Positions 1 through 64,000 of a DNA stretch of 64,000 nucleotides are shown here, one piece after another (position 1 is the first letter of the stretch; every line of letters begins with the position of its first letter). The notes under the pieces are model-generated. The model searched no databases. It was not told the DNA's origin and saw only the letters and a program-made list of their open reading frames with translations. The position numbers and the translations under genes are program-made. The DNA is from Gilliamella bombicola (GTDB lineage Bacteria > Pseudomonadota > Gammaproteobacteria > Enterobacterales > Orbaceae). The stretch is taken from contig NZ_FMAQ01000001.1 in NCBI RefSeq assembly GCF_900094945.1, positions 124,001 to 188,000 of the forward strand. Direction: 5' to 3'.

Positions 1-319
1 TATCCCAATTAACGGTTTGGGCTGTTTGATAGCGCTTAAAGGAACTCAACACGAGGTGATGTTGTTCAATCATTTGTGCAAGTTCTTGTTCTGATATTAA
101 ACTATATAAACTATTTTTACTTGTCTGATAACGCTTCACTTTTGCTTGTAGTAACTCCGTTTCAGTGATTTTTTGCTGATATGTGTTGCTTTTTAATTTT
201 GCTTGTTGCTCAATGTCGTGAATAAAAAATAGATAAATCATCACAGAAACCGCTAAACAGCATAAAACAGACACCAAATATTGTTGCCAAATTGGGCGAT
301 AAAAAAAATCACTGTTCAT
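1..319 (-). CDS. PilO/HofO-like pilus assembly protein (C-terminus off the window)
   Basis: The minus-strand frame opens with ATG at 319 and stays open to the window edge, giving about 106 residues. It has a short cytoplasmic start, one membrane segment at about residues 16-33, then a polar, probably coiled region, which is the layout of PilO/HofO/ComC inner-membrane proteins. It overlaps the end of the PilN-type gene upstream by 11 bases, so the two are probably translationally coupled. In the hofMNOPQ and comABCDE operons the PilO-type gene directly follows the PilN-type gene, and position is the main support. PilO proteins pair with PilN in the alignment complex of type IV pili and competence pili. 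Family assignment is moderate because only part of the protein is visible. Confidence 0.6.
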   Translation of the reverse strand, partial: MNSDFFYRPIWQQYLVSVLCCLAVSVMIYLFFIHDIEQQAKLKSNTYQQKITETELLQAKVKRYQTSKNSLYSLISEQELAQMIEQHHLVLSSFKRYQTAQTVNWD

Positions 320-1259
320 CTAAATAAATTTCCATTTCAAAAACTAAGCTCGTTTTATTAGACGAGACGCTATTTATTTGGCTGTTACTGATATTTTTTA
401 GCGTTAACAGATTTTGATTAAATTTAGTCAATTCAACATAACTAAAGCTTTGTCCGTCGATCCTGATTTTTTGTTGTTCATAATAAAAAGAGTCTAGCCA
501 AATGACAGAAGGTAACTGTGCCGAAAGTAACAATAAAACATTTTGAATCTGTTTGTGGCTTAATGATGGGTTAGGTAAATAATGAGATAATTCAGCAGTG
601 AGCTTTTGCACTACCTCTTGCTGTTCTAACAATTTTTGGTCGTAATGTCGTAGCTCATTTCGGGCTTGAATCCAAAGATAACAGAGCAAACAACTGATTA
701 TACCAATTAAACCCGCAACCACGTAGGTTAATTGTTGCAGGTGCTTTGTTTGCTTTTCTTGACGCCATGGTAAAAAATTAATTTTGGCATTATCGAATTG
801 ATAACCAGCAAATGTTAATAGCAGTTCATGCTTTTTAAAAAGGTTAATCCAACTTTCAATATAATCACGTTCAACGATCATCACAGTAACATGTTTGTTT
901 TGTTTAGTTGGATAAACAAAGTCAAAAAGTACCTTTTTAGCAGGCAATTGAAATAATTTATAAATATTAGCTTCAACATATAAAATCAATTCACTTAATT
1001 TTAGCTTTACATCGGGTAAGGTGAGTTGTTGCGTTTGAATTAAATTGATATCTAAATTAAGTTCGTATTGTGTGCGCCTAGTAAATTTTTTTTGTAACTC
1101 ACCAATAAAAAATTCAATATCTGCGGCATTTTGATAATTAAATGCAATTAGGTCATCATTAATGGTCAATGCAGTGTTTTGCTTAGTTATGCCTACTGCC
1201 TTATAGCGTAAAATGGTAGGTTCAACATAAATAATAACGCGTTTTTTATTAAAAACCAT
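309..1259 (-). CDS. PilM-PilN (HofM-HofN) fusion, pilus/DNA-uptake assembly protein
   Basis: 316 residues. Residues 1 to about 157 look like the first part of a PilM/HofM actin-like protein, the cytoplasmic partner of PilN. Residues 160-166 (INFLPWR) match the conserved cytoplasmic start of PilN, followed by a membrane segment at about 178-198, a predicted coiled coil at about 199-230 and a periplasmic domain. PilM and PilN are normally two genes, with PilM at about 260-350 residues. Here PilM appears cut short and joined in frame to PilN, with no stop or internal start needed. The next gene is PilO-like, as in hofMNO. The product would anchor the inner-membrane platform of a type IV pilus or competence machine. 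It could also be a degraded PilM that still supplies the PilN part. Confidence 0.6.
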   Translation of the reverse strand: MVFNKKRVIIYVEPTILRYKAVGITKQNTALTINDDLIAFNYQNAADIEFFIGELQKKFTRRTQYELNLDINLIQTQQLTLPDVKLKLSELILYVEANIYKLFQLPAKKVLFDFVYPTKQNKHVTVMIVERDYIESWINLFKKHELLLTFAGYQFDNAKINFLPWRQEKQTKHLQQLTYVVAGLIGIISCLLCYLWIQARNELRHYDQKLLEQQEVVQKLTAELSHYLPNPSLSHKQIQNVLLLLSAQLPSVIWLDSFYYEQQKIRIDGQSFSYVELTKFNQNLLTLKNISNSQINSVSSNKTSLVFEMEIYLDEQ

Positions 1260-1418
1260 GATTGATTAGCTTTTTATTTTTGATAACCGAATCACTTAAT
1301 CATAATGCTAGTTGACTAAATAAAAATAAACAAAAGTGATTTTTGCGAACTATCACCCAAAAAATGTTTAAAATTAAACCGAACGAAGTGGATTTTAGAG
1401 AAATTTAAAAAAAAAAGG

Positions 1419-1446
1419 TTGACTGGAATAAGCCGTGCCTTATAAT
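1419..1446 (+). promoter_or_regulatory. Strong sigma-70 promoter of the tRNA-Val/tRNA-Lys operon
   Basis: TTGACT at 1419-1424 and a perfect TATAAT at 1441-1446 are separated by 16 bases, and the first tRNA starts 17 bases after the -10 box. No other good promoter is visible between the four tRNAs, so they are probably one transcript. Confidence 0.8.
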
Positions 1447-1463
1447 GCACACCCACACGGTAA

Positions 1464-1539
1464 GGGTGATTAGCTCAGTTGGGAGAGCACCTCCCTTACA
1501 AGGAGGGGGTCACTGGTTCGAACCCGGTATCACCCACCA
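1464..1539 (+). tRNA. tRNA-Val (anticodon UAC), copy 1
   Basis: 76 bases with encoded CCA. The acceptor stem GGGTGAT pairs with ATCACCC, the anticodon loop CTTACAA carries TAC, and the T loop is TTCGAAC. Nearly identical to E. coli tRNA-Val(UAC). First gene after the strong promoter. Confidence 0.97.
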
Positions 1540-1574
1540 ATCTTTACCGTGACGTTTTAGTAATAAAACACTTG

Positions 1575-1650
1575 GGGTGATTAGCTCAGTTGGGAGAGCA
1601 CCTCCCTTACAAGGAGGGGGTCACTGGTTCGAACCCGGTATCACCCACCA
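1575..1650 (+). tRNA. tRNA-Val (anticodon UAC), copy 2
   Basis: Identical to the copy at 1464-1539. The 35-base spacer before it is also identical to the spacer before copy 3, so the genes arose by tandem duplication of a 111-bp unit. Confidence 0.97.
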
Positions 1651-1685
1651 ATCTTTACCGTGACGTTTTAGTAATAAAACACTTG

Positions 1686-1761
1686 GGGTGATTAGCTCAG
1701 TTGGGAGAGCACCTCCCTTACAAGGAGGGGGTCACTGGTTCGAACCCGGTATCACCCACCA
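1686..1761 (+). tRNA. tRNA-Val (anticodon UAC), copy 3
   Basis: Third identical tRNA-Val with encoded CCA. It is followed after 9 bases by tRNA-Lys in the same transcript. Confidence 0.97.
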
Positions 1762-1770
1762 TCTCTAGAT

Positions 1771-1846
1771 GGGTCGTTAGCTCAGTCGGTAGAGCAGCGG
1801 ACTTTTAATCCGTTGGTCGAGCGTTCGAATCGCTCACGACCCACCA
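1771..1846 (+). tRNA. tRNA-Lys (anticodon UUU)
   Basis: 76 bases with CCA. The acceptor stem GGGTCGT pairs with ACGACCC, and the anticodon loop CTTTTAA carries TTT. Very close to E. coli tRNA-Lys. Its T-arm and acceptor 3' half (AATCGCTCACGACCCACCA) is repeated twice more downstream without the rest of the tRNA. Confidence 0.97.
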
Positions 1847-2289
1847 TTTAATTGCACAAATTCTAAGTAAATCAAATTAATCTAATTAAAACAAAAAAGC
1901 GATGAGAACGCCAGCGTTCGACAAATTTGTCTGGAACAAATTTGAACAACACGCAGTGTTGGCCCCGAAGGGGTGAGGCACACGATGTGCCGAATAATCG
2001 CTCACGACCCACCATTTAATTACACAAATTCTAAGTAAATCAAATTAATCTAATTAAAACAAAAAAGCGATGAGAACGCCAGCGTTCGACAAATTTGTCT
2101 GGAACAAATTTGAACAACACGTAGTGTTGGCCCCGAAGGGGTGAGGCACACGATGTGCCGAATAATCGCTCACGACCCACCATTTAAATATATAATCCCT
2201 AAGTAAATCAAATCAATCTAATTAAAAACAAAAAAGCGATGAGAACGCCAGCGTTCGACAAATTTGTCCGGAACAAATTTAAATAATCG
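1828..2289 (+). repeat. 168-bp tandem array: tRNA-Lys 3' tail plus nested palindromes
   Basis: The string AATCGCTCACGACCCACCA occurs inside tRNA-Lys at 1828-1846 and again at 1996 and 2164, a period of 168 bases. Each unit contains an AT-rich spacer and then a closely packed series of small palindromes: GAACGC/GCGTTC, two CAAATTTG boxes, AACAC/GTGTT, CCCC/GGGG and GGCACA/TGTGCC, bracketed by AGCGAT and ATCGCT. The third unit has lost the last three palindromes. There is no reading frame of note. It follows tRNA-Lys directly with no clear terminator between, so it is probably transcribed with it. Confidence 0.85.
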
Positions 2290-2352
2290 AACTATACTAA
2301 AAAAATAAATACGATAAAATAAGTAAGTTATTTATTTTTTAAAGGAATCTTT

Positions 2353-2958
2353 ATGCTAAAGTTTCTTGCTAAATTATTACTAGTTTTGTGTTTTAGCACT
2401 GCTACTTATGCTGAGCAACAACCTTTATTTGATTTTAATGAGGAGTATCAAAAAGCAACCAAACAAAATGATGCTGAAGCACAATATCATTTAGGTCTTA
2501 TGTATGCTGACGGCTCATATACTAAAAGACGTCATTTTAAAGCCGTCGAAAATGGATTTGAACAACAAGAAGCTAAACCCGATTATACACAAGCAAAGCA
2601 GTGGTTTGAAAAAGCAGCCAATCAAGGCAATGTTGCTGCTCAACATAGCTTAGCTTTATTGTACTATAATGGACAAGGGACAAAGCAAAGCTATTCAAAA
2701 GGAATTGAATGGGATACTAAAGCAGCGAAAAAAGGTGATGCGGTTGCTCAATATACCTTAGCAACGATCTATTACAAAGGCACAGGGGTAAAACAGAACT
2801 ACTTTAAAGCTAAACAATGGTTTACTAAAGCAGCTGAACAGAACTATTCTGACGCCAAAGAGAATTTAGTTATTGTAACCAAAAAAGTCAATGCTATTGT
2901 AGCCAAACAACAAGCTAAGAAAAAACAAGCTAGTAATAATGATTGTGGTTGTTATTAA
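2353..2958 (+). CDS. Exported Sel1-repeat protein
   Basis: 201 residues with a signal peptide (residues 1 to about 20, ending TYA) and a ribosome site AAAGGA before the ATG. Residues about 40-180 hold three to four Sel1/TPR-like repeats with the usual pattern A-x-A-Q-Y-x-L-G/A-x-x-Y-x-x-G and A-x-x-W-F-x-K-A-A. The first repeat is split by an insertion of about 20 residues. The C-terminus is lysine- and glutamine-rich and ends in a Cys-Gly-Cys motif. Sel1 proteins are periplasmic scaffolds for protein-protein contacts; some act as effectors or regulators. No operon partner is visible. A specific role cannot be given. Confidence 0.85.
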   Translation: MLKFLAKLLLVLCFSTATYAEQQPLFDFNEEYQKATKQNDAEAQYHLGLMYADGSYTKRRHFKAVENGFEQQEAKPDYTQAKQWFEKAANQGNVAAQHSLALLYYNGQGTKQSYSKGIEWDTKAAKKGDAVAQYTLATIYYKGTGVKQNYFKAKQWFTKAAEQNYSDAKENLVIVTKKVNAIVAKQQAKKKQASNNDCGCY

Positions 2959-3120
2959 GAATAAAATAATCCAACGCATCAAAGATCTGAAATCATAACC
3001 AAATGGATATATTGTTCTCATAGTTTGGAGAAATTAAATACCAAATAGCAAATAACAGCTTGATAACGTCTTATATACGAATCATCCACAACTAAAATCA
3101 ATTGGCTCTATTTAATTAAA

Positions 3121-3738
3121 CTAAAAAACAAACAAAACTAATCGATAAGCAATATAAAACATCACGCAACCTACCAAAAAGTCTAATATGATCCACATCT
3201 TTTTCTGTTTAAACAGTGGCGTTAATAGTCTTGCACCATAACCTATTCCAAAAAACCAAATAAACGAAACACAAACCGCGCCAATCAAAAATGCCAATTT
3301 TTGTTCACTTGTTAATGTGCCTGCAATCCCCCCCACAATAACAACGGTATCTAGATAAACATGAGGATTAAGCAAGGTAACAGCCAAGGTTGCCAGTACT
3401 ACTTTGAGTAAACGGTTATTTTGCGGATCTTGAGATTCAATTTGCATGTAACTATTACCTTGAATGGCACTTTTAAAAGCTGAAAATCCATACCAGATCA
3501 AAAAAACCGCCCCTAAAATGGCAAGAATGCGAGTTATTAATAGATTAGTACTAATAAACGAACCCACCCCCAAAATACCTACTGACATCAAGACGAAGTC
3601 ACAAATAAAACAGATTGCCGCTACAAAAAAGATATGATTTTTTAATAATCCTTGCTTAAGTACAAATAAATTTTGAGCACCAATGGCAATAATTAAACTT
3701 GCCGAAATTAATGCGCCTTGCATTACATCTTCTAACAT
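3121..3738 (-). CDS. LysE/ArgO-family amino-acid exporter
   Basis: 205 residues and about six membrane segments. The early motif GAQNLFVLKQGL and the later LNPHVYLDTVVIVGG are hallmarks of the LysE/ArgO branch of the LysE superfamily, which exports basic amino acids such as lysine and arginine. Length matches ArgO (about 211). It stands alone on the minus strand between two plus-strand genes, and no LysR-type regulator (ArgP/LysG) is beside it. The substrate is inferred from the family only. Confidence 0.85.
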   Translation of the reverse strand: MLEDVMQGALISASLIIAIGAQNLFVLKQGLLKNHIFFVAAICFICDFVLMSVGILGVGSFISTNLLITRILAILGAVFLIWYGFSAFKSAIQGNSYMQIESQDPQNNRLLKVVLATLAVTLLNPHVYLDTVVIVGGIAGTLTSEQKLAFLIGAVCVSFIWFFGIGYGARLLTPLFKQKKMWIILDFLVGCVMFYIAYRLVLFVF

Positions 3739-3961
3739 ATTAAGACACCTAAAAAACTAATCATATTTATCTGATTTCAAAATAGTATAGGCGATATTAG
3801 TTGGGTGGTCATCTCTTTATCATTTAAGCTGTTATAATAAAATGCGTATATTTCTAAAATTTTTTGGACATAAATAGTGAATATAATTATTGTCACAGAT
3901 AGCTTATCAGACGCTTACTCAGTATAATCGTTTAAATAACAATCAAACTGCTTTTTCTTAT

Positions 3962-4768
3962 ATGATTTTTGAATTTATTATTTTCCTTTCAATAGGTGCC
4001 GCTGCTGGATTATTAGCCGGTATGTTTGGTGTTGGCGGTGGAGCATTAATTGTACCGTCTTTAATTTTTACCTTAAATTACTTTAACCTTGGTGATCCTT
4101 GGATTAACCATATTGCCATTGCAACATCATTAGCCACCATCATTGGTACTAGTTTGTCATCTAGCTATATTCACAACAAAAACCACAATATTCAGTGGCC
4201 AATTCTAAAAAAAATGGTTTTAGGCTGTATGATTGGCACGTTAGGCGGTTCATATATGACTCCCTATATCCCGGGCAGTTGGTTAAAATGGGTATTTATT
4301 ATCTTTCTTATTTATGTAAGTTTTAAATTTATTTTACAGATAGATAAAAAAAACAAAAATCTAGTCAGTCAAACGGTTCCCTTTAACAATCAAATTTTTA
4401 TCTTTGCCGGCACGTTAATTGGTATTTTTGCCGCCCTTGTTGGTGTGGGTGGTGGTGTATTAGTAGTACCATTTTTGCAAAGATGTGGCATTGATATGCG
4501 TAAAGCCATTGGCACATCGGCAGCTTTTACCGTGCCAGTTGCAATTGGTGGAACCATTGGCTATATAATCGCTGGTTGGAATAATCCACAATTACCACAG
4601 TATTGCTTAGGCTTTATTTATCTACCTGCCGCATTCGTCATTATGCTAGCGAGCATACCAATGGCTAAAGTGGGAGTGCAAATTGCGCAAAAATTATCAA
4701 TTAAAAAGCTAATCAGATTTTTTGGTATCTTTTTATTATTTCTGGCTATAAAGCTAATCATTTCTTAA
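3962..4768 (+). CDS. TSUP-family (TauE/SafE) membrane permease
   Basis: Reading from ATG at 3962 gives 268 residues with about eight membrane segments and the two family repeats, each containing G-V-G-G-G (GMFGVGGGALIVPS and LVGVGGGVLVVPF). TSUP proteins move sulfite, sulfoacetate or other small organosulfur anions across the inner membrane; the substrate here is unknown. A TTG at 3890 in the same frame would add 24 polar residues. Neither start has a clear ribosome site, and 3962 is chosen because family members normally begin right before the first membrane segment. Confidence 0.8.
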   Translation: MIFEFIIFLSIGAAAGLLAGMFGVGGGALIVPSLIFTLNYFNLGDPWINHIAIATSLATIIGTSLSSSYIHNKNHNIQWPILKKMVLGCMIGTLGGSYMTPYIPGSWLKWVFIIFLIYVSFKFILQIDKKNKNLVSQTVPFNNQIFIFAGTLIGIFAALVGVGGGVLVVPFLQRCGIDMRKAIGTSAAFTVPVAIGGTIGYIIAGWNNPQLPQYCLGFIYLPAAFVIMLASIPMAKVGVQIAQKLSIKKLIRFFGIFLLFLAIKLIIS

Positions 4769-4782
4769 TATGATCAATAGAC

Positions 4783-4808
4783 ACAAAAAAGGTCGCAACT
4801 GCGACCTT
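4783..4808 (-). terminator. Rho-independent terminator of mltB
   Basis: Stem AAGGTCGC/GCGACCTT (4789-4808). Read on the minus strand it is followed by seven T. It lies 60 bases after the mltB stop codon and also falls just after the convergent TSUP gene. Confidence 0.85.
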
Positions 4809-4867
4809 ATCTAAAACCGGCTAGAACATAAAACCAATAGGCAGTACTAACAGATTAATACAAACAA

Positions 4868-5941
4868 CTATCTTGCATCTTTAACCGCAAGCCCTAATTG
4901 CCAAACTGCCATGGCATAATGCGTGCTATGGTTGTAACGGGTAATAGTATAAAAGTTTGGTAATCCATACCAAAATTGGTAACTGTCGCCCATATCAAGG
5001 CGCAACAAACTGACCTGTGTCTGTCCATCTAAAGAGCTTTTTGGTTTTAATCCAGCTTTTGCTAGTGTTTCAATTGAGTATTTTGTGCTAAAGCCTGTAT
5101 CAAGTGATGGCGCTTGACCGTTAGCCATAACCGCTACTTTTTTGCCTCGTTGCCAGCCGTGCGACTTAAAGTAGTTCGCCACACTACCAATAGCATCAAC
5201 TGGATCCCATAAATCAATATGACCATCATGGTTAAAATCAACAGCATAACGTCTAAATGCAGACGGCATAAATTGACCATATCCCATTGCGCCAGCAAAC
5301 GATCCATTTAAATCAAAGGGATCAACGCCTTCATCACGACACATAACTAAAAAATCTTCTAATTCTTCAGAAAAATATTGCGCACGTCTTGGATAGTTAA
5401 AAGCCAGTGTTGACAGGGCATCAATAATTTTTGTTTTACCCATTACTCTACCCCAACCCGTTTCAACACCAATAATACCAACAATAATTTCGGGAGGCAC
5501 GCCGTATTCATTATAAGCACGTTGCAATTCTTTTTGGTATTGGTTCCAAAAATCAACGCCTCGAGGAAGATTACTCGGCGTAATAAATTTATTTTTATAT
5601 CGAAGCCAAGCACCATTCGGCACCGTCGATGAGCCGGTTTTTGGTGCTTGTTTATCCATTAAATTAATGACCCAATCCAGTTTATTGGTTTGTGCAAGCA
5701 CATTGCGCAACTGTTGCCGATTAAAACCATGTTTACTGGCCATTCTATCGATAAACTTTTCTTTATCGATAGCTAATGGCGAGCTAATGGTTTCGGATGG
5801 ATTGTGATCTTTTTCAAGATAAACACCACCTTTGACATTGGTATGTCCACGATGTTCTTTCATTGGAGATGTTGAAGATCTCTCACTACTACAAGCTGTA
5901 AGCAATAAAATTATGCTAATAAAAATGGCAATACGCTGCAT
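4868..5941 (-). CDS. mltB: Membrane-bound lytic murein transglycosylase B
   Basis: 357 residues. A lipoprotein signal ends in LLTAC with lipobox Cys17, so the enzyme is probably anchored to the outer membrane. The SLT_2/MltB fold follows, with catalytic Glu160 in GIIGVETGWGR and later motifs GAMGYGQFMPSAFR and DLWDPVDAIGSVANYF. It cleaves the glycan strands of peptidoglycan, giving 1,6-anhydromuropeptides. The length is close to E. coli MltB (361). The muropeptide permease gene ampG lies about 1.3 kb away on the other strand, and the two act in the same recycling pathway. It has its own terminator. Confidence 0.95.
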   Translation of the reverse strand: MQRIAIFISIILLLTACSSERSSTSPMKEHRGHTNVKGGVYLEKDHNPSETISSPLAIDKEKFIDRMASKHGFNRQQLRNVLAQTNKLDWVINLMDKQAPKTGSSTVPNGAWLRYKNKFITPSNLPRGVDFWNQYQKELQRAYNEYGVPPEIIVGIIGVETGWGRVMGKTKIIDALSTLAFNYPRRAQYFSEELEDFLVMCRDEGVDPFDLNGSFAGAMGYGQFMPSAFRRYAVDFNHDGHIDLWDPVDAIGSVANYFKSHGWQRGKKVAVMANGQAPSLDTGFSTKYSIETLAKAGLKPKSSLDGQTQVSLLRLDMGDSYQFWYGLPNFYTITRYNHSTHYAMAVWQLGLAVKDAR

Positions 5942-5999
5942 ACAAAAAAACCGTATCTTAAGTAATTAAAGAATCAACAACATCATAAGATATTTATTA

Positions 6000-7001
6000 T
6001 TATTTAACAATATTCGGACATGGTTTACCTTCAGATATTTGTTTAATGTTATTTAAAGTCGTATCCGAAATATTCAATAATGCTTCCTGCGTTAAAAAAG
6101 CTTGATGGCCAGTAAAAATAACATTATGGCAAGAAGATAAACGACGGAACACATCATCTAAAATAACATCATTCGATTTGTCTTCAAAAAAGAGATCTCG
6201 TTCATTTTCGTAAACATCCATCCCCAAAGCGCCTATTTTTGATTGTTTTAATGAATCAATAGCCGCTGTTGCGTCGAGTAATGCCCCCCGGCTAGTGTTG
6301 ATAATCATCACACCATCTTTCATTTTTTTGAAAGACTCTTTATTCAATAAATGATAATTCTCAGGTGTCATTGGGCAATGTAGCGTAATCACGTCGGATT
6401 TTGCATATAGTTCATCTAACTCAACATATTGCGCGCCTAATTCAACCGCAATATCATTAGGATAAGGATCATAAGCAAGAATATGCATACCAAAACCTTT
6501 TAAAATACGGATGACTGCTTGACCAATTTTTCCTGTACCAATTACGCCAGCAGTACGATTGTGCATATTAAATCCTGTCAAACCATCTAACGAAAAGTTA
6601 GCATCACGGGTGCGTTGATAGGCTTTATGAGTTCTTCTATTTAGGGTCATCATCAAAGCCACCGCATGTTCTGCAACAGCTTCAGGTGAATAAGCTGGGA
6701 CACGAACAACGGTAATGCCCAATTTTTCGGCTTCGGCTAAATCAACATTATCAAACCCTGCACAGCGAAGTGCTAAAATTTTAATGCCATAGCCTGCTAA
6801 TTTTTGTAGCACTTTCTTATCTACTTCATCATTAACAAATGCACAAACCGCATTATAACCTTGGGCAGTAACAACTGTTTTATGACTTAATTTATGCTCA
6901 TAATATTCGATATCAAAACCAAATTTTTTATTCGCGATGTCTAAATGTTCTTTGTCATAATGTTTACTGCTAAAAACAGCAACTTTAATCGAACTTTTCA
7001 T
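6000..7001 (-). CDS. ldhA: D-lactate dehydrogenase (fermentative)
   Basis: 333 residues, a D-2-hydroxyacid dehydrogenase. The NAD-binding motif GTGKIG is at 155-160, with the catalytic set Arg238 (TSRGA), Glu267 (YENE) and His299 (GHQAF). The YENERDLFFED region and overall length are typical of LdhA. It reduces pyruvate to D-lactate with NADH in the cytoplasm, regenerating NAD during sugar fermentation. It is 58 bases upstream of mltB on the same strand, but the functions are unrelated and no shared promoter is evident. Confidence 0.95.
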   Translation of the reverse strand: MKSSIKVAVFSSKHYDKEHLDIANKKFGFDIEYYEHKLSHKTVVTAQGYNAVCAFVNDEVDKKVLQKLAGYGIKILALRCAGFDNVDLAEAEKLGITVVRVPAYSPEAVAEHAVALMMTLNRRTHKAYQRTRDANFSLDGLTGFNMHNRTAGVIGTGKIGQAVIRILKGFGMHILAYDPYPNDIAVELGAQYVELDELYAKSDVITLHCPMTPENYHLLNKESFKKMKDGVMIINTSRGALLDATAAIDSLKQSKIGALGMDVYENERDLFFEDKSNDVILDDVFRRLSSCHNVIFTGHQAFLTQEALLNISDTTLNNIKQISEGKPCPNIVK

Positions 7002-7210
7002 ATTACTTGACCCCTTTTCATGGTAAATAGTTAATTTTTTAACTAGTTGTTGGCATTAATCTTTATACTAAAATATATAGATTCAGTATCACTTTTGGTA
7101 TCTTGAAAAAATGACTTTAGGTAATGGTTTATCTTGGCTTGTAGCATTATTTTTTAATGTTGTGTGCTATGATAGCACTTTGTAAAAAAACTAACCAATA
7201 AAGTTAAATA

Positions 7211-8461
7211 ATGAATAAAGTATTAGCTCATGCTTTTTTTAATAGAAAAATGTTGTTGTGCATCTATACAGGTTTTTGCTCTGGACTTCCTTTTTTCTTT
7301 ATCGTCCAATTAATTCCCGCTTGGCTAAAAATTGACGGTGTAGACATAAAAACAATTGGCGCATTCGCATTAACTCAAATTCCTTACTTATGTAAATTTC
7401 TCTGGTCACCATTATTAGATAAGTTATCACCTTTCTCACTAGGATGTCGTAAAGGTTGGTTGTTTTTAACTCAGATCGGGCTCTTAATTATCATGCCTAT
7501 GTATGGTTTTTTAACTCCCAAAAATAACATCGAAATAGTTGTTATTTTAAGCTTATTAACTGCTTTTATTTCTGCAACTCAAGATATCGCAATTGATGCT
7601 TATAGAAGAGAAATTTTGAGCGATAACGAACTTGGCAGCGGAAATAGTATACACATTAATATTTATCGAATATCAGGATTCATTCCTGGAGGATTATCGC
7701 TTTTTCTTGCTGATTATCTATCATGGATGGAAGTATTCGCATTCACTGCCGCATTTATTGTGCCAATGCTACTCATTACAATAAGCTTAAAAGAGCCGTC
7801 ACATATCAGTGTAATTCATCCAGATAAATCTATTTTCAAACAATCAATAAATGAATTTGTTCATCGACAATCATTTCGTAATACTTTATTTATTATTGCT
7901 TTTATTTCATTTTATAAGCTTGGTGATAGCCTTGCTACATCTTTGGCAACACCTTTTTATTTAGATATGAATTTTGAAATGAAACATATAGGAACTGTAG
8001 CTAAAAATGCGATGGTCTGGCCAAGTTTATTTGGAGCTCTTTTGGGTGGTTTTATTATTTCAAAATATGGCATCAACCGTTCATTATGGATATCAGGTTT
8101 TGTGCAAATGTTTTCTATTTTAGGTTTTGCTTTTTTATCTTATGAAGGACCTTTTTTAACGATTAATTACACTCAACTTATCATATTGGCGACTGTAATT
8201 AGCTTTGAATCTATTGGTGTTGGAATGGGCGCAGCAGCATTAGTCACTTTTATAGCGAAAAAAACTAGCCCATTATTTACCGCAACACAATTTGCGCTAT
8301 TAACTAGTTTTTCAGCTATACCAAGAACACTAATAAATTCAATGTCCGGTGTTTTAACTTCACATTTAGGATGGACAAACTTTTTTAGTTTATGTTTTAT
8401 TCTTGCCATTCCTGGTATGTTATTATTATTAAAAGTTGCCCCGTGGAATAGCCAATCTTAG
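7211..8461 (+). CDS. ampG: AmpG-type muropeptide permease (MFS)
   Basis: 416 residues with about 12 membrane segments. The start (GFCSGLPFFFIVQLIPAWL) and the motif QDIAIDAYRRE are those of AmpG, the proton-driven importer of GlcNAc-anhydroMurNAc peptides for cell-wall recycling. It lacks the longer C-terminal part of E. coli AmpG (491). It ends 8 bases before the nitroreductase gene, so the two probably share a transcript. The mltB gene nearby would supply its substrate. Confidence 0.85.
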   Translation: MNKVLAHAFFNRKMLLCIYTGFCSGLPFFFIVQLIPAWLKIDGVDIKTIGAFALTQIPYLCKFLWSPLLDKLSPFSLGCRKGWLFLTQIGLLIIMPMYGFLTPKNNIEIVVILSLLTAFISATQDIAIDAYRREILSDNELGSGNSIHINIYRISGFIPGGLSLFLADYLSWMEVFAFTAAFIVPMLLITISLKEPSHISVIHPDKSIFKQSINEFVHRQSFRNTLFIIAFISFYKLGDSLATSLATPFYLDMNFEMKHIGTVAKNAMVWPSLFGALLGGFIISKYGINRSLWISGFVQMFSILGFAFLSYEGPFLTINYTQLIILATVISFESIGVGMGAAALVTFIAKKTSPLFTATQFALLTSFSAIPRTLINSMSGVLTSHLGWTNFFSLCFILAIPGMLLLLKVAPWNSQS

Positions 8462-8469
8462 GAGAAAAT

Positions 8470-9132
8470 ATGGACAAGCTAACCCAAGCATTCAACTTTA
8501 GACATGCATGTAAAAAATTTGATGACACAAAAAAGATTAATAATGATGATATTGAATATATATTAGAAGCGGGACGACAATCTCCTTCATCATTTGGCAT
8601 GGAGCCATGGCATTTTGTGGTTGTTGATAGCAGCAAAATAAAAGCAGAATTACGTAGTGTTTGCTACAATCAAGAACAAGTCACCAGTTGTTCACATTTT
8701 GTGATTGTGCTTTATCGAAAAGCGAATAATTTTACATCACAGAGCGATTATTTACGACGAGCAATTGCGCGTACTTTGCCCGATCCAAATAATCAAATGT
8801 CTATTGATATTGCCTGCCAAGCATTTATTAATTTTTGCGAACAAGGGCTTGCTGATGGCTTAACTATCAATCACTGGTCAGAAATGCAAGATTACATTGC
8901 TTGTGCCAATATGATGACTGCTGCAGCATTTCGCGGTATTGATTCATGTGCTATTGGTGGATTCGATCACGATAAAGTGATAAAAATACTAGAAAAACAT
9001 ATTCCACAAATTGGTGAAGAATCATTTGGGGTAGGACTTTGTTTAGCTTTTGGTTATCGAATCAATGAACCAGCAACGCATATTCGTTGGCCACTTGCTG
9101 ATGTAACGACATATCTCACTGATAATCACTAA
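8470..9132 (+). CDS. NAD(P)H-dependent FMN nitroreductase
   Basis: 220 residues with a good ribosome site (AGGAG) just after the ampG stop. The N-terminal FRHACKKFDD and the motif RQSPSSFGMEPWHFVVV are typical of the FMN-binding nitroreductase family (NfsB/RdxA-like). The C-terminal GVGLCLAFGYR also fits. These are dimeric cytoplasmic oxidoreductases that reduce nitroaromatics, quinones or flavins with NAD(P)H. The sequence is not close enough to NfsB itself to give a symbol. The physiological substrate is unknown. Confidence 0.85.
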   Translation: MDKLTQAFNFRHACKKFDDTKKINNDDIEYILEAGRQSPSSFGMEPWHFVVVDSSKIKAELRSVCYNQEQVTSCSHFVIVLYRKANNFTSQSDYLRRAIARTLPDPNNQMSIDIACQAFINFCEQGLADGLTINHWSEMQDYIACANMMTAAAFRGIDSCAIGGFDHDKVIKILEKHIPQIGEESFGVGLCLAFGYRINEPATHIRWPLADVTTYLTDNH

Positions 9133-9149
9133 ACAGATTTAACCACTTG

Positions 9150-9183
9150 CTACCTTCAATCGTCACACGACGAATGGAGGTAG
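9150..9183 (+). terminator. Long hairpin between convergent genes, possible terminator
   Basis: CTACCTTCAATCGTC pairs with GACGAATGGAGGTAG (13 of 15 positions match exactly) around an ACAC loop. It lies between the stop codons of the nitroreductase gene and the small minus-strand gene. No T tract follows directly, so it may act by blocking or stabilising transcripts. Confidence 0.5.
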
Positions 9184-9210
9184 ATATAAATAAAAAAACA
9201 GACAAAACTA

Positions 9211-9396
9211 TTATTCAATTGATTGATAGAGTGCTTCGGCATCAGCTGAAGCTGAGTCCATAATAAAAGCAATTCCAGATAAAATATTACCAATCTGAGG
9301 ATCGCTGACATTTTGTTGTACCGAATTTAAAATCTCTTGTGCCCAATTAATTTTTGTAAGTACTGCTTCTACACTTTCTTTTGAAGGATTATTCAT
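9211..9396 (-). CDS. Small conserved-looking protein of unknown function (61 aa)
   Basis: 61 residues preceded by a very strong ribosome site (GGGGGAG, 7 bases before ATG), which argues that it is a true gene. It is acidic, has no Cys, Trp or His and no membrane segment, and is predicted mostly helical, with many Ala, Ser, Asn and Gln. I do not recognise the family. It has no same-strand neighbour nearby. It may bind another protein or a nucleic-acid complex, but the sequence alone gives no role. Confidence 0.6.
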   Translation of the reverse strand: MNNPSKESVEAVLTKINWAQEILNSVQQNVSDPQIGNILSGIAFIMDSASADAEALYQSIE

Positions 9397-10692
<1,296 letters not shown>

Positions 10693-10707
10693 GTAGTAAA
10701 AATCTTT

Positions 10708-12423
10708 ATGTCACTAGATAAAAAACGCCAGACCTATCTACTTGGCTGGTTAAAACAGTATGCAAAAAGGCATAAGGCTAATTTGCGAGCTTCAATTTTA
10801 ACTGGCTTTATTTTAACGATATTAATCATTATCCAAGCGGGATTGCTTGCAATAATTTTGCAAAGGATCATTGTTGAACAACAACATTTTGTGGATATTT
10901 TGCCCTTTTTTGGTGCATTAATTGCAGTACTATTCGGTCGAGCAGGTTTAATCTATCTACGCGAAAAGATCAACTTTGCCATAGGCAAAAAAGTTCGGCA
11001 GCAAATTCGGTGCCAATTAATTAACCAACTTGAATTACATGGTCCATCCTATTTAAATCAAAGCACCACTGGTGCATGGAGCACCTTGTTGATTGAACAA
11101 GTCGACAAATTACATGACTTTTTTGCCCGCTACTTGCCACAAATGCGACTAGCAAGTATGGCGCCAATATTAATTTGTATTGCGATTTTCCCTTTTAACT
11201 GGGCAGCTGCCGCCATTTTGCTTTGCACTGCGCCACTCATTCCTATCTTTATGATCTTAGTCGGGATGGGCGCTGCGGATATTAACCGCCGTCATTTTAA
11301 AGCCCTATCCTATTTAAGCGGCCACTTTTTGGATCGTTTAAAGGGGCTTAATACCATTCGACTATTCAACCAAGGCGAAAAACAGACCAACGAAATCGCC
11401 CGCGCGTCTGAGGATTTTCGAATTAAAACCATGCAAGTTCTAAAAGTCGCGTTTTTGTCTTCAGCGGTATTGGAGTTTTTTACTTCTATTTCGATCGCTA
11501 TTGTGGCGGTTTATTTTGGATTTTCGTATTTAGGCGAATTTAACTTTGGCGCATACAATGGCACAGTCACCTTATTTGCTGGTTTTTTTGCGCTTATCTT
11601 AGCTCCTGAGTATTTTCAACCCTTACGCGATCTGGGCACTTATTACCACGCCAAAGCTGAAGCCATTGCCGCAGCCGATAATATCGAAACGTTCTTAACC
11701 CAAAAATCACCACAACAACACACCGACATAACACCAGCCAATACCCCATTTAATCAAGCGATACAAACAATTGAAGCCAACAACTTAATTGTCATATCAA
11801 ACGAAGGAAAACCCATTGTCGGGCCGTTGTCATTTTCATTACATGCCCCTTTTAAATTGGCACTTATTGGCACAAGTGGCGAGGGAAAAAGCTCGTTAAT
11901 GCAAGTGTTACTGGGTTTTTTACCTTATCAAGGCTCGCTCAGAATTAACGGTATCGAATTCAACCAGATAGATATCAAAACATGGCAACAACAAATTAGC
12001 TGGATCGGACAAAACCCGTACTTAATTAATGGCTCAGTGCGCGACAACATTTTACTTGGCAAACAAAATGCCACACAGCAAGAACTTCAAACTGTCATAC
12101 GTCAAGCACAATTGACCGAAGTTATCGCCAAATTACCCGCGGGTTTAGATACCCCTGTTGGTGAAGATGCCGTCAGATTATCAGTAGGACAAGCCCAGCG
12201 AATCGCATTAGCTCGTGCCATGTTAAAACCTTGCCAATTACTCATCCTTGATGAACCAACAGCAAGTTTAGACAAACAAACCATACAAAACTTAGATCAA
12301 CAAAATATTGCAACCAATAGCATCACCATCACCCATCAAAATGACGATATGCAACATTTTGACCAAATATGGCAACTATCAAAAGGGGAACTATACTGCC
12401 ATAACAAGGAGAGTTCATGCTAA
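10708..12423 (+). CDS. cydD: CydD subunit of the glutathione/cysteine exporter
   Basis: 571 residues (E. coli 588). An N-terminal six-segment ABC exporter domain is followed by an ATPase domain with Walker A GTSGEGKSS at about 388-396, signature LSVGQ at about 491 and Walker B LLILDEP. Together with CydC it exports cysteine and glutathione to the periplasm, needed for assembly of cytochrome bd and periplasmic thiol balance. The stop overlaps the cydC start by 7 bases, so the subunits are translationally coupled. Confidence 0.96.
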   Translation: MSLDKKRQTYLLGWLKQYAKRHKANLRASILTGFILTILIIIQAGLLAIILQRIIVEQQHFVDILPFFGALIAVLFGRAGLIYLREKINFAIGKKVRQQIRCQLINQLELHGPSYLNQSTTGAWSTLLIEQVDKLHDFFARYLPQMRLASMAPILICIAIFPFNWAAAAILLCTAPLIPIFMILVGMGAADINRRHFKALSYLSGHFLDRLKGLNTIRLFNQGEKQTNEIARASEDFRIKTMQVLKVAFLSSAVLEFFTSISIAIVAVYFGFSYLGEFNFGAYNGTVTLFAGFFALILAPEYFQPLRDLGTYYHAKAEAIAAADNIETFLTQKSPQQHTDITPANTPFNQAIQTIEANNLIVISNEGKPIVGPLSFSLHAPFKLALIGTSGEGKSSLMQVLLGFLPYQGSLRINGIEFNQIDIKTWQQQISWIGQNPYLINGSVRDNILLGKQNATQQELQTVIRQAQLTEVIAKLPAGLDTPVGEDAVRLSVGQAQRIALARAMLKPCQLLILDEPTASLDKQTIQNLDQQNIATNSITITHQNDDMQHFDQIWQLSKGELYCHNKESSC

Positions 12424-14051
12424 CCACATTACGCCCATATATTGCACTCTATAAACACTATTTTTGGCAGATTATGTTGGGATTATCGCTATCCATCTTA
12501 ACCCTATTTGCCAGTGTATTTTTACTATCATTATCAGGGTGGTTTTTAGCGTCTACTGCTGTGGCTGGTGCAGCAGGGTTATATACATTTAACTATATGT
12601 TACCTGCAGCAGGCGTGCGCGCAGCGGCAATAACACGAACCGCTGCGCGTTACATGGAGCGCTTGGTTGATCACAATACCACCTTTAAACTACTTGCTTA
12701 TTTAAGAACCCTAGCGTTTAAAAAAATACTACCACTTAGCACCAACCAACTGGCCCAATACCAAAAAGCCGACTTGCTTAATCGCTTTATTGTCGATATT
12801 GATGCGCTTGATCACTTATATCTAAAGCTGTTTTCGCCTACTGTCACTGCACTTGTAACTATTGGAGTGTTATTTATTGGGTTAGCAAGTATCAACTTAC
12901 CGATTGCATTAATCATCAGCATTATTCTAACTTCTACCTTACTTATAGTACCGGTCATCTTTTATCAAGCTGGCAAACAACTAGGAACAACACTAGCACA
13001 ACAACAAAACGAATATCGATTACAATTAATCAACTACCTACAAGGACAAGCCGAACTCACCCTATTTAATGCACAATCACGCTATCGCGCAAAACTGGAT
13101 GAACTTGAATCAAATTGGCTTTACAATCAACAACGCCAATCGACATTAATGGCACTATCAAGTGCACTTGTCTTGCTAATTGCAGGTTTTTTAACATTAT
13201 TAGTGCTATGGCTAATCACACAATACACGCTATCGCCTTTAGTCGCGTTATTTGTCTTTGTTAGCCTTGCCAGTGCCGAAATACTCATGCCTATACCCGG
13301 TGCATTTATCTTTTTAGGGCAAGTACTTACATCGGCTACTCGCACTACCGCTATTTTTAATCAAAAGCCTGATGTACAATTTAAAGCACAAGGACAAATT
13401 ATTGACTTAAAATCGGCTAACTTACAGTTAAATAACATCAATTTTAGCTATCCAAATCAACCTTTTGCAGTATTAACCGATTTTTCTCTAACGGTCAAAG
13501 CTGGCGAACACATTGGCCTAATTGGCAAAACAGGTTGCGGTAAATCGACTTTATTAAGTTTGATCAACCGCTGTTGGGACCCCAATTCAGGAGAGATTTT
13601 TATTAACGACATCCCAATCAATCAACTTGACGAACCTACACTTCGCCAAGCGATCGCCGTTGTCCCGCAAGTGATTACTATTTTTAGTGACAGCCTACGG
13701 CAAAATTTATTAATTGGTAATGAACAAGCAACCGACAAGCAACTCACAGCAGTATTACATCAAGTCGAGCTCGACAAACTACTCACTACTGAGCACGGGC
13801 TAGAGTTACCGCTTGGACAAGGCGGGCGCTCACTATCAGGAGGCGAAATCCGCCGTATTGGCATAGCAAGGGCATTGCTCCACAATTCACCATTAATTTT
13901 AATGGACGAACCAACAGAAAGCCTTGACCAGCAAACCGAACAACAAATTATTCAATTAATTAAACAAACTTGTAGAGGTAAAACTCTGTTGATGGTTACG
14001 CATCGTTTGACAGATAACCCGTTGTTTGATCGAGTCGTTTCAATGGGGTAA
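12417..14051 (+). CDS. cydC: CydC subunit of the glutathione/cysteine exporter
   Basis: 544 residues. Membrane domain first, with the typical SGWFLASTAVAG segment, then an ATPase domain with Walker A GKTGCGKST (about 370-378), signature LSGGE (about 473) and Walker B LILMDEPTE. It forms the heterodimer with CydD. It is slightly shorter than E. coli CydC (573), mainly at the C-terminal tail. It is the last gene of the trxB-cydDC operon. Confidence 0.96.
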   Translation: MLTTLRPYIALYKHYFWQIMLGLSLSILTLFASVFLLSLSGWFLASTAVAGAAGLYTFNYMLPAAGVRAAAITRTAARYMERLVDHNTTFKLLAYLRTLAFKKILPLSTNQLAQYQKADLLNRFIVDIDALDHLYLKLFSPTVTALVTIGVLFIGLASINLPIALIISIILTSTLLIVPVIFYQAGKQLGTTLAQQQNEYRLQLINYLQGQAELTLFNAQSRYRAKLDELESNWLYNQQRQSTLMALSSALVLLIAGFLTLLVLWLITQYTLSPLVALFVFVSLASAEILMPIPGAFIFLGQVLTSATRTTAIFNQKPDVQFKAQGQIIDLKSANLQLNNINFSYPNQPFAVLTDFSLTVKAGEHIGLIGKTGCGKSTLLSLINRCWDPNSGEIFINDIPINQLDEPTLRQAIAVVPQVITIFSDSLRQNLLIGNEQATDKQLTAVLHQVELDKLLTTEHGLELPLGQGGRSLSGGEIRRIGIARALLHNSPLILMDEPTESLDQQTEQQIIQLIKQTCRGKTLLMVTHRLTDNPLFDRVVSMG

Positions 14052-14064
14052 AAGGTGGATTTGG

Positions 14065-14090
14065 TGGTGGTTTTTAAACAAAAACCACCA
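14065..14090 (+). terminator. Hairpin after cydC, probable terminator or 3' stabiliser
   Basis: TGGTGGTTTTT (14065-14075) pairs perfectly with AAAAACCACCA (14080-14090), 14 bases after the cydC stop. The run following it is A-rich rather than T-rich, so termination on the plus strand is not assured. Confidence 0.5.
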
Positions 14091-14093
14091 AAT

Positions 14094-14140
14094 AAAAACT
14101 TCAATAAAATCAATAATTTTTCTGACAGCTTTTTGGTTGG
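14094..14140 (+). repeat. Short dispersed repeat, copy 1
   Basis: About 47 bases with the core AATAAAATCAATA, then a T-rich stretch, TCTGAC and TTTTGGTTG. The same pattern occurs at 34324, 35082 and 56701, always on the plus strand. This copy begins 203 bases before the start of an orphan exported-protein gene. Confidence 0.6.
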
Positions 14141-14296
14141 GTTGTTTGGAGAATTTGTGGTTTTGCTGGTTTATCACTTTTCTAAAAAGTTTTTACCTTA
14201 AAATAAGGTCTTTTTTCTTGTTCAAATTTCCTTTAACATTTATCTATTTTTATAAAATGAAATAACTGAAAATTACTCAGTTAGATTGCATGTATT

Positions 14297-14683
14297 ATGA
14301 AAGCGATATTTTTCTTACTTTTTTTATTTAATACCAATTTTGCAGAGGCAGCAACAGTTAGAATCTATCCGCGTATTAGTCACAATTACAATCCAATATA
14401 CCCATCTTTATTAGGTTTATTTTTAGGACTTTTATTCTTTGTGGTTATATCGTCGTTAACAGAGGTGCTAGCTGCACTTAGCATATATAGAGAAAAAAAG
14501 CCTAAAGCAGAAAATACAGCAAAAAAGGTAATAAAAGATACAGCAAAAGAAGAGGAACGTTTAGCGATAAATAATCAAAAAAAATTGAAAAGAGACCAAA
14601 TAAAGAAAAACAGAAAAGAACAGATAAAAAAAATGCGTGAAGATAGATTAGCAAAAAAGAAAAGAAAAAAACAATCCCAATAA
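14297..14683 (+). CDS. Small membrane protein with lysine-rich tail, unknown function
   Basis: 128 residues. A signal peptide at about 1-19 (ending AEA), one membrane segment at about 34-60, then a very basic Lys/Arg/Glu tail of about 65 residues that is predicted as a charged helix or coiled coil on the cytoplasmic side. The product is strongly basic. I do not recognise a family. A dispersed repeat lies 203 bases upstream, as with two other orphan exported proteins in this window. The lysine-rich tail could bind nucleic acid or anionic lipid, but this is conjecture. Confidence 0.6.
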   Translation: MKAIFFLLFLFNTNFAEAATVRIYPRISHNYNPIYPSLLGLFLGLLFFVVISSLTEVLAALSIYREKKPKAENTAKKVIKDTAKEEERLAINNQKKLKRDQIKKNRKEQIKKMREDRLAKKKRKKQSQ

Positions 14684-14773
14684 TCAATAAAAATATGTGT
14701 AAGTTATCATCACCGTTATTTTATAAATTCGTGATATACTAGCGCTTTATTTTTTAAACATAGAGAGTTTATT

Positions 14774-15088
14774 TTGCAGCAGTCGTTACAAGATTTTATT
14801 ATTGATAAGATTGATGATCTAAAAGGTAAGGATATTGTTACCCTTGATGTTCGTGGTAAGTCGAGCATTACTGATTATATGATTATTTGCACGGGAACTT
14901 CAAACCGTCATGTTTCGTCTATTGCTAATCACCTGCTTGACGAAGCCAAAAAACAGGGTCATTTAGTGTTAGGTAGCGAGGGTAAGACCGATGCCGATTG
15001 GGTTGTGGTTGATATGGATTCAGTGATTGTGCATATCATGCAAGAAGAGAGCCGTCAGCTTTACGAACTAGAGAAGCTTTGGAGTTAA
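14774..15088 (+). CDS. rsfS: Ribosomal silencing factor RsfS
   Basis: 104 residues, the usual length. The segment [20 protein letters not shown] and the ending [18 protein letters not shown] are diagnostic. RsfS binds ribosomal protein L14 on the large subunit and blocks subunit joining in starvation. The start is TTG at 14774 with an AGAGAG ribosome site; no ATG is available at the N-terminus. It is followed by rlmH after 4 bases, the conserved pairing in proteobacteria. Confidence 0.96.
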
Positions 15089-15092
15089 TGGC

Positions 15093-15563
15093 GTGAAGAT
15101 TCAGCTGATTGCTGTTGGTACGAAGATGCCAAGTTGGGTCACCACGGCTTTTGATGATTATCGTGCGCGCTTTCCTAAGGATATGCCGTTAGAGCTTGTT
15201 GAAATACCCGCTGGTAAGCGTACTAAAAATGCCGATATTGTGCGAATTTTAGATAAAGAAGGCGAATTGATGTTAAATGCCTGCGGTAAAAGTAATCGTA
15301 TTGTGACACTTGATATTCCCGGTAAACCTTACACAACCCATAATTTAGCTGAACAATTAGAACGCTGGAAAGTCGACGGACGCGATGTGAGTTTGTTAAT
15401 TGGTGGACCAGAAGGTTTATCACCTGCTTGCAAAGCGGCGGCTGAGCAGAGTTGGTCACTGTCGCCACTTACTCTTCCCCATCCTTTAGTGCGTGTCATT
15501 GTGGCTGAAAGCCTTTACCGCGCGTGGAGTTTAACCACAAATCATCCTTATCACCGTGAATAA
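15093..15563 (+). CDS. rlmH: 23S rRNA pseudouridine-1915 N3-methyltransferase
   Basis: 156 residues starting at GTG. It is a SPOUT methyltransferase with the SAM-binding knot motifs [10 protein letters not shown] and [18 protein letters not shown]. It methylates pseudouridine 1915 in helix 69 of 23S rRNA in the assembled ribosome. It is directly downstream of rsfS, and ybeY follows after 23 bases, so the transcript links three ribosome-function genes. Confidence 0.97.
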
Positions 15564-15586
15564 TAAAGTAAGGTAAACAAAATAAA

Positions 15587-16054
15587 ATGAGCGCAATTAT
15601 TTTAGATTTACAAATTGCTACAGAAGATAACCAAAATTTGCCAGCCGAAGCGCAAATTTTGCAATGGTTAGAGGTTATTTTGCCGCAATTTGTGGATAAT
15701 GCTGAACTGACTATCCGTATTGTTGATGAACAAGAAAGTCAGCAATTAAATAATACTTATCGTCATAAAGATAAACCAACCAATGTGTTATCTTTTCCAT
15801 TTGAATCACCCATTGAGATTGATGTTCCTTTATTGGGCGATCTTATCATTTGTAAACAAGTTGTCGAAGCCGAAGCCAAGCAACAACATAAATCATTAAC
15901 TTCGCACTGGGCGCATATGATTGTACATGGCTGTTTGCATTTACTCGGTTATGATCATATTCTTGACGAAGAAGCCGAAGAAATGGAAAATATCGAAATA
16001 GATATTATGCAGCAACTGGGGTTTGAAGATCCTTATCAACCCATTGATGAATAA
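15587..16054 (+). CDS. ybeY: Endoribonuclease YbeY
   Basis: 155 residues. The zinc site [11 protein letters not shown] (H-x3-H-x5-H) and [17 protein letters not shown] are diagnostic of the UPF0054/YbeY family, which acts in 16S rRNA 3'-end maturation and ribosome quality control. In E. coli it lies in ybeZ-ybeY-corC-lnt; here ybeZ (a PhoH-like ATPase) is missing and rsfS-rlmH take its place upstream. Confidence 0.96.
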
Positions 16055-16171
16055 AAGTGTATGATAAACCGTTTGATTTTATGCTATTTTGTAAGATCAT
16101 TTAGCAGACAAATTTAGTACACTAAGTAAGAAATATTACATTAATAATAAAGCAAGAAAGGAAGAGTACAA

Positions 16172-17044
16172 ATGAGTGATGATAATCACCGGAGACCTAA
16201 AAAAGGGTTTGCATTATGGTTAAGTCAATTATTTAATTCAGAGCCAAAAGATAAAGAAGAACTGATCGAAGTGATCCGCGAAGCCGAAGAAAACGAGCTT
16301 ATCGATCCAGATACGCTTGATATGATTGAAGGCGTCATGGATATTGCCGAGCAACGCATTCGTGATATTATGATCCCCCGCTCTCAAATTGTTACCATTA
16401 AAGACAATTACTCTCTTGATCAGTGTTTAGATATTATTTCTGAACATGGACATTCCCGTTATCCTGTTATTAGTGAAGATAGAGATCATATTGAAGGGAT
16501 TTTGTTAGCAAAAGATCTGTTGATTTTTATTCGCCAAGGTGTGGATAATTTTGATCTTAAAAAAATCCTTAGACCTACTGTTGTTGTGCCTGAAAGTAAG
16601 CGCGTCGATCATATGTTAAAAGAGTTTCGCATGCAGCGTTATCATATGGCGATGGCTATTGATGAATTTGGTGGTGTGTCAGGACTTGTAACTATCGAAG
16701 ATATTTTAGAGCTGATAGTAGGCGATATTGAAGATGAATATGACGAGGTTGAAGATCGCGATATCCGCCGCTTGTCTCCTTCGGTTTATACCGTTCGAGC
16801 ACTGACACCAGTCGAGGATTTCAATGACATTTTTGCCACTCATTTTAGTGATGACGAAATGGACACTATTGGTGGACTAGTCATGCAACATTTTGGGCGG
16901 TTACCTTTACGTGGCGAAAGCATCACCATTGATGGTTATCAATTTAAAGTTACCATTGCCGATCGTCGGCGCATTATTCAACTCCATGTGACAATTCCAG
17001 AAGGGGCAACAGTGCCTAATTTAGAGTTACCTGACAATGTTTAA
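16172..17044 (+). CDS. corC: CorC/YbeX-type CBS-domain protein
   Basis: 290 residues. Two CBS domains (about 65-190, starting IMIPRSQIV) are followed by a CorC_HlyC transporter-associated domain (about 205-285). It has no membrane segments. CorC is linked to magnesium and cobalt efflux or resistance and, as YbeX, to ribosome homeostasis. An AAGGAAG ribosome site precedes the ATG. The stop overlaps the start of lnt by 8 bases, so the two are coupled. Confidence 0.94.
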
Positions 17045-18578
17045 ACACATATTATTGAGCCTATTTTTTGGTGGTATAGCGGTATTTAGCTATGCCCCTT
17101 TTCATATTTGGCCTTTAGCCTTTGTGTCGTTTACTGGGCTGTTATGGCTTATTGCCGATAAATCAAAAAAACAGGCCATGTTGCTTGGATTAAGTTGGGG
17201 GGTTGGCTACTTTTCGGCTGGGATTCACTGGGTCTATATCAGTATTAAGCAGTATGGGGAATTACCGCCTTTTGTAGCTGTGATTATTTTGGGGCTTTTA
17301 ATTCTCTATTTGTCGCTTTACCCGATGCTATTTGCTTTCTTATTAAGAATGGCCAATCGATTTGCTCCGCAATTTTCATTTAAACAGCTTGTACTTGTGG
17401 CGCCAATTTTTTGGCAAATCACCGAGTTTTTACGTGGCTATATTTTAACAGGGTTTGCTTGGTTGCAATTGGGATATAGCCAAATAGATAGCCCTTTACA
17501 TGCTTATTTTCCTGTAATTGGGATTGATGGTGTTAATCTGCTTTTAGTGCTGTTATGTGGTTTATTGATTTATGGTATAAAGGCCACTAGCACAAAAGTG
17601 CCCAAAATGTACACTTTTGGTGCATTTTTTGCACTGCTTGCGATCTTTTTTGCACCAATTTCATTCAACAATATCGATTGGACAACGGTAGATAATACCC
17701 GTTCAGCTAATTTTGCTTTAATTCAAGGCAATATTTCGCAGTCAGTTCGTTGGACAAGAGAGCAACTGAATAATACGTTACAAACCTATGCTAAACTCAC
17801 TAAAGATAACCTAGAAGAAAATAAAATCATTATATGGTCAGAAGCTAGCATCACTGATTACGAAATTAATCAGCAATCATTTTTACAATATTTAGACAAC
17901 GAAGCCAGATCACATAATGCTGAAATTGCTGTCGGTATTATTGATTATCGTTTTGGTGAAAACGGTTATCAATCCAATGGTGATATCTATAATACGCTAT
18001 TGATATTGGGCGAAAAAGAACCCTATCAATACCCTACAGTGAATCGTTATCAAAAACACCATTTAGTACCTTTTGGTGAATTTACGCCACTAGAATCAGT
18101 ACTTGAACCAATTGCGGAATTACTTAACGTTCCTATGTCATCAATGAAATCTGGCGAAGCAAAACAACCACAACTTGAAATAAAAGGCTTTAAATTTACG
18201 CCTGCTATTTGTTATGAAATTATTTTGTCAGATTTAATGCGACAAAAATTTACTCCTGATAGCGATTTTTTATTGACGGTGTCAAATGATGCATGGTTTG
18301 GTAATAGCATTGGTCCTAAACAACATTTACAAATGGCACAAGCAAGAGCGCTTGAGTTTGGTCGGCCTTTAATTCGTAGTACCAATACGGGTATTACCGC
18401 AATTATTGATCAGCATGGCAATATTGTTAAACAATTACCTCAATTTGAAACAGGTGTTTTATTGGCTTCTGTTTCACCCACAACTGGGCTAACGCCTTAT
18501 GCAAGATGGGGAAATGTTCCTTATTTTATCATTATGGCATTGATGTTTATCTCACTTTTGATAAAAAGACGTTCATAA
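17037..18578 (+). CDS. lnt: Apolipoprotein N-acyltransferase
   Basis: 513 residues, with about six to eight N-terminal membrane segments and then a nitrilase-type periplasmic domain. The catalytic triad is visible: Glu269 (WSEAS), Lys340 ([12 protein letters not shown]) and Cys392 (PAICYEII), matching E. coli E267/K335/C387. It adds the third acyl chain to the N-terminal cysteine of lipoproteins at the inner membrane, completing their maturation. It is the end of the rsfS-to-lnt operon. Confidence 0.97.
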
Positions 18579-18804
18579 TTTATGATACTGGCATAATTAT
18601 TGCTTAAATATAATTGGGCTTAAGAACTTTTAATGGAATCAATTATTAGCAAAAACACGCTAATTGCTGATTTCATATAGCTCCGATATAGATAAATAAA
18701 CAGTAAAAAGTACTTTTATACCAAAAAATAAGTTATAATATATGCCCTTTGTAAAAATATTAAATATATTTAATATGATACAAATTACACAGTAGGAGAT
18801 GAGT

Positions 18805-19713
18805 ATGAACAAAAAGACAAAATTAACCAAATTAGTACTATCATTTGCAATGTTAGGTCTCATGGCTGGTTCGGCTGTAGCAGAAGAATTAAGCGGAACA
18901 TTAGCCAAAATTAAAGATACAGGTGTTATTGTTGTTGGTCATCGAGAATCTTCGATTCCATTTTCCTATTATGGTGAAAAACAAGAAGTTATTGGTTATT
19001 CACAAGATTATTCTAATTTAATTATCGATGCAGTAAAAAAAGAATTAAATTTACCAAATCTTCAAGTAAAATATTTACCGATTACTTCTAAGACCCGTAT
19101 TCAGTTATTAAACAACTATACTTATGATTTTGAATGCGGTTCGACAACGAATAACCTTGAACGCCAAAAAACAGTTGATTTTTCAGACAGTATTTTTATT
19201 GTTGGTACTCGCTTCCTAGTTAAAGCAGATAGCAATATCAATAGTATTGAAGACTTAAAAGGCAAAAATGTGGTAACAACCGCAGGTACAACTTCTGAAA
19301 TTCGTTTAAACCAAATCAATAGTAAAGATAACTTAGGAATTCGTATCATTACGCCAAAAGATCATGGCGATGCTTTTAACGCACTTGAAACAGGTCGTGC
19401 GGTAGCATTTTTAATGGATGATGCTTTACTTGCTGGTGAACGTTCGCGTGCGATTAACCCAGCTGAATGGAAGATTGTTGGTGAACCTTTATCTTATGAG
19501 TCTTATGGCTGTATGTTAAGAAAAGGCGATACACAATTTAAGCAATTAATGGATAAAACCATTGCTGATGCGCAAAAGTCAGGAAAGGCATTAGAATCAT
19601 ATAACAAATGGTTTACTCAACCAGTTCCACCAAAAGGTGCAAATATGGGTCTTGAAATTTCACCAAAAATGGTTGAGCTATTTGCCAATCCTAATGATAA
19701 AGCATTAGATTAA
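18805..19713 (+). CDS. gltI: Glutamate/aspartate ABC transporter, periplasmic binding protein
   Basis: 302 residues from ATG at 18805. The upstream ATG at 18799 is too close to the AGGAG at 18794-18798 to be the start. A signal peptide (about 1-26, ending AVA) precedes a type 2 periplasmic binding fold with VVGHRESSIPFSYYG and the ligand-site segment GSTTNNLERQKTVDFS, both typical of GltI. It captures glutamate and aspartate and delivers them to GltJK. A strong intercistronic hairpin follows, which may let it be made in excess over the membrane subunits. Confidence 0.93.
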   Translation: MNKKTKLTKLVLSFAMLGLMAGSAVAEELSGTLAKIKDTGVIVVGHRESSIPFSYYGEKQEVIGYSQDYSNLIIDAVKKELNLPNLQVKYLPITSKTRIQLLNNYTYDFECGSTTNNLERQKTVDFSDSIFIVGTRFLVKADSNINSIEDLKGKNVVTTAGTTSEIRLNQINSKDNLGIRIITPKDHGDAFNALETGRAVAFLMDDALLAGERSRAINPAEWKIVGEPLSYESYGCMLRKGDTQFKQLMDKTIADAQKSGKALESYNKWFTQPVPPKGANMGLEISPKMVELFANPNDKALD

Positions 19714-19738
19714 TACTTTTCTTATTCTTTCTAATCCA

Positions 19739-19768
19739 ATGTACTAAATGCTTTCGCATTTAGTACAT
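19739..19768 (+). promoter_or_regulatory. Perfect 13-bp hairpin between gltI and gltJ
   Basis: ATGTACTAAATGC pairs perfectly with GCATTTAGTACAT around a TTTC loop. No T tract follows, so it is more likely a 3' stabiliser or partial terminator separating the abundant binding protein from the permease genes. Confidence 0.75.
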
Positions 19769-19795
19769 AATCTAATTTAGCGAATTAAATATATT

Positions 19796-20599
19796 ATGAG
19801 TTTTAATTGGACATTATCTTTTGAACCTATTGCAGCTTTATCGTGGCGTTTTTTAGACTCCATCATGAGTTTTAATTGGATGTTATTTTTTCAACCCACC
19901 CCTTACGGTGATGGTATTTACTTAAATTGGCTATTAGATGGAGTTCTTGTGACTGTTTCATTAGCAGTTACTGCGTGGATCATCGCTTTTGTGCTAGGGT
20001 CTCTTGTGGGAATATGTAGAACTTTAGACAATAAGTTTTTAAATAACTTTGCAGCAGGTTATATTCAACTATTTCGGAATATTCCATTACTGGTGCAAAT
20101 GTTCTTGTGGTATATGATACTGCCTGTAATATTAAGTGGCCGTTTAAAAATTTGGTTTATATCTGACTTATCACCTAATGTAAGTGCATTTATCACTGCC
20201 GCAATAGCGCTAGGGTTGTTTACTTCAGCTCGTATTGCTGAACAAGTTAGAACTGGCATTCAAACGTTACCCAAAGGTCAGCGCTATGCCGCTATTGCTC
20301 TTGGTTTAACTAATCGACAAGCTTATATGTATGTTTTACTACCAAACGCTTATCGACGTATTATTCCTCCATTAACATCAGAAATGACCAACATTATTAA
20401 AAACTCATCAGTTGCTTCAACAATTGGCTTAATTGATTTGATCGGTCAAATTGATCGTATCAATGAGTCTACCAATAGCATTGTTGAAATTTTGTTGGGT
20501 GTTACTATTGCCTTTATGTTGATTAACTATGTGGTAATTACTGTGATGCGAATTGTTGAAAAATACACTCGCTTACCTAACATGAGTCATGGAGGGTAA
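19796..20599 (+). CDS. gltJ: Glutamate/aspartate ABC transporter, permease GltJ
   Basis: 267 residues from ATG at 19796; an in-frame ATG at 19865 gives 244, close to E. coli GltJ (246). Both starts begin with the same bases (ATGAGTTTTAATTGGA), so the first 23 codons look like a duplicated N-terminus. Neither has a good ribosome site. The HisMQ-type permease has about five membrane segments and the ATPase-contact loop EQVRTGIQTLPKGQRYAAIALG. It forms the channel with GltK and is powered by GltL. One base separates its stop from the gltK start. Confidence 0.93.
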   Translation: MSFNWTLSFEPIAALSWRFLDSIMSFNWMLFFQPTPYGDGIYLNWLLDGVLVTVSLAVTAWIIAFVLGSLVGICRTLDNKFLNNFAAGYIQLFRNIPLLVQMFLWYMILPVILSGRLKIWFISDLSPNVSAFITAAIALGLFTSARIAEQVRTGIQTLPKGQRYAAIALGLTNRQAYMYVLLPNAYRRIIPPLTSEMTNIIKNSSVASTIGLIDLIGQIDRINESTNSIVEILLGVTIAFMLINYVVITVMRIVEKYTRLPNMSHGG

Positions 20600-20600
20600 T

Positions 20601-21335
20601 ATGTATTTAATTGATTGGATTACAAATACACAATTATATAATTGGATTGTAAATATACCTCCATTGGTATCAGATAAAAATAATTATCCTGTACTAATTG
20701 ATGGTTTATGGTTAACAGTGCAAATCACTTTCACAGCTGTTGTTTTTGGTATTGTGTGGGGTACAGCACTAGCTTTAATGCGTTTATCAAATAATAAATT
20801 ACTTAACTTTTTTGCTAAATGTTATGTTAATTTATTCCGTTCCATTCCGCTATTATTAGTGTTGTTATGGTTCTATTTAGCATTGCCACAAGTCATTAAA
20901 TATGTGTTTAATCTGCCGCCTTATGCTGAAGTTCGAGTCGCGTCCGCAATGATTGCTTTCGCGCTTTTTGAAGCGGCTTATTATTCAGAAATTATTCGCG
21001 CGGGTATTAATGCTGTTGCTAAAGGGCAATATCATGCAGCTTATGCATTAGGTATGACTAAAACTCAAGCAATGCGTTTAATTATCTTACCGCAAGCTTT
21101 TAGATCAATGGTGCCATTATTATTAACCCAAGGTATTATCTTATTCCAAGATACATCTTTAGTTTATGTTATGGGGTTAATAGATCTATTTGGCGCAAGT
21201 ATTACACGCATTGGTAACACACAAGGTGGTACTGATAAGTACTCAATGATTATTTTTGCGGCAGCAAGTTATTTTGTAATTTGTTTTACTGCTTCACGTT
21301 TAGTTAATTATTTTAAGAAAGGGATAAATCGATGA
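20601..21335 (+). CDS. gltK: Glutamate/aspartate ABC transporter, permease GltK
   Basis: 244 residues from ATG at 20601. The earlier ATG at 20589 lies within gltJ and in front of the GGAGGG site at 20591-20596, so 20601 is the better start. HisMQ-family membrane protein with the EAA loop [22 protein letters not shown]. It pairs with GltJ. Its stop overlaps the gltL start (ATGA), so the ATPase is translationally coupled. Confidence 0.94.
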
Positions 21336-22057
21336 TCTCCTTAGAAAATGTATCAAAATGGTATGGACAATTTCAAGTATTAAAAAACTGTACAACAAAA
21401 GTCGGTAAAGGCGAAGTTGTAGTTGTTTGTGGTCCTTCAGGTTCAGGAAAATCAACCCTGATAAAAACAGTCAATGGTTTAGAGCCAGTACAAAAAGGCC
21501 AAATCATTATTGGAGGAAAAGAAGTAACAAGTAAAGCAACTAGCTTATCTAAATTACGTTCTAAAGTGGGCATGGTGTTTCAACACTTTGAACTATTCCC
21601 CCATTTAACTATTTTAAAAAATCTAACACTAGCTCAAATCAAAGTGTTAGGCCGAACAGATGATGAAGCGCGTGAAAAAGCACTTAGCCTTTTAGAGCGT
21701 GTTGGTTTACTTGCTCATGCAAATAAATACCCTGCCCAGCTTTCTGGGGGTCAACAACAACGTGTTGCTATTGCGCGCGCATTATGTATGGATCCGATTG
21801 TGATGTTGTTTGACGAACCAACCTCAGCACTTGATCCCGAAATGGTTAATGAAGTGTTAGACGTAATGGTTGAGCTAGCTTATGAAGGTATGACAATGAT
21901 GGTTGTTACTCATGAAATGGGTTTTGCGCGAAAAGTGGCAAATCGTGTTATCTTTATGGATGCAGGCGAAATTATTGAAGATACGTCAAAAGAGCAATTC
22001 TTCACAAATCCACAATCCGATCGAGCTAAAGACTTTTTAGCTAAAATTATTCATTAA
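21332..22057 (+). CDS. gltL: Glutamate/aspartate ABC transporter, ATPase GltL
   Basis: 241 residues, the usual length. Walker [10 protein letters not shown] (34-42), signature [15 protein letters not shown], Walker [15 protein letters not shown] and switch histidine in VVTHEM are all present. It is a cytoplasmic ATPase of the polar amino-acid uptake type and powers GltIJK. It is the last gene of the operon, and a terminator follows 12 bases later. Confidence 0.95.
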
Positions 22058-22068
22058 GTTAATTATTA

Positions 22069-22090
22069 CAGGGCTTATCGCCCTGTTTTA
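22069..22090 (+). terminator. Rho-independent terminator of gltIJKL
   Basis: CAGGGC/GCCCTG stem with a TTATC loop followed by TTTTATT, 12 bases after the gltL stop. Confidence 0.85.
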
Positions 22091-22158
22091 TTATTGTTCC
22101 TTGTTTTATCACATCATCTTATAAAATAATCAGCTTTAATACTCTTAATGGAATAAAC

Positions 22159-24009
22159 TTAGCCATTATTTTGCAATAAACTGACTAAACCACTATGCCT
22201 TTGTGTTTGTGATTTAATAGCTTGTAATAAAATTGGTTCAGTGGCATAAATGGAAACCGTTTTTTTAGCACGAGTAATGGCGGTATAAAGCAATGAACGA
22301 TTTAGTAACGGGGAATAATCAGTTGGCAGGATAATATTCACATGATCAAACTCTGAACCTTGTGATTTATGAATAGTCATAGCGTAAGCCGTTTCATGCT
22401 CAGGTAATCGAAACGGTGAAAATCCTTTAATCGAACCATCAGCAAAAGGGAAATATACACGTAATTTTGAACTATCGTGTTCGGCCATTAATGTAATGCC
22501 AATATCACCATTATAAAGCCCTAATGAAGTGCTATTACGCAAAATCATAATAGGCCGCCCTACATACCACGTTTCTTTGTTTCTTACATGAATCAATTGG
22601 TTTTTCGCTAATAATAATTCAATTTGTTTGTTTAAACCTTCTATACCAAAATGCCCTTCTCTAACAGCACAAAGCAAGCGATATTCGGCAAATTTAGCTA
22701 AGACTGCGGCTATGTTGCTAGTACCTTGTTGCTTAATAACATGTAAGTAATGTTTATAATGGTGAATGCTGTCTTGTAATACACTATAGTAAGCTTGTTG
22801 AGATGATAGTGGATGATATTGGATATCGTTTAGTGACTCGTCTGTTAATAACTGCTTAACCGTACTAGATCGCCCTTCTTTCACTGCATTAGCTAGCAAA
22901 CCGATACCTGATGACTCGTTAAAACGGTAACTCTTTTGTAATAAGCAAATACTGTCAGTAATTGTAGCTGTTTGCTCGCAAACGGGCACAATATAACCCG
23001 TTAATTGGCTTAGCTCTTTTGCACGCGGTTGACTATAACCATGAGTAATAAAAGTACAAAGGTCACCAAATACAGCCCCAGCTTCAACAGATGAAAGCTG
23101 ATCTTTATCACCTAATAAGATTAAACGGGCAGATGTTGGTAACGCTTCTATTACTCTTGCCATCATATTTAAATCAACCATTGATGCTTCATCAATAACT
23201 AACACATCAATATGTAATGGATTATTTTTGTTATGCGTAAATGAACTGTTATCTGCTTTTGCACCGAGTAAACGGTGTAAGGTGATCGCTTCTGCCTTTA
23301 GGTTTAGTGATGTAAAAGCAAGTTGTTCTATTGTTCGGCTCAGTGATTCAGTTAACCTTGATGCGGCTTTTCCCGTCGGGGCGGCCGTCACAATTCGAGC
23401 ATTAGGATTCGTTAACAAAATTCCTGCTAAGATCTTAGCTACGGTAGTTGTTTTACCCGTACCCGGTCCACCTGAAATAATCGCAACTTTGCGCGTTAAT
23501 GCCGCAGCAACAGCAACTTTTTGCCAATCAATCTGAGATTGATGATGAGTAAAAAGCTGATTTAATATAGCGTTTAAATCAGAATAATAATATGGTTGGT
23601 CATCAAAAGTAGTATGATTGAAATATTGGGCAACATTCTTTTCGTCAAGCCACATTCTTTGAAAATAAATTTTATCGTCAATAAAGACAAGGGGAGATAA
23701 GTTTGTTCCATCACTCACAACCTGACTCTGGCGTGCTTGTTCAAGTGTGGTGTTCCAATCTTGCTCGCTTGGCGAGCCTAAAGCTAACCAGAGCAATGGT
23801 TCAATCGTTGCGTGATTTAAGAATGTCAGATTAAGACAAACATGTCCCGCTCTTACCTCCTTACTTAGAGATAAAACCAAAAAACTAAAACGTTTAACAG
23901 TAATATCATCATTTAACATCGCTCTATTGGTTAAAAACGCTGCCAAGTGGATATCAAGCAAACTAACTTGGCTATCTTGTTTAAATTGGTTTAACCACTC
24001 GTTTAACAT
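22159..24009 (-). CDS. recD: Exodeoxyribonuclease V alpha subunit RecD
   Basis: 616 residues (E. coli 608). Superfamily 1B helicase with Walker A GGPGTGKTT (180-188), VLVIDEASMVD (motif II), ILLGDKDQLSSVEAG (motif III) and the C-terminal AMTIHKSQGSEFDHV (motif V). RecD is the fast 5'-3' helicase of RecBCD and controls its nuclease at Chi. It is normally in recC-ptrA-recB-recD or recB-recD order. Here neither recB nor recC is adjacent; the upstream neighbour is a gene remnant and nadR on the other strand. Confidence 0.94.
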   Translation of the reverse strand: MLNEWLNQFKQDSQVSLLDIHLAAFLTNRAMLNDDITVKRFSFLVLSLSKEVRAGHVCLNLTFLNHATIEPLLWLALGSPSEQDWNTTLEQARQSQVVSDGTNLSPLVFIDDKIYFQRMWLDEKNVAQYFNHTTFDDQPYYYSDLNAILNQLFTHHQSQIDWQKVAVAAALTRKVAIISGGPGTGKTTTVAKILAGILLTNPNARIVTAAPTGKAASRLTESLSRTIEQLAFTSLNLKAEAITLHRLLGAKADNSSFTHNKNNPLHIDVLVIDEASMVDLNMMARVIEALPTSARLILLGDKDQLSSVEAGAVFGDLCTFITHGYSQPRAKELSQLTGYIVPVCEQTATITDSICLLQKSYRFNESSGIGLLANAVKEGRSSTVKQLLTDESLNDIQYHPLSSQQAYYSVLQDSIHHYKHYLHVIKQQGTSNIAAVLAKFAEYRLLCAVREGHFGIEGLNKQIELLLAKNQLIHVRNKETWYVGRPIMILRNSTSLGLYNGDIGITLMAEHDSSKLRVYFPFADGSIKGFSPFRLPEHETAYAMTIHKSQGSEFDHVNIILPTDYSPLLNRSLLYTAITRAKKTVSIYATEPILLQAIKSQTQRHSGLVSLLQNNG

Positions 24010-24033
24010 ACTCTATTTCTATTATTGATTTAT

Positions 24034-24213
24034 TTATAAGCCAATTATATCGTCAACTTTGTCTTTTAGATAAGCCAATTTGAAACTTAAAGTAAGATTT
24101 TTATTTTCACTAGGATTGAACTTAAATTGCCATGTTAATTCGCCCGTTTCTTTATTATATTTTGCGCCATCATATTTAGCATCATCAAGTGAAACAGATT
24201 TATTTAAAATCAT
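24034..24213 (-). pseudogene. Remnant of a DUF4139 (mucoidy-inhibitor-A-like) gene, C-terminal piece
   Basis: A 59-codon frame. It reads D-A-K-Y, then KETGELTWQFKFNPSE, then LTLSFKLAYLKDK, which follows the conserved end of DUF4139 proteins (glycine, Val/Leu-Thr-Trp, pro-rich turn, K/L-T-hydrophobic, Tyr-x-Lys-Asp). A full gene would be 500 or more codons. Further up on the same strand, at 24388, a GTG with an AAGGA site opens MKIQKIVF and then stops; with one more T it would continue as a signal-like stretch. The pieces suggest a mostly deleted exported protein gene. The assignment is by eye. Confidence 0.55.
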
Positions 24214-25781
<1,568 letters not shown>

Positions 25782-25783
25782 TT

Positions 25784-26473
25784 ATGAATAAATTAAGCGA
25801 CATTACTATTTTAATTGGACGCAATAAATTCTATCCATTTTTTTGTATATTATGTGTAACATTGGCATTTTTATACACAGATCCATTTACTAACTTCAAT
25901 TTACGCTATACAACTTCCTACATAGGTGCTTTTTGTGGTCTATTATGCGTCATTCTATTAGCTAAACGTAAAAACATGGGTAATGTATTGGGTATGTTTG
26001 CCGCAGTTGCAGAATGTTGCGCGAATATCCTTGGTGGCAATATTGGTGCTGGATTACCGCCTTTGTACTACTTTTGTTCGCATATCTATGGCTTATTTAC
26101 ATGGAAACAGAACCTTGATAATGATAAAAATGTTAAGGTTCGTTCACTTAATGAAACTGCATTTTTATATACACTCATCTTTCTGATTGTTACAGCCTTT
26201 CTCAATATTTATCTAACCGATAAAATTGGTTCATTCAATACAAGCTACCAACTCATTACTAATTGTTTCATCTTTGGATTAGGTTTAGTTGCTCAGTTAT
26301 TATTAATGATGAGATACTCTTTTAACTGGTATTTATGGATAATATTAAATGTATTAGTAATCGGGTTAAATATTTATACCAATAATATTATTATCGCAAC
26401 ACAGTACTTAATTTATCTATTTAATGCCATTTATGGAATTTGTGAATGGAAACGTTCTGAACAGAAAAATTAG
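25784..26473 (+). CDS. pnuC: Nicotinamide riboside transporter PnuC
   Basis: 229 residues with about seven membrane segments. The segment NVLGMFAAVAECCANILGGNIGAGLPPLYY region and repeated aromatic W/Y residues fit the PnuC family (E. coli 239 residues). Facilitated uptake of nicotinamide riboside is driven by phosphorylation through NadR, whose gene directly precedes it. A salvage system of this type is expected in hosts that supply vitamin precursors, as in Haemophilus. No terminator is clear after it. Confidence 0.9.
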   Translation: MNKLSDITILIGRNKFYPFFCILCVTLAFLYTDPFTNFNLRYTTSYIGAFCGLLCVILLAKRKNMGNVLGMFAAVAECCANILGGNIGAGLPPLYYFCSHIYGLFTWKQNLDNDKNVKVRSLNETAFLYTLIFLIVTAFLNIYLTDKIGSFNTSYQLITNCFIFGLGLVAQLLLMMRYSFNWYLWIILNVLVIGLNIYTNNIIIATQYLIYLFNAIYGICEWKRSEQKN

Positions 26474-26651
26474 CTATTAAATAACGCAATAAGAAATTTT
26501 AAATCTTAATTTATAATTTTCAGGACGATATTTTACGCTCAATAAATGTGGTATAGTATAAAATTATAGGTTATTTACCAGCAATGAGCACCATAAAAAA
26601 TTAATATAATTGAATGGTAATTTTAATCAAAATCAATTAAATATAAATATT

Positions 26652-27353
26652 ATGAAAAATACGACCGCAGACAAACTTCTTAATTCAGCAGAAAGGCTTT
26701 TTGCCCAAGCTAGTTACAGTGAAGTATCAATTAGAGATATCACAGAAGATGCAGGCGTAAAATTAGCCTTAGTTCATTACCATTTTGGCTCAAAAGAAGA
26801 GCTATTTAAAGCTGTCATTCGACGTAGGATTGGTAAATTAAGTTCAGACCGAATCCGTTTACTTAATTACTATAAAAATCAGAACGGCGATGAGCCTATG
26901 TCGTTAGAAAAAATCGTTGAATCTTTTTTAGCACCTTATCTTTATAACACTCTTTATGGTGGTGAAGGTTGGCGTTACTATGCTATTAATGTTGCACGGC
27001 TTTTATCATCAGGCTCAGCACTAGGTTTATCAATTTTATGTGAACAATTTGATCCTTATGCCGAATTCTTTATTGTGGAATTAAAAAGAGCCTATCCCTC
27101 AGCAACTAAAGAACAAATTCATTGGGGATTCGATTTTTTAGTTGGACTTATGTGTAACACTTTTGCAGAAGCTGATCGAATAAAGTTCCTTTCACATGAT
27201 ATTTGCTCTATCGAAAATCCAGAAATTGCTTGTCAATATCTTTATCATTATTCAATAGAAGGATTACATGCCGTACTAACAAAACCCAAATACGATTACC
27301 AATCCACTTTTGATATTATCAAATCCTTTTCAAATATAGATTCTTCCTTTTAA
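26652..27353 (+). CDS. TetR/AcrR-family transcriptional regulator
   Basis: 233 residues from ATG at 26652; a TTG at 26610 would add 14 residues unlike family members. The N-terminal helix-turn-helix is clear: LLNSAERLFAQ, then VSIRDITEDAGVKLALVHYHFGSKEELF. The C-terminal ligand domain (about 90-215) is unassigned. Two TetR-like palindromes with TTGAA...TTCAA halves lie between it and the cyclase gene, so it probably represses the downstream cyclase-MFS-BKACE operon until a substrate binds. Target and ligand are inferred from position. Confidence 0.88.
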   Translation: MKNTTADKLLNSAERLFAQASYSEVSIRDITEDAGVKLALVHYHFGSKEELFKAVIRRRIGKLSSDRIRLLNYYKNQNGDEPMSLEKIVESFLAPYLYNTLYGGEGWRYYAINVARLLSSGSALGLSILCEQFDPYAEFFIVELKRAYPSATKEQIHWGFDFLVGLMCNTFAEADRIKFLSHDICSIENPEIACQYLYHYSIEGLHAVLTKPKYDYQSTFDIIKSFSNIDSSF

Positions 27354-27410
27354 CCATACATTACCCTATCAATTAAACTAAAAAATTAGCACATTTTTAC
27401 CTCAAAAATA

Positions 27411-27429
27411 ATTGAACGTTCACTCAAAT
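27411..27429 (+). promoter_or_regulatory. Candidate TetR operator 1
   Basis: Contains GAACGTTC, an 8-bp perfect palindrome, inside TTGAACGTTCACTCAA. The left half matches operator 2 at 27463. It lies between the regulator and its presumed target operon. Confidence 0.5.
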
Positions 27430-27462
27430 TTGTGATCACTGCCATATTTTTAAATATTCAAT

Positions 27463-27478
27463 TTGAATGATCGTTCAA
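27463..27478 (+). promoter_or_regulatory. Candidate TetR operator 2
   Basis: TTGAATGATCGTTCAA is symmetric at 14 of 16 positions and has the form of many TetR-family operators. It is 67 bases before the cyclase start codon and 34 bases after operator 1, placing both in the promoter region. Confidence 0.6.
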
Positions 27479-27544
27479 TTAATTTTATATTGTGAATAAT
27501 TTATTTTCAGGTAATAACCAAAACTTAAATGAAAGGAGAAATGA

Positions 27545-28312
27545 ATGGAAATCATAGATCTAAGTATAGCAATTGAAGATCGCACACCTAATGATCCACC
27601 TTCTATGCCAACCGAAATTGATTATTGGGATCATATTAAAGGAGCTGAACATATCAAAACCTTTTTTCCAACAGCTACTAATGACGATTTACCAAAAGGT
27701 TTGGGCTGGGCAATTGAATATGTCAAATTAACAACCCATAGTGGGACACACCTCGATGCACCTTGGCACTATCATCCAACAATGAATAATGGAGAAAAAG
27801 CCAAGACTATTGATGAGATGCCATTAGAGTGGTGCATTTCTGACGGAGTGATGTTGAATTTTTCTCATTTCCCTGCGGGTTATATTGTTACTGCTAAAGA
27901 TATTGAAAAAGAATTAGATCGTATTGGTTATAAATTAAAACCGTTAGATATAGTACTAATTCAATCAGGCGCACAAAAATATTATGGCTCAAAAGAATAT
28001 TTGGTAAAAGGTTGTGGAATGGGAAGAGAAGCCACACTTTTTCTACTCAATCAAGGCATAAAAATTGTAGGTACCGATGCTTGGAGCTGGGACAGTCCAT
28101 TACCACTTGTAGCAGAGAAATTCAGAGAAACACATGACAAATCAATTATTTGGGAAGGACATTTTGCAGGCATTGAAAAAGAATATTACCACTTAGAAAA
28201 ACTAACTAATCTAGATAAATTACCTGCTTTTGGATTTACTGTGTCATGTTTACCAGTAAAAATCAAAAAAGCAAGTGCAGGTTGGACTCGAACCATTGCA
28301 ATAATGCCATAA
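27545..28312 (+). CDS. Cyclase-family (kynurenine formamidase-like) hydrolase
   Basis: 255 residues with an AAGGAG ribosome site. It carries the family metal motif H-S-G-T-H-L-D-A-P (about residues 73-82), and further VGTDAWSWDSP. Members of the Cyclase family (Pfam Cyclase) hydrolyse amide or lactone bonds, e.g. N-formylkynurenine, or isatin; others act in polyketide ring closure. The acidic and aromatic context does not point to a specific substrate. It is the first gene of an operon with an MFS carrier and a BKACE enzyme, so it may open or activate the imported compound. Signal peptide absent, so cytoplasmic. Confidence 0.85.
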   Translation: MEIIDLSIAIEDRTPNDPPSMPTEIDYWDHIKGAEHIKTFFPTATNDDLPKGLGWAIEYVKLTTHSGTHLDAPWHYHPTMNNGEKAKTIDEMPLEWCISDGVMLNFSHFPAGYIVTAKDIEKELDRIGYKLKPLDIVLIQSGAQKYYGSKEYLVKGCGMGREATLFLLNQGIKIVGTDAWSWDSPLPLVAEKFRETHDKSIIWEGHFAGIEKEYYHLEKLTNLDKLPAFGFTVSCLPVKIKKASAGWTRTIAIMP

Positions 28313-28330
28313 TTTACAGGAGTAAACGCA

Positions 28331-29527
28331 ATGAAAACAAAATTACTTAATAAATGGCATGTACTTGTTGGAGGTTTTTTTGGGTACATGTTTGATGCAA
28401 TGGATATTACTTTATTGGCTGTTTCATTACCTGCAATTATGAAAGACATGGATATGACAATGTCCCAAGGGGGACTACTTGGCACCGCAACGCTACTAGG
28501 GGTTGGGTTAAGTAGTGTCATTGTTGGTTGGTTTTCTGACAATCATGGAAGAAGAACATCATTAATCTGGAGTTTAATCATTTTTGGAATATTAACTGCT
28601 GCAATATCATTAAGTCCAAATTGGATCGTTTTGTTAATGTTACGTTTTACAGCAGGATTAGCGTTAGGTGGAGTGTGGGGTATTATCGCTGCTTATATAG
28701 CTGAATCGTGGCCCGCAAAACAACGTGGGAGAGCTGCTGCTTTTGTTTTAAGCTCATTTCCAGCTGGAGCTGGGATAGCTGCATTTCTTTCTTCACTCAT
28801 AATACCTGAATTTGGTTGGCGAGCTCTATTTTTAACGGGTGCGGGTTCAATTTTTGCAGCACTTTATATCTTCTTTTTTGTACCTGAATCAGAAGTTTGG
28901 AAAAACCAAAAAGAAGATAGAATTGCAAAAGGCGATATAAGCAATATTTCAATTAAAGAGATTTTTGCTCCAAATCTTTTTAAAAGAACAATTCTTGCCA
29001 CACTATTATCAAGTTTTGCTTTTGTTGCATATTGGGGATCGACTACATGGATACCAACATTTTTAGTACAAGTCCGAAGATTAGACATAAAAACAATGTC
29101 TTTGTTTTTTCTAATATTAAACATAGGAATGTTTGTCGGTTATAACTTATTTGGTTGGTTATCTGACAACATAGGGCGTAAAAAAGCGATTATCTTATCA
29201 TTCATTGGTACCACAATTACATTACCTATTTATGTAATGGTTGAAGACCCAATGATGATTTTATTGATGGGACCATTTTATGCTTTTTTCATCTCTTTTG
29301 TGGGGTTATTTGGCTCTTATTTTGGAGAATTGTTTCCTACACGCATAAGAACTTTAGGTGCAGGATTTTGCTTCAATGCAGGACGCGGAATATCTGCATT
29401 TTCACCATTTGTACTTGGTTTTATAGCAACTAAATATGGGCTTACTGTTGGCATTGGAATTTGTGCAGTATTCTTCTTCTTTTCTGCTATTACTATGCTT
29501 TTTTTACCGAATACCAAAATTGAATAA
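28331..29527 (+). CDS. MFS transporter, aromatic-acid/sugar-acid symporter type
   Basis: 398 residues, about 12 membrane segments. MFS motif A is visible as GWFSDNHGRR after segment 2 and again as GWLSDNIGRKKA after segment 8; the start DAMDITLLAVSLPAI fits the AAHS or metabolite:H+ symporter branches. Probably imports the carboxylate consumed by the two enzymes around it. It lies 18 bases after the cyclase gene and 14 bases before the BKACE gene, so all three share a transcript. Substrate unknown. Confidence 0.88.
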   Translation: MKTKLLNKWHVLVGGFFGYMFDAMDITLLAVSLPAIMKDMDMTMSQGGLLGTATLLGVGLSSVIVGWFSDNHGRRTSLIWSLIIFGILTAAISLSPNWIVLLMLRFTAGLALGGVWGIIAAYIAESWPAKQRGRAAAFVLSSFPAGAGIAAFLSSLIIPEFGWRALFLTGAGSIFAALYIFFFVPESEVWKNQKEDRIAKGDISNISIKEIFAPNLFKRTILATLLSSFAFVAYWGSTTWIPTFLVQVRRLDIKTMSLFFLILNIGMFVGYNLFGWLSDNIGRKKAIILSFIGTTITLPIYVMVEDPMMILLMGPFYAFFISFVGLFGSYFGELFPTRIRTLGAGFCFNAGRGISAFSPFVLGFIATKYGLTVGIGICAVFFFFSAITMLFLPNTKIE

Positions 29528-29541
29528 TTAGAGGTTAAATT

Positions 29542-30366
29542 ATGAATGATAAAGTAATTATTACTGTTGCAACTACAGGTGCCTTTCCAACTAAAGAACA
29601 TAATAAAGCAATACCAATGACACCACATGAAATAGCAAAAGATGTTTATGCATGTTGGAAAGCTGGTGCAGCTATTGCCCATCTTCATATGAGAGATGAT
29701 GATGGGCATGGGACTATGAGCGCTGAAAGATTTGAAGAAACAATTTCATTAATTCGTAAAACTGACTGCGATATTATTATCAATTGCACTACTTCGGGCG
29801 ATCTCCATGCAACAGATGAAACACGAATGATTCATTTATCGAAAGTAAAACCAGAAATGGCTTCATACGATTGTGGAACAATGAACTGGATGAACTCTAC
29901 CGTATTTTATAACACCCCTGCTTTTTTAGAAAAATTAGGTTATTACATGCAAGAACAAAATGTAAAACCAGAAATTGAAGTATTTGATGCAAGCTTTATC
30001 TATAACGCATTATATTATCTAAAAAAAGGAGTACTAAAAGCACCATTACACTTTCAACTTTGCATGGGGGCCCCTGGAGGTATTGCTGCCACTATTGAAA
30101 ATCTTGTTTTCCTAAAAAATTTATTACCCAAAGACTGCACATGGTCCGCATTTGGTATTGGTTCGAATCATTTACCTACACTTTTTGCAACCATTTCTAT
30201 GGGTGGACATATCCGTGTAGGAATGGAAGATAATGTATATTATGCGAAAGGAGAACTAGCAAAATCAAATTGTCAATTTGTTGAACGAGCTGTTCGTATT
30301 ATACAAGAAGCAGGAAAACAACCTGCAACACCAAACGAAGCAAGAAAGATATTAAATATCAAATAA
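29542..30366 (+). CDS. BKACE-family (DUF849) beta-keto acid cleavage enzyme
   Basis: 274 residues with an AGAGG ribosome site. Diagnostic features are the metal-ligand pair His47-x-His49 in AHLHMRDDDG, the NCTTSG segment and GAPGGIAAT, as in the 3-keto-5-aminohexanoate cleavage enzyme Kce (His46/His48). These enzymes cleave a beta-keto acid with acetyl-CoA to give acetoacetate and a CoA ester. The family covers many substrates, so lysine fermentation cannot be assumed; other lysine-fermentation genes are absent here. The adjacent cyclase, MFS carrier and TetR regulator suggest a dedicated uptake and breakdown pathway. Confidence 0.88.
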   Translation: MNDKVIITVATTGAFPTKEHNKAIPMTPHEIAKDVYACWKAGAAIAHLHMRDDDGHGTMSAERFEETISLIRKTDCDIIINCTTSGDLHATDETRMIHLSKVKPEMASYDCGTMNWMNSTVFYNTPAFLEKLGYYMQEQNVKPEIEVFDASFIYNALYYLKKGVLKAPLHFQLCMGAPGGIAATIENLVFLKNLLPKDCTWSAFGIGSNHLPTLFATISMGGHIRVGMEDNVYYAKGELAKSNCQFVERAVRIIQEAGKQPATPNEARKILNIK

Positions 30367-30378
30367 CTAGAAAGGTGA

Positions 30379-30405
30379 AACCATCAGTCTTTCTGGTGGT
30401 TTTTA
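30379..30405 (+). terminator. Terminator after the BKACE operon
   Basis: ACCATCAG pairs with CTGGTGGT (one G-T pair) and is followed by TTTTT, 14 bases after the BKACE stop. It overlaps the end of the convergent pcm gene. Confidence 0.8.
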
Positions 30406-31029
30406 CTCTATATCCCCTTTAACCAAAGGCACAAATATCACCTCGCCCATATTTTTGGTTACGAAGTTATCTCCATCACGCTCAATTAACTGCAGAATTT
30501 GTTTGTTTTCGCCAACAGGAATCACTAATCGACCTTTATCTGCCAATTGTTCGAGCAAGCATAGTGGCACTTCTGATGCAGCTGCAGTCACGATGATGCC
30601 ATCAAATGGCCCGCGCTCCGGCCAGCCTAACCAACCATCCCCATGACGTGTTGAAATGTTGTGAATATCTAATTGCTTTAAACGGCGTTTAGTATTCCAC
30701 TGTAGGCTTTTAATTCGTTCTATAGAACAAACATGATCAACTAATTTAGCCAAAACAGCTGTTTGATACCCCGATCCTGTGCCAATTTCGAGGACTTTGG
30801 AATTAGGCGATAATTTCAACAATTCGGTCATCTTTGCAACAATATAAGGTTGAGAAATGGTTTGGCCACTACCAATTGGTAGCGGTCGATTGTCATAAGC
30901 TTGATGCGAAAGAGCTTCATCAACAAAATGCTCCCGGGGAATAGAAGCAATGGCATCTAAAACACGATCGTCTTTTATTCCGTGTTGACGCAGGAATTTA
31001 ATTAAGGACTGCATTTTTAAACTTTGCAT
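30403..31029 (-). CDS. pcm: Protein-L-isoaspartate O-methyltransferase
   Basis: 208 residues, the E. coli length. The SAM-binding loop [16 protein letters not shown], the preceding [13 protein letters not shown] and the late GRLVIPVG are diagnostic. It repairs isoaspartyl residues in aged proteins. In E. coli the order is truD-surE-pcm-nlpD-rpoS; here surE is absent and pcm follows truD after only 5 bases. No nlpD or rpoS follows: the next gene is on the other strand. Confidence 0.96.
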
Positions 31030-31034
31030 TTGGA

Positions 31035-32057
31035 CTATTCATTTCCTATTATTAATTCACGAATCACACTTGTCGCATAACAACCTGATGACAAATAGAA
31101 ATCAAGCTCAAGCGTACAACTATCTAGCCATAGCCAATTAAGCTTCTCTGCTCGTAACAATAACGATCTTCTTGCAGTCTCCACTCGTTCTTTTTTAAAT
31201 AGAGCATTAAATTCAGACCAATTTTCTAAACACTTTTGCTCAAATTCTAGCGCTTTATATAATGTACCAAGCGGTGAATCTCCTAACAGTGGAGCTGTAA
31301 TATTAAGTTCAGCGTTTTCTAGACGCTGCTGTAACACCGTTAATTCATCAGCTTGAGCAACAAACCAGCTACCACGTTGCGCTAATTGTAATATATCACC
31401 ATCAAGCACCGTTTGATGCAAATTTTGTGCAATTCGTTGACTGATAATATCATTGAAAATCGCACTTCGTGCAGCTGAAAGATAAAAGCCACGCTTTTTA
31501 CGATCTTTAACCGAAATTTCACCACTAGCCCATTTTATGGCTTGAGTAATATTATTTTCATCACGACCAAAACGCTGCTCGCCAAAATAATTAGGCACAC
31601 CATGTCGTTTGATTAACGCTAATTTAGAATCAATTTCAGATTGAGCATTTAAATTTCTTAATCTAATTTTAAAATAATTACCCTTTAATGCACCTATTTT
31701 TAATTTCTTATTATGCCGAGTGACTGTTAATATTTTACACCCTGCCAAATCAAATGCCGAAAAGTCAGGCGTTTGTTGACCTGGCATATGTAAACTAAAC
31801 CACTGTTCAGTGACAGCTTGGCGATCTTTCAGTCCAGCATAACTTACGAGCTTTGCTGGAATACCAACATATTTAGCTAACTGTTCAGCGACAAAAACAG
31901 TATTACAATCACGTTTTTGCAAAAAAACTAAAACATGTTCACCATCGCCAGTCAGTTCAAAACCGAGATCCTCTGTGACGACAAAATCTTCGTATTGTTG
32001 TTTATATTGCCCTGTGGTGGTTGGTTTTCCATATAAATAATTAAGTTGTGCTAACAC
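31035..32057 (-). CDS. truD: tRNA pseudouridine-13 synthase
   Basis: 340 residues (E. coli 349). It has the catalytic Asp78 in [11 protein letters not shown], plus [16 protein letters not shown], typical of TruD. It converts U13 of tRNA-Glu and other tRNAs to pseudouridine. It lies 21 bases after ispF in the ftsB-ispD-ispF-truD cluster found across gammaproteobacteria. Confidence 0.95.
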
Positions 32058-32078
32058 TTGTATTGCCTATTTTTAAAT

Positions 32079-32564
32079 TTAATCTACTTTAGATTTTTTG
32101 CTTAATAACACGACTGCTTGACAAGCAATACCTTCTTTGCGCCCAGTAAAGCCCAATTGCTCTGTCGTTGTTGCTTTGACACTAATTTGATCAAAATGAA
32201 CATTTAGATCTTCAGCAATATTTACTCGCATTTGATCAATATGTGGTCGCATTTTTGGTTCTTGTGCAATGATAGTGGTATCCAAATTCACTAATTCATA
32301 GCCTTTTTGTTGAACAAGGATGTAAACTTCTTTCAATAATATTCGACTATCAATACCTTTATATTTTGGATCCGTATCAGGAAATAGCTTACCAATATCC
32401 CCTAATGCTAATGCACCAATCAACGCATCAATTATTGCATGCAATACAACATCACCATCAGAATGCGCAATAAGCCCATATTGATAAGGAATTTTTACGC
32501 CAGCAAGGATTATCGGACCCTCGCCACCAAATTTATGAACATCAAACCCATGCCCTATTCTCAT
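32079..32564 (-). CDS. ispF: 2-C-methyl-D-erythritol 2,4-cyclodiphosphate synthase
   Basis: 161 residues. Metal ligands Asp8 and His10 are in [11 protein letters not shown], and His42 follows in [15 protein letters not shown]. The C-terminal [18 protein letters not shown] is diagnostic. It forms the cyclic diphosphate intermediate in the MEP route to isoprenoids, as a cytoplasmic trimer. It directly follows ispD (4 bases). Confidence 0.97.
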
Positions 32565-32568
32565 ACTT

Positions 32569-33279
32569 TTACCTATTTAGACTCTGCTTAGTTAAATAAA
32601 AAGTTGCCAACGCTAAATCTTCAGGACGCGTTATTTTTATATTATCTCGGCGACATTCAATCAATAAAGGGTGCCCGCCACAATACTCAATGGCTGAAGC
32701 TTCATCCGTGATGGCAACACCATGATCTAACGCTTGTTGCAAACATGATCTTAATTCGCCGGCATTAAACAGTTGAGGCGTTGCTGCCCCCCATAAATAA
32801 GTACGATCTTCAGAATAATCAACAACGGTATCATTATCTTGATACGCTCGTTTTATTGTATCACTCAAACGGGTAGCTAATAACCCACCTTGTTTTTTAT
32901 TTATTACCGTTGTGATTAACCGAGTAATATCATCATGATCAACACAAGGTCTTGCGGCATCATGAACTAAAGCCCATTGATCATCATTTAATAATTGCAA
33001 CCCAGCTAACACCGAATCGGCTCGCGTTTTGCCACCTAAAGTGACATTAATCTTATCGTGTAAAGCGATCGAAAGCGTATTAAATATGTCATCTTCAGGA
33101 CTAATAACAACAATAACTTTGGTTATTTGCTCATGAGTTAATAATTTATTTAACGTATGTTCTAAGATCGTCTTTGAATCGATTTTTAAATACTGTTTAG
33201 GAACTTGGCTATTCATACGGCTACCAATTCCGGCAGCTGGCACAATAGCGGTGATATGATTGGTGTTCACATTATGCAT
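32569..33279 (-). CDS. ispD: MEP cytidylyltransferase
   Basis: 236 residues. The CTP-binding start [18 protein letters not shown] and later VHDAARPCV are diagnostic of IspD, which makes CDP-methylerythritol in the MEP pathway. It overlaps the end of ftsB by one base. The cell-division gene and isoprenoid genes are co-transcribed, as in E. coli. Confidence 0.97.
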
Positions 33280-33575
33280 TATCGTTTTTTCGAGTCTGAA
33301 TCAATTATAATACGATAAAAATATTCATTAGGTTTAACCATACCCAAATGGCTACGCGCACGCTCTTCAATAGCTTCAGAACCACGTTGTAAATCGTTAA
33401 TTTCAGCAAACATTTGTTCATTACGAGCCTTTAACTTTTCATTGTCAGCACGCAAACTGATTAACATTTCAACATTATCTTGATAATCGTACACATTATT
33501 TTTGCCATACCATAAAGAATACTGCAAATAACCAAGCACGACCAATAGTAATAAAGGGAGCTTCCATCTTATCAT
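33279..33575 (-). CDS. ftsB: Cell division protein FtsB
   Basis: 98 residues with a single membrane segment (about 6-22) followed by a coiled coil (about 35-65, DNVEMLISLRADNEKLKARNEQM) and the terminal GMVKPNEYFYRI motif. This is the FtsB arrangement. It bridges FtsQ and FtsL in the divisome. It starts 21 bases downstream of tusE. Confidence 0.93.
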   Translation of the reverse strand: MIRWKLPLLLLVVLGYLQYSLWYGKNNVYDYQDNVEMLISLRADNEKLKARNEQMFAEINDLQRGSEAIEERARSHLGMVKPNEYFYRIIIDSDSKKR

Positions 33576-33596
33576 GAATTGAATATTATCCTTTAT

Positions 33597-33914
33597 CTAT
33601 ATACATTTAACGGGTTTTGGTAAACCAGCAAGTTTAGTCGCTTGTTTAGCAGGACCTTCGGGAAATAACTTATACAAATAACGACTGTTGCCCTTTTCTG
33701 CACCAAATTTTTTTTCCATCGCTTTAACTAACGCACGTATAGCTGGTGAAGTTTTATATTCTAAGTAAAAATCACGAACAAATAAAATTACTTCCCAATG
33801 CGCATCAGTTAATTCAATGGTCTCTTTGGCTGCCAATTCAGGAACCAAGTCAACACTCCAATCCTGCCAATTTTTTAAATAACCTTTATCATCTGTTTCT
33901 ATCTGTTCTAACAT
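33597..33914 (-). CDS. tusE: TusE/DsrC-family sulfur relay protein
   Basis: 105 residues, the size of TusE. The core [20 protein letters not shown] and [30 protein letters not shown] are diagnostic. The penultimate Cys carries the transferred sulfur. It passes sulfur from TusBCD to MnmA for 2-thiouridine in tRNA-Lys, Glu and Gln. No tusBCD is in the window. It stands just upstream of ftsB on the same strand. Confidence 0.95.
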
Positions 33915-34065
33915 TTTTCAAAGTACGCTATTTAATTTATGCTGTATTATACCCAATTAATCAAAATCCAACACTAATTTTGCAGGCGAATACCCCATCG
34001 TTTGCTTAATTTCCACAAAATTTGATGAAATTTAAAGCAAACGATAAAAAATCTTAAAATAGCTA

Positions 34066-34094
34066 TTTACAAATAAGCAAGTCTCCTTTAATAT
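34066..34094 (+). promoter_or_regulatory. Promoter of tRNA-Ser
   Basis: TTTACA (34066-34071) and TAATAT (34089-34094) with a 17-base spacer, 13 bases before the tRNA. Confidence 0.6.
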
Positions 34095-34107
34095 TCACAG
34101 CCATTGC

Positions 34108-34195
34108 GGAAGTGTGGCTGAGCGGTTGAAAGCACCGGTCTTGAAAACCGGCGAGGGGCGACCCTCCCAGAGTTCGAATCTCTGCGCTTCCGCCA
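34108..34195 (+). tRNA. tRNA-Ser (anticodon UGA)
   Basis: 88 bases with CCA. The acceptor GGAAGTG pairs with CGCTTCC, the anticodon loop CTTGAAA carries TGA, and there is a long variable arm as expected for serine. Close to E. coli serT. Confidence 0.97.
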
Positions 34196-34510
34196 TTTTC
34201 TCCAAGCATTATTTAGAAACCGATAAACCAACTAATCACTTTTTATCAGCACATCATCTAATATACTATTCTCATTCAAATCAGCTTAAATAATTTTCTA
34301 TCTGTATTTTAAAACAGCAAATCAAAAAACTTCAATAAAATCAATACCTTTCCTGACCAACTTTTGGTTGAATTTATTTTTAAATAATCAGCTAATATGT
34401 TGTTTTTATGGGATAGCTAGAAATTCTAGCTTATTTTGATAATTAATCTTAAATTTATATTCTGTTTAATTTATAGTAGCATGCTCTAAAAAACATAGGA
34501 ATAAACAACA
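34196..34510. other. Intergenic region between tRNA-Ser and an orphan gene
   Basis: It holds dispersed-repeat copy 2 (34324-34370) and a palindrome AGCTAGAAATTCTAGCT at 34415-34431 (AGCTAGAA/TTCTAGCT). Otherwise AT-rich. No promoter is certain. Confidence 0.5.
34324..34370 (+). repeat. Short dispersed repeat, copy 2
   Basis: Starts with the same AAAAACTTCAATAAAATCAA as copy 1 and ends CTTTTGGTTG. It begins 187 bases before the orphan exported gene, and copy 3 is just after that gene, so the gene lies between two direct repeats. Confidence 0.6.
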
Positions 34511-35083
34511 ATGAATAATCTATTAAAATTAGTAACTGCATTATCTTTACTTTTTACAGCAACCACATTTGCTGCCCCAAATACAGAAGAAACCCCTATA
34601 TTTAAAAAACAGCATGAAGTTCTAAACGATGGTATTGAATATTTAACTTACTCAGCAGATATTGATGATGGCCGTTTTGTCATTATTATTGATGAATATA
34701 AAGAAACTAAACAAGCTGTTACAAGATATATTGTTGGCAAAAAAGTATATCGATTACTTTCTGTTAATTATTGTGTTGCTGAAACTGATTTATGTGGTGA
34801 TATCACTACCCTATTAAAACCGTTAGAAGTATTGGCTGATGATTTATATGGAAGTGAAGCAGCTAAAGACTTAGTTTGGCGTATTACTTATGTTAAGAAT
34901 GATGACATAGTTTCAACTGACCAATTAGTTCCAATTCCGGAACTAGGTGATTTAAAAGACTTTGTTGGTGTTTATAGCGATGATGAAGATGATATGGATG
35001 CCCCATATGATGAAAATAGTCATGTTGAACAATACATACCACATATGTTAGGTTGGAATTATGGTCCTAAAGTTAATCCATAA
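34511..35083 (+). CDS. Exported acidic protein of unknown function
   Basis: 190 residues with an AGGA ribosome site and a signal peptide (about 1-21, ending TFA). The mature protein is acidic, especially at about 160-170 (SDDEDDMDAP), with one Cys pair (NYC...LCGD) that could form a disulfide in the periplasm. I do not recognise a family. It is flanked by two copies of a short direct repeat. It stands alone on its strand between tRNA-Ser and the asdA-aspT operon. Confidence 0.65.
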   Translation: MNNLLKLVTALSLLFTATTFAAPNTEETPIFKKQHEVLNDGIEYLTYSADIDDGRFVIIIDEYKETKQAVTRYIVGKKVYRLLSVNYCVAETDLCGDITTLLKPLEVLADDLYGSEAAKDLVWRITYVKNDDIVSTDQLVPIPELGDLKDFVGVYSDDEDDMDAPYDENSHVEQYIPHMLGWNYGPKVNP

Positions 35084-35128
35084 AAACTCAAATAAAATCA
35101 ATGCCTTTTCTGACTGATTTTTATATGG
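35082..35128 (+). repeat. Short dispersed repeat, copy 3
   Basis: Starts inside the stop codon of the orphan gene. Core AATAAAATCAATGCC, then TTTTCTGACTGATTTTT. AAAATCA and TGATTTT could pair as a weak stem. Confidence 0.6.
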
Positions 35129-35177
35129 CATTTATTTTTATAATAGATAGTGACGTAACGTTTTATTGAGTAAATAA

Positions 35178-35204
35178 AAACCCTAGATTAACTAGGGTTT
35201 TTGT
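35178..35204. terminator. Bidirectional terminator between orphan gene and asdA
   Basis: AAACCCTAG/CTAGGGTTT stem with ATTAA loop, A-run before and TTTTT after, so it can stop transcription from both sides. It lies 27 bases after the asdA stop on the minus strand. Confidence 0.85.
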
Positions 35205-35230
35205 GTGGGTTTATTAGTATAGCTATCTAG

Positions 35231-36838
<1,608 letters not shown>

Positions 36839-36855
36839 TTAATTTGATATATCAA

Positions 36856-38556
36856 TTAAACAAAAGCAACAACTAATGGACCTAATAAAGTTAGGAAGAC
36901 ATTAGCTAAAGCATAAGTAATAGCAAAAGAATTAGTTGGTGTTGAGTTGCCAGCTTTATTAAGCACTTCACCAAAAGCAGGATTAGCACTACGTGCTCCA
37001 GCTAACGCACCAGCAAATACTGCTGCATTTTTATAGCCAAGCACATATTTACCAAAATAGATGGCAAGCAGCATCGGTAATAAGGTCACAACCACACCAA
37101 TTAAAAATAGGGATAAACCTTGTTCTTTAATAGTATTAATCGCTTGAAGACCTGAACTGAGACCCACAACAGCAACAAAACCTGCCAAGCCAAAGTCTTT
37201 TAAAAGTTGCACTGCACCAGTTGGAATATTACCAATAGTTTGATGAACAGAACGATACCAACCAAATAATAAACCAGATAAAAGCGCACCACCGCCTGCA
37301 CCTAAAGTAATTGGAATATTGCTAACACGAATCACAACTAAGCCAATAATAAGACCAACAACAAGCCCTAACCCATGGAATATCCAGTCAGTTTTTTCGC
37401 TTTTAGTAATTGGCGCACCGATTTTATCAACCACTCGACGAAGATCACCATCAGCACCATAAATGGTAATAACATCACCTAGTTTTAAATAGATATCATT
37501 ATTAAGGGGAAGAGATTGACCATCACGATGAATAGCCACAAGATAGATACCATGTTTTAATTTCATGACTTCGTCAGAAGTGAGCACTTGTGTAAGATTT
37601 TGTCCTACATACTTGTTGTTACGCATTTCAACATCTAGCTTGTTCATCACAACGTCCATACCTGATGCTGAATTAACTTCGGTACCAAGTAGATCATGCG
37701 CTTTAATCATTGCATCACGGTGACCAACAACTAGAATGATATCTTTCGACTTTAATACTGTTTCTGGTGTTGCTTCAATAATGTTATTGCCACGCTTGAT
37801 ACGCTCAATGCTAATACCATTAACAGTTTGCTCCACATGCGCAACGGTTTGATTGATTTTGTTTGAAATACGATATAAACGACCACTAATATCTGATAAA
37901 GCTAGATTTTGATCAGCCCCCAATAAAAGTGATCCATGAAGCTGTTCAGCTTGTGCTTTAATTGCATCATCGGCGATATCTTTCCCCATGATTTTTGGCA
38001 AAATATTAACGCACACAATAATGGCACCTAGTGAACCAAATATATAAGTTACCGCATAGCCAATGGTGACATTTGCTTGCATTTTTCTTAACTCTTCGAC
38101 ACTTAATCCAAGTTGACTTAAAGCATCAGAAGCCGTACCCATAATAGCAGATTGGGTTAAACCACCTGCCGCTAAACCAGCAGCAAGACCTTTATCTAAA
38201 TTGAATATTTTAGCTAATACCACAACAGTTATAAAACTTGCAACTGCAATAAATAATGCTAAGAAAATTTCGCGTAATGTTTTAACGCCTAGTGAGCGGA
38301 AAAACTGAGGACCACTTTCATAACCTACTGCATAAATAAACAGTGCGAAAAGAATCGCTTTAACGCCTGCGTCAATAGTCACACCAAAAACACTTAACGC
38401 AACGGCAACAAGTAATGAACCGGCGACACCACCAAGTTGGAATTTTCCCATCCGAATGCCGCCAATTAAATACCCTAAACTCAATGATAAAAATAATAAA
38501 ATTTCGGGAGAGTGTTTAAGTCCATCTAAAACCCAGTTTGAAAGCCATTGAAACAT
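36856..38556 (-). CDS. aspT: Aspartate:alanine antiporter AspT
   Basis: 566 residues from ATG at 38556, which has a GAGGA site; an upstream in-frame ATG at 38661 would add an unlikely 35 residues. The layout is AspT-like: five membrane segments, two cytoplasmic RCK_C/TrkA_C domains (about 200-370), then five more segments with conserved ARSANPAFGEVL and TPTNSFAITYA. The electrogenic exchange of aspartate for alanine works with AsdA in the next gene. An FNR-like site lies 59 bases upstream, which would suggest induction at low oxygen. Confidence 0.92.
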   Translation of the reverse strand: MFQWLSNWVLDGLKHSPEILLFLSLSLGYLIGGIRMGKFQLGGVAGSLLVAVALSVFGVTIDAGVKAILFALFIYAVGYESGPQFFRSLGVKTLREIFLALFIAVASFITVVVLAKIFNLDKGLAAGLAAGGLTQSAIMGTASDALSQLGLSVEELRKMQANVTIGYAVTYIFGSLGAIIVCVNILPKIMGKDIADDAIKAQAEQLHGSLLLGADQNLALSDISGRLYRISNKINQTVAHVEQTVNGISIERIKRGNNIIEATPETVLKSKDIILVVGHRDAMIKAHDLLGTEVNSASGMDVVMNKLDVEMRNNKYVGQNLTQVLTSDEVMKLKHGIYLVAIHRDGQSLPLNNDIYLKLGDVITIYGADGDLRRVVDKIGAPITKSEKTDWIFHGLGLVVGLIIGLVVIRVSNIPITLGAGGGALLSGLLFGWYRSVHQTIGNIPTGAVQLLKDFGLAGFVAVVGLSSGLQAINTIKEQGLSLFLIGVVVTLLPMLLAIYFGKYVLGYKNAAVFAGALAGARSANPAFGEVLNKAGNSTPTNSFAITYALANVFLTLLGPLVVAFV

Positions 38557-38614
38557 AATAATTGTCCTCAAGCGTAATGATATGTGAATAAAAAAAGATA
38601 TGTAATAGAATGGA

Positions 38615-38628
38615 ATGATATCCATCAA
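38615..38628 (-). promoter_or_regulatory. Candidate FNR site upstream of aspT
   Basis: ATGAT-ATCC-ATCAA matches TTGAT-N4-ATCAA at 9 of 10 defined positions. It is centred about 65 bases before the aspT start codon, a plausible activator position. It is a single site found by eye. Confidence 0.45.
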
Positions 38629-38843
38629 TTTGTATGAATATAGGTTTATATTAAATCTCAATTAGATTAATAGATATTCAGCTTTAACAATTAATGCTAT
38701 CGTCAGAAGATAATATAGAGAGATAATTAATATTGATTAAATAAAGGTACTAAATTGATTAATAAATTGTTTTGGAAAAAATTGAGGCGTCGCCATAATA
38801 TTGATATAAGATTGCGCGTAAATTATAGATTTAAAAAGGGCTA

Positions 38844-39953
38844 TTACAGCCCATTTCCTTGTCTGAAAAATAATTTTTCGACACTTTTTACGACATTTTT
38901 GGAAATTTTTTCTGATAATTTTTGTCTACGTTGATAACTAACAGCGATAATTTTATGTGTTTTTAAGTGAGATAAAATAAAGTCATCACTAGTGCTAATT
39001 TCGTCAACTAAGCCTTTATCTTTGGCTTGCGTTGCAAACCAGTGCTCGCCAGTGGCAACTTGTTCGATATCCACGTTTGGACGATACTCTTTAACAAAAT
39101 CTTTAAATAAAAGATGAGTTTCTTCTAATTCCTGTTTAAATTTTTGGCGACCTTCTTCAGTGTTTTCTCCAAACATGGTTAACGTACGTTTATACGCACC
39201 TGCTGTTTGTAACTCAATATCCACATCATGTTTTTTAAGTAAGCGGTTAAAGTTAGGAATTTGTGCAACTACACCAATTGAGCCCACAATGGCAAATGGC
39301 GCAGCGACAATTTTTGAAGCTGTACATGCCATCATATAACCACCACTGGCAGCAACTTTATCAACCACAGCGGTAAAAGGAATATCACGCTGTCTAAACC
39401 GTAATAGTTGCGATGCTGCAAGTCCATAACCGTGGACGACACCACCAGGGCTTTCCAGTTTAACGACAACTTTATCTTCTGGTTTAATAACAGCCAATAC
39501 TGCTGTAATTTCTTGACGTAACTCTTCAACCTCATGCGCATCCATACTGCCGTTAAAAGACAATACAAACAATTTTGGTTTTACTTGCTGGTCTGTATGA
39601 CTCTCTGCTAGCTTGGTTGTATTAACTGGCGTTGAGTGTTCGTCAGATTTTTCTTGCTTTTTAACTTGTTTCTTTTTTTGTTTAGCCGCTAACTTTGCCT
39701 GCTTTTTCTCAAGTTTTTTCTGTTTTTTAAGATCTTTCATAAACAGCTTAGCTTCTAGTTCGTCCATACTTGACATTAACATATCATCTTTAACTTGCTC
39801 ATATTCTTGACTAATGTCTTTGACCGATAAACGCCCTGCCACCGTTGCTGACTTACGGCGTTGGCTTAATATAAAAATAAGTACCGCTAAAATTGCAATA
39901 ACAACTGTTGCGGTTTCAGCTAAAAAAAGTGAATACTCAGAAAACCAATTCAT
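38844..39953 (-). CDS. sohB: Inner-membrane peptidase SohB
   Basis: 369 residues (E. coli 349). An N-terminal membrane segment (about 9-28), a charged lysine-rich linker (about 65-100) that is longer than usual, then an S49/SppA-like domain with catalytic Ser203 in VAASGGYMMACTA and a likely Lys in AGAYKRTLTMFGE. Probably degrades signal peptides or membrane protein fragments in the periplasm. The linker (KKQKKLEKKQAKLAAKQKKK) is unusually basic. Confidence 0.92.
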   Translation of the reverse strand: MNWFSEYSLFLAETATVVIAILAVLIFILSQRRKSATVAGRLSVKDISQEYEQVKDDMLMSSMDELEAKLFMKDLKKQKKLEKKQAKLAAKQKKKQVKKQEKSDEHSTPVNTTKLAESHTDQQVKPKLFVLSFNGSMDAHEVEELRQEITAVLAVIKPEDKVVVKLESPGGVVHGYGLAASQLLRFRQRDIPFTAVVDKVAASGGYMMACTASKIVAAPFAIVGSIGVVAQIPNFNRLLKKHDVDIELQTAGAYKRTLTMFGENTEEGRQKFKQELEETHLLFKDFVKEYRPNVDIEQVATGEHWFATQAKDKGLVDEISTSDDFILSHLKTHKIIAVSYQRRQKLSEKISKNVVKSVEKLFFRQGNGL

Positions 39954-40105
39954 TTAACTATTTTCCTTTTATTGAATGTATTGAGTTATTATAACAAGAT
40001 AATGGTGACTTGTGCCGAAAATCAATAAAGATAAAATTGTCGCTTTATTCGGCAATTTAAATTATTTATACTGATAGTCCAATTTATTGTTAGATGAGAA
40101 CTAAT

Positions 40106-41806
40106 ATGCCTTTACGCCCAATTACTGCAATCGCTAAACAATGCAACATCCCAGAAGAATTTGTTCTGCCTTATGGCAAACATGTCGCAAAAATCGATCT
40201 ATCTATTCTTAAAACCAACCAAAACAAACCTAACGGCAAATTAGTGTTAGTTACCGCTATTACGCCAACCCCACTTGGTGAGGGTAAAACGGTGAATACT
40301 ATCGGACTAAGTGAAGGCTTAAATTATATTGGGAAAAAAGCCATTGCTTGTATCCGTCAGCCAAGTTTAGGTCCTGTATTTGGTGTAAAAGGTGGTGCTG
40401 CTGGCGGTGGTCAGGCTGAAGTATTACCTATGGAAACGTTAAATCTGCATTTAACTGGTGATATTCACGCTATTACTGCCGCCCATGATTTGGCATCAGC
40501 CGCATTAGATTCACGGCTTTATCATGAAGAACGCTTGGGCGATGAATTTACCGCACAAACGGGCTTGCCTCGTCTCAATATCGATGTAAATCGCATTGTG
40601 TGGAAACGCGTGATAGATCATAACGATCGTGCGCTTCGCAAAATTACTGTTGGTGTCGGTGGTGGAGTTAATGGCATTACACGCCAAGATGGATTTGAAA
40701 TTACCGCAGCGTCAGAACTTATGGCAATTTTAGCATTAGCCTCAGATTTACACGATATGCGTGCACGCATTGGGCATATTATTCTTGCTTATAATACTCA
40801 AGGTGAAGCGATTACCGCAGAACAACTTGAAGTTGCGGGCGCAATGACAGTGTTACTAAAAAATGCAATTAATCCAAACCTGATGCAAACAGTTGAAAAT
40901 ACGCCGGTACTTATTCATGCAGGACCTTTTGCTAATATTGCCCATGGCAACTCCTCTGTCATTGCAGATCGCATTGCTTTGCAACTTGCCGATTATGTCG
41001 TAACCGAAGCTGGTTTTGGCTCAGATATGGGCATGGAAAAATTCTTTAATATTAAATATCGCCAAGCAGGAATAAAAGCCTCATGTGTGGTACTGGTTGC
41101 AACGGTTCGTAGCTTAAAATCTAACAGCGGTAAATATAATATCAAACCAGGACAAGCGATTCCAAAAGAAATCTCAGAATCTAATGTGGAGCTGCTTGAA
41201 ATTGGTGCGGCTAATTTAGCGTGGCATATCAACAATGCTAAAAGTTATGGGCTACAAGTGATTGTTGCCATTAATCGCTTTCCACACGATAGTGAAGAAG
41301 AACTGGCATTTTTACAAAAATATGCAGTTGAACATGGTGCATTTGCTTGTGAAGTGAGTGAAGTTTTCACTCAAGGCGGTAAAGGCGCTGAAAAACTGGC
41401 AGAGCATGTTATCAAAGCGTGTGATATGCCAAGTGAGATCAAATTACCTTACCCTGACAACATGTCACTTGCTGATAAAATCCAAACTATGGTAAAAAAA
41501 TACGGCGCCAACAAAGCTAATTTATCAGCACAAGCACTGGAAAATATCAAAGAGATAGAAGCATTAAAACTCGATCATTTGCCGCTTTGTATCGCTAAAA
41601 CCCCTATGTCAATTAGTGCTGATGCCAATCTAAAAAATGTACCTACCGATTTTGATGTCGACATTAGTCACTTAGCTATATCTGCTGGTGCTGGTTTTAT
41701 TCGTGTTTATGCTGGTAATGTAATGACCATGCCAGGGCTAGGCACTAATCCAGCTTATAGACAAATTGATATTGACAAAGATGGTAATATTGTAGGTTTA
41801 AGTTAA
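40106..41806 (+). CDS. fhs: Formate-tetrahydrofolate ligase
   Basis: 566 residues from ATG at 40106; an ATG at 40094 would add four. The ATP-binding motif [16 protein letters not shown] and the [11 protein letters not shown]-type stretch ([19 protein letters not shown]) are diagnostic. The enzyme makes 10-formyl-THF from formate, ATP and THF, a route to purines and serine/glycine carbon that helps cells releasing or receiving formate. It overlaps a ferredoxin-like gene by one base, an arrangement not typical of fhs. Confidence 0.95.
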
Positions 41807-42222
41807 TGCAAGAAGTGATTATGCAAACCCAACAACAATATAAAGCATTTATTGACGAAGAAAACTGTATTGGCTGCGGCAAATGCATCCGTGTTTGCCC
41901 AACCGATGCCATTGTCGGTAGCAAACAAGTATTGCACACAATACTGCCACAATTATGTACCTCGTGTAGTAATTGTATCAATACCTGCCCAACAGACTGT
42001 ATTACATTAAGTACGTTAGGTAGCGTATTGAGTGAATCAGAAGAGTTAGTGCTAACTCAGAAAAAGCAACAGCGATTAGGCCATAATCAGTTAGTGCCAC
42101 CAACGATCTTGTTTCCACGCACCATGCCGACGACAAACAAAATCAGCACTCCCACCGATCGTAAACAGTCAATAGCCGACGCCATTGCTAGAGTAAAAGC
42201 CAAAAAAAACCTCGCTAAATAG
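41806..42222 (+). CDS. RnfB-like 2[4Fe-4S] ferredoxin coupled to fhs
   Basis: 138 residues. Two clusters of cysteines, CIGCGKCIRVCP and CTSCSNCINTCP, with the phrase AFIDEENCIGCGKC...PTDAIVGSKQ and HTILPQLC resembling the ferredoxin domain of RnfB. It lacks the N-terminal membrane segment and the first iron-sulfur domain of RnfB, and has its own basic tail (about 75-138). Its start overlaps the fhs stop by one base, so the two are translationally coupled. It might carry electrons for a formate or folate reaction. The gene end lies in a terminator stem, so its last residues are constrained by RNA structure. Confidence 0.8.
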   Translation: MQEVIMQTQQQYKAFIDEENCIGCGKCIRVCPTDAIVGSKQVLHTILPQLCTSCSNCINTCPTDCITLSTLGSVLSESEELVLTQKKQQRLGHNQLVPPTILFPRTMPTTNKISTPTDRKQSIADAIARVKAKKNLAK

Positions 42223-42232
42223 CGAGGTTTCA
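42202..42232. terminator. Bidirectional terminator between ferredoxin gene and typA
   Basis: AACCTCGCT (42208-42216) pairs with AGCGAGGTT (42221-42229). On the minus strand it is followed by eight T, 28 bases after the typA stop codon. On the plus strand it overlaps the last codons of the ferredoxin gene. Confidence 0.85.
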
Positions 42233-42256
42233 TATTACGGTAGCACTAATACTACA

Positions 42257-44083
42257 TTAGTCTTTATTACCACTTCTAAACGCACGTTTACGATCATTTT
42301 CAGTTAAATGACGTTTACGTAAACGGATCGATAATGGTGTAACTTCCACTAATTCGTCATCGTCAATAAACTCTAATGCTTGTTCTAATGACATTTTAAT
42401 TGGAGGTGAAAGTGTTGTTGCCTCGTCAGTACCTGATGCTCGCATATTTGTTAATTTTTTACCGGTTAAACAGTTAACGGTTAAGTCGTTTGAGCGAGTA
42501 TGAATACCAATGATTTGACCTTCATAAACTTCAGCACCATGACCTAGGAATAACTTACCACGGTCTTGTAAGCCATATAGCGCATAAGCCAATGCTTTAC
42601 CAGTACCGTTTGAAATCATTACGCCATTATTACGTTGACCAATTTCGCCTGGGCGAACGTCATCATAATGACTAAAGGTAGAATAAAGCAAACCGGTACC
42701 TGAGGTCATGGTCATAAATTCAGTTCTAAAACCAATAAGACCACGACTTGGAATGATATAGTCTAAACGTACGCGACCTTTACCATCTGGTAGCATGTTT
42801 GTTAAGTCACCTTTACGTAAACCAAGTGCTTCCATCACTGAACCTTGATGTTGTTCTTCAATATCAAGCGTAACTTGTTCAAATGGCTCTTGTTTTTTAC
42901 CGTCAATTTCTCTAAAGATAACTTTAGGACGAGAAACCCCTAACTCATAACCTTCACGGCGCATATTTTCGATGAGTACTGACAAATGCAATTCACCACG
43001 ACCAGAGACTCTAAAGGCATCTGGATCTGGCGTTTCTTCGACACGAAGAGCAACATTATGGACAAGCTCTTTATTCAAACGCTCAAGAATTTGACGAGAA
43101 GTGACATATTTACCCTCTTTACCAGCAAATGGTGAGCTATTGACATTGAAGAACATAGTTACAGTTGGTTCATCAACGGTTAACGCAGGTAATGCTTCAA
43201 CGCAGCTATTATCACAAATCGTATCAGAGATGCCTAGTTCACCAAGCCCCGTTAATGCAATAATATCGCCAGCTTCAGCAACTTCAGCCTCATAGCGTTG
43301 TAGTCCTAAATGACCAAGAACTTGACCTACTTTGCCAGTTCGTTTATTGCCTTCACTATCAACAATAGTCACTTGTTGATTTGGTTTAACGCGACCGCGT
43401 TTAATACGACCAATACCAATAACACCAACATAATTATTATAATCAAGTTGAGAAATTTGCATTTGGAATGGACCGTCTAAATCAACCTTTGGTGGTTCAA
43501 CATATTTAACGATCGCTTCAAATAATGGCGTCATATCTTCAGCCATATTTTCATGATCTAAACCTGCGATCCCCATTAATGCTGAAGCATAAACGATAGG
43601 GAAATCTAACTGTTCATCAGTTGCCCCTAAATTAACGAACAGATCAAATACTTGATCAACAACCCAGTCAGGACGTGCACCTGGACGATCGACTTTATTG
43701 ATAACCACAATTGGTTTTAAACCATAAGCAAACGCTTTTTGCGTTACAAAACGTGTTTGTGGCATTGGTCCATCCATTGCATCAACGAGCAATAGCACAG
43801 AATCAACCATCGACATAACACGTTCAACCTCACCACCAAAATCAGCATGGCCTGGGGTGTCAACGATATTAATTCGGTAACCATTCCAATCAATAGCGGT
43901 ATTTTTAGCTAAAATGGTAATACCACGCTCTTTTTCAAGCGCATTAGAGTCCATGATACGTTCGTTATCGTCACCACGTAGATTATCTAACGTACCTGAC
44001 TGTTTTAATAACTTGTCAACCAAAGTCGTTTTACCATGGTCAACGTGGGCAATAATGGCAATATTTCTTAAATTTTCAATCAC
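42257..44083 (-). CDS. typA: Ribosome-associated GTPase TypA/BipA
   Basis: 608 residues from GTG at 44083, matching E. coli TypA (607), which starts [20 protein letters not shown] longer reading to 44110 would add nine residues and is unlikely. The translational GTPase core shows G1 [10 protein letters not shown]3 DTPGHADF and G4 NKVDRPGA. It assists ribosome assembly and stress adaptation. It has its own terminator. A FNR/CRP-like palindrome lies 67 bases upstream. Confidence 0.96.
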
Positions 44084-44149
44084 AATTAAAATTCCAATTA
44101 GGAGACACATTCTATAGGCGCGGTATTGTACACCTTTTTAGCCGAAATG

Positions 44150-44163
44150 TTGATCTATATCAC
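44150..44163 (-). promoter_or_regulatory. FNR/CRP-like palindrome between hemG and typA
   Basis: TTGAT-CTAT-ATCAC matches the FNR consensus at 9 of 10 positions; the right half also fits CRP. It lies 67 bases upstream of typA and 86 bases beyond the hemG stop. Confidence 0.3.
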
Positions 44164-44248
44164 AAAGTTTATTTAAAAGAACTCGAAAAGTTGATAAGTT
44201 TAAAAAAATATCGATTTGTTTGTGAAAAAGTTTCAGGAAACTATGCGT

Positions 44249-44782
44249 TTAAGTATAAAACTGATCGGCAAACTCATCTACCTTTGCCCAATCCGTATAT
44301 TCAATCATCGGTTTTGTTACGTCCGTGTCCCCTTTTCCTAACCACATAATAAAGCGGATCATATTGCGATCAAACCAATTATATTGTGGATAATACAGCG
44401 CGCCGGCAAAAACCGCAGTAAAAGTTGGCTTCCATGCTATTTTAGCTAAGAATTTTTTAGTGTATAAATTCGTTTCTGGTGTATTTTTATTCGGTTTTCT
44501 CGCCACCAAATTTACCCCAAAAAATCCAGACTTCATATTATTTAATTGCTGATAATGCTTATCGATAAACGCTTTCATCACTTTGCTATAAAATCCATAA
44601 CGAATTGAACAACCCAATAATGCGGCTTGGTATTGTGTTAGATCAATTTTAGTATCAGGTAGTAGTTCAATAACATCGCAATCACATTTACCATTAAGTT
44701 GCGTTTTTATGCGTTGCATAATCTTAAATGTCTGATTTTCATGTGTAGTATAGAGTAATAAAACTTTCATCACGGAATTCAT
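44249..44782 (-). CDS. hemG: Menaquinone-dependent protoporphyrinogen IX dehydrogenase
   Basis: 177 residues from ATG at 44782, seven bases after AAGGAGG; the earlier in-frame ATG at 44812 precedes that site and is rejected. Flavodoxin fold with the start MKVLLLYTTHENQTFKIMQRI, and HemG signatures GCSIRYGFYSKVMKAFID and IRFIMWLGKGDTD. It oxidises protoporphyrinogen to protoporphyrin using menaquinone, the penultimate step of haem synthesis at the inner membrane. Confidence 0.94.
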   Translation of the reverse strand: MNSVMKVLLLYTTHENQTFKIMQRIKTQLNGKCDCDVIELLPDTKIDLTQYQAALLGCSIRYGFYSKVMKAFIDKHYQQLNNMKSGFFGVNLVARKPNKNTPETNLYTKKFLAKIAWKPTFTAVFAGALYYPQYNWFDRNMIRFIMWLGKGDTDVTKPMIEYTDWAKVDEFADQFYT

Positions 44783-44923
44783 AACATTGCCTCCTTCTTT
44801 TGTTAAACTCATTGGTAAATATCAACATTACTTTTTTTATGATAAAAATTAAAAGATTGGGGATGATTTCATTAAAAACTTTGATTATAGTATTAGGCTA
44901 ATTTAACCAGACCGGAACTGATT

Positions 44924-46309
44924 ATGGCAATTTCACCTCCAAAACTGAGTGCAATTATTTTGGCGGCAGGAAAAGGCACACGGATGTATTCCAACCTACC
45001 TAAAGTTTTACATAAAATCGGCGCCAAGCCGATGTTACAACATGTTATTGATACAGTTCAACAACTTAATACTGATCGCATCAATATTGTTTATGGCCAT
45101 GGCAAAGAACAACTTGAAGAAACACTCAAGGATCAACATGTTCAGCTGGTTTACCAAGCTGAACAACTCGGTACTGGCCATGCTGTTCAACAAGCTATCC
45201 CTTATATTCAAGATGATGAAGATATCTTAATTTTATATGGGGATACCCCCCTTATATCGGTTCAAACGCTGCAAACTTTAATTGCTAACAAACCAAAGCA
45301 AGGCATCGCATTATTGACCGTAATACTTGATAACCCAACTGGATATGGACGTATTGAACGCCACAATGGCAAAGTCGTTGCCATTGTGGAACAAAAAGAT
45401 GCCACACCTGATCAACAAAAAATCAATGAAATTAACACCGGCATCATGCTCGTTACTGGTAAATTATTGAAAAATTGGTTATCTCGTTTAACCAACAATA
45501 ATGCGCAACAAGAGTTTTACTTAACCGACATTATTGCTTTTGCACACCAAGATGGTTATGACATATTAACCTCACACCCAACACAACCACTTGAAGTTGA
45601 AGGCGTCAATAATCGCCTGCAATTGGCAACGTTAGAACGGCGATATCAACATCAGCAAGCTCAACACTTATTACTCGCTGGTGTGACACTGCTTGATCCA
45701 AATCGCTTTGACTTACGAGGCACACTCTCGCACGGTAAAGATGTCACTATTGATTGTAATGTAATTATTGAAGGCAATGTCACACTAGGTAATAACGTAT
45801 TTATTGGTGCGGGCTGCATCTTAAAAAACTGTACAATTGATGATAATTCAAATATCAGCCCGTATAGCATTATTGAAGATTCAACTATCGCTAAACAGTG
45901 TACTATCGGTCCCTTTGCTCGCCTACGACCAGGCTCACAACTTGACGAACAAGCCCATGTCGGCAATTTTGTCGAATTAAAAAAAGCACATCTAGGTAAA
46001 GCAACCAAAGCTGGACACTTAAGCTACCTTGGCGACAGCGAAATCGGCAGTAATGTCAACATCGGTGCTGGCACTATCACCTGTAATTATGATGGCGCCA
46101 ATAAATTTAAAACCATTATTGAAGATGATGTATTTGTCGGCTCTGACACACAATTGATTGCACCAGTAAAAGTGGGTAAAGGTGCAACTATTGCAGCAGG
46201 CACAACCGTTACCAATAATGTAAATGATAACGAATTGGTTGTAAGTCGAGTTAAACAAAAACAACTTGCTGGTTGGAAACGACCTACAAAGTTAACTAAC
46301 GAGGAATAA
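44924..46309 (+). CDS. glmU: GlmU: glucosamine-1-phosphate acetyltransferase / GlcNAc-1-P uridylyltransferase
   Basis: 461 residues (E. coli 456). N-terminal nucleotidyltransferase with [11 protein letters not shown] (about 14-24) and a C-terminal left-handed beta-helix of hexapeptide repeats (about 255-445, e.g. [10 protein letters not shown] and GNFVELKKA). It makes UDP-GlcNAc for peptidoglycan and LPS. It is 3 bases before glmS, the conserved pairing. Confidence 0.97.
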
Positions 46310-46312
46310 ACT

Positions 46313-48145
46313 ATGTGTGGAATCGTGGGAGCTATCGCCAAACGTGATGTTGCTGAAATATTATTAGAAGGTCTAAAACGATTAGAATATCGTGGTTATG
46401 ACTCAGCAGGACTGGCAATTATTTCATCAGACGGCGAACTGCATCGCGTTCGCCGTGTTGGCAAAGTGCAAGCACTAAAAGATGCCATTGCAAAACATCC
46501 ACTACAAGGAGCTACCGGAATTGCGCATACTCGATGGGCAACCCATGGTGAACCCGTTGAACATAACGCCCACCCACATATATCTGGCTTTATTGCTGTC
46601 GTGCATAATGGAATTATTGAAAATTTTGAGCCATTGCGTGAAAAGTTGATCGCCAAAGGCTACCAATTCCGTTCAGAAACCGATACCGAGGTTATTGCCC
46701 ACTTAATTCATGACATTATATCAACCGAAGATTGTTCCTTATTTGACGCCGTGCAAAAAGCTATCCCGCAACTACGAGGCGCTTATGGCACAGTCATTAT
46801 GGACACGCGCAACCCAGATATATTAGTTGCAACGCGCTCTGGCAGTCCTTTAGTTATTGGTTGTGGCGTAGGTGAAAACTTTATCGCATCAGATCAATTA
46901 GCGCTATTACCCGTCACCCGCCAATTTATCTATTTGGAAGAAGGTGATACCGCACTTATCACACACCGCACAGTGACAATCTTAGACAAGAATCATCATG
47001 AAGTAACAAGGCCACGTATAGAATCTGATGCAAAATATGATGCGGGTAGCAAAGCAGGCTATAGCCACTATATGCAAAAAGAGATCTACGAACAACCTAA
47101 TGCGATTAAAAATACCCTTGAAGGTCGTATGGCGCATGGTAAAGTGGATTTATCAGAACTAGGCGATAATGCAAAAAACATACTAAAGCAGGTTGAGCAT
47201 GTGCAAATTGTTGCCTGTGGCACCGCTTATAATGCCGGTATGGTAGCACGCTACTGGTTTGAAGCCTTAGCAGGAATTCCTTGCGATGTCGAAATTGCCT
47301 CAGAATTTCGTTACCGCAACCCAGCCCGTCGCAAGAACAGTCTATTTATTACTCTTTCACAATCAGGCGAAACTGCAGATACACTCGCAGCCTTACGATT
47401 GGCTAAAGAAAACCATTACTTAAGCACCCTTGCCATCTGTAATGTAGCGGCATCCACACTCGTGCGTGAAGCCGATTTCGTTTTATTAACCAAAGCAGGG
47501 GTTGAAATTGGTGTTGCATCAACTAAAGCCTTTACCACACAATTAACGGTTTTATTGCTACTAGTTGCAAAATTAGGACGTTTAAATAATATGGCACAAA
47601 GCACCGAGCAAGCGATTGTCCACGCCTTACAAACCTTGCCAAACCGCATTGAACAAGTGCTTATGTCTGAACCACAAATTAAAAAATTAGCAGAGCAATT
47701 TGTTGATAAACATCATGCGTTATTCTTAGGGAGGGGCGATGAATATCCAATTGCTATGGAAGCTTCGTTAAAACTCAAAGAAATCTCTTACATCCACGCC
47801 GAAGCTTATGCTGCAGGTGAACTCAAACATGGCCCTCTTGCATTAATTGATGCGGATATGCCAGTGATTGTGATGGCACCAACCAACGAAATGCTAGAAA
47901 AACTAAAATCCAATATCGAAGAAGTACGAGCGCGTGGCGGTCAACTGTATGTCTTTGCTGAGCAAGATGCGGGTTTTGTCAGTGATGACACCATGCACAT
48001 CATCAATCTACCCCATATAGAAGAACTTACCGCACCAATCTACTACACCGTGCCCACACAGCTACTCGCATATCATGTTGCTTTAATCAAAGGCACTGAT
48101 GTAGATCAGCCTCGTAATTTAGCAAAATCGGTTACCGTGGAGTAA
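46313..48145 (+). CDS. glmS: Glucosamine-6-phosphate synthase
   Basis: 610 residues (E. coli 609). The catalytic Cys is at the processed N-terminus (MCGIVGA), followed by the glutaminase domain and two SIS domains ([26 protein letters not shown]). It ends in NLAKSVTVE. It makes glucosamine-6-phosphate from fructose-6-phosphate and glutamine, the first step of amino-sugar synthesis. There is no room for a glmS ribozyme after glmU. Confidence 0.98.
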
Positions 48146-48240
48146 ATCCACTAGATAAAATGTGGGGACTGACGGTGTGGTTTTGATATCGTAATCAAAA
48201 CTAAAGTTCTCACATAACATCAACGAATACTAAAATTTTT

Positions 48241-48268
48241 ACTGAGATAATTTTTTCAGTGTTTTTTT
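48241..48268 (+). terminator. Possible terminator after glmUS
   Basis: A short stem ACTGA/TCAGT followed by GTTTTTTT, about 96 bases after the glmS stop. The stem is only five pairs, so it is weak. Confidence 0.4.
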
Positions 48269-48388
48269 GTCATGGTGCAAGGCTTTGTTAACGAGTTTGG
48301 CAAAGTTCACTTATTTTGTAAAAAAATTTCAGGAAAACATACGTTTTAGTCTATTGGACTTAAAACTTTGCTTTTTATACCAAGTAAA

Positions 48389-48404
48389 TGTGATCTTAAT
48401 CACA
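48389..48404 (+). promoter_or_regulatory. CRP site 1 upstream of mtlA
   Basis: TGTGATCTTAATCACA, a perfect match to TGTGA-N6-TCACA. It is 44 bases from CRP site 2. Confidence 0.85.
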
Positions 48405-48432
48405 AAAATAAAAAATGGAATGATTTTAACAA

Positions 48433-48448
48433 TGTGATATTCATCACA
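48433..48448 (+). promoter_or_regulatory. CRP site 2 upstream of mtlA
   Basis: TGTGATATTCATCACA, also perfect. With TACAAT at 48490-48495 as the -10 box, a start near 48502 would put this site near -61.5, a class I activator position. Confidence 0.85.
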
Positions 48449-48489
48449 CTTATCAATTTTTTTTGATGAATCGAATAACAAAATCCCTC

Positions 48490-48495
48490 TACAAT
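48490..48495 (+). promoter_or_regulatory. Candidate -10 box of the mtl promoter
   Basis: TACAAT, 36 bases before the mtlA start. No good -35 box stands at the right distance, which is usual for CRP-dependent promoters. Confidence 0.5.
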
Positions 48496-48530
48496 AACTG
48501 CATAAAGATTATACCAATCAATAAGGAAAG

Positions 48531-50417
48531 ATGAATATTATGACAACCTCAAACATCAAATTGAAAGTCCAAAATTTTGGGCGATTCTTAAGTAATATGG
48601 TCATGCCAAATATCGGTGCGTTTATTGCTTGGGGATTTATTACCGCTATTTTTATTCCAACAGGCTGGTATCCAAATGAAACGATTGCCAAGCTAGTTGG
48701 ACCTATGATTACCTACCTATTACCACTATTGATTGGTTATACTGGTGGTAAATTAGTTCACGGTGAACGAGGTGCAGTGGTTGGTGCAATCACAACAATG
48801 GGAGTCATTGTTGGTTCAGATATTCCCATGTTCTTAGGAGCTATGATCGTCGGCCCACTTGCTGGCTGGGTAATAAAGCAATTTGATAAAAGTGTAGACG
48901 GTAAAATCAAAAGCGGTTTTGAAATGTTAGTCAATAATTTCTCAGCAGGTATTATCGGTATGCTACTTGCGTTGCTTGCTTTTTTCGCAATTGGTCCTGC
49001 TGTCGTTATTGCATCTGGTAAATTAACTATTGCAGTTAATTTCTTAGTTGAACATAATTTATTACCTTTAACGTCGCTCATTATTGAACCCGCTAAGATC
49101 CTTTTCTTAAATAATGCCATTAACCACGGTATATTCTCACCATTAGGTATTCAACAAGCCGCTGAACATTCTCAATCTATTTTCTTTTTAATCGAAGCCA
49201 ACCCTGGCCCTGGCTTAGGTTTATTACTCGCTTATATGTTTTTTGGTAAAGGATCAGCAAAAAGTTCAGCCAGTGGCGCAGCAATCATTCACTTCTTTGG
49301 TGGGATCCATGAAATTTACTTCCCCTATGTATTAATGAATCCACGTCTTATTATTGCGGTTATTTTAGGTGGAATGACAGGCGTATTTACTTTAACATTA
49401 TTTGGAGCAGGATTAGGTTCACCCGCATCACCAGGTTCAATCATCGCCGTTCTTGCCGTCACACCAAAATCATCTATGCTTGGCGTAATTTTTTCTGTCA
49501 TTGCTGCAACTACGGTTACTTTTATCGTTTCTGCGATTTTATTAAAAACAACCAAAGAGACAGACAAAAGTCTTGAAGATGCAAAATCGAATGTTTCTGC
49601 AATGAAAAACGAATCAAAAGGTATTACAAATGGAATACTTGACTTAGCTAAAGTGAAAAAAATCATTGTGGCTTGTGATGCAGGAATGGGCTCTAGTGCT
49701 ATGGGAGCAGGTGTGTTACGCAAAAAAGTACAAGATGCAGATCTCGATATTTTTGTCACTAATTTAGCAATCAATAACCTTCCTAATGATGTTGACATAG
49801 TTATCACGCATAAAGACTTAACCGATCAAGCCAAACAACACGCTCCAAACGCACATCACATTTCATTAACCAACTTTTTAGACAGTCAATTATATAGCCA
49901 ATTGGTTGCGGATCTTTTAAGTTCTCAAACGAGTAGTTTAGCAAGTGAAACGATAGCTAGCAGCAACCAATCCACTGATAATGCACCCCTATTTAAATTA
50001 TCAGAACAAAACATTTTTTTAGGGCTAACCGCTAAAAATAAAGAAGAAGCCATTCGTTTTGCCGGGCAAAAATTGGTCGATAATGGTTATGTTACCCCTG
50101 CCTACATTGAAGCAATGTTAGCGCGTGAAAAATTAACGTCTACTTATTTAGGAGAATCGATAGCTGTCCCACATGGTACTATTGAATCAAAAAACGACGT
50201 TATTAAAACCGGCATCGTATTTTGCCAATACCCAGCTGGTGTTCAATTTGGCGAAGACGAAGACGACCAAGCGAAAATTGTAATAGGTATTGCTGCACGT
50301 AATAATGAACACCTTGATGTCATTGCAAAACTGACTAATGCCATTGATGATCAAGACATTATTGCCAAACTTGTTAACACAACAAGTATTGAAGAGGTAC
50401 TCGCTATTTTAAGTTAA
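48531..50417 (+). CDS. mtlA: Mannitol PTS enzyme IICBA
   Basis: 628 residues in the order C (about 1-345, membrane, with NNAINHGIFSPLGIQQ and GGIHEIYFPYV), B (about 375-465) and A (about 485-628). Phosphorylation sites are Cys382 in CDAGMGSS and His548 in AVPHGT, matching E. coli Cys384 and His554. It imports and phosphorylates mannitol to mannitol-1-phosphate. The start is ATG at 48531 with AAGGA upstream; the second ATG at 48540 is possible. Two perfect CRP sites upstream give catabolite control. Confidence 0.98.
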   Translation: MNIMTTSNIKLKVQNFGRFLSNMVMPNIGAFIAWGFITAIFIPTGWYPNETIAKLVGPMITYLLPLLIGYTGGKLVHGERGAVVGAITTMGVIVGSDIPMFLGAMIVGPLAGWVIKQFDKSVDGKIKSGFEMLVNNFSAGIIGMLLALLAFFAIGPAVVIASGKLTIAVNFLVEHNLLPLTSLIIEPAKILFLNNAINHGIFSPLGIQQAAEHSQSIFFLIEANPGPGLGLLLAYMFFGKGSAKSSASGAAIIHFFGGIHEIYFPYVLMNPRLIIAVILGGMTGVFTLTLFGAGLGSPASPGSIIAVLAVTPKSSMLGVIFSVIAATTVTFIVSAILLKTTKETDKSLEDAKSNVSAMKNESKGITNGILDLAKVKKIIVACDAGMGSSAMGAGVLRKKVQDADLDIFVTNLAINNLPNDVDIVITHKDLTDQAKQHAPNAHHISLTNFLDSQLYSQLVADLLSSQTSSLASETIASSNQSTDNAPLFKLSEQNIFLGLTAKNKEEAIRFAGQKLVDNGYVTPAYIEAMLAREKLTSTYLGESIAVPHGTIESKNDVIKTGIVFCQYPAGVQFGEDEDDQAKIVIGIAARNNEHLDVIAKLTNAIDDQDIIAKLVNTTSIEEVLAILS

Positions 50418-50431
50418 TATCACCTTTATCG

Positions 50432-50452
50432 TTCCCACTTAACAAGTGGGAA
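50432..50452 (+). promoter_or_regulatory. Hairpin between mtlA and mtlD
   Basis: TTCCCACTT pairs perfectly with AAGTGGGAA around an AAC loop, 15 bases after the mtlA stop. It has no T tract, so it is more likely an RNA stabiliser or processing site. Confidence 0.55.
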
Positions 50453-50496
50453 ACCATTACCACTTTTAAAATTAAATTTAATTAAGGATTATTATA

Positions 50497-51660
50497 ATGC
50501 AAGCATTACATTTTGGCGCTGGTAACATTGGGCGAGGTTTTATTGGAAAATTACTATCAGATGCTGGCATACAGGTCACATTTGCCGATGTCAACCAACA
50601 AATCATTGATGCAATCGCCACTCGTCACCAATACCCAGTAAATGTTGTTGGTGAACAATCGACTACCGAAATAGTCAAAAATGTCGATGGAATTAACAGC
50701 ACATCTAATGAAGTTATTGATTATATTGCTAAGGTTGATTTAGTCACCACCGCTGTTGGTCCTCAAGTTTTAGCACGTATTGCCCCAAGTATTGCACAAG
50801 GTATTGTTGAGCGTCATAAACAAGGCAATACCAAACCACTTAATATTATCGCTTGTGAAAATATGGTTCGTGGTACCAGCCAATTTAAACAAGAAATATT
50901 CAATGCATTGCCACAACAACTTCATCATTGGGTGAATAACCATATTGGTTTTGTTGATTCAGCAGTGGATCGCATCGTGCCACCTGCCACATCAAAAACA
51001 GGAGATATACTGGAAGTCACCGTTGAAACTTTTTCAGAGTGGATTGTTGATGAAACGCAGTTTGTTGGTATTATTCCAACAATTAAAGGTATGCAACCAG
51101 TTGACAATTTAATGGCTTTTGTTGAACGAAAACTATTTACCTTAAATACAGGTCATGCGATTACGGCTTATCTAGGTTTCTATCATGGTATTGGCACTAT
51201 TCGCGATGCAATTTTAAACGAAAAAATTCGTTTAATTGTTCGTGGAGCAATGGAAGAAAGCGGCTTAGTACTTATCAAACGTTACAATTTTGATGAACAA
51301 AAACACATGGCTTATATCGAAAAAATCTTAAACCGCTTTGAAAACCCGTATTTACATGACGATACTTCACGTGTTGGTCGGCAACCAATGCGTAAATTAG
51401 GCGCTGGCGATCGTTTAATTAAGCCATTGCTCGGTACTTTTGAGTATCAAGTTAAAAATACTAACTTACTAATCGGTATCGCAGCCGCTCTCAACTATCG
51501 TAATAGTGATGATGAGCAAGCAGTTGAACTGGCAAAACTCATTACTGAAAAAGGTGTTAAACACGCTTTTTGTCAAATCGCTGGGATTGATGTTAACAAT
51601 TCTATTGTTAAGCAAATTGAAGAAATTTATACTACAATGCAAAATCGTCAGTTTACATAA
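50497..51660 (+). CDS. mtlD: Mannitol-1-phosphate 5-dehydrogenase
   Basis: 387 residues (E. coli 382). The NAD site [16 protein letters not shown] is at the start, with the [12 protein letters not shown] segment and the catalytic-region [10 protein letters not shown]. It oxidises mannitol-1-phosphate to fructose-6-phosphate, linking MtlA to glycolysis. A gap of 79 bases to mtlA holds a hairpin; mtlR follows after 6 bases. Confidence 0.97.
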
Positions 51661-51666
51661 CACCTA

Positions 51667-52218
51667 ATGCCAGAATCGATATTACAAGAAGATACGATAT
51701 TAGAAAAACTCAACCAGCAAGCTGATATTCACAGCTTGCTAGCCGTTGCAATAAAATTAATCAATGATAATGTCAACAAATTAATTCTTAAAGTCTTTCG
51801 AAAAGAACCACACGCTATTAAATTTGTCATTCCGTCATTGGTCGGTAAAAATGGACCACTCAATGATACTTCTGTTTGCTTAAAACTACTTTATGCGTTG
51901 GGAATTATTTCTCGTGAAGATTACGAAGATATAGAACTGCTGATCGCTATTTTGGACGAGCTAGAGCAAGACGACAGGCAATATACTTATTTAGATGATG
52001 AAATTTTAGGCCCTATTAGTTTATTACATGATATGGTATTACCACCAAGCTGGGAATCGCAACGCGAAAAAGCCAAACAATCTGGCATTGTCGATACTTT
52101 AAAATCTTCCATGTACCAAAACCGCTATCAACAAATGATACGCTCAGCGTTAATTATTGCTATTACCGAACTGACGTTACGTATTATAAATAAAGAACAT
52201 ATCAACTACTTTCCATAA
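51667..52218 (+). CDS. mtlR: Mannitol operon repressor MtlR
   Basis: 183 residues, the MtlR family length. It is acidic and all-helical, with a typical MtlR core (KLLYALGIISREDYEDIELL...ILDEL). MtlR has no classical DNA-binding motif and represses mtlADR indirectly. It stands last in the operon as in E. coli. Confidence 0.9.
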   Translation: MPESILQEDTILEKLNQQADIHSLLAVAIKLINDNVNKLILKVFRKEPHAIKFVIPSLVGKNGPLNDTSVCLKLLYALGIISREDYEDIELLIAILDELEQDDRQYTYLDDEILGPISLLHDMVLPPSWESQREKAKQSGIVDTLKSSMYQNRYQQMIRSALIIAITELTLRIINKEHINYFP

Positions 52219-52692
52219 TGGCCAACTCTTTTGCTAAATGTTCGATTATTTTGACTTAAAATAAATTAAAGTAAAAATAGCTATTGCTGCATGCGATATA
52301 CAAAAGAAATATAGGTTTTTTATTACTGATCTTCGGTTAAGACCGTTTTATTTTTTGTTTTTTCTTCATTAAAGATATGTTTGAGACTCGTTGCTAGCAT
52401 ACTCTGTATCTCGACTTAAATCATTGATTTTTTGCGTTTCTCCATCTTGAAAGCTAAAAAATAAAATATTTTTCACTGGATTCTTTTTAAGAAGTAAAAG
52501 ATAGATTACAATGCTTTTTTGCATGTTTTAAATAGAGAGAACATTGTATCACAAATCATAAAATCTCAGACTGTAACTATCCCCCTTTAAAATAGTACAG
52601 CAAAAGAGTAGAGGTTAGCTATGTTAGCATATAGATGGTGCTGAATATTTAAAATATTACGATTATCATATTTAAGAAAAGGAATAGCACAT
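52219..52692. other. Intergenic region after mtlR with a small possible ORF
   Basis: It contains a weak hairpin CGGT/ACCG followed by TTTTATTTTTT near 52333-52352 that might end the mtl operon, and a 51-residue minus-strand frame at 52369-52524. The remainder, up to the membrane-protein gene, is AT-rich. Confidence 0.4.
52369..52524 (-). CDS. Possible small ORF or gene remnant (51 aa)
   Basis: ATG at 52524 to TAA at 52369. It starts with a short hydrophobic run (IVIYLLLL) and continues with a natural-looking mix of residues (FQDGETQKINDLSRDTEYA). No ribosome site precedes the ATG and no family is recognised. It may be a remnant of a longer gene. Confidence 0.25.
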   Translation of the reverse strand: MQKSIVIYLLLLKKNPVKNILFFSFQDGETQKINDLSRDTEYASNESQTYL

Positions 52693-53025
52693 ATGATTAT
52701 ATTAATCTATATTGCATATTATTTTTTATCTCTTTTGCCTATTATTATTTCTTATCGATTTAGAAAATATACAATAAGCGATTACCAATATAATAAGCAA
52801 TTGAATTGGAAAAAACGATGGGCGCTATTTTTTAATTATATCGCTTTAATTTTTCAAGTAATAGTTGCAGGTGAACTAAAAAGTAAATTAGATAGCCTAG
52901 ATAATTCTATTTTAGGCTATGAGCCTATTTTAGTTTCAGCATACATATTTCTTATTGTTTATACACTCTTTCCTATATCATGGTTAGAGAGTCCTAAATC
53001 TCACATAAAAAAAGAAAAAATTTAA
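52693..53025 (+). CDS. Small membrane protein, tandem paralogue A
   Basis: 110 residues with three predicted membrane segments (about 2-20, 45-60 and 75-95) and basic ends. An AAAAGGA site is nine bases before ATG. It shares with the next gene the pattern ILIY-x3-Y-x2-S-x-LPI, WEKR-x-LF-like loop, and ending F-P-[IL]-S-W-L-E-x-P-K-S-[HY]-I-K. I do not recognise the family. The two genes and their downstream spacer were duplicated together. Confidence 0.65.
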   Translation: MIILIYIAYYFLSLLPIIISYRFRKYTISDYQYNKQLNWKKRWALFFNYIALIFQVIVAGELKSKLDSLDNSILGYEPILVSAYIFLIVYTLFPISWLESPKSHIKKEKI

Positions 53026-53055
53026 ATAAAAAATTATTCAAGGTAAAAGGAGAAA

Positions 53056-53388
53056 GTGTTAAACGTGGTTATTTTGATTTATATTTTATTTTATCTTGTT
53101 TCTATTCTACCTATTTTTGTTACTATTCGTTATAGGGGATATAGTAGAGTAGATTATATGGAAAATAAGCGTTTAAGATGGGAAAGGCGAATAATGTTAT
53201 TTTTGTGTTTTATTATTGGATTGACTCATATTTTTATTCTTTGCGCTCACAAAACTATCATTAGTTATTCCTCTGAATATAAACCATTAGTTTTTTCTGC
53301 ATTTGCGTTTTTTCTCTTTTATTCATTCTTTCCTTTATCATGGTTAGAAAAACCTAAATCTTATATAAAACAGAAAAAATCTAAATAA
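53056..53388 (+). CDS. Small membrane protein, tandem paralogue B
   Basis: 110 residues from GTG at 53056; GTG at 53065 would align the start exactly with paralogue A (MVILIY versus MIILIY). AAAGGAG is close upstream. Three membrane segments, similar to paralogue A, ending FPLSWLEKPKSYIKQKK. Roughly 40% of residues look identical by eye, so the duplication is not recent, though the spacer TAAATAAAAAATTATTCAAGG after both is nearly identical. Confidence 0.65.
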   Translation: MLNVVILIYILFYLVSILPIFVTIRYRGYSRVDYMENKRLRWERRIMLFLCFIIGLTHIFILCAHKTIISYSSEYKPLVFSAFAFFLFYSFFPLSWLEKPKSYIKQKKSK

Positions 53389-53587
53389 AAAATTATTCAA
53401 GGCGAAAAGAGTGATTCAAAAATAGGTAAATACACAAATTTATTTACGAGACCATTTTATGATTTGTTCTTCAGTGAATCGTTTTTCATAATGAGTTATC
53501 CTTGTTTGATTAATACTAATGGACATATCATTTAAATCATGGCGTTCATTTTTTTGGGGGGGGATGTTAACTTTTTAATTTTATTTA
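53389..53587. other. Spacer with decayed gene end and homopolymer tract
   Basis: It includes a remnant open frame on the minus strand (53440-53574) and an uninterrupted T7-G8 run at 53549-53563. No other gene is seen. Confidence 0.45.
53440..53574 (-). pseudogene. Remnant C-terminal piece of a gene, cut by a C8 tract
   Basis: A 44-codon open frame that ends KRFTEEQIIKWSRK and has TRITHYE, which resembles TRIIEYW at the end of the neighbouring frameshifted gene. It has no start codon. A run of eight C followed by seven A lies at its 5' end. It may be the tail of a second copy of the neighbouring gene. Confidence 0.4.
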
Positions 53588-54339
53588 TCACCAGTATTCT
53601 ATTATTCTTGTTATATCACCTAAATCAATATTTCCATCTTTAATACAATGGCTTTTTGTCCAATCTCCATTTTCATTATGATCGGTGAAATAACACATTA
53701 TTGTCTTATCTATTTTTGAGTTATTTTCATCTAAATAATGAGTTTGTATTGTTTTCTTCAGTTTATTATTATCATCATAAATAAACTCTATTTTTCTATT
53801 ATAAAAAGCTTTAAGGATCTTTTTTTCCTCAGAAATAGATTTCAACATATTATTGTTTGTATAGAAAAATTGGTTTTTTGCATTAATATTTGCCCCATTT
53901 CCCATGACATTACCAATCTTTTTTGTTCATCATAATCATACTGATAATGGAAATTAAAACTATTTAATGAAGAAGATTCAATAATATTTTCATCTTTATC
54001 AAGAGTTAATTTAATTTGAGTAAAAGGTTTATCATTCATATTCCATACAATAATATTTTTAACATAATCATAAAACAGTGTTGATTTGTATTTTTCGTTA
54101 CCACTAAAAATAATTAAACCTCTATTATTTGATTCTATAACTAATTTTCCGTCTATAAATCTCATTGCATCTGAATAATCAATAGATGTATAAATATCTT
54201 GACGTTTTATTAGTTTGGAATGTGGTGCTATTTCTGGAATGTATAATGAAAGATAATTGTTATACACTTTAGTATCTACTTCAGCATATGAGTAACCACA
54301 AATAAAAATGCCTAATATTCCTGATACTAAGTTTTTCAT
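53588..54339 (-). pseudogene. Frameshifted exported protein with YD-like repeats
   Basis: Two overlapping minus-strand frames (54339-53842 and 53905-53588) read as one protein if one G is added to the GGGG tract at 53893-53896: KRLVMSWEMG continues as ANINAKNQFFYTNNN. The repaired protein is about 250 residues with a signal peptide (1-19) and Y-x-Y-D / I-x-x-Y-D-D patterns like short YD repeats, ending TRIIEYW. It could be a true decay event, a slippage-prone switch or a sequencing error. Family and role unknown. Confidence 0.6.
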
Positions 54340-54536
54340 ACTTATTAGTTTCCTATATCCATTATTTTCATATTAAAGTACGGTAGCGAATTATATTTAA
54401 TTATACGATAAATTGATCAAAAAAATTTTTATATTTGAGCTACGTTCTAATTCTTCTGACTAAATTTAGCCTTTATTTCCCACCATTGCAATTAGTCGGT
54501 ATAATGCCAGCAATTTTATTGTAAAGTGGATTATGC

Positions 54537-56657
54537 ATGAAAACGCTATTTGCCAGCACATCTCGCGGGCTTGAAGAGTTATTAAAAAAAGAGTTAGAAC
54601 ACATTGGTTCAACCAATTGTAAGATTACGCAAGGCGGTGTCTATTTTGATGCTGACGAAACAACTTTATATCAATCACTATTGTGGTCACGTTTAGCGTC
54701 ACGCATTTTATTGCCAATAGCCGAATTTGATATCTATAGCGATTTAGATCTGTATTCTTGCGTGTTCAATATTAAATGGACTGATATTTTTGCTGTCGAT
54801 AACGCTTTTGTGATCAACTTTGTTGGTGTTAATGAGTTTATTCGTAATAGCCAATATGGTGCACTTAAGATCAAAGATGCCATTGTCGATCATTTTTTAC
54901 GTAATACAAACCAAAGGCCCAATGTAGCAAAGCAAGATCCGGATATTCGGCTTCATGCTTATTTAAATAAAAACCGTGTCACACTGTCTTTAGATTTGAG
55001 TGGTAATAGCTTACATGAGCGTGGTTATCGCCAGCAAACAGGGCAAGCACCATTAAAAGAGACCCTTGCTGCTGCCATTATTATGCGTTCAGGTTGGCAA
55101 AGTGATGAACCACTGCTTGACCCGATGTGTGGCTCGGGCACGCTGCTGATTGAAGCCGCTATGATTGCATCAAAAATCCCACCGGGATTACAACGCAAAC
55201 AATGGGGATTTTTTGCTTGGAAAGGCTTTAATCCAACTTTATGGAATGAGCTATTATTTTCAGCCAAACACAATATTTGTAAACCCAATACCCCTTTTAT
55301 TGGTTACGATAATAACCCAGCAGTACTTGATCGAGCCAAACAAAATGCCATCCAAGCAGGCGTGGGTGATTTAATTACGTTTTCGATGCAAGATGTAACA
55401 CAATTAAGTAATCCATTACTAGTACAAACAACCGGTATGATTATTAGTAATCCACCTTATGGCGAACGCTTAGAAAGTGAGCCAGCACTTATTGCTTTGC
55501 ATACCGCACTGGGTCAACAAATCAAACAAAATTTTGGTGGGTGGAAATTATCGCTATTTAGCGGCGCTCCGCAGTTATTAGATTGTTTACAAATGCGAGC
55601 AGATAGACAATTCAAAGCCAAAAATGGTCCACTGGACTGTATACAAAAAAATTATGTCATTGCTAAGCGTAACACTGAACATCCAATCAATAATCCAACG
55701 TTGCCAGCTACAGACTTTGCTAATCGATTACGCAAAAATAAGCAAAAGTTAGAAAGATGGGCTGCTCAAGAACAGCTAGAGTGCTATCGACTTTATGATG
55801 CGGATTTACCTGAATACAACGTTGCTATCGATCGTTATAAAGATAAAATAGTGATGCAAGAATATGCCGCACCTAAAAATATTGATCCACAAAAAACACG
55901 CCAGCGACTTTTTGATATTATCAATGCAACCATGTCAGTACTTGAACTTACTGCCGATCAGCTAGTATTAAAAACGCGTGAAAAACAAAAAGGTAAACAA
56001 CAATACCAAAAGCTTGGACAAAAGCAGGACTATTTTTTAGTACATGAATACCCAATTAATCAACGCAAAACCGCATTTTGGGTTAATGTGACCGATTATT
56101 TAGATACCGGCTTGTTTTTAGATCATCGCTTAGCACGAAAAATGATTGGTGAAATAAGTGCCGGCAAGGACTTTTTAAATCTATTTGCCTATACAGGTAG
56201 CGCAACAGTTTATGCCGGACTTGGCGGAGCAAAATCAACCACCACGGTCGATATGTCACGCACCTATTTGGAATGGGCTGATCGCAATTTAAAACAAAAC
56301 GGTTTAACAGGTAAAAAACATCGATTAATTCAGGCTGACTGTTTGCTCTATTTATCTCAGGCTGATGAGCAATTCGATTTAATTTTTATCGATCCGCCGA
56401 CATTTTCGAATTCAAAACGTATGCACGATACCTTTGATGTTCAGCGTGATCATCTAAAATTAATGACGGATTTAAAACGTCTGTTAAGACCTAATGGTAC
56501 TATCATTTTCTCCAACAATAAGCGTGGTTTTAAAATGGATAGTCTCGGTATGCAAAATCTGGGGCTCACCTATCAAGAGATTACTAATAAAACCCTTTCG
56601 CTTGATTTTAAGCGCAATAAACAAATTCACTGCTGTTTTATTATAAAGCATCAATAA
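54537..56657 (+). CDS. rlmL: 23S rRNA methyltransferase RlmKL (m2G2445 and m7G2069)
   Basis: 706 residues (E. coli 702). THUMP domain (about 45-155), m2G methyltransferase with [15 protein letters not shown] and catalytic NPPYGER, then the RlmK half with [15 protein letters not shown] and [11 protein letters not shown]. It modifies two guanines near the peptidyl-transferase region during ribosome assembly. Stand-alone gene followed by a short hairpin. Confidence 0.97.
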
Positions 56658-56661
56658 ACAA

Positions 56662-56680
56662 AACCGCCAATAAGGCGGTT
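56662..56680 (+). terminator. Hairpin after rlmL
   Basis: AACCGCC/GGCGGTT stem with a five-base loop, four bases after the stop region. The following AATTTACAC is only weakly T-rich. Confidence 0.5.
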
Positions 56681-56700
56681 AATTTACACAAAAAACACAA

Positions 56701-56747
56701 AAAAATTAAATAAAATCAATACATTTTCTAACTGATTTTTTAATGAC
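56701..56747 (+). repeat. Short dispersed repeat, copy 4
   Basis: Core AATAAAATCAATACA then TTTTCTAACTGATTTTTT. It begins 203 bases before the next orphan exported gene, the same distance as copy 1 from its gene. Confidence 0.55.
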
Positions 56748-56903
56748 TTTATTTCAATAATTTTTTATTAGAAAATACTTTATTATAATAAATACAAATA
56801 AATAAAACACAACTAGTCTAATTTATTAAACTATCTTTGCGACTCTATTATTGCTAGTACAACATAACTCACATATTACCAACAATTATTTATAAGGATA
56901 TAA

Positions 56904-57986
56904 ATGAAAAGAACAATTTTTTACTTGGCGTTGATGTTATTGTCGAATTTTATTTCGAGCACATCATTAGCCGATGAATTTATACTCAACAAATACGATC
57001 CCAATGTTATAAAAACTGGCGAATACTCGCATTTCTACACAGATCCACTTACAGATACAAAAATATCCTTGCCAGCAAATAAATATAGTGCAATGAAAGT
57101 TGTCTTCCTTGATAGCTTTGTAGCAAATGATTGTTTATTCCATAAATTTAATCTAGAAAATGGTGAAATTTTTTATTTAAAAGAACAGTGTTTTTCAAAA
57201 GAAATTGAATTTAATGGACTAAAATACCTAATTCGACCAGATCAATACAGCGAAATAGAGAAAAATGTACAGGATTTGAAAAAAATAAAAATTCCTAATC
57301 TAAATGATGTTGTGGTTAAAACAGTAACTGTCACAAAAGATAATATTTATGAAGTTACTTTTTCAAATGGGTTACAAATACAAAAAGAATATCTCAATGA
57401 TTTTCTCAATTTAAGCAAAAAAATCACAAACCCAGATGATTTAAAATTATTAATTCACTATATGAAAAAACACCAACTATCTTTTACAACAGGTTATGAC
57501 AATCGATATTTATTTTCAATGGATAATTCAACATCACCTCTAAAAATTGACATATTTATTTCTACAAATCTAGAGGTTGCTCCCGTAGTAGATATTACAT
57601 ATAAAGGCACTAAGGCTTTGATTAAAAAGTTTACTATCAATCAAAATAAGGCAACATATTCTTCTATTAATACGCGTTTTTACACTATCAACTCTAATAA
57701 AGAGCTTACAATATATGAGTTGCTTTTCACCAAGCAAGAAGTAATTGAAAAGTATCGTTTCTATTTGGATAAAAAGATAACAGATTATATAAAATGGCTT
57801 AATGACAAAAAAAGTGCAAAAATAGTATTTTATGGAGATCTGCAAGACGTCAGCCAAAAAATAACAAGAAAAAATATTGTTCAATTAAAAGATATGATAA
57901 ATATCAATGAATTATTAACTAAGTACTTTAAACGATCATTAGTAAGCTTAGAAAAAGATAAGGATGAAGAAGAAGATGACGATTAG
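56904..57986 (+). CDS. Exported protein of unknown function with acidic tail
   Basis: 360 residues with an AAGGA site and a signal peptide (1-23, ending SLA). The mature protein is rich in Lys, Asn and beta-prone residues, with one Cys pair near residues 70-90 (NDCLF and KEQCF), and ends in a run of acidic residues (DKDEEEDDD). I do not recognise a domain. Copy 4 of the dispersed repeat is upstream. It may be periplasmic or surface-exposed. Confidence 0.65.
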   Translation: MKRTIFYLALMLLSNFISSTSLADEFILNKYDPNVIKTGEYSHFYTDPLTDTKISLPANKYSAMKVVFLDSFVANDCLFHKFNLENGEIFYLKEQCFSKEIEFNGLKYLIRPDQYSEIEKNVQDLKKIKIPNLNDVVVKTVTVTKDNIYEVTFSNGLQIQKEYLNDFLNLSKKITNPDDLKLLIHYMKKHQLSFTTGYDNRYLFSMDNSTSPLKIDIFISTNLEVAPVVDITYKGTKALIKKFTINQNKATYSSINTRFYTINSNKELTIYELLFTKQEVIEKYRFYLDKKITDYIKWLNDKKSAKIVFYGDLQDVSQKITRKNIVQLKDMININELLTKYFKRSLVSLEKDKDEEEDDD

Positions 57987-58117
57987 CGTTAACTTACCAA
58001 GTTAGAGCTTAATTTTGTCCTATCATCAATATCGACAAAAAAGATAGAAGTAATTGATTTTGCATCTTTTATAAATTACACATTAAGTGACTAAAATTAA
58101 AAGCCCAAATTATTTAT

Positions 58118-58148
58118 CAGGGGGAATTTTTACATTAAATTCCTCCTG
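58118..58148. repeat. Imperfect hairpin between orphan gene and uspF
   Basis: CAGGGGGAATTT pairs with AAATTCCTCCTG (11 of 12) around a seven-base loop. It sits between convergent genes without a T tract, so it may be a weak terminator. Confidence 0.4.
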
Positions 58149-58224
58149 CTTACCTATCTATACTGATCAAAAGTAAATTACAACGGTGCCCTCTAAAAGA
58201 CATACTTAACATATAATGCTAAAC

Positions 58225-58653
58225 CTACCGAATCACAAGCACCGCCGTTTTAGCTCCACGCACCACTCCTGACGCATTCGATCCTAAAAGATGCGTTGAG
58301 ATATTGGGACGACGCGAGCCTAAAATTATTAAGTCTGGTTTGATTTCGTCAGCTAATGCAAGGATTTCATCTCTTGGATGACCAAATGCGATAGAAAACG
58401 ATACATGTTCATGCGGTAAATTAATCGAATCCATTAATTGATGAAGGTATTGTTCCGTTTGTACTGTTGCATGATCTTTAAATTCATCAAATCCAAAAGA
58501 GTAAGCATTGATAATAGCCGATGAAACAGGCAAGGCATGAAAAAAGATGACTTGCGCATTAGACAATCTGGCTAAGCACTCTACATGTGGAATGACTTTT
58601 TTAGTTAATTCATCTTCAAGCACATCGATAGGAACTAAAATTTTTTTGTACAT
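58225..58653 (-). CDS. uspF: Universal stress protein UspF
   Basis: 142 residues with an excellent AAGGAGGG site. The N-terminus KKILVPIDVLEDELTKKVIPHVE and the nucleotide motif G-S-R-R-x9-L-G-S-N-A-S-G-V-V (near residues 112-132) match UspF more than UspA. It is a small cytoplasmic nucleotide-binding protein tied to stress survival and adhesion. It stands alone on the minus strand. Confidence 0.9.
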   Translation of the reverse strand: MYKKILVPIDVLEDELTKKVIPHVECLARLSNAQVIFFHALPVSSAIINAYSFGFDEFKDHATVQTEQYLHQLMDSINLPHEHVSFSIAFGHPRDEILALADEIKPDLIILGSRRPNISTHLLGSNASGVVRGAKTAVLVIR

Positions 58654-58786
58654 AACTCCCTCCTTGCTTTGTTATAGATTAGATTATATATTCAGCGAAA
58701 CTAAAATAGGTTTTACCTTGCTAGTATGATACTAATTTTAAATGTAATCCCTAATTATTTTTATTCGTTTTATGCTGGAGATCAAC

Positions 58787-59191
58787 ATGAATTGCATTAT
58801 TTATCGTTCTGATGTCAAACCGACACTAGAACAAGCCACCACCCTTTATCGTCATTGTTCATTAGGCAAACGTCGTCCACTTACCGATACCGTACGCTTT
58901 CAAGCTATGTTAGATAATGCGAATTTGGTGGTAACTGCTTGGCATGATGATAAATTGATTGGCATTGCGCGTTGTTTAACGGATTTTGTTTATATCACCT
59001 ATTTGGCAGATCTCGCGGTGGATGAAAATTATCAACGACAAGGCATCGGAAAGCAATTAATTAAAGAAGTGAAAAACAATACTGACAAATCATGTTCAAT
59101 TACTCTACTAGCTGCACCACAGGCAGTTGATTATTATGCTCATATCGGTTTTAATGCGCATCCTTCAGCTTGGATTTTAAGAGATAATTAA
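58787..59191 (+). CDS. GNAT-family N-acetyltransferase
   Basis: 134 residues from ATG at 58787, six bases after GGAG; the earlier ATG at 58772 precedes that site and is rejected. The acetyl-CoA loop is clear in LAVDENYQRQGIGKQLI, followed by SITLLAAPQAVDYYAHIGF. Small GNAT enzymes acetylate amines or proteins. Its stop is one base before the yceF start, so they are co-transcribed. Substrate unknown. Confidence 0.88.
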   Translation: MNCIIYRSDVKPTLEQATTLYRHCSLGKRRPLTDTVRFQAMLDNANLVVTAWHDDKLIGIARCLTDFVYITYLADLAVDENYQRQGIGKQLIKEVKNNTDKSCSITLLAAPQAVDYYAHIGFNAHPSAWILRDN

Positions 59192-59192
59192 A

Positions 59193-59786
59193 ATGAGAAT
59201 CATATTAGCCTCGACTTCACCATCACGTAAAAAGATACTTGAAAAATTAGCTATCCCTTTTGAGTGTGTGCCACCTGTATGCGATGAAACACCGCTAGTC
59301 GGCGAATCAGCTCAGCAATTGGTGGTTCGGCTAGCTAAGCTTAAAGCGCAGTCATTAGTGACAGACTACCCGAATAGCTTAATTATAGGATCGGATCAAG
59401 TCGGCGTATTAGACGGTAATATTGTTTGCAAACCGCATACGGTTGATAATGCCCACAAACAGCTTCGACAAAGCAGCGGTAAAGCCTTCTATTTTTATAC
59501 TGGTATGACAGTAATTAATACCAAAACTCAACAACAAACCACCATTTGCGAACCGTTTAAAGTGACCTTTCGGCACTTAACTGATTCAGAAATTGATGCC
59601 TACATTAGCAAAGAGATGCCTTTACAATGTGCTGGCAGTTTTAAATGTGATGAACTGGGCATTACCCTGTTTGATAAACTAGAAGGCGATGATATTAATT
59701 CATTGGTTGGATTGCCATTACTAAAACTCAATAAAATTATGATCGAAATGGGCTGTAATCCACTTTTAATACAACAATTGAGCTAA
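59193..59786 (+). CDS. yceF: 7-methyl-GTP pyrophosphatase YceF (Maf family)
   Basis: 197 residues. LASTSPSRKKILEKL is the Maf nucleotide motif; DETP, GSDQVGVLDG and CAGSFKCDELGITLFDKLEGDD match the YceF subgroup (m7GTP) rather than YhdE (dTTP). It hydrolyses modified nucleotides so they are not built into RNA or DNA. It runs convergent to the ABC transporter cluster. Confidence 0.92.
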   Translation: MRIILASTSPSRKKILEKLAIPFECVPPVCDETPLVGESAQQLVVRLAKLKAQSLVTDYPNSLIIGSDQVGVLDGNIVCKPHTVDNAHKQLRQSSGKAFYFYTGMTVINTKTQQQTTICEPFKVTFRHLTDSEIDAYISKEMPLQCAGSFKCDELGITLFDKLEGDDINSLVGLPLLKLNKIMIEMGCNPLLIQQLS

Positions 59787-59798
59787 TAAATAAACCCA

Positions 59799-60464
59799 TT
59801 AATCAATAAATCGCCCTGCTGACATTTTCATAACTTTCTGACTATAATGGGCAACATCGTGATCATGAGTAACAATCAATAACGCTGTACCTTGTTGATG
59901 AATTTGAGTAAGTAATTGCATAATCTCGGTTGCACTCTCTTCATCAAGATCACTGGTTGGCTCATCGGCAATAATTATTTGAGGTCTACAAATTAGTGCT
60001 CGCAGTATCGCAATACGACGCATTTCACCACCAGACATATTAGCTGGATACGCATCTTGTAAGTGGCTTATTTTGGCTTTTTCAAGCAAACTCTTGGCTT
60101 CATTTAAGGGATTTTGGTTTTCTCGCTTAGTTAAATAAAAAGGCAGTCGAATATTATCAATTGCCGTTAAATTAGGCAACAAACTGCTACCTTGAGGAAT
60201 ATAACCAATATGCTGATTGCGAAAGGCAGAAACTTGCTGATCATTAAGCTCAAACAAATTAGTATCATTAATAGTGATTTTGCCTTGTGTTGGCGTCAGT
60301 AAACCTGCAATCATATTAAGTAACGTGGTTTTTCCACTGCCCGATTTACCCATAATGCAAATAAAGTCATCTTTTGTCATTGAAAAACTAACATTATTCA
60401 CTGCTGAAAAGGTTTGTTGTCCTCTTGTGTAATCTTTACGTAGATTTTTAACATTCAGTAACAT
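59799..60464 (-). CDS. ABC transporter ATPase (LolD/MacB type), cluster copy 2
   Basis: 221 residues. Walker A GKSGSGKTT (about 39-47), signature MSGGEMRRIAILRAL, Walker B IIIADEPTSDLDEES and switch HDHDV. LolD/MacB-like, the partner of FtsX-type permeases. It follows the permease gene after two bases, so the two form one unit. With the other pair at 62-64 kb it gives two ATPase-permease sets. See the permease entry for the possible metal link. Confidence 0.92.
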   Translation of the reverse strand: MLLNVKNLRKDYTRGQQTFSAVNNVSFSMTKDDFICIMGKSGSGKTTLLNMIAGLLTPTQGKITINDTNLFELNDQQVSAFRNQHIGYIPQGSSLLPNLTAIDNIRLPFYLTKRENQNPLNEAKSLLEKAKISHLQDAYPANMSGGEMRRIAILRALICRPQIIIADEPTSDLDEESATEIMQLLTQIHQQGTALLIVTHDHDVAHYSQKVMKMSAGRFID

Positions 60465-60466
60465 TA

Positions 60467-61678
60467 TTATTCGCCCTCTCTAAGAGTACTATAAGTATCA
60501 AATTTAGTCATTGATAAGGCACCATAAATGCTTGATAAAGGACCAATAATTAGCGTCAGAATAAAAACAACAATTGCATACAACACTGCATCAAATAGCG
60601 AAATATTCATACATGGCAAACCAATAGATTGGCAGATTAATAAACTAAATGCATAAAGTAATACTGCCGCAATGAAAATGCCTGCAATTCCACCTAATGC
60701 ACTGATAATTAACGATTCACGCAACAACATGTTAACTAAATCTCGACGTGAAGCGCCCAGTATTCGTAATAAACTAATTTCACGCTTGCGTTCATTTAAG
60801 GTTGAAGAAAATATCACAAAAATCACAATAATGGCTAACACCCAAAAAATAGCCGATAAGCTATAGACAATGGTTGAAAAGCCTGTTAACCATTTAGCGA
60901 TATTGCTTAGCATTCCTTTGGTCATAACAAAATCGATATTATAGTCCATGGCATATCTGGGCATAATTTGATTAACAATATCTTTAGGTTGATAATCTGA
61001 ATTGACCTTAATAAAAATCGACGAGGCATAATCAGCAAAATGGTCAACATCCCCTTCAATTAATTTTGCATTTTTCATTAATGATTGTGCTGCAGACATA
61101 GTCATAAAGACAGAGGTATCAAATCCCATCCCTGTACTATCCATTTTAGCGGCAATTTTGAAGGGATGATTAAAAAATATGATTTCATCCCCGACTTGTG
61201 AGTTAATTTTAGCACCTACAACCACTTGATTGTCGGTTAACGGTTGCGTCAGTTGCGATTGTAGCCAAGGTTTTATCACAAAGTCACTCTGCTGTTCAAA
61301 CCCGATTAACTGTACTTTTGTTGTGCAACATCCCGCATTTAATGAAGCTATAAATAGCTGGGGTGAAATAGCATCAATGCCTTTGATACCTTTGATTTTA
61401 TCAATTAAATCGACTTTTAAATAAAAGCTACTCGGTTCACCACGCAATAGAGCAACTTCCATATTTTTTTCATAACCATAAGGTACAATAAGAATATCAG
61501 CCCCCAATCGGTTAGCCATGCCCGAAATACCAAGACTAAGATTTTTCATCAGCACGCTACCACCAAATAGCGTTGCAGAAAAAAGCATAATGATAATAAT
61601 CAAACAACAACTTCGAAATGGTCGTCGCTGAATGTTTCGCCACGCTAAATTGGCCATGGTGAGCGGTTTTTCTTGCAT
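60467..61678 (-). CDS. FtsX-type ABC permease, cluster copy 2
   Basis: 403 residues with a MacB-like layout: one N-terminal membrane segment (about 25-45), a periplasmic domain with RLGADILIVP and a Cys-Cys pair in NAGCCTTKVQLIGFE, then three C-terminal membrane segments with the FtsX motif REISLLRILGASRRDL. These Cys-Cys and GADILIVP features recall the Cj1661-Cj1662 type permeases near the P19/FTR1 iron genes in Campylobacter; this link is from memory. Probably moves or releases something in the periplasm. It lies 85 bases downstream of the DUF4418-like gene. Confidence 0.85.
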   Translation of the reverse strand: MQEKPLTMANLAWRNIQRRPFRSCCLIIIIMLFSATLFGGSVLMKNLSLGISGMANRLGADILIVPYGYEKNMEVALLRGEPSSFYLKVDLIDKIKGIKGIDAISPQLFIASLNAGCCTTKVQLIGFEQQSDFVIKPWLQSQLTQPLTDNQVVVGAKINSQVGDEIIFFNHPFKIAAKMDSTGMGFDTSVFMTMSAAQSLMKNAKLIEGDVDHFADYASSIFIKVNSDYQPKDIVNQIMPRYAMDYNIDFVMTKGMLSNIAKWLTGFSTIVYSLSAIFWVLAIIVIFVIFSSTLNERKREISLLRILGASRRDLVNMLLRESLIISALGGIAGIFIAAVLLYAFSLLICQSIGLPCMNISLFDAVLYAIVVFILTLIIGPLSSIYGALSMTKFDTYSTLREGE

Positions 61679-61763
61679 GATGACTTCCTGCTTGTTTTAT
61701 TAAAAGGCTATCTTTGCCTATATCAGGCAAAGATGAGTATGGTTGATGTTTGCTAACAATTAG

Positions 61764-62306
61764 CTATCGATTTTTAGTCTTTTTATTTAAGTAATAAGTG
61801 TTAACTACAGCTACAATAAATAATAAGCTAGATAACAACACCAAAGCTGGTTTAGAGCCCATATTGCATCGCATCATCTCGTTTGAGCAGACACCAATTA
61901 AAATGGTTGGAATAGCCATAGCTAATAAAGAAATACAGGCAAGAGCCATGCTTAATCCCATTCGAACAAAAACAGTACGACTAATCAGTAGTAATACGCC
62001 AATGGCAATGACTAAACAACCGACACCAATTTCAGCTCTTGCTGTCCAAAAACACTTCATGATTTTCCCTGCACCAGCAGCATGCATGTGTCCGCTATGG
62101 GCAAGCTCACTACTTGCTCTATCCATAGCATTACTTACCGTGCCACCCATTGAATCATTCATGGTATGACTCATTGTATCAACTGGCATCACAGCATTTT
62201 CAGGCGGTGGGCAAACAGGTAAGATATATAATGGAAATAAAATAATTAATACACCAAGGACAATAAAGATACTTGACGAAATAATACGGTTTTTCATATA
62301 CGACAA
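61764..62306 (-). CDS. DUF4418-like small membrane protein
   Basis: 180 residues with four membrane segments (about 10-30, 95-115, 120-140 and 150-172) and a periplasmic loop rich in Met and His (about 40-80: CPPPENAVMPVDTMSHTMNDS and AHSGHMHAAG). The cytoplasm-facing or loop Cys residues (ILPVCPPP, KCF, GVCSNEMMRCN) are typical of DUF4418, which often accompanies FtsX permeases. The Met/His-rich loop suggests a copper or iron ligand site, though this is inference. It lies 11 bases downstream of the ATPase gene. Confidence 0.65.
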   Translation of the reverse strand: MSYMKNRIISSSIFIVLGVLIILFPLYILPVCPPPENAVMPVDTMSHTMNDSMGGTVSNAMDRASSELAHSGHMHAAGAGKIMKCFWTARAEIGVGCLVIAIGVLLLISRTVFVRMGLSMALACISLLAMAIPTILIGVCSNEMMRCNMGSKPALVLLSSLLFIVAVVNTYYLNKKTKNR

Positions 62307-62317
62307 CCTTTTGTTGG

Positions 62318-62977
62318 TTAATTATTAATGATACGCGCGACTTTGCCGTGCTCCAGTACTACTGTGGTTTGAGCATGTTTTGATACTTCTGGTGAGTGAG
62401 TAACCACAATGATTGTACTGCCTTCTTCGTGCAGTTGATGTAGTAAATTCATAACCATCGCTTCATTGCTTTCATCTAAATTACCAGTTGGTTCATCGGC
62501 TAGTATTAACTTAGGATAATTAATTAATGCCCTAGCAATACAAACTCGTTGCTGTTCTCCCCCCGATAACTGTCGCGGTAAGTGCTTAGCACGGGCGGCA
62601 AGCCCTACCCGCTCAAGTGCTTGCATGGCTTCTTTTTCGTCGACCATACTATGATAATACTGGGCGACCATAACATTTTCTAGTGCTGTTAAATACGGTA
62701 CTAGATGGAATTGTTGAAAAATCAAGCCTATCTTATCTCGGCGAATTTCTGTCAATTGGGACAAAGAAAGCTGAGTAATATCTTGTCCATCGAGAATAAC
62801 CGAACCAAGTGAAGGTTTATCCATACAACCAATGATATTCATCAAAGTCGTTTTACCACTACCAGATGGTCCCATGATCGATAACCAATTCCCTTCCTCA
62901 ACCGTTAGATTCACCTCAGACAATGCATGCAGTGAACCATAAATCTTAGACACATTTTTTACTTCGAGTATATTCAT
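62318..62977 (-). CDS. ABC transporter ATPase (LolD/MacB type), cluster copy 1
   Basis: 219 residues. Walker A GPSGSGKTT, signature LSGGEQQRVCIARAL, Walker B LILADEPTGNLDES and switch histidine VVTHSPEV. Partner of the FtsX-type permease whose stop is 10 bases upstream. Very close in type to the second ATPase but not a recent copy. Confidence 0.93.
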   Translation of the reverse strand: MNILEVKNVSKIYGSLHALSEVNLTVEEGNWLSIMGPSGSGKTTLMNIIGCMDKPSLGSVILDGQDITQLSLSQLTEIRRDKIGLIFQQFHLVPYLTALENVMVAQYYHSMVDEKEAMQALERVGLAARAKHLPRQLSGGEQQRVCIARALINYPKLILADEPTGNLDESNEAMVMNLLHQLHEEGSTIIVVTHSPEVSKHAQTTVVLEHGKVARIINN

Positions 62978-62987
62978 ACTTTATATC

Positions 62988-64000
62988 CTATTCACCACGT
63001 AAAACTAACGCTGGTTCGACCTCAAGTGCACGTTTTACCGGAATTAAACACGCAATCACCGTAACTATCGCCGAAATAATAATGGTGACTGGAATTAGAT
63101 AAAACTCAATAATAATTGAACGACCAAACACATTGGTACTGATGATTTGCGCAAAAATAAACCCACAAATAGCCCCAATCATGCCACCAACGATACCTAA
63201 AACTAATCCTTCGGCTAAAAACTCTTTTGCGATACTTTGGTTAGTTGCCCCGATTGCTTTTTTAAGACCAATCTCTTTGCGGCGCTCCATGACCACAGTC
63301 ATCATGGTGGTGGCCACACAAATCATAGTTAGTATTAATACAACAAAAGTGACTAAATAAAGTAACGAGGATAATTTACCAAGTACCAGAGTTTCGGATT
63401 TTGTCACCCATTTAATCAAATGAGGATCGATTGTGCTGGATTGTTGTTTGAGTGTCTCAATATACTGCTGTAACTCAAGTTCAGTTGCCGTAATACTCAC
63501 TTCGACTACTTCGGCTTGTTCTCTTTCTTCAAATAACTGTTCTAAATCATGTAAGTCAATAAAAATAAAACCATCTTCAGAGCGCCCTGTTTTGACAATG
63601 CCGGTGACTTTCAGGTCCTCATCAAAACGTGAGTCTTGTTTAGATTTACCCGAAATGGTCATAGGGCTACCAATGGTTAACTTAGCGAAATTAGCAATAT
63701 CGGTACCAATCATTATTTCATGTGGATTTTGTGGCAACGTACCTTCAATGTGCCAATAAGGACTGGTTTTAGTTACTTGCTTAAAGTCTGTTCCCACAAT
63801 AGTATAAGGGTGTTGATTACTGCGAATTGACTCATAACGAAACGGGGTCACGCCAAGTAATTTATCTTTTGGCAAAAAACTCACCGCATTATTAACATCC
63901 GTCATTGCCACCGTTGGCTGATTATTAGCGGGTAACAATAGAAGATTAGCACCATAAGAACGGAACTCTTGCCCCATTTGCCGTGGTATATCATAACAAA
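62988..64000 (-). CDS. FtsX-type ABC permease, cluster copy 1 (5' end off the window)
   Basis: The frame is open to the window edge; residues CYDIPRQM precede the first internal Met at 63977, and the segment YDIPRQMGQEFRSYGANLLLLP is typical of the early part of this family, so the true start is outside. The visible 337 codons cover the periplasmic MacB domain and three C-terminal membrane segments with RKEIGLKKAIGATNQSI. It forms a pair with the ATPase at 62318. In Campylobacter and enteric FetMP-type clusters such permeases lie beside an iron permease and P19, which would be upstream here. Confidence 0.85.
   Translation of the reverse strand, partial: CYDIPRQMGQEFRSYGANLLLLPANNQPTVAMTDVNNAVSFLPKDKLLGVTPFRYESIRSNQHPYTIVGTDFKQVTKTSPYWHIEGTLPQNPHEIMIGTDIANFAKLTIGSPMTISGKSKQDSRFDEDLKVTGIVKTGRSEDGFIFIDLHDLEQLFEEREQAEVVEVSITATELELQQYIETLKQQSSTIDPHLIKWVTKSETLVLGKLSSLLYLVTFVVLILTMICVATTMMTVVMERRKEIGLKKAIGATNQSIAKEFLAEGLVLGIVGGMIGAICGFIFAQIISTNVFGRSIIIEFYLIPVTIIISAIVTVIACLIPVKRALEVEPALVLRGE

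Follow-up and report, generated by a model that had tools for sequence, protein, structure and literature searches.

An operon in a Gilliamella genome may serve to import a C6H6O3 ring, hydrolyze it to 3,5-dioxohexanoate or a similar compound, and cleave the product with a beta-keto acid cleavage enzyme (BKACE). We infer the transport, the substrate, both reactions, and the repression, and we place the probability of this reading at about one half. In the proposed scheme, a TetR protein would repress the catabolic operon, and an MFS carrier would import a small cyclic triketide-like C6H6O3 compound, for which the candidates are the isomers phloroglucinol and triacetic acid lactone. A metal-dependent Cyclase would then open the ring with water in one redox-free step to give 3,5-dioxohexanoate (triacetate) or a close short neutral beta-keto acid, and the BKACE, the proposed triacetate-cleaving enzyme, would convert 3,5-dioxohexanoate and acetyl-CoA to acetoacetyl-CoA and acetoacetate. 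A separate thiolase-AtoD-AtoA operon would activate the acetoacetate and lead it to acetyl-CoA. The TetR gene and the Cyclase-MFS-BKACE operon occupy positions 26652-30366 of the 64,000-nucleotide stretch that was analyzed (the window), and the layout was confirmed, with all genes on the + strand:

26652-27353, + strand: TetR/AcrR regulator (TetR_N and TetR_C_30; PF17939 71.2 bits, PF00440 51.8)
27412-27427, no strand: operator-like palindrome 1, TTGAACGTTCACTCAA, in the gap between TetR and Cyclase
27463-27478, no strand: operator-like palindrome 2, TTGAATGATCGTTCAA, overlapping a -35-like hexamer
27545-28312, + strand: Cyclase-family hydrolase, of a clade named Cyc2 here (PF04199 131 bits, cut-off 23.1)
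28331-29527, + strand: MFS carrier (PF07690 177.4 bits)
29542-30366, + strand: BKACE (PF05853 361.8 bits, cut-off 24.8)
30377-30403, no strand: stem-loop with a U run, 3' of the operon, identified by folding energy against shuffles

The earlier note had described a TetR regulator, two TetR-like palindromes, and a tight Cyclase-MFS-BKACE operon, all of which were borne out by the Pfam calls, the gap lengths, and the conservation of the sites. The intergenic gaps are 18 nt (Cyclase-MFS) and 14 nt (MFS-BKACE), and purine runs resembling ribosome sites precede all three genes; none was visible at the TetR start. The operon is convergent with pcm; the stem-loop's folding energy of −16.4 kcal/mol (z −3.68) was equaled by 1 of 200 shuffles, and it was absent from the output of a separate terminator scan. 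The GC and GC3 values of the operon were close to those of neighboring genes and gave no composition signal of horizontal transfer.

The top solved-structure match of the regulator was NicR, and the protein missed the PsrA equivalog model NF053516 (79.9 against 300). TetR homologs adjoin the same genes in Gilliamella (83-86% identity), in locus G035 (63%), and in five Enterobacterales (48-51%), and a homolog on a Paracoccus plasmid is 29% identical. Within the window, the operator pattern matched 5 times when as many as 2 mismatches were allowed, and four of these five were the two palindromes read on both strands. Shuffled sequences averaged 1.5 matches, and a count of 5 came up in 2 of 100. 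Across the 2.32-Mb genome, TTGAAYGNNCGTTCAA at up to 1 mismatch gave 3 matches, all at the two palindromes. The reversed TTGAAYGNNCGTTCAA used as a control likewise gave 3, so the genome-wide count is not above chance, and what stands out is the clustering ahead of one operon. Conservation across operons is better support for the operator-like sites than either count. With the consensus of the Enterobacterales operons, two sites each were found in the intergenic regions of the window, L034, and G035, a result equaled by 0, 0, and 0.1% of 2,000 shuffles, respectively; the L014 intergenic region had one site. A sigma-70-like match at 27463-27491 (TTGAAT, a 17-nt spacer, and TATATT at 27486-27491) places its −35 element within palindrome 2, although sigma-70-like matches were no more frequent than expected (13 against 19.3). 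The idea that the ato operon belongs to the same TetR regulon was dropped, as no operator pattern was found there at 1 mismatch.

The BKACE retains His47, His49, and Glu229, which we take to be the zinc ligands. The lysine-fermentation enzyme Kce was its top-scoring NCBIfam model, yet the score lay below the cut-off (NF052387, 330.4 against 382 bits), and alignment placed Phe15 at the position of Kce Glu14. According to passages of PMC10470551, Glu14 of Kce binds the substrate amine, and the proven enzyme of the phloroglucinol pathway, the C. scatologenes BKACE "TAL," carries Trp at that position; an aromatic residue thus replaces Glu14 in both, Phe in Gilliamella and Trp in C. scatologenes. 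The lysine enzyme fell outside the clade of the window BKACE, on a long branch. A role as Kce in lysine fermentation, for which the top model would speak, was therefore rejected on the replaced Glu14, the model score, and the neighbors, and we regard it as extremely improbable. The enzyme shares a family with Kce, and no lysine partners stand beside its gene; the partners conserved with it are a cyclase, an MFS carrier, a thiolase, and a CoA transferase. The earlier note had likewise argued against lysine fermentation, pointing to the missing Kce partners, and a comparison of the active site with that of Kce, where Phe takes the place of Glu14, upheld it.

In the tree, the window BKACE grouped in a clade mixed with BKACEs from phloroglucinol-type clusters, in which PGR, DPGC, and TfD stand beside the BKACE, often with a thiolase and AtoDA as well. 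As described in parts of PMC10470551, phloroglucinol degradation in C. scatologenes uses the reductase PGR, the cyclase DPGC, the dehydrogenase TfD, and the BKACE "TAL." The Gilliamella genes have in common with that cluster a Cyclase-family hydrolase, a BKACE, an MFS carrier, a regulator, a thiolase, and a CoA-transferase. Unlike C. scatologenes, Gilliamella has a cyclase of another clade, without the Trp-Pro-Tyr motif, its thiolase and CoA-transferase are unlinked to the BKACE operon, and neither PGR nor TfD was found. A single cyclase from a different clade appears to stand in for the three proteins PGR, DPGC, and TfD. Their net reaction is phloroglucinol + H2O to triacetate, and therefore one hydrolase could take the place of three genes. 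The earlier note had outlined uptake, hydrolysis, and BKACE cleavage; the TetR-linked gene set behind that outline is supported, and the closest known system, the phloroglucinol cluster, had been missed.

The shared BKACE clade, MFS carrier, thiolase, and AtoDA would also fit a pathway of the C. scatologenes type, with PGR and TfD encoded elsewhere in the genome and the Cyclase acting on dihydrophloroglucinol. A search of the genome with the L025 SDR gave 11 PGR-like matches, the best of them 37% identical, and this best match is a gluconate 5-dehydrogenase by NCBIfam (NF005983, 471.5 against 408 bits). The TfD-type search with PF02737 (3HCDH_N) returned 2 partial matches, at 22.5 (cut-off 22) and 20.6 bits; the L020 dehydrogenase, from a BKACE cluster, scored 170 bits. 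The Cyclase is 24-27% identical to six DPGC-like proteins, the DPGC residues Trp20/Tyr22 are not conserved in it, and the WPYF motif of the DPGC-like proteins is missing. In addition, none of 80 BKACE loci was labeled with both cyclase types (Cyc2 and DPGC), where the PGR, DPGC, and TfD labels reflect cluster composition and the C. scatologenes proteins themselves stood outside the comparison. Such a pathway therefore seems improbable.

At L015 and L030, the closest BKACE loci, a carnitine-type pathway was suspected at first. This reading was dropped because the L020 and L025 dehydrogenases fell far below the carnitine dehydrogenase cut-offs and because in Sporomusa malonica (L020) that same BKACE-dehydrogenase pair has PGR- and DPGC-like genes close by; the models were run on L020 and L025, and the L015 and L030 dehydrogenases were labeled by BLAST alone. 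The deoxyribonate pathway, which the relevant part of PMC6365646 gives as SDR, lactonase, and BKACE, was also set aside, as no SDR is linked to the window operon. The phloretin/DAPG hydrolase family PF18089 matched in 0 of 45 genomes, and its control likewise matched nowhere.

H65, H69, D71, H75, H206, and E218 are invariant across 20 aligned cyclases. In favor of the proposed scheme, the structure model of the Cyclase matched both isatin hydrolase and kynurenine formamidase, with Z scores of 23.6-25.9. The fold is common to 4m8d, 5nna, and 4cog (Z 25.9, 25.8, and 24.1; for isatin hydrolase 4m8d, rmsd 2.2 over 226 aligned residues), as is the metal motif HxGTHxDxxxH, at 21-23% identity in the structure alignment. 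The arylformamidase KynB model was missed (TIGR03035, 28.9 against 223.05). The Cyclase is proposed as a candidate ring-opening hydrolase yielding 3,5-dioxohexanoate. Tentatively, and with a chance well short of even, it could be a phloroglucinol hydrolase, in which the triketo tautomer would be opened by water to triacetate without reduction, oxygen, or CoA activation. If the substrate were triacetic acid lactone, triacetate-lactonase (EC 3.1.1.38) would presumably do the same net step; we know of no sequence for that enzyme. Its name was not found among the literature matches listed, which carried "dehydroacetic acid" only.

Homologs of the Cyclase at 47-62% identity often stand without a BKACE nearby (12 of 16 plasmid regions, an author-selected sample; none was seen in L171-L180). 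Their partners in the gammaproteobacterial loci L171-L180 and the plasmid regions include Rieske, VOC, fumarylacetoacetate-hydrolase (FAA-hydrolase), and hydantoin racemase homologs, with the FAA-hydrolase paired in 5 of the 16 plasmid regions. Given these mixed partners, the Cyc2 clade is probably not single-function at ~50% identity.

It is possible, if doubtful, that the substrate is instead some other derivative (ester, lactone, or amide) of a short beta-keto acid, such as a 3-oxohexanoyl or 5-hydroxy-3-oxohexanoyl derivative (dihydropyrones and acyl-homoserine lactones are examples). The Cyclase would then be a lactonase or amidase, and the BKACE would yield butyryl- or hydroxybutyryl-CoA and acetoacetate. 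Amide hydrolysis is known in this fold family (isatin hydrolase, kynurenine formamidase), and SMP-30 lactonase homologs occur near Cyc2 and BKACE in L036, L038, and L224. Speaking against triacetate cleavage, L015 (71%) and L016 (69%), among the relatives closest to the BKACE by identity, have a hydroxyacid-dehydrogenase homolog alongside and no cyclase was seen, and short beta-keto acids of other kinds may therefore be the substrates of this clade. However, the contexts of known chemistry in the BKACE clade are phloroglucinol-type clusters, and a 3-hydroxyacyl-CoA dehydrogenase would be needed to oxidize butyryl- or hydroxybutyryl-CoA further, for which this genome offers at best the partial PF02737 matches given above. 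For the substrate, left as unknown in the earlier note, the candidates can by inference be limited to compounds that yield 3,5-dioxohexanoate or a comparable short neutral beta-keto acid.

The pairing of Cyclase and BKACE also turns up among Enterobacterales, Bacillota, and SAR324, and on alphaproteobacterial plasmids. The four-gene set proposed earlier for comparison was found in five Enterobacterales loci, ordered TetR | Cyc-MFS-BKACE-thiolase-AtoD-AtoA without a PGR or TfD label, and once on an alphaproteobacterial plasmid. A second line of support comes from plasmids of Paracoccus, Chelatococcus, and Porphyrobacter, whose BKACEs close to Cyc2 pass NF053538, "3,5-dioxohexanoate:acetyl-CoA acetone transferase" (523.1, 552.4, and 518.5 against 430 bits), the family of BKACE15 of Paracoccus denitrificans (structure 8RIO; PMC11961710). 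Members of this family thus lie near Cyc2 homologs in alphaproteobacterial clusters, once in the order TetR | Cyc-MFS-BKACE. The window BKACE itself fails the model (224 bits) and lies on a different branch, at 34-35% identity to those passing.

The fourth such plasmid BKACE, from Agrobacterium (L236), fails NF053538 at 153.5, leaving 3 of 4 that pass. Its locus reads BKACE-thioesterase-cyclase, with an annotated dioxygenase, maleylacetate reductase, and flavin-dependent oxidoreductase adjoining. This gene set would favor a beta-ketoadipate-like route, in which the Cyclase hydrolyzes an aromatic-derived enol-lactone and the BKACE converts 3-oxoadipate to succinyl-CoA. The MFS carrier resembles aromatic acid symporters: the NCBIfam model that it fits best is that of the aromatic acid/H+ symport subfamily, although its score of 208.7 bits lies under the cut-off of 418.55. 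We consider this route unlikely for the window operon, whose BKACE is just 35% identical to that of L236 and falls under the 3-oxoadipate cut-off (230.3 against 350 bits), and which no ring-cleaving dioxygenase adjoins.

Returning to triacetate cleavage, the families, the operon, the conserved operator-like sites, the conserved linkage, and the co-occurrence of ato are shown at the sequence level. A single thiolase match and a single adjacent CoA-transferase pair were found in the genome; the thiolase-AtoD-AtoA operon adjoins a LysR gene on a different contig from the Cyc-MFS-BKACE operon. Counting against the best explanation, thiolase and AtoDA are required whatever the BKACE substrate is. 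The pathway is probably a shortcut of the known gut route for plant polyphenol fragments. If the Cyclase is a phloroglucinol hydrolase, one step would replace three enzymes of the known anaerobic pathway; should triacetic acid lactone be the ring, its gene would be, as far as we know, the first for a triacetate lactonase. If the proposed scheme is right, the unnamed cyclase clade would gain a testable reaction, insect gut bacteria would have a way to turn the flavonoid A-ring into acetyl-CoA that is redox-neutral and needs no oxygen, and names calling such BKACEs lysine-fermentation enzymes would be corrected.

Passages of a bee-gut text assign flavonoid use mostly to Firm-5, Firm-4, and Bifidobacterium, credit Gilliamella apicola with quercitrin only, and do not name what becomes of the other ring, which is expected to be phloroglucinol. 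The word phloroglucinol is absent from the main text of PMC5726620. Among the literature matches covered, in part, no paper linked phloroglucinol to Gilliamella, and no description of the cyclase-BKACE pair or a host substrate appeared in the parts covered of the long listings. The Leminorella operon had no megablast match in E. coli. Within the genus the operon is patchy, occurring in 3 of 35 Gilliamella genomes plus one remnant, and the ato type of this genome is found in exactly those 3 and the one with the remnant.

The earlier note had proposed four genes in the window, for a TetR-type regulator, a Cyclase-family protein, an MFS carrier and a BKACE (beta-keto acid cleavage enzyme), and two TetR-like palindromes between the regulator and the rest. 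All four genes are real and correctly placed, and two 16-bp near-palindromes are present in that interval.

26652-27353, + strand: TetR gene, confirmed
27412-27427: near-palindrome 1, 16 bp, upstream of the cyclase gene
27463-27478: near-palindrome 2, 16 bp, upstream of the cyclase gene, 51 bp from near-palindrome 1
27545-28312, + strand: cyclase gene, confirmed
28331-29527, + strand: MFS gene, confirmed
29542-30366, + strand: BKACE gene, confirmed
30377-30403: hairpin with U run, z -3.68

Because the gaps are short (18 nt between the cyclase and MFS genes and 14 nt between the MFS and BKACE genes), ribosome-site-like runs precede all three genes, and a hairpin with a U run stands at the end, the sequence suggests that they form one transcription unit, the tight operon that had been claimed. 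In this 2.32-Mb genome the operon is flanked by housekeeping genes (nadR and pnuC; also pcm, truD, ispF, and ispD, these four named by eye). Farther along the window (35231-38661, - strand), an aspartate 4-decarboxylase gene adjoins an aspartate-alanine antiporter gene, both passing NCBIfam cut-offs, an energy-conserving decarboxylation pair.

In the lysine-fermentation BKACE, Kce, the lysine intermediate is bound at its 5-amino group by Glu14, and TAL, the BKACE of Clostridium scatologenes, has Trp at that position (PMC10470551). The window BKACE has Phe15 there. The protein scored below the equivalog cut-offs for Kce (330.4 against 382), 3-oxoadipate (230.3 against 350), and NF053538, the 3,5-dioxohexanoate model (224 against 430). 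In a 76-row tree, the Gilliamella BKACEs fell inside a large clade, mixed with those of phloroglucinol-type clusters, dehydrogenase clusters, and other loci carrying Cyc2, our name for the window cyclase clade; the lysine enzyme fell outside it, though its branch is long. The Cyc2 label required 9 changes on this tree, and the Cyc2-BKACE pairing has therefore been repeatedly gained, moved, or lost. In three Brevibacillus loci (L074, L075, L077), the operons run BKACE, Cyc2, sodium/solute-symporter-like gene, and the BKACE has Val where Kce has Glu14; that of L074 scores 374.2, the Kce cut-off being 382. At a Lachnospiraceae locus (L042, 3803-11155), a pair of BKACE genes is accompanied by a homologue of sodium/solute symporters and, by eye, an HMG-CoA reductase-like open frame.

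Phloroglucinol-type clusters, likened to that of C. scatologenes, contain the reductase PGR, the cyclase DPGC, the dehydrogenase TfD, and a BKACE, often with thiolase and AtoDA, the acetoacetate CoA-transferase (e.g., L073, L078); PGR, TfD, and DPGC were recognized from cluster composition as in PMC10470551, the C. scatologenes proteins themselves not being the reference. Among the best 80 of 120 BKACE loci (flanks of at most 8 kb), labeled by BLAST with references drawn from these same loci and with open reading frame calls that can miss genes where GC-rich, PGR and/or DPGC occurred at 16 and Cyc2 at 16 (18 rows including the window and G035, from another genus of the family), and none of the 80 combined PGR or DPGC with Cyc2. 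The order TetR, Cyc2-MFS-BKACE-thiolase-AtoD-AtoA was found in Leminorella (thiolase, AtoD, and AtoA identities checked against NCBIfam), Entomohabitans, Providencia, Pragia, and Limnobaculum, and Anaerospora has Cyc2-MFS-BKACE preceded by another type of regulator. Comparison of the clusters therefore indicates that Cyc2 stands in place of the PGR-DPGC-TfD block while the downstream block is retained. The window cyclase is itself unlike DPGC: six DPGC-like proteins of the phloroglucinol-type clusters share 24-27% identity with it, and in the alignment it lacks their WPYF stretch, which we take to hold Trp20/Tyr22 of DPGC. Its structure model (mean pLDDT 93.3) resembles 8f9x, isatin hydrolases, and kynurenine formamidases (Z 23.6-26.4), and H65, H69, D71, H75, H206, and E218 are invariant in 20 aligned cyclases.

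Since TfD undoes the reduction by PGR, PGR, DPGC, and TfD together amount to phloroglucinol + H2O -> 3,5-dioxohexanoate. The simplest reading is that one hydrolase, Cyc2, would yield the same acid. The components of the window operon belong to known families, and together they make up a variant phloroglucinol cluster whose ring would be opened differently; a literature search, judged mostly from listings and with subscription papers outside its scope, found no description of the combination. Gene content, linkage, and motifs alone are established, and the steps beyond them are a proposal: inducer binding would release TetR, the MFS carrier would import a ring compound, Cyc2 would hydrolyze the ring, BKACE with acetyl-CoA would give acetoacetyl-CoA and acetoacetate, and AtoDA and thiolase would complete the conversion to acetyl-CoA. 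We put the broad outline, in which hydrolysis yields a short neutral beta-keto acid and BKACE then acts on it, at about 75%. That the compound is a C6 triketide ring opened to 3,5-dioxohexanoate is an even bet, and phloroglucinol itself has about half of that chance; its isomer triacetic acid lactone may serve instead, as ester hydrolysis would give the same acid. The bee gut consumes pollen flavonoids, and ions annotated as phenylpropionates accumulate; the main text of that study credits flavonoid use mainly to gut members other than Gilliamella and does not contain the word phloroglucinol (PMC5726620). The ecology is thus compatible, though weakly.

With one mismatch allowed, the near-palindrome pattern matched the whole genome 3 times, each at one of the two sites; read backward as a control it also matched 3 times, and the count is therefore not above chance. 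The same arrangement with drifted letters recurs in G035 (TTGGTCGGTCGTTCAA and TTGATCGGTCGTTCAA) and in five Enterobacterales (TTGGACGACTGTCTAA-like and TTGGACGTACGACCAA sites, spacing 27-28 bp). With a consensus derived from the Enterobacterales, 3/4 Orbaceae regions showed two sites, equaled by 0, 0, and 0.1% of 2000 shuffles, and the fourth (L014) showed one; in the reverse test, 5/5 Enterobacterales regions had two, a result that 0.4 to 1.8% of shuffles equaled. On a Paracoccus plasmid, whose TetR is only 29% identical to that of the window, a single site, TTGGACGAACGACCAA, stands upstream of the cyclase with zero mismatches to the joint consensus. TetR would presumably repress the operon.

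The window genome has one BKACE match and, on contig C18, one thiolase match and two adjacent CoA-transferase subunits (the ato operon), divergent from a LysR gene. PGR was not found in this genome (the top SDR match proved to be a gluconate 5-dehydrogenase), nor was a convincing TfD-type gene (best match partial, 22.5 bits against a cut-off of 22). The 35 Gilliamella genomes compared are not all complete (59% at the lowest); a cyclase of at least 90% occurred in 3 of them (G000, G003, G032), and a closely related BKACE in the same 3. G016 keeps only a decayed 3' BKACE piece (72 residues) between pcm and pnuC (L167, 9514-9873) but retains an ato operon of the matching kind (L182); the BKACE of G023 is a distant one (33%). 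Thiolase-AtoDA of the window-genome type (AtoD 84-87% identical) occurred in exactly G000, G003, G016, and G032, other CoA-transferases in G003, G011, G014, and G016 being 50-54% identical. The ato type thus accompanied the operon, remnant included, in 4/4 genomes against 0/31 (Fisher 1.9e-5; 6e-4 with intact operons only), in strains that share ancestry. Elsewhere in the family, G035 has both the BKACE and the ato type, and G039 and G042 have the ato type without the BKACE. Across 394 genomes drawn from the order, only the same three reached 80% for the cyclase, and two others reached 52%. To judge by name, several carriers of the operon presumably live with insects (Drosophila, cricket, beetle), and others do not.

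Cyclase matches occurred in 177 of 72,556 plasmid records. In 16 chosen regions with incomplete gene tables (H1, 2, 3, 7, 9, 10, 12, 17, 24, 25, 35, 36, 37, 40, 43, and 45), a BKACE lay at most one gene from the cyclase in 4 (H10, H12, H17, H40) and an FAA-hydrolase homologue adjoined it in 5 (H7, H9, H24, H36, H45). Paracoccus denitrificans (L231) has the identical order TetR, Cyc-MFS-BKACE. The BKACEs of the Paracoccus, Chelatococcus, and Porphyrobacter plasmids are 34-35% identical to the window BKACE and pass NF053538 (523.1, 552.4, and 518.5, cut-off 430), and the Agrobacterium BKACE (L236) falls short of it at 153.5. BKACEs of two distant branches, both found near such cyclases, therefore indicate the same substrate class, though not one acid. 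TetR-TRAP-cyclase-BKACE-SMP-30 gene sets occur in Chelatococcus, SAR324, and another genome (L224, 2228-8800; L036; L038), the SMP-30 lactonase homologues of L036 and L224 being 72% identical; this homologue would perhaps reopen a lactone formed from triacetate (3,5-dioxohexanoate). At five loci (L225, L226, L228, L229, L232), cyclase homologues adjoin fumarylacetoacetate-hydrolase genes, with a TetR gene in 3/5 and TRAP transporters in 2/5, a parallel unnamed module with another C-C hydrolase in the place of BKACE. In Apilactobacillus, a bee-associated genus, 13 plasmid records have a cyclase match by tally (e.g., A. kunkeei OX335326.1, 13441-14187); among the matches listed, five show 37.5% identity and carry the annotation kynurenine formamidase.
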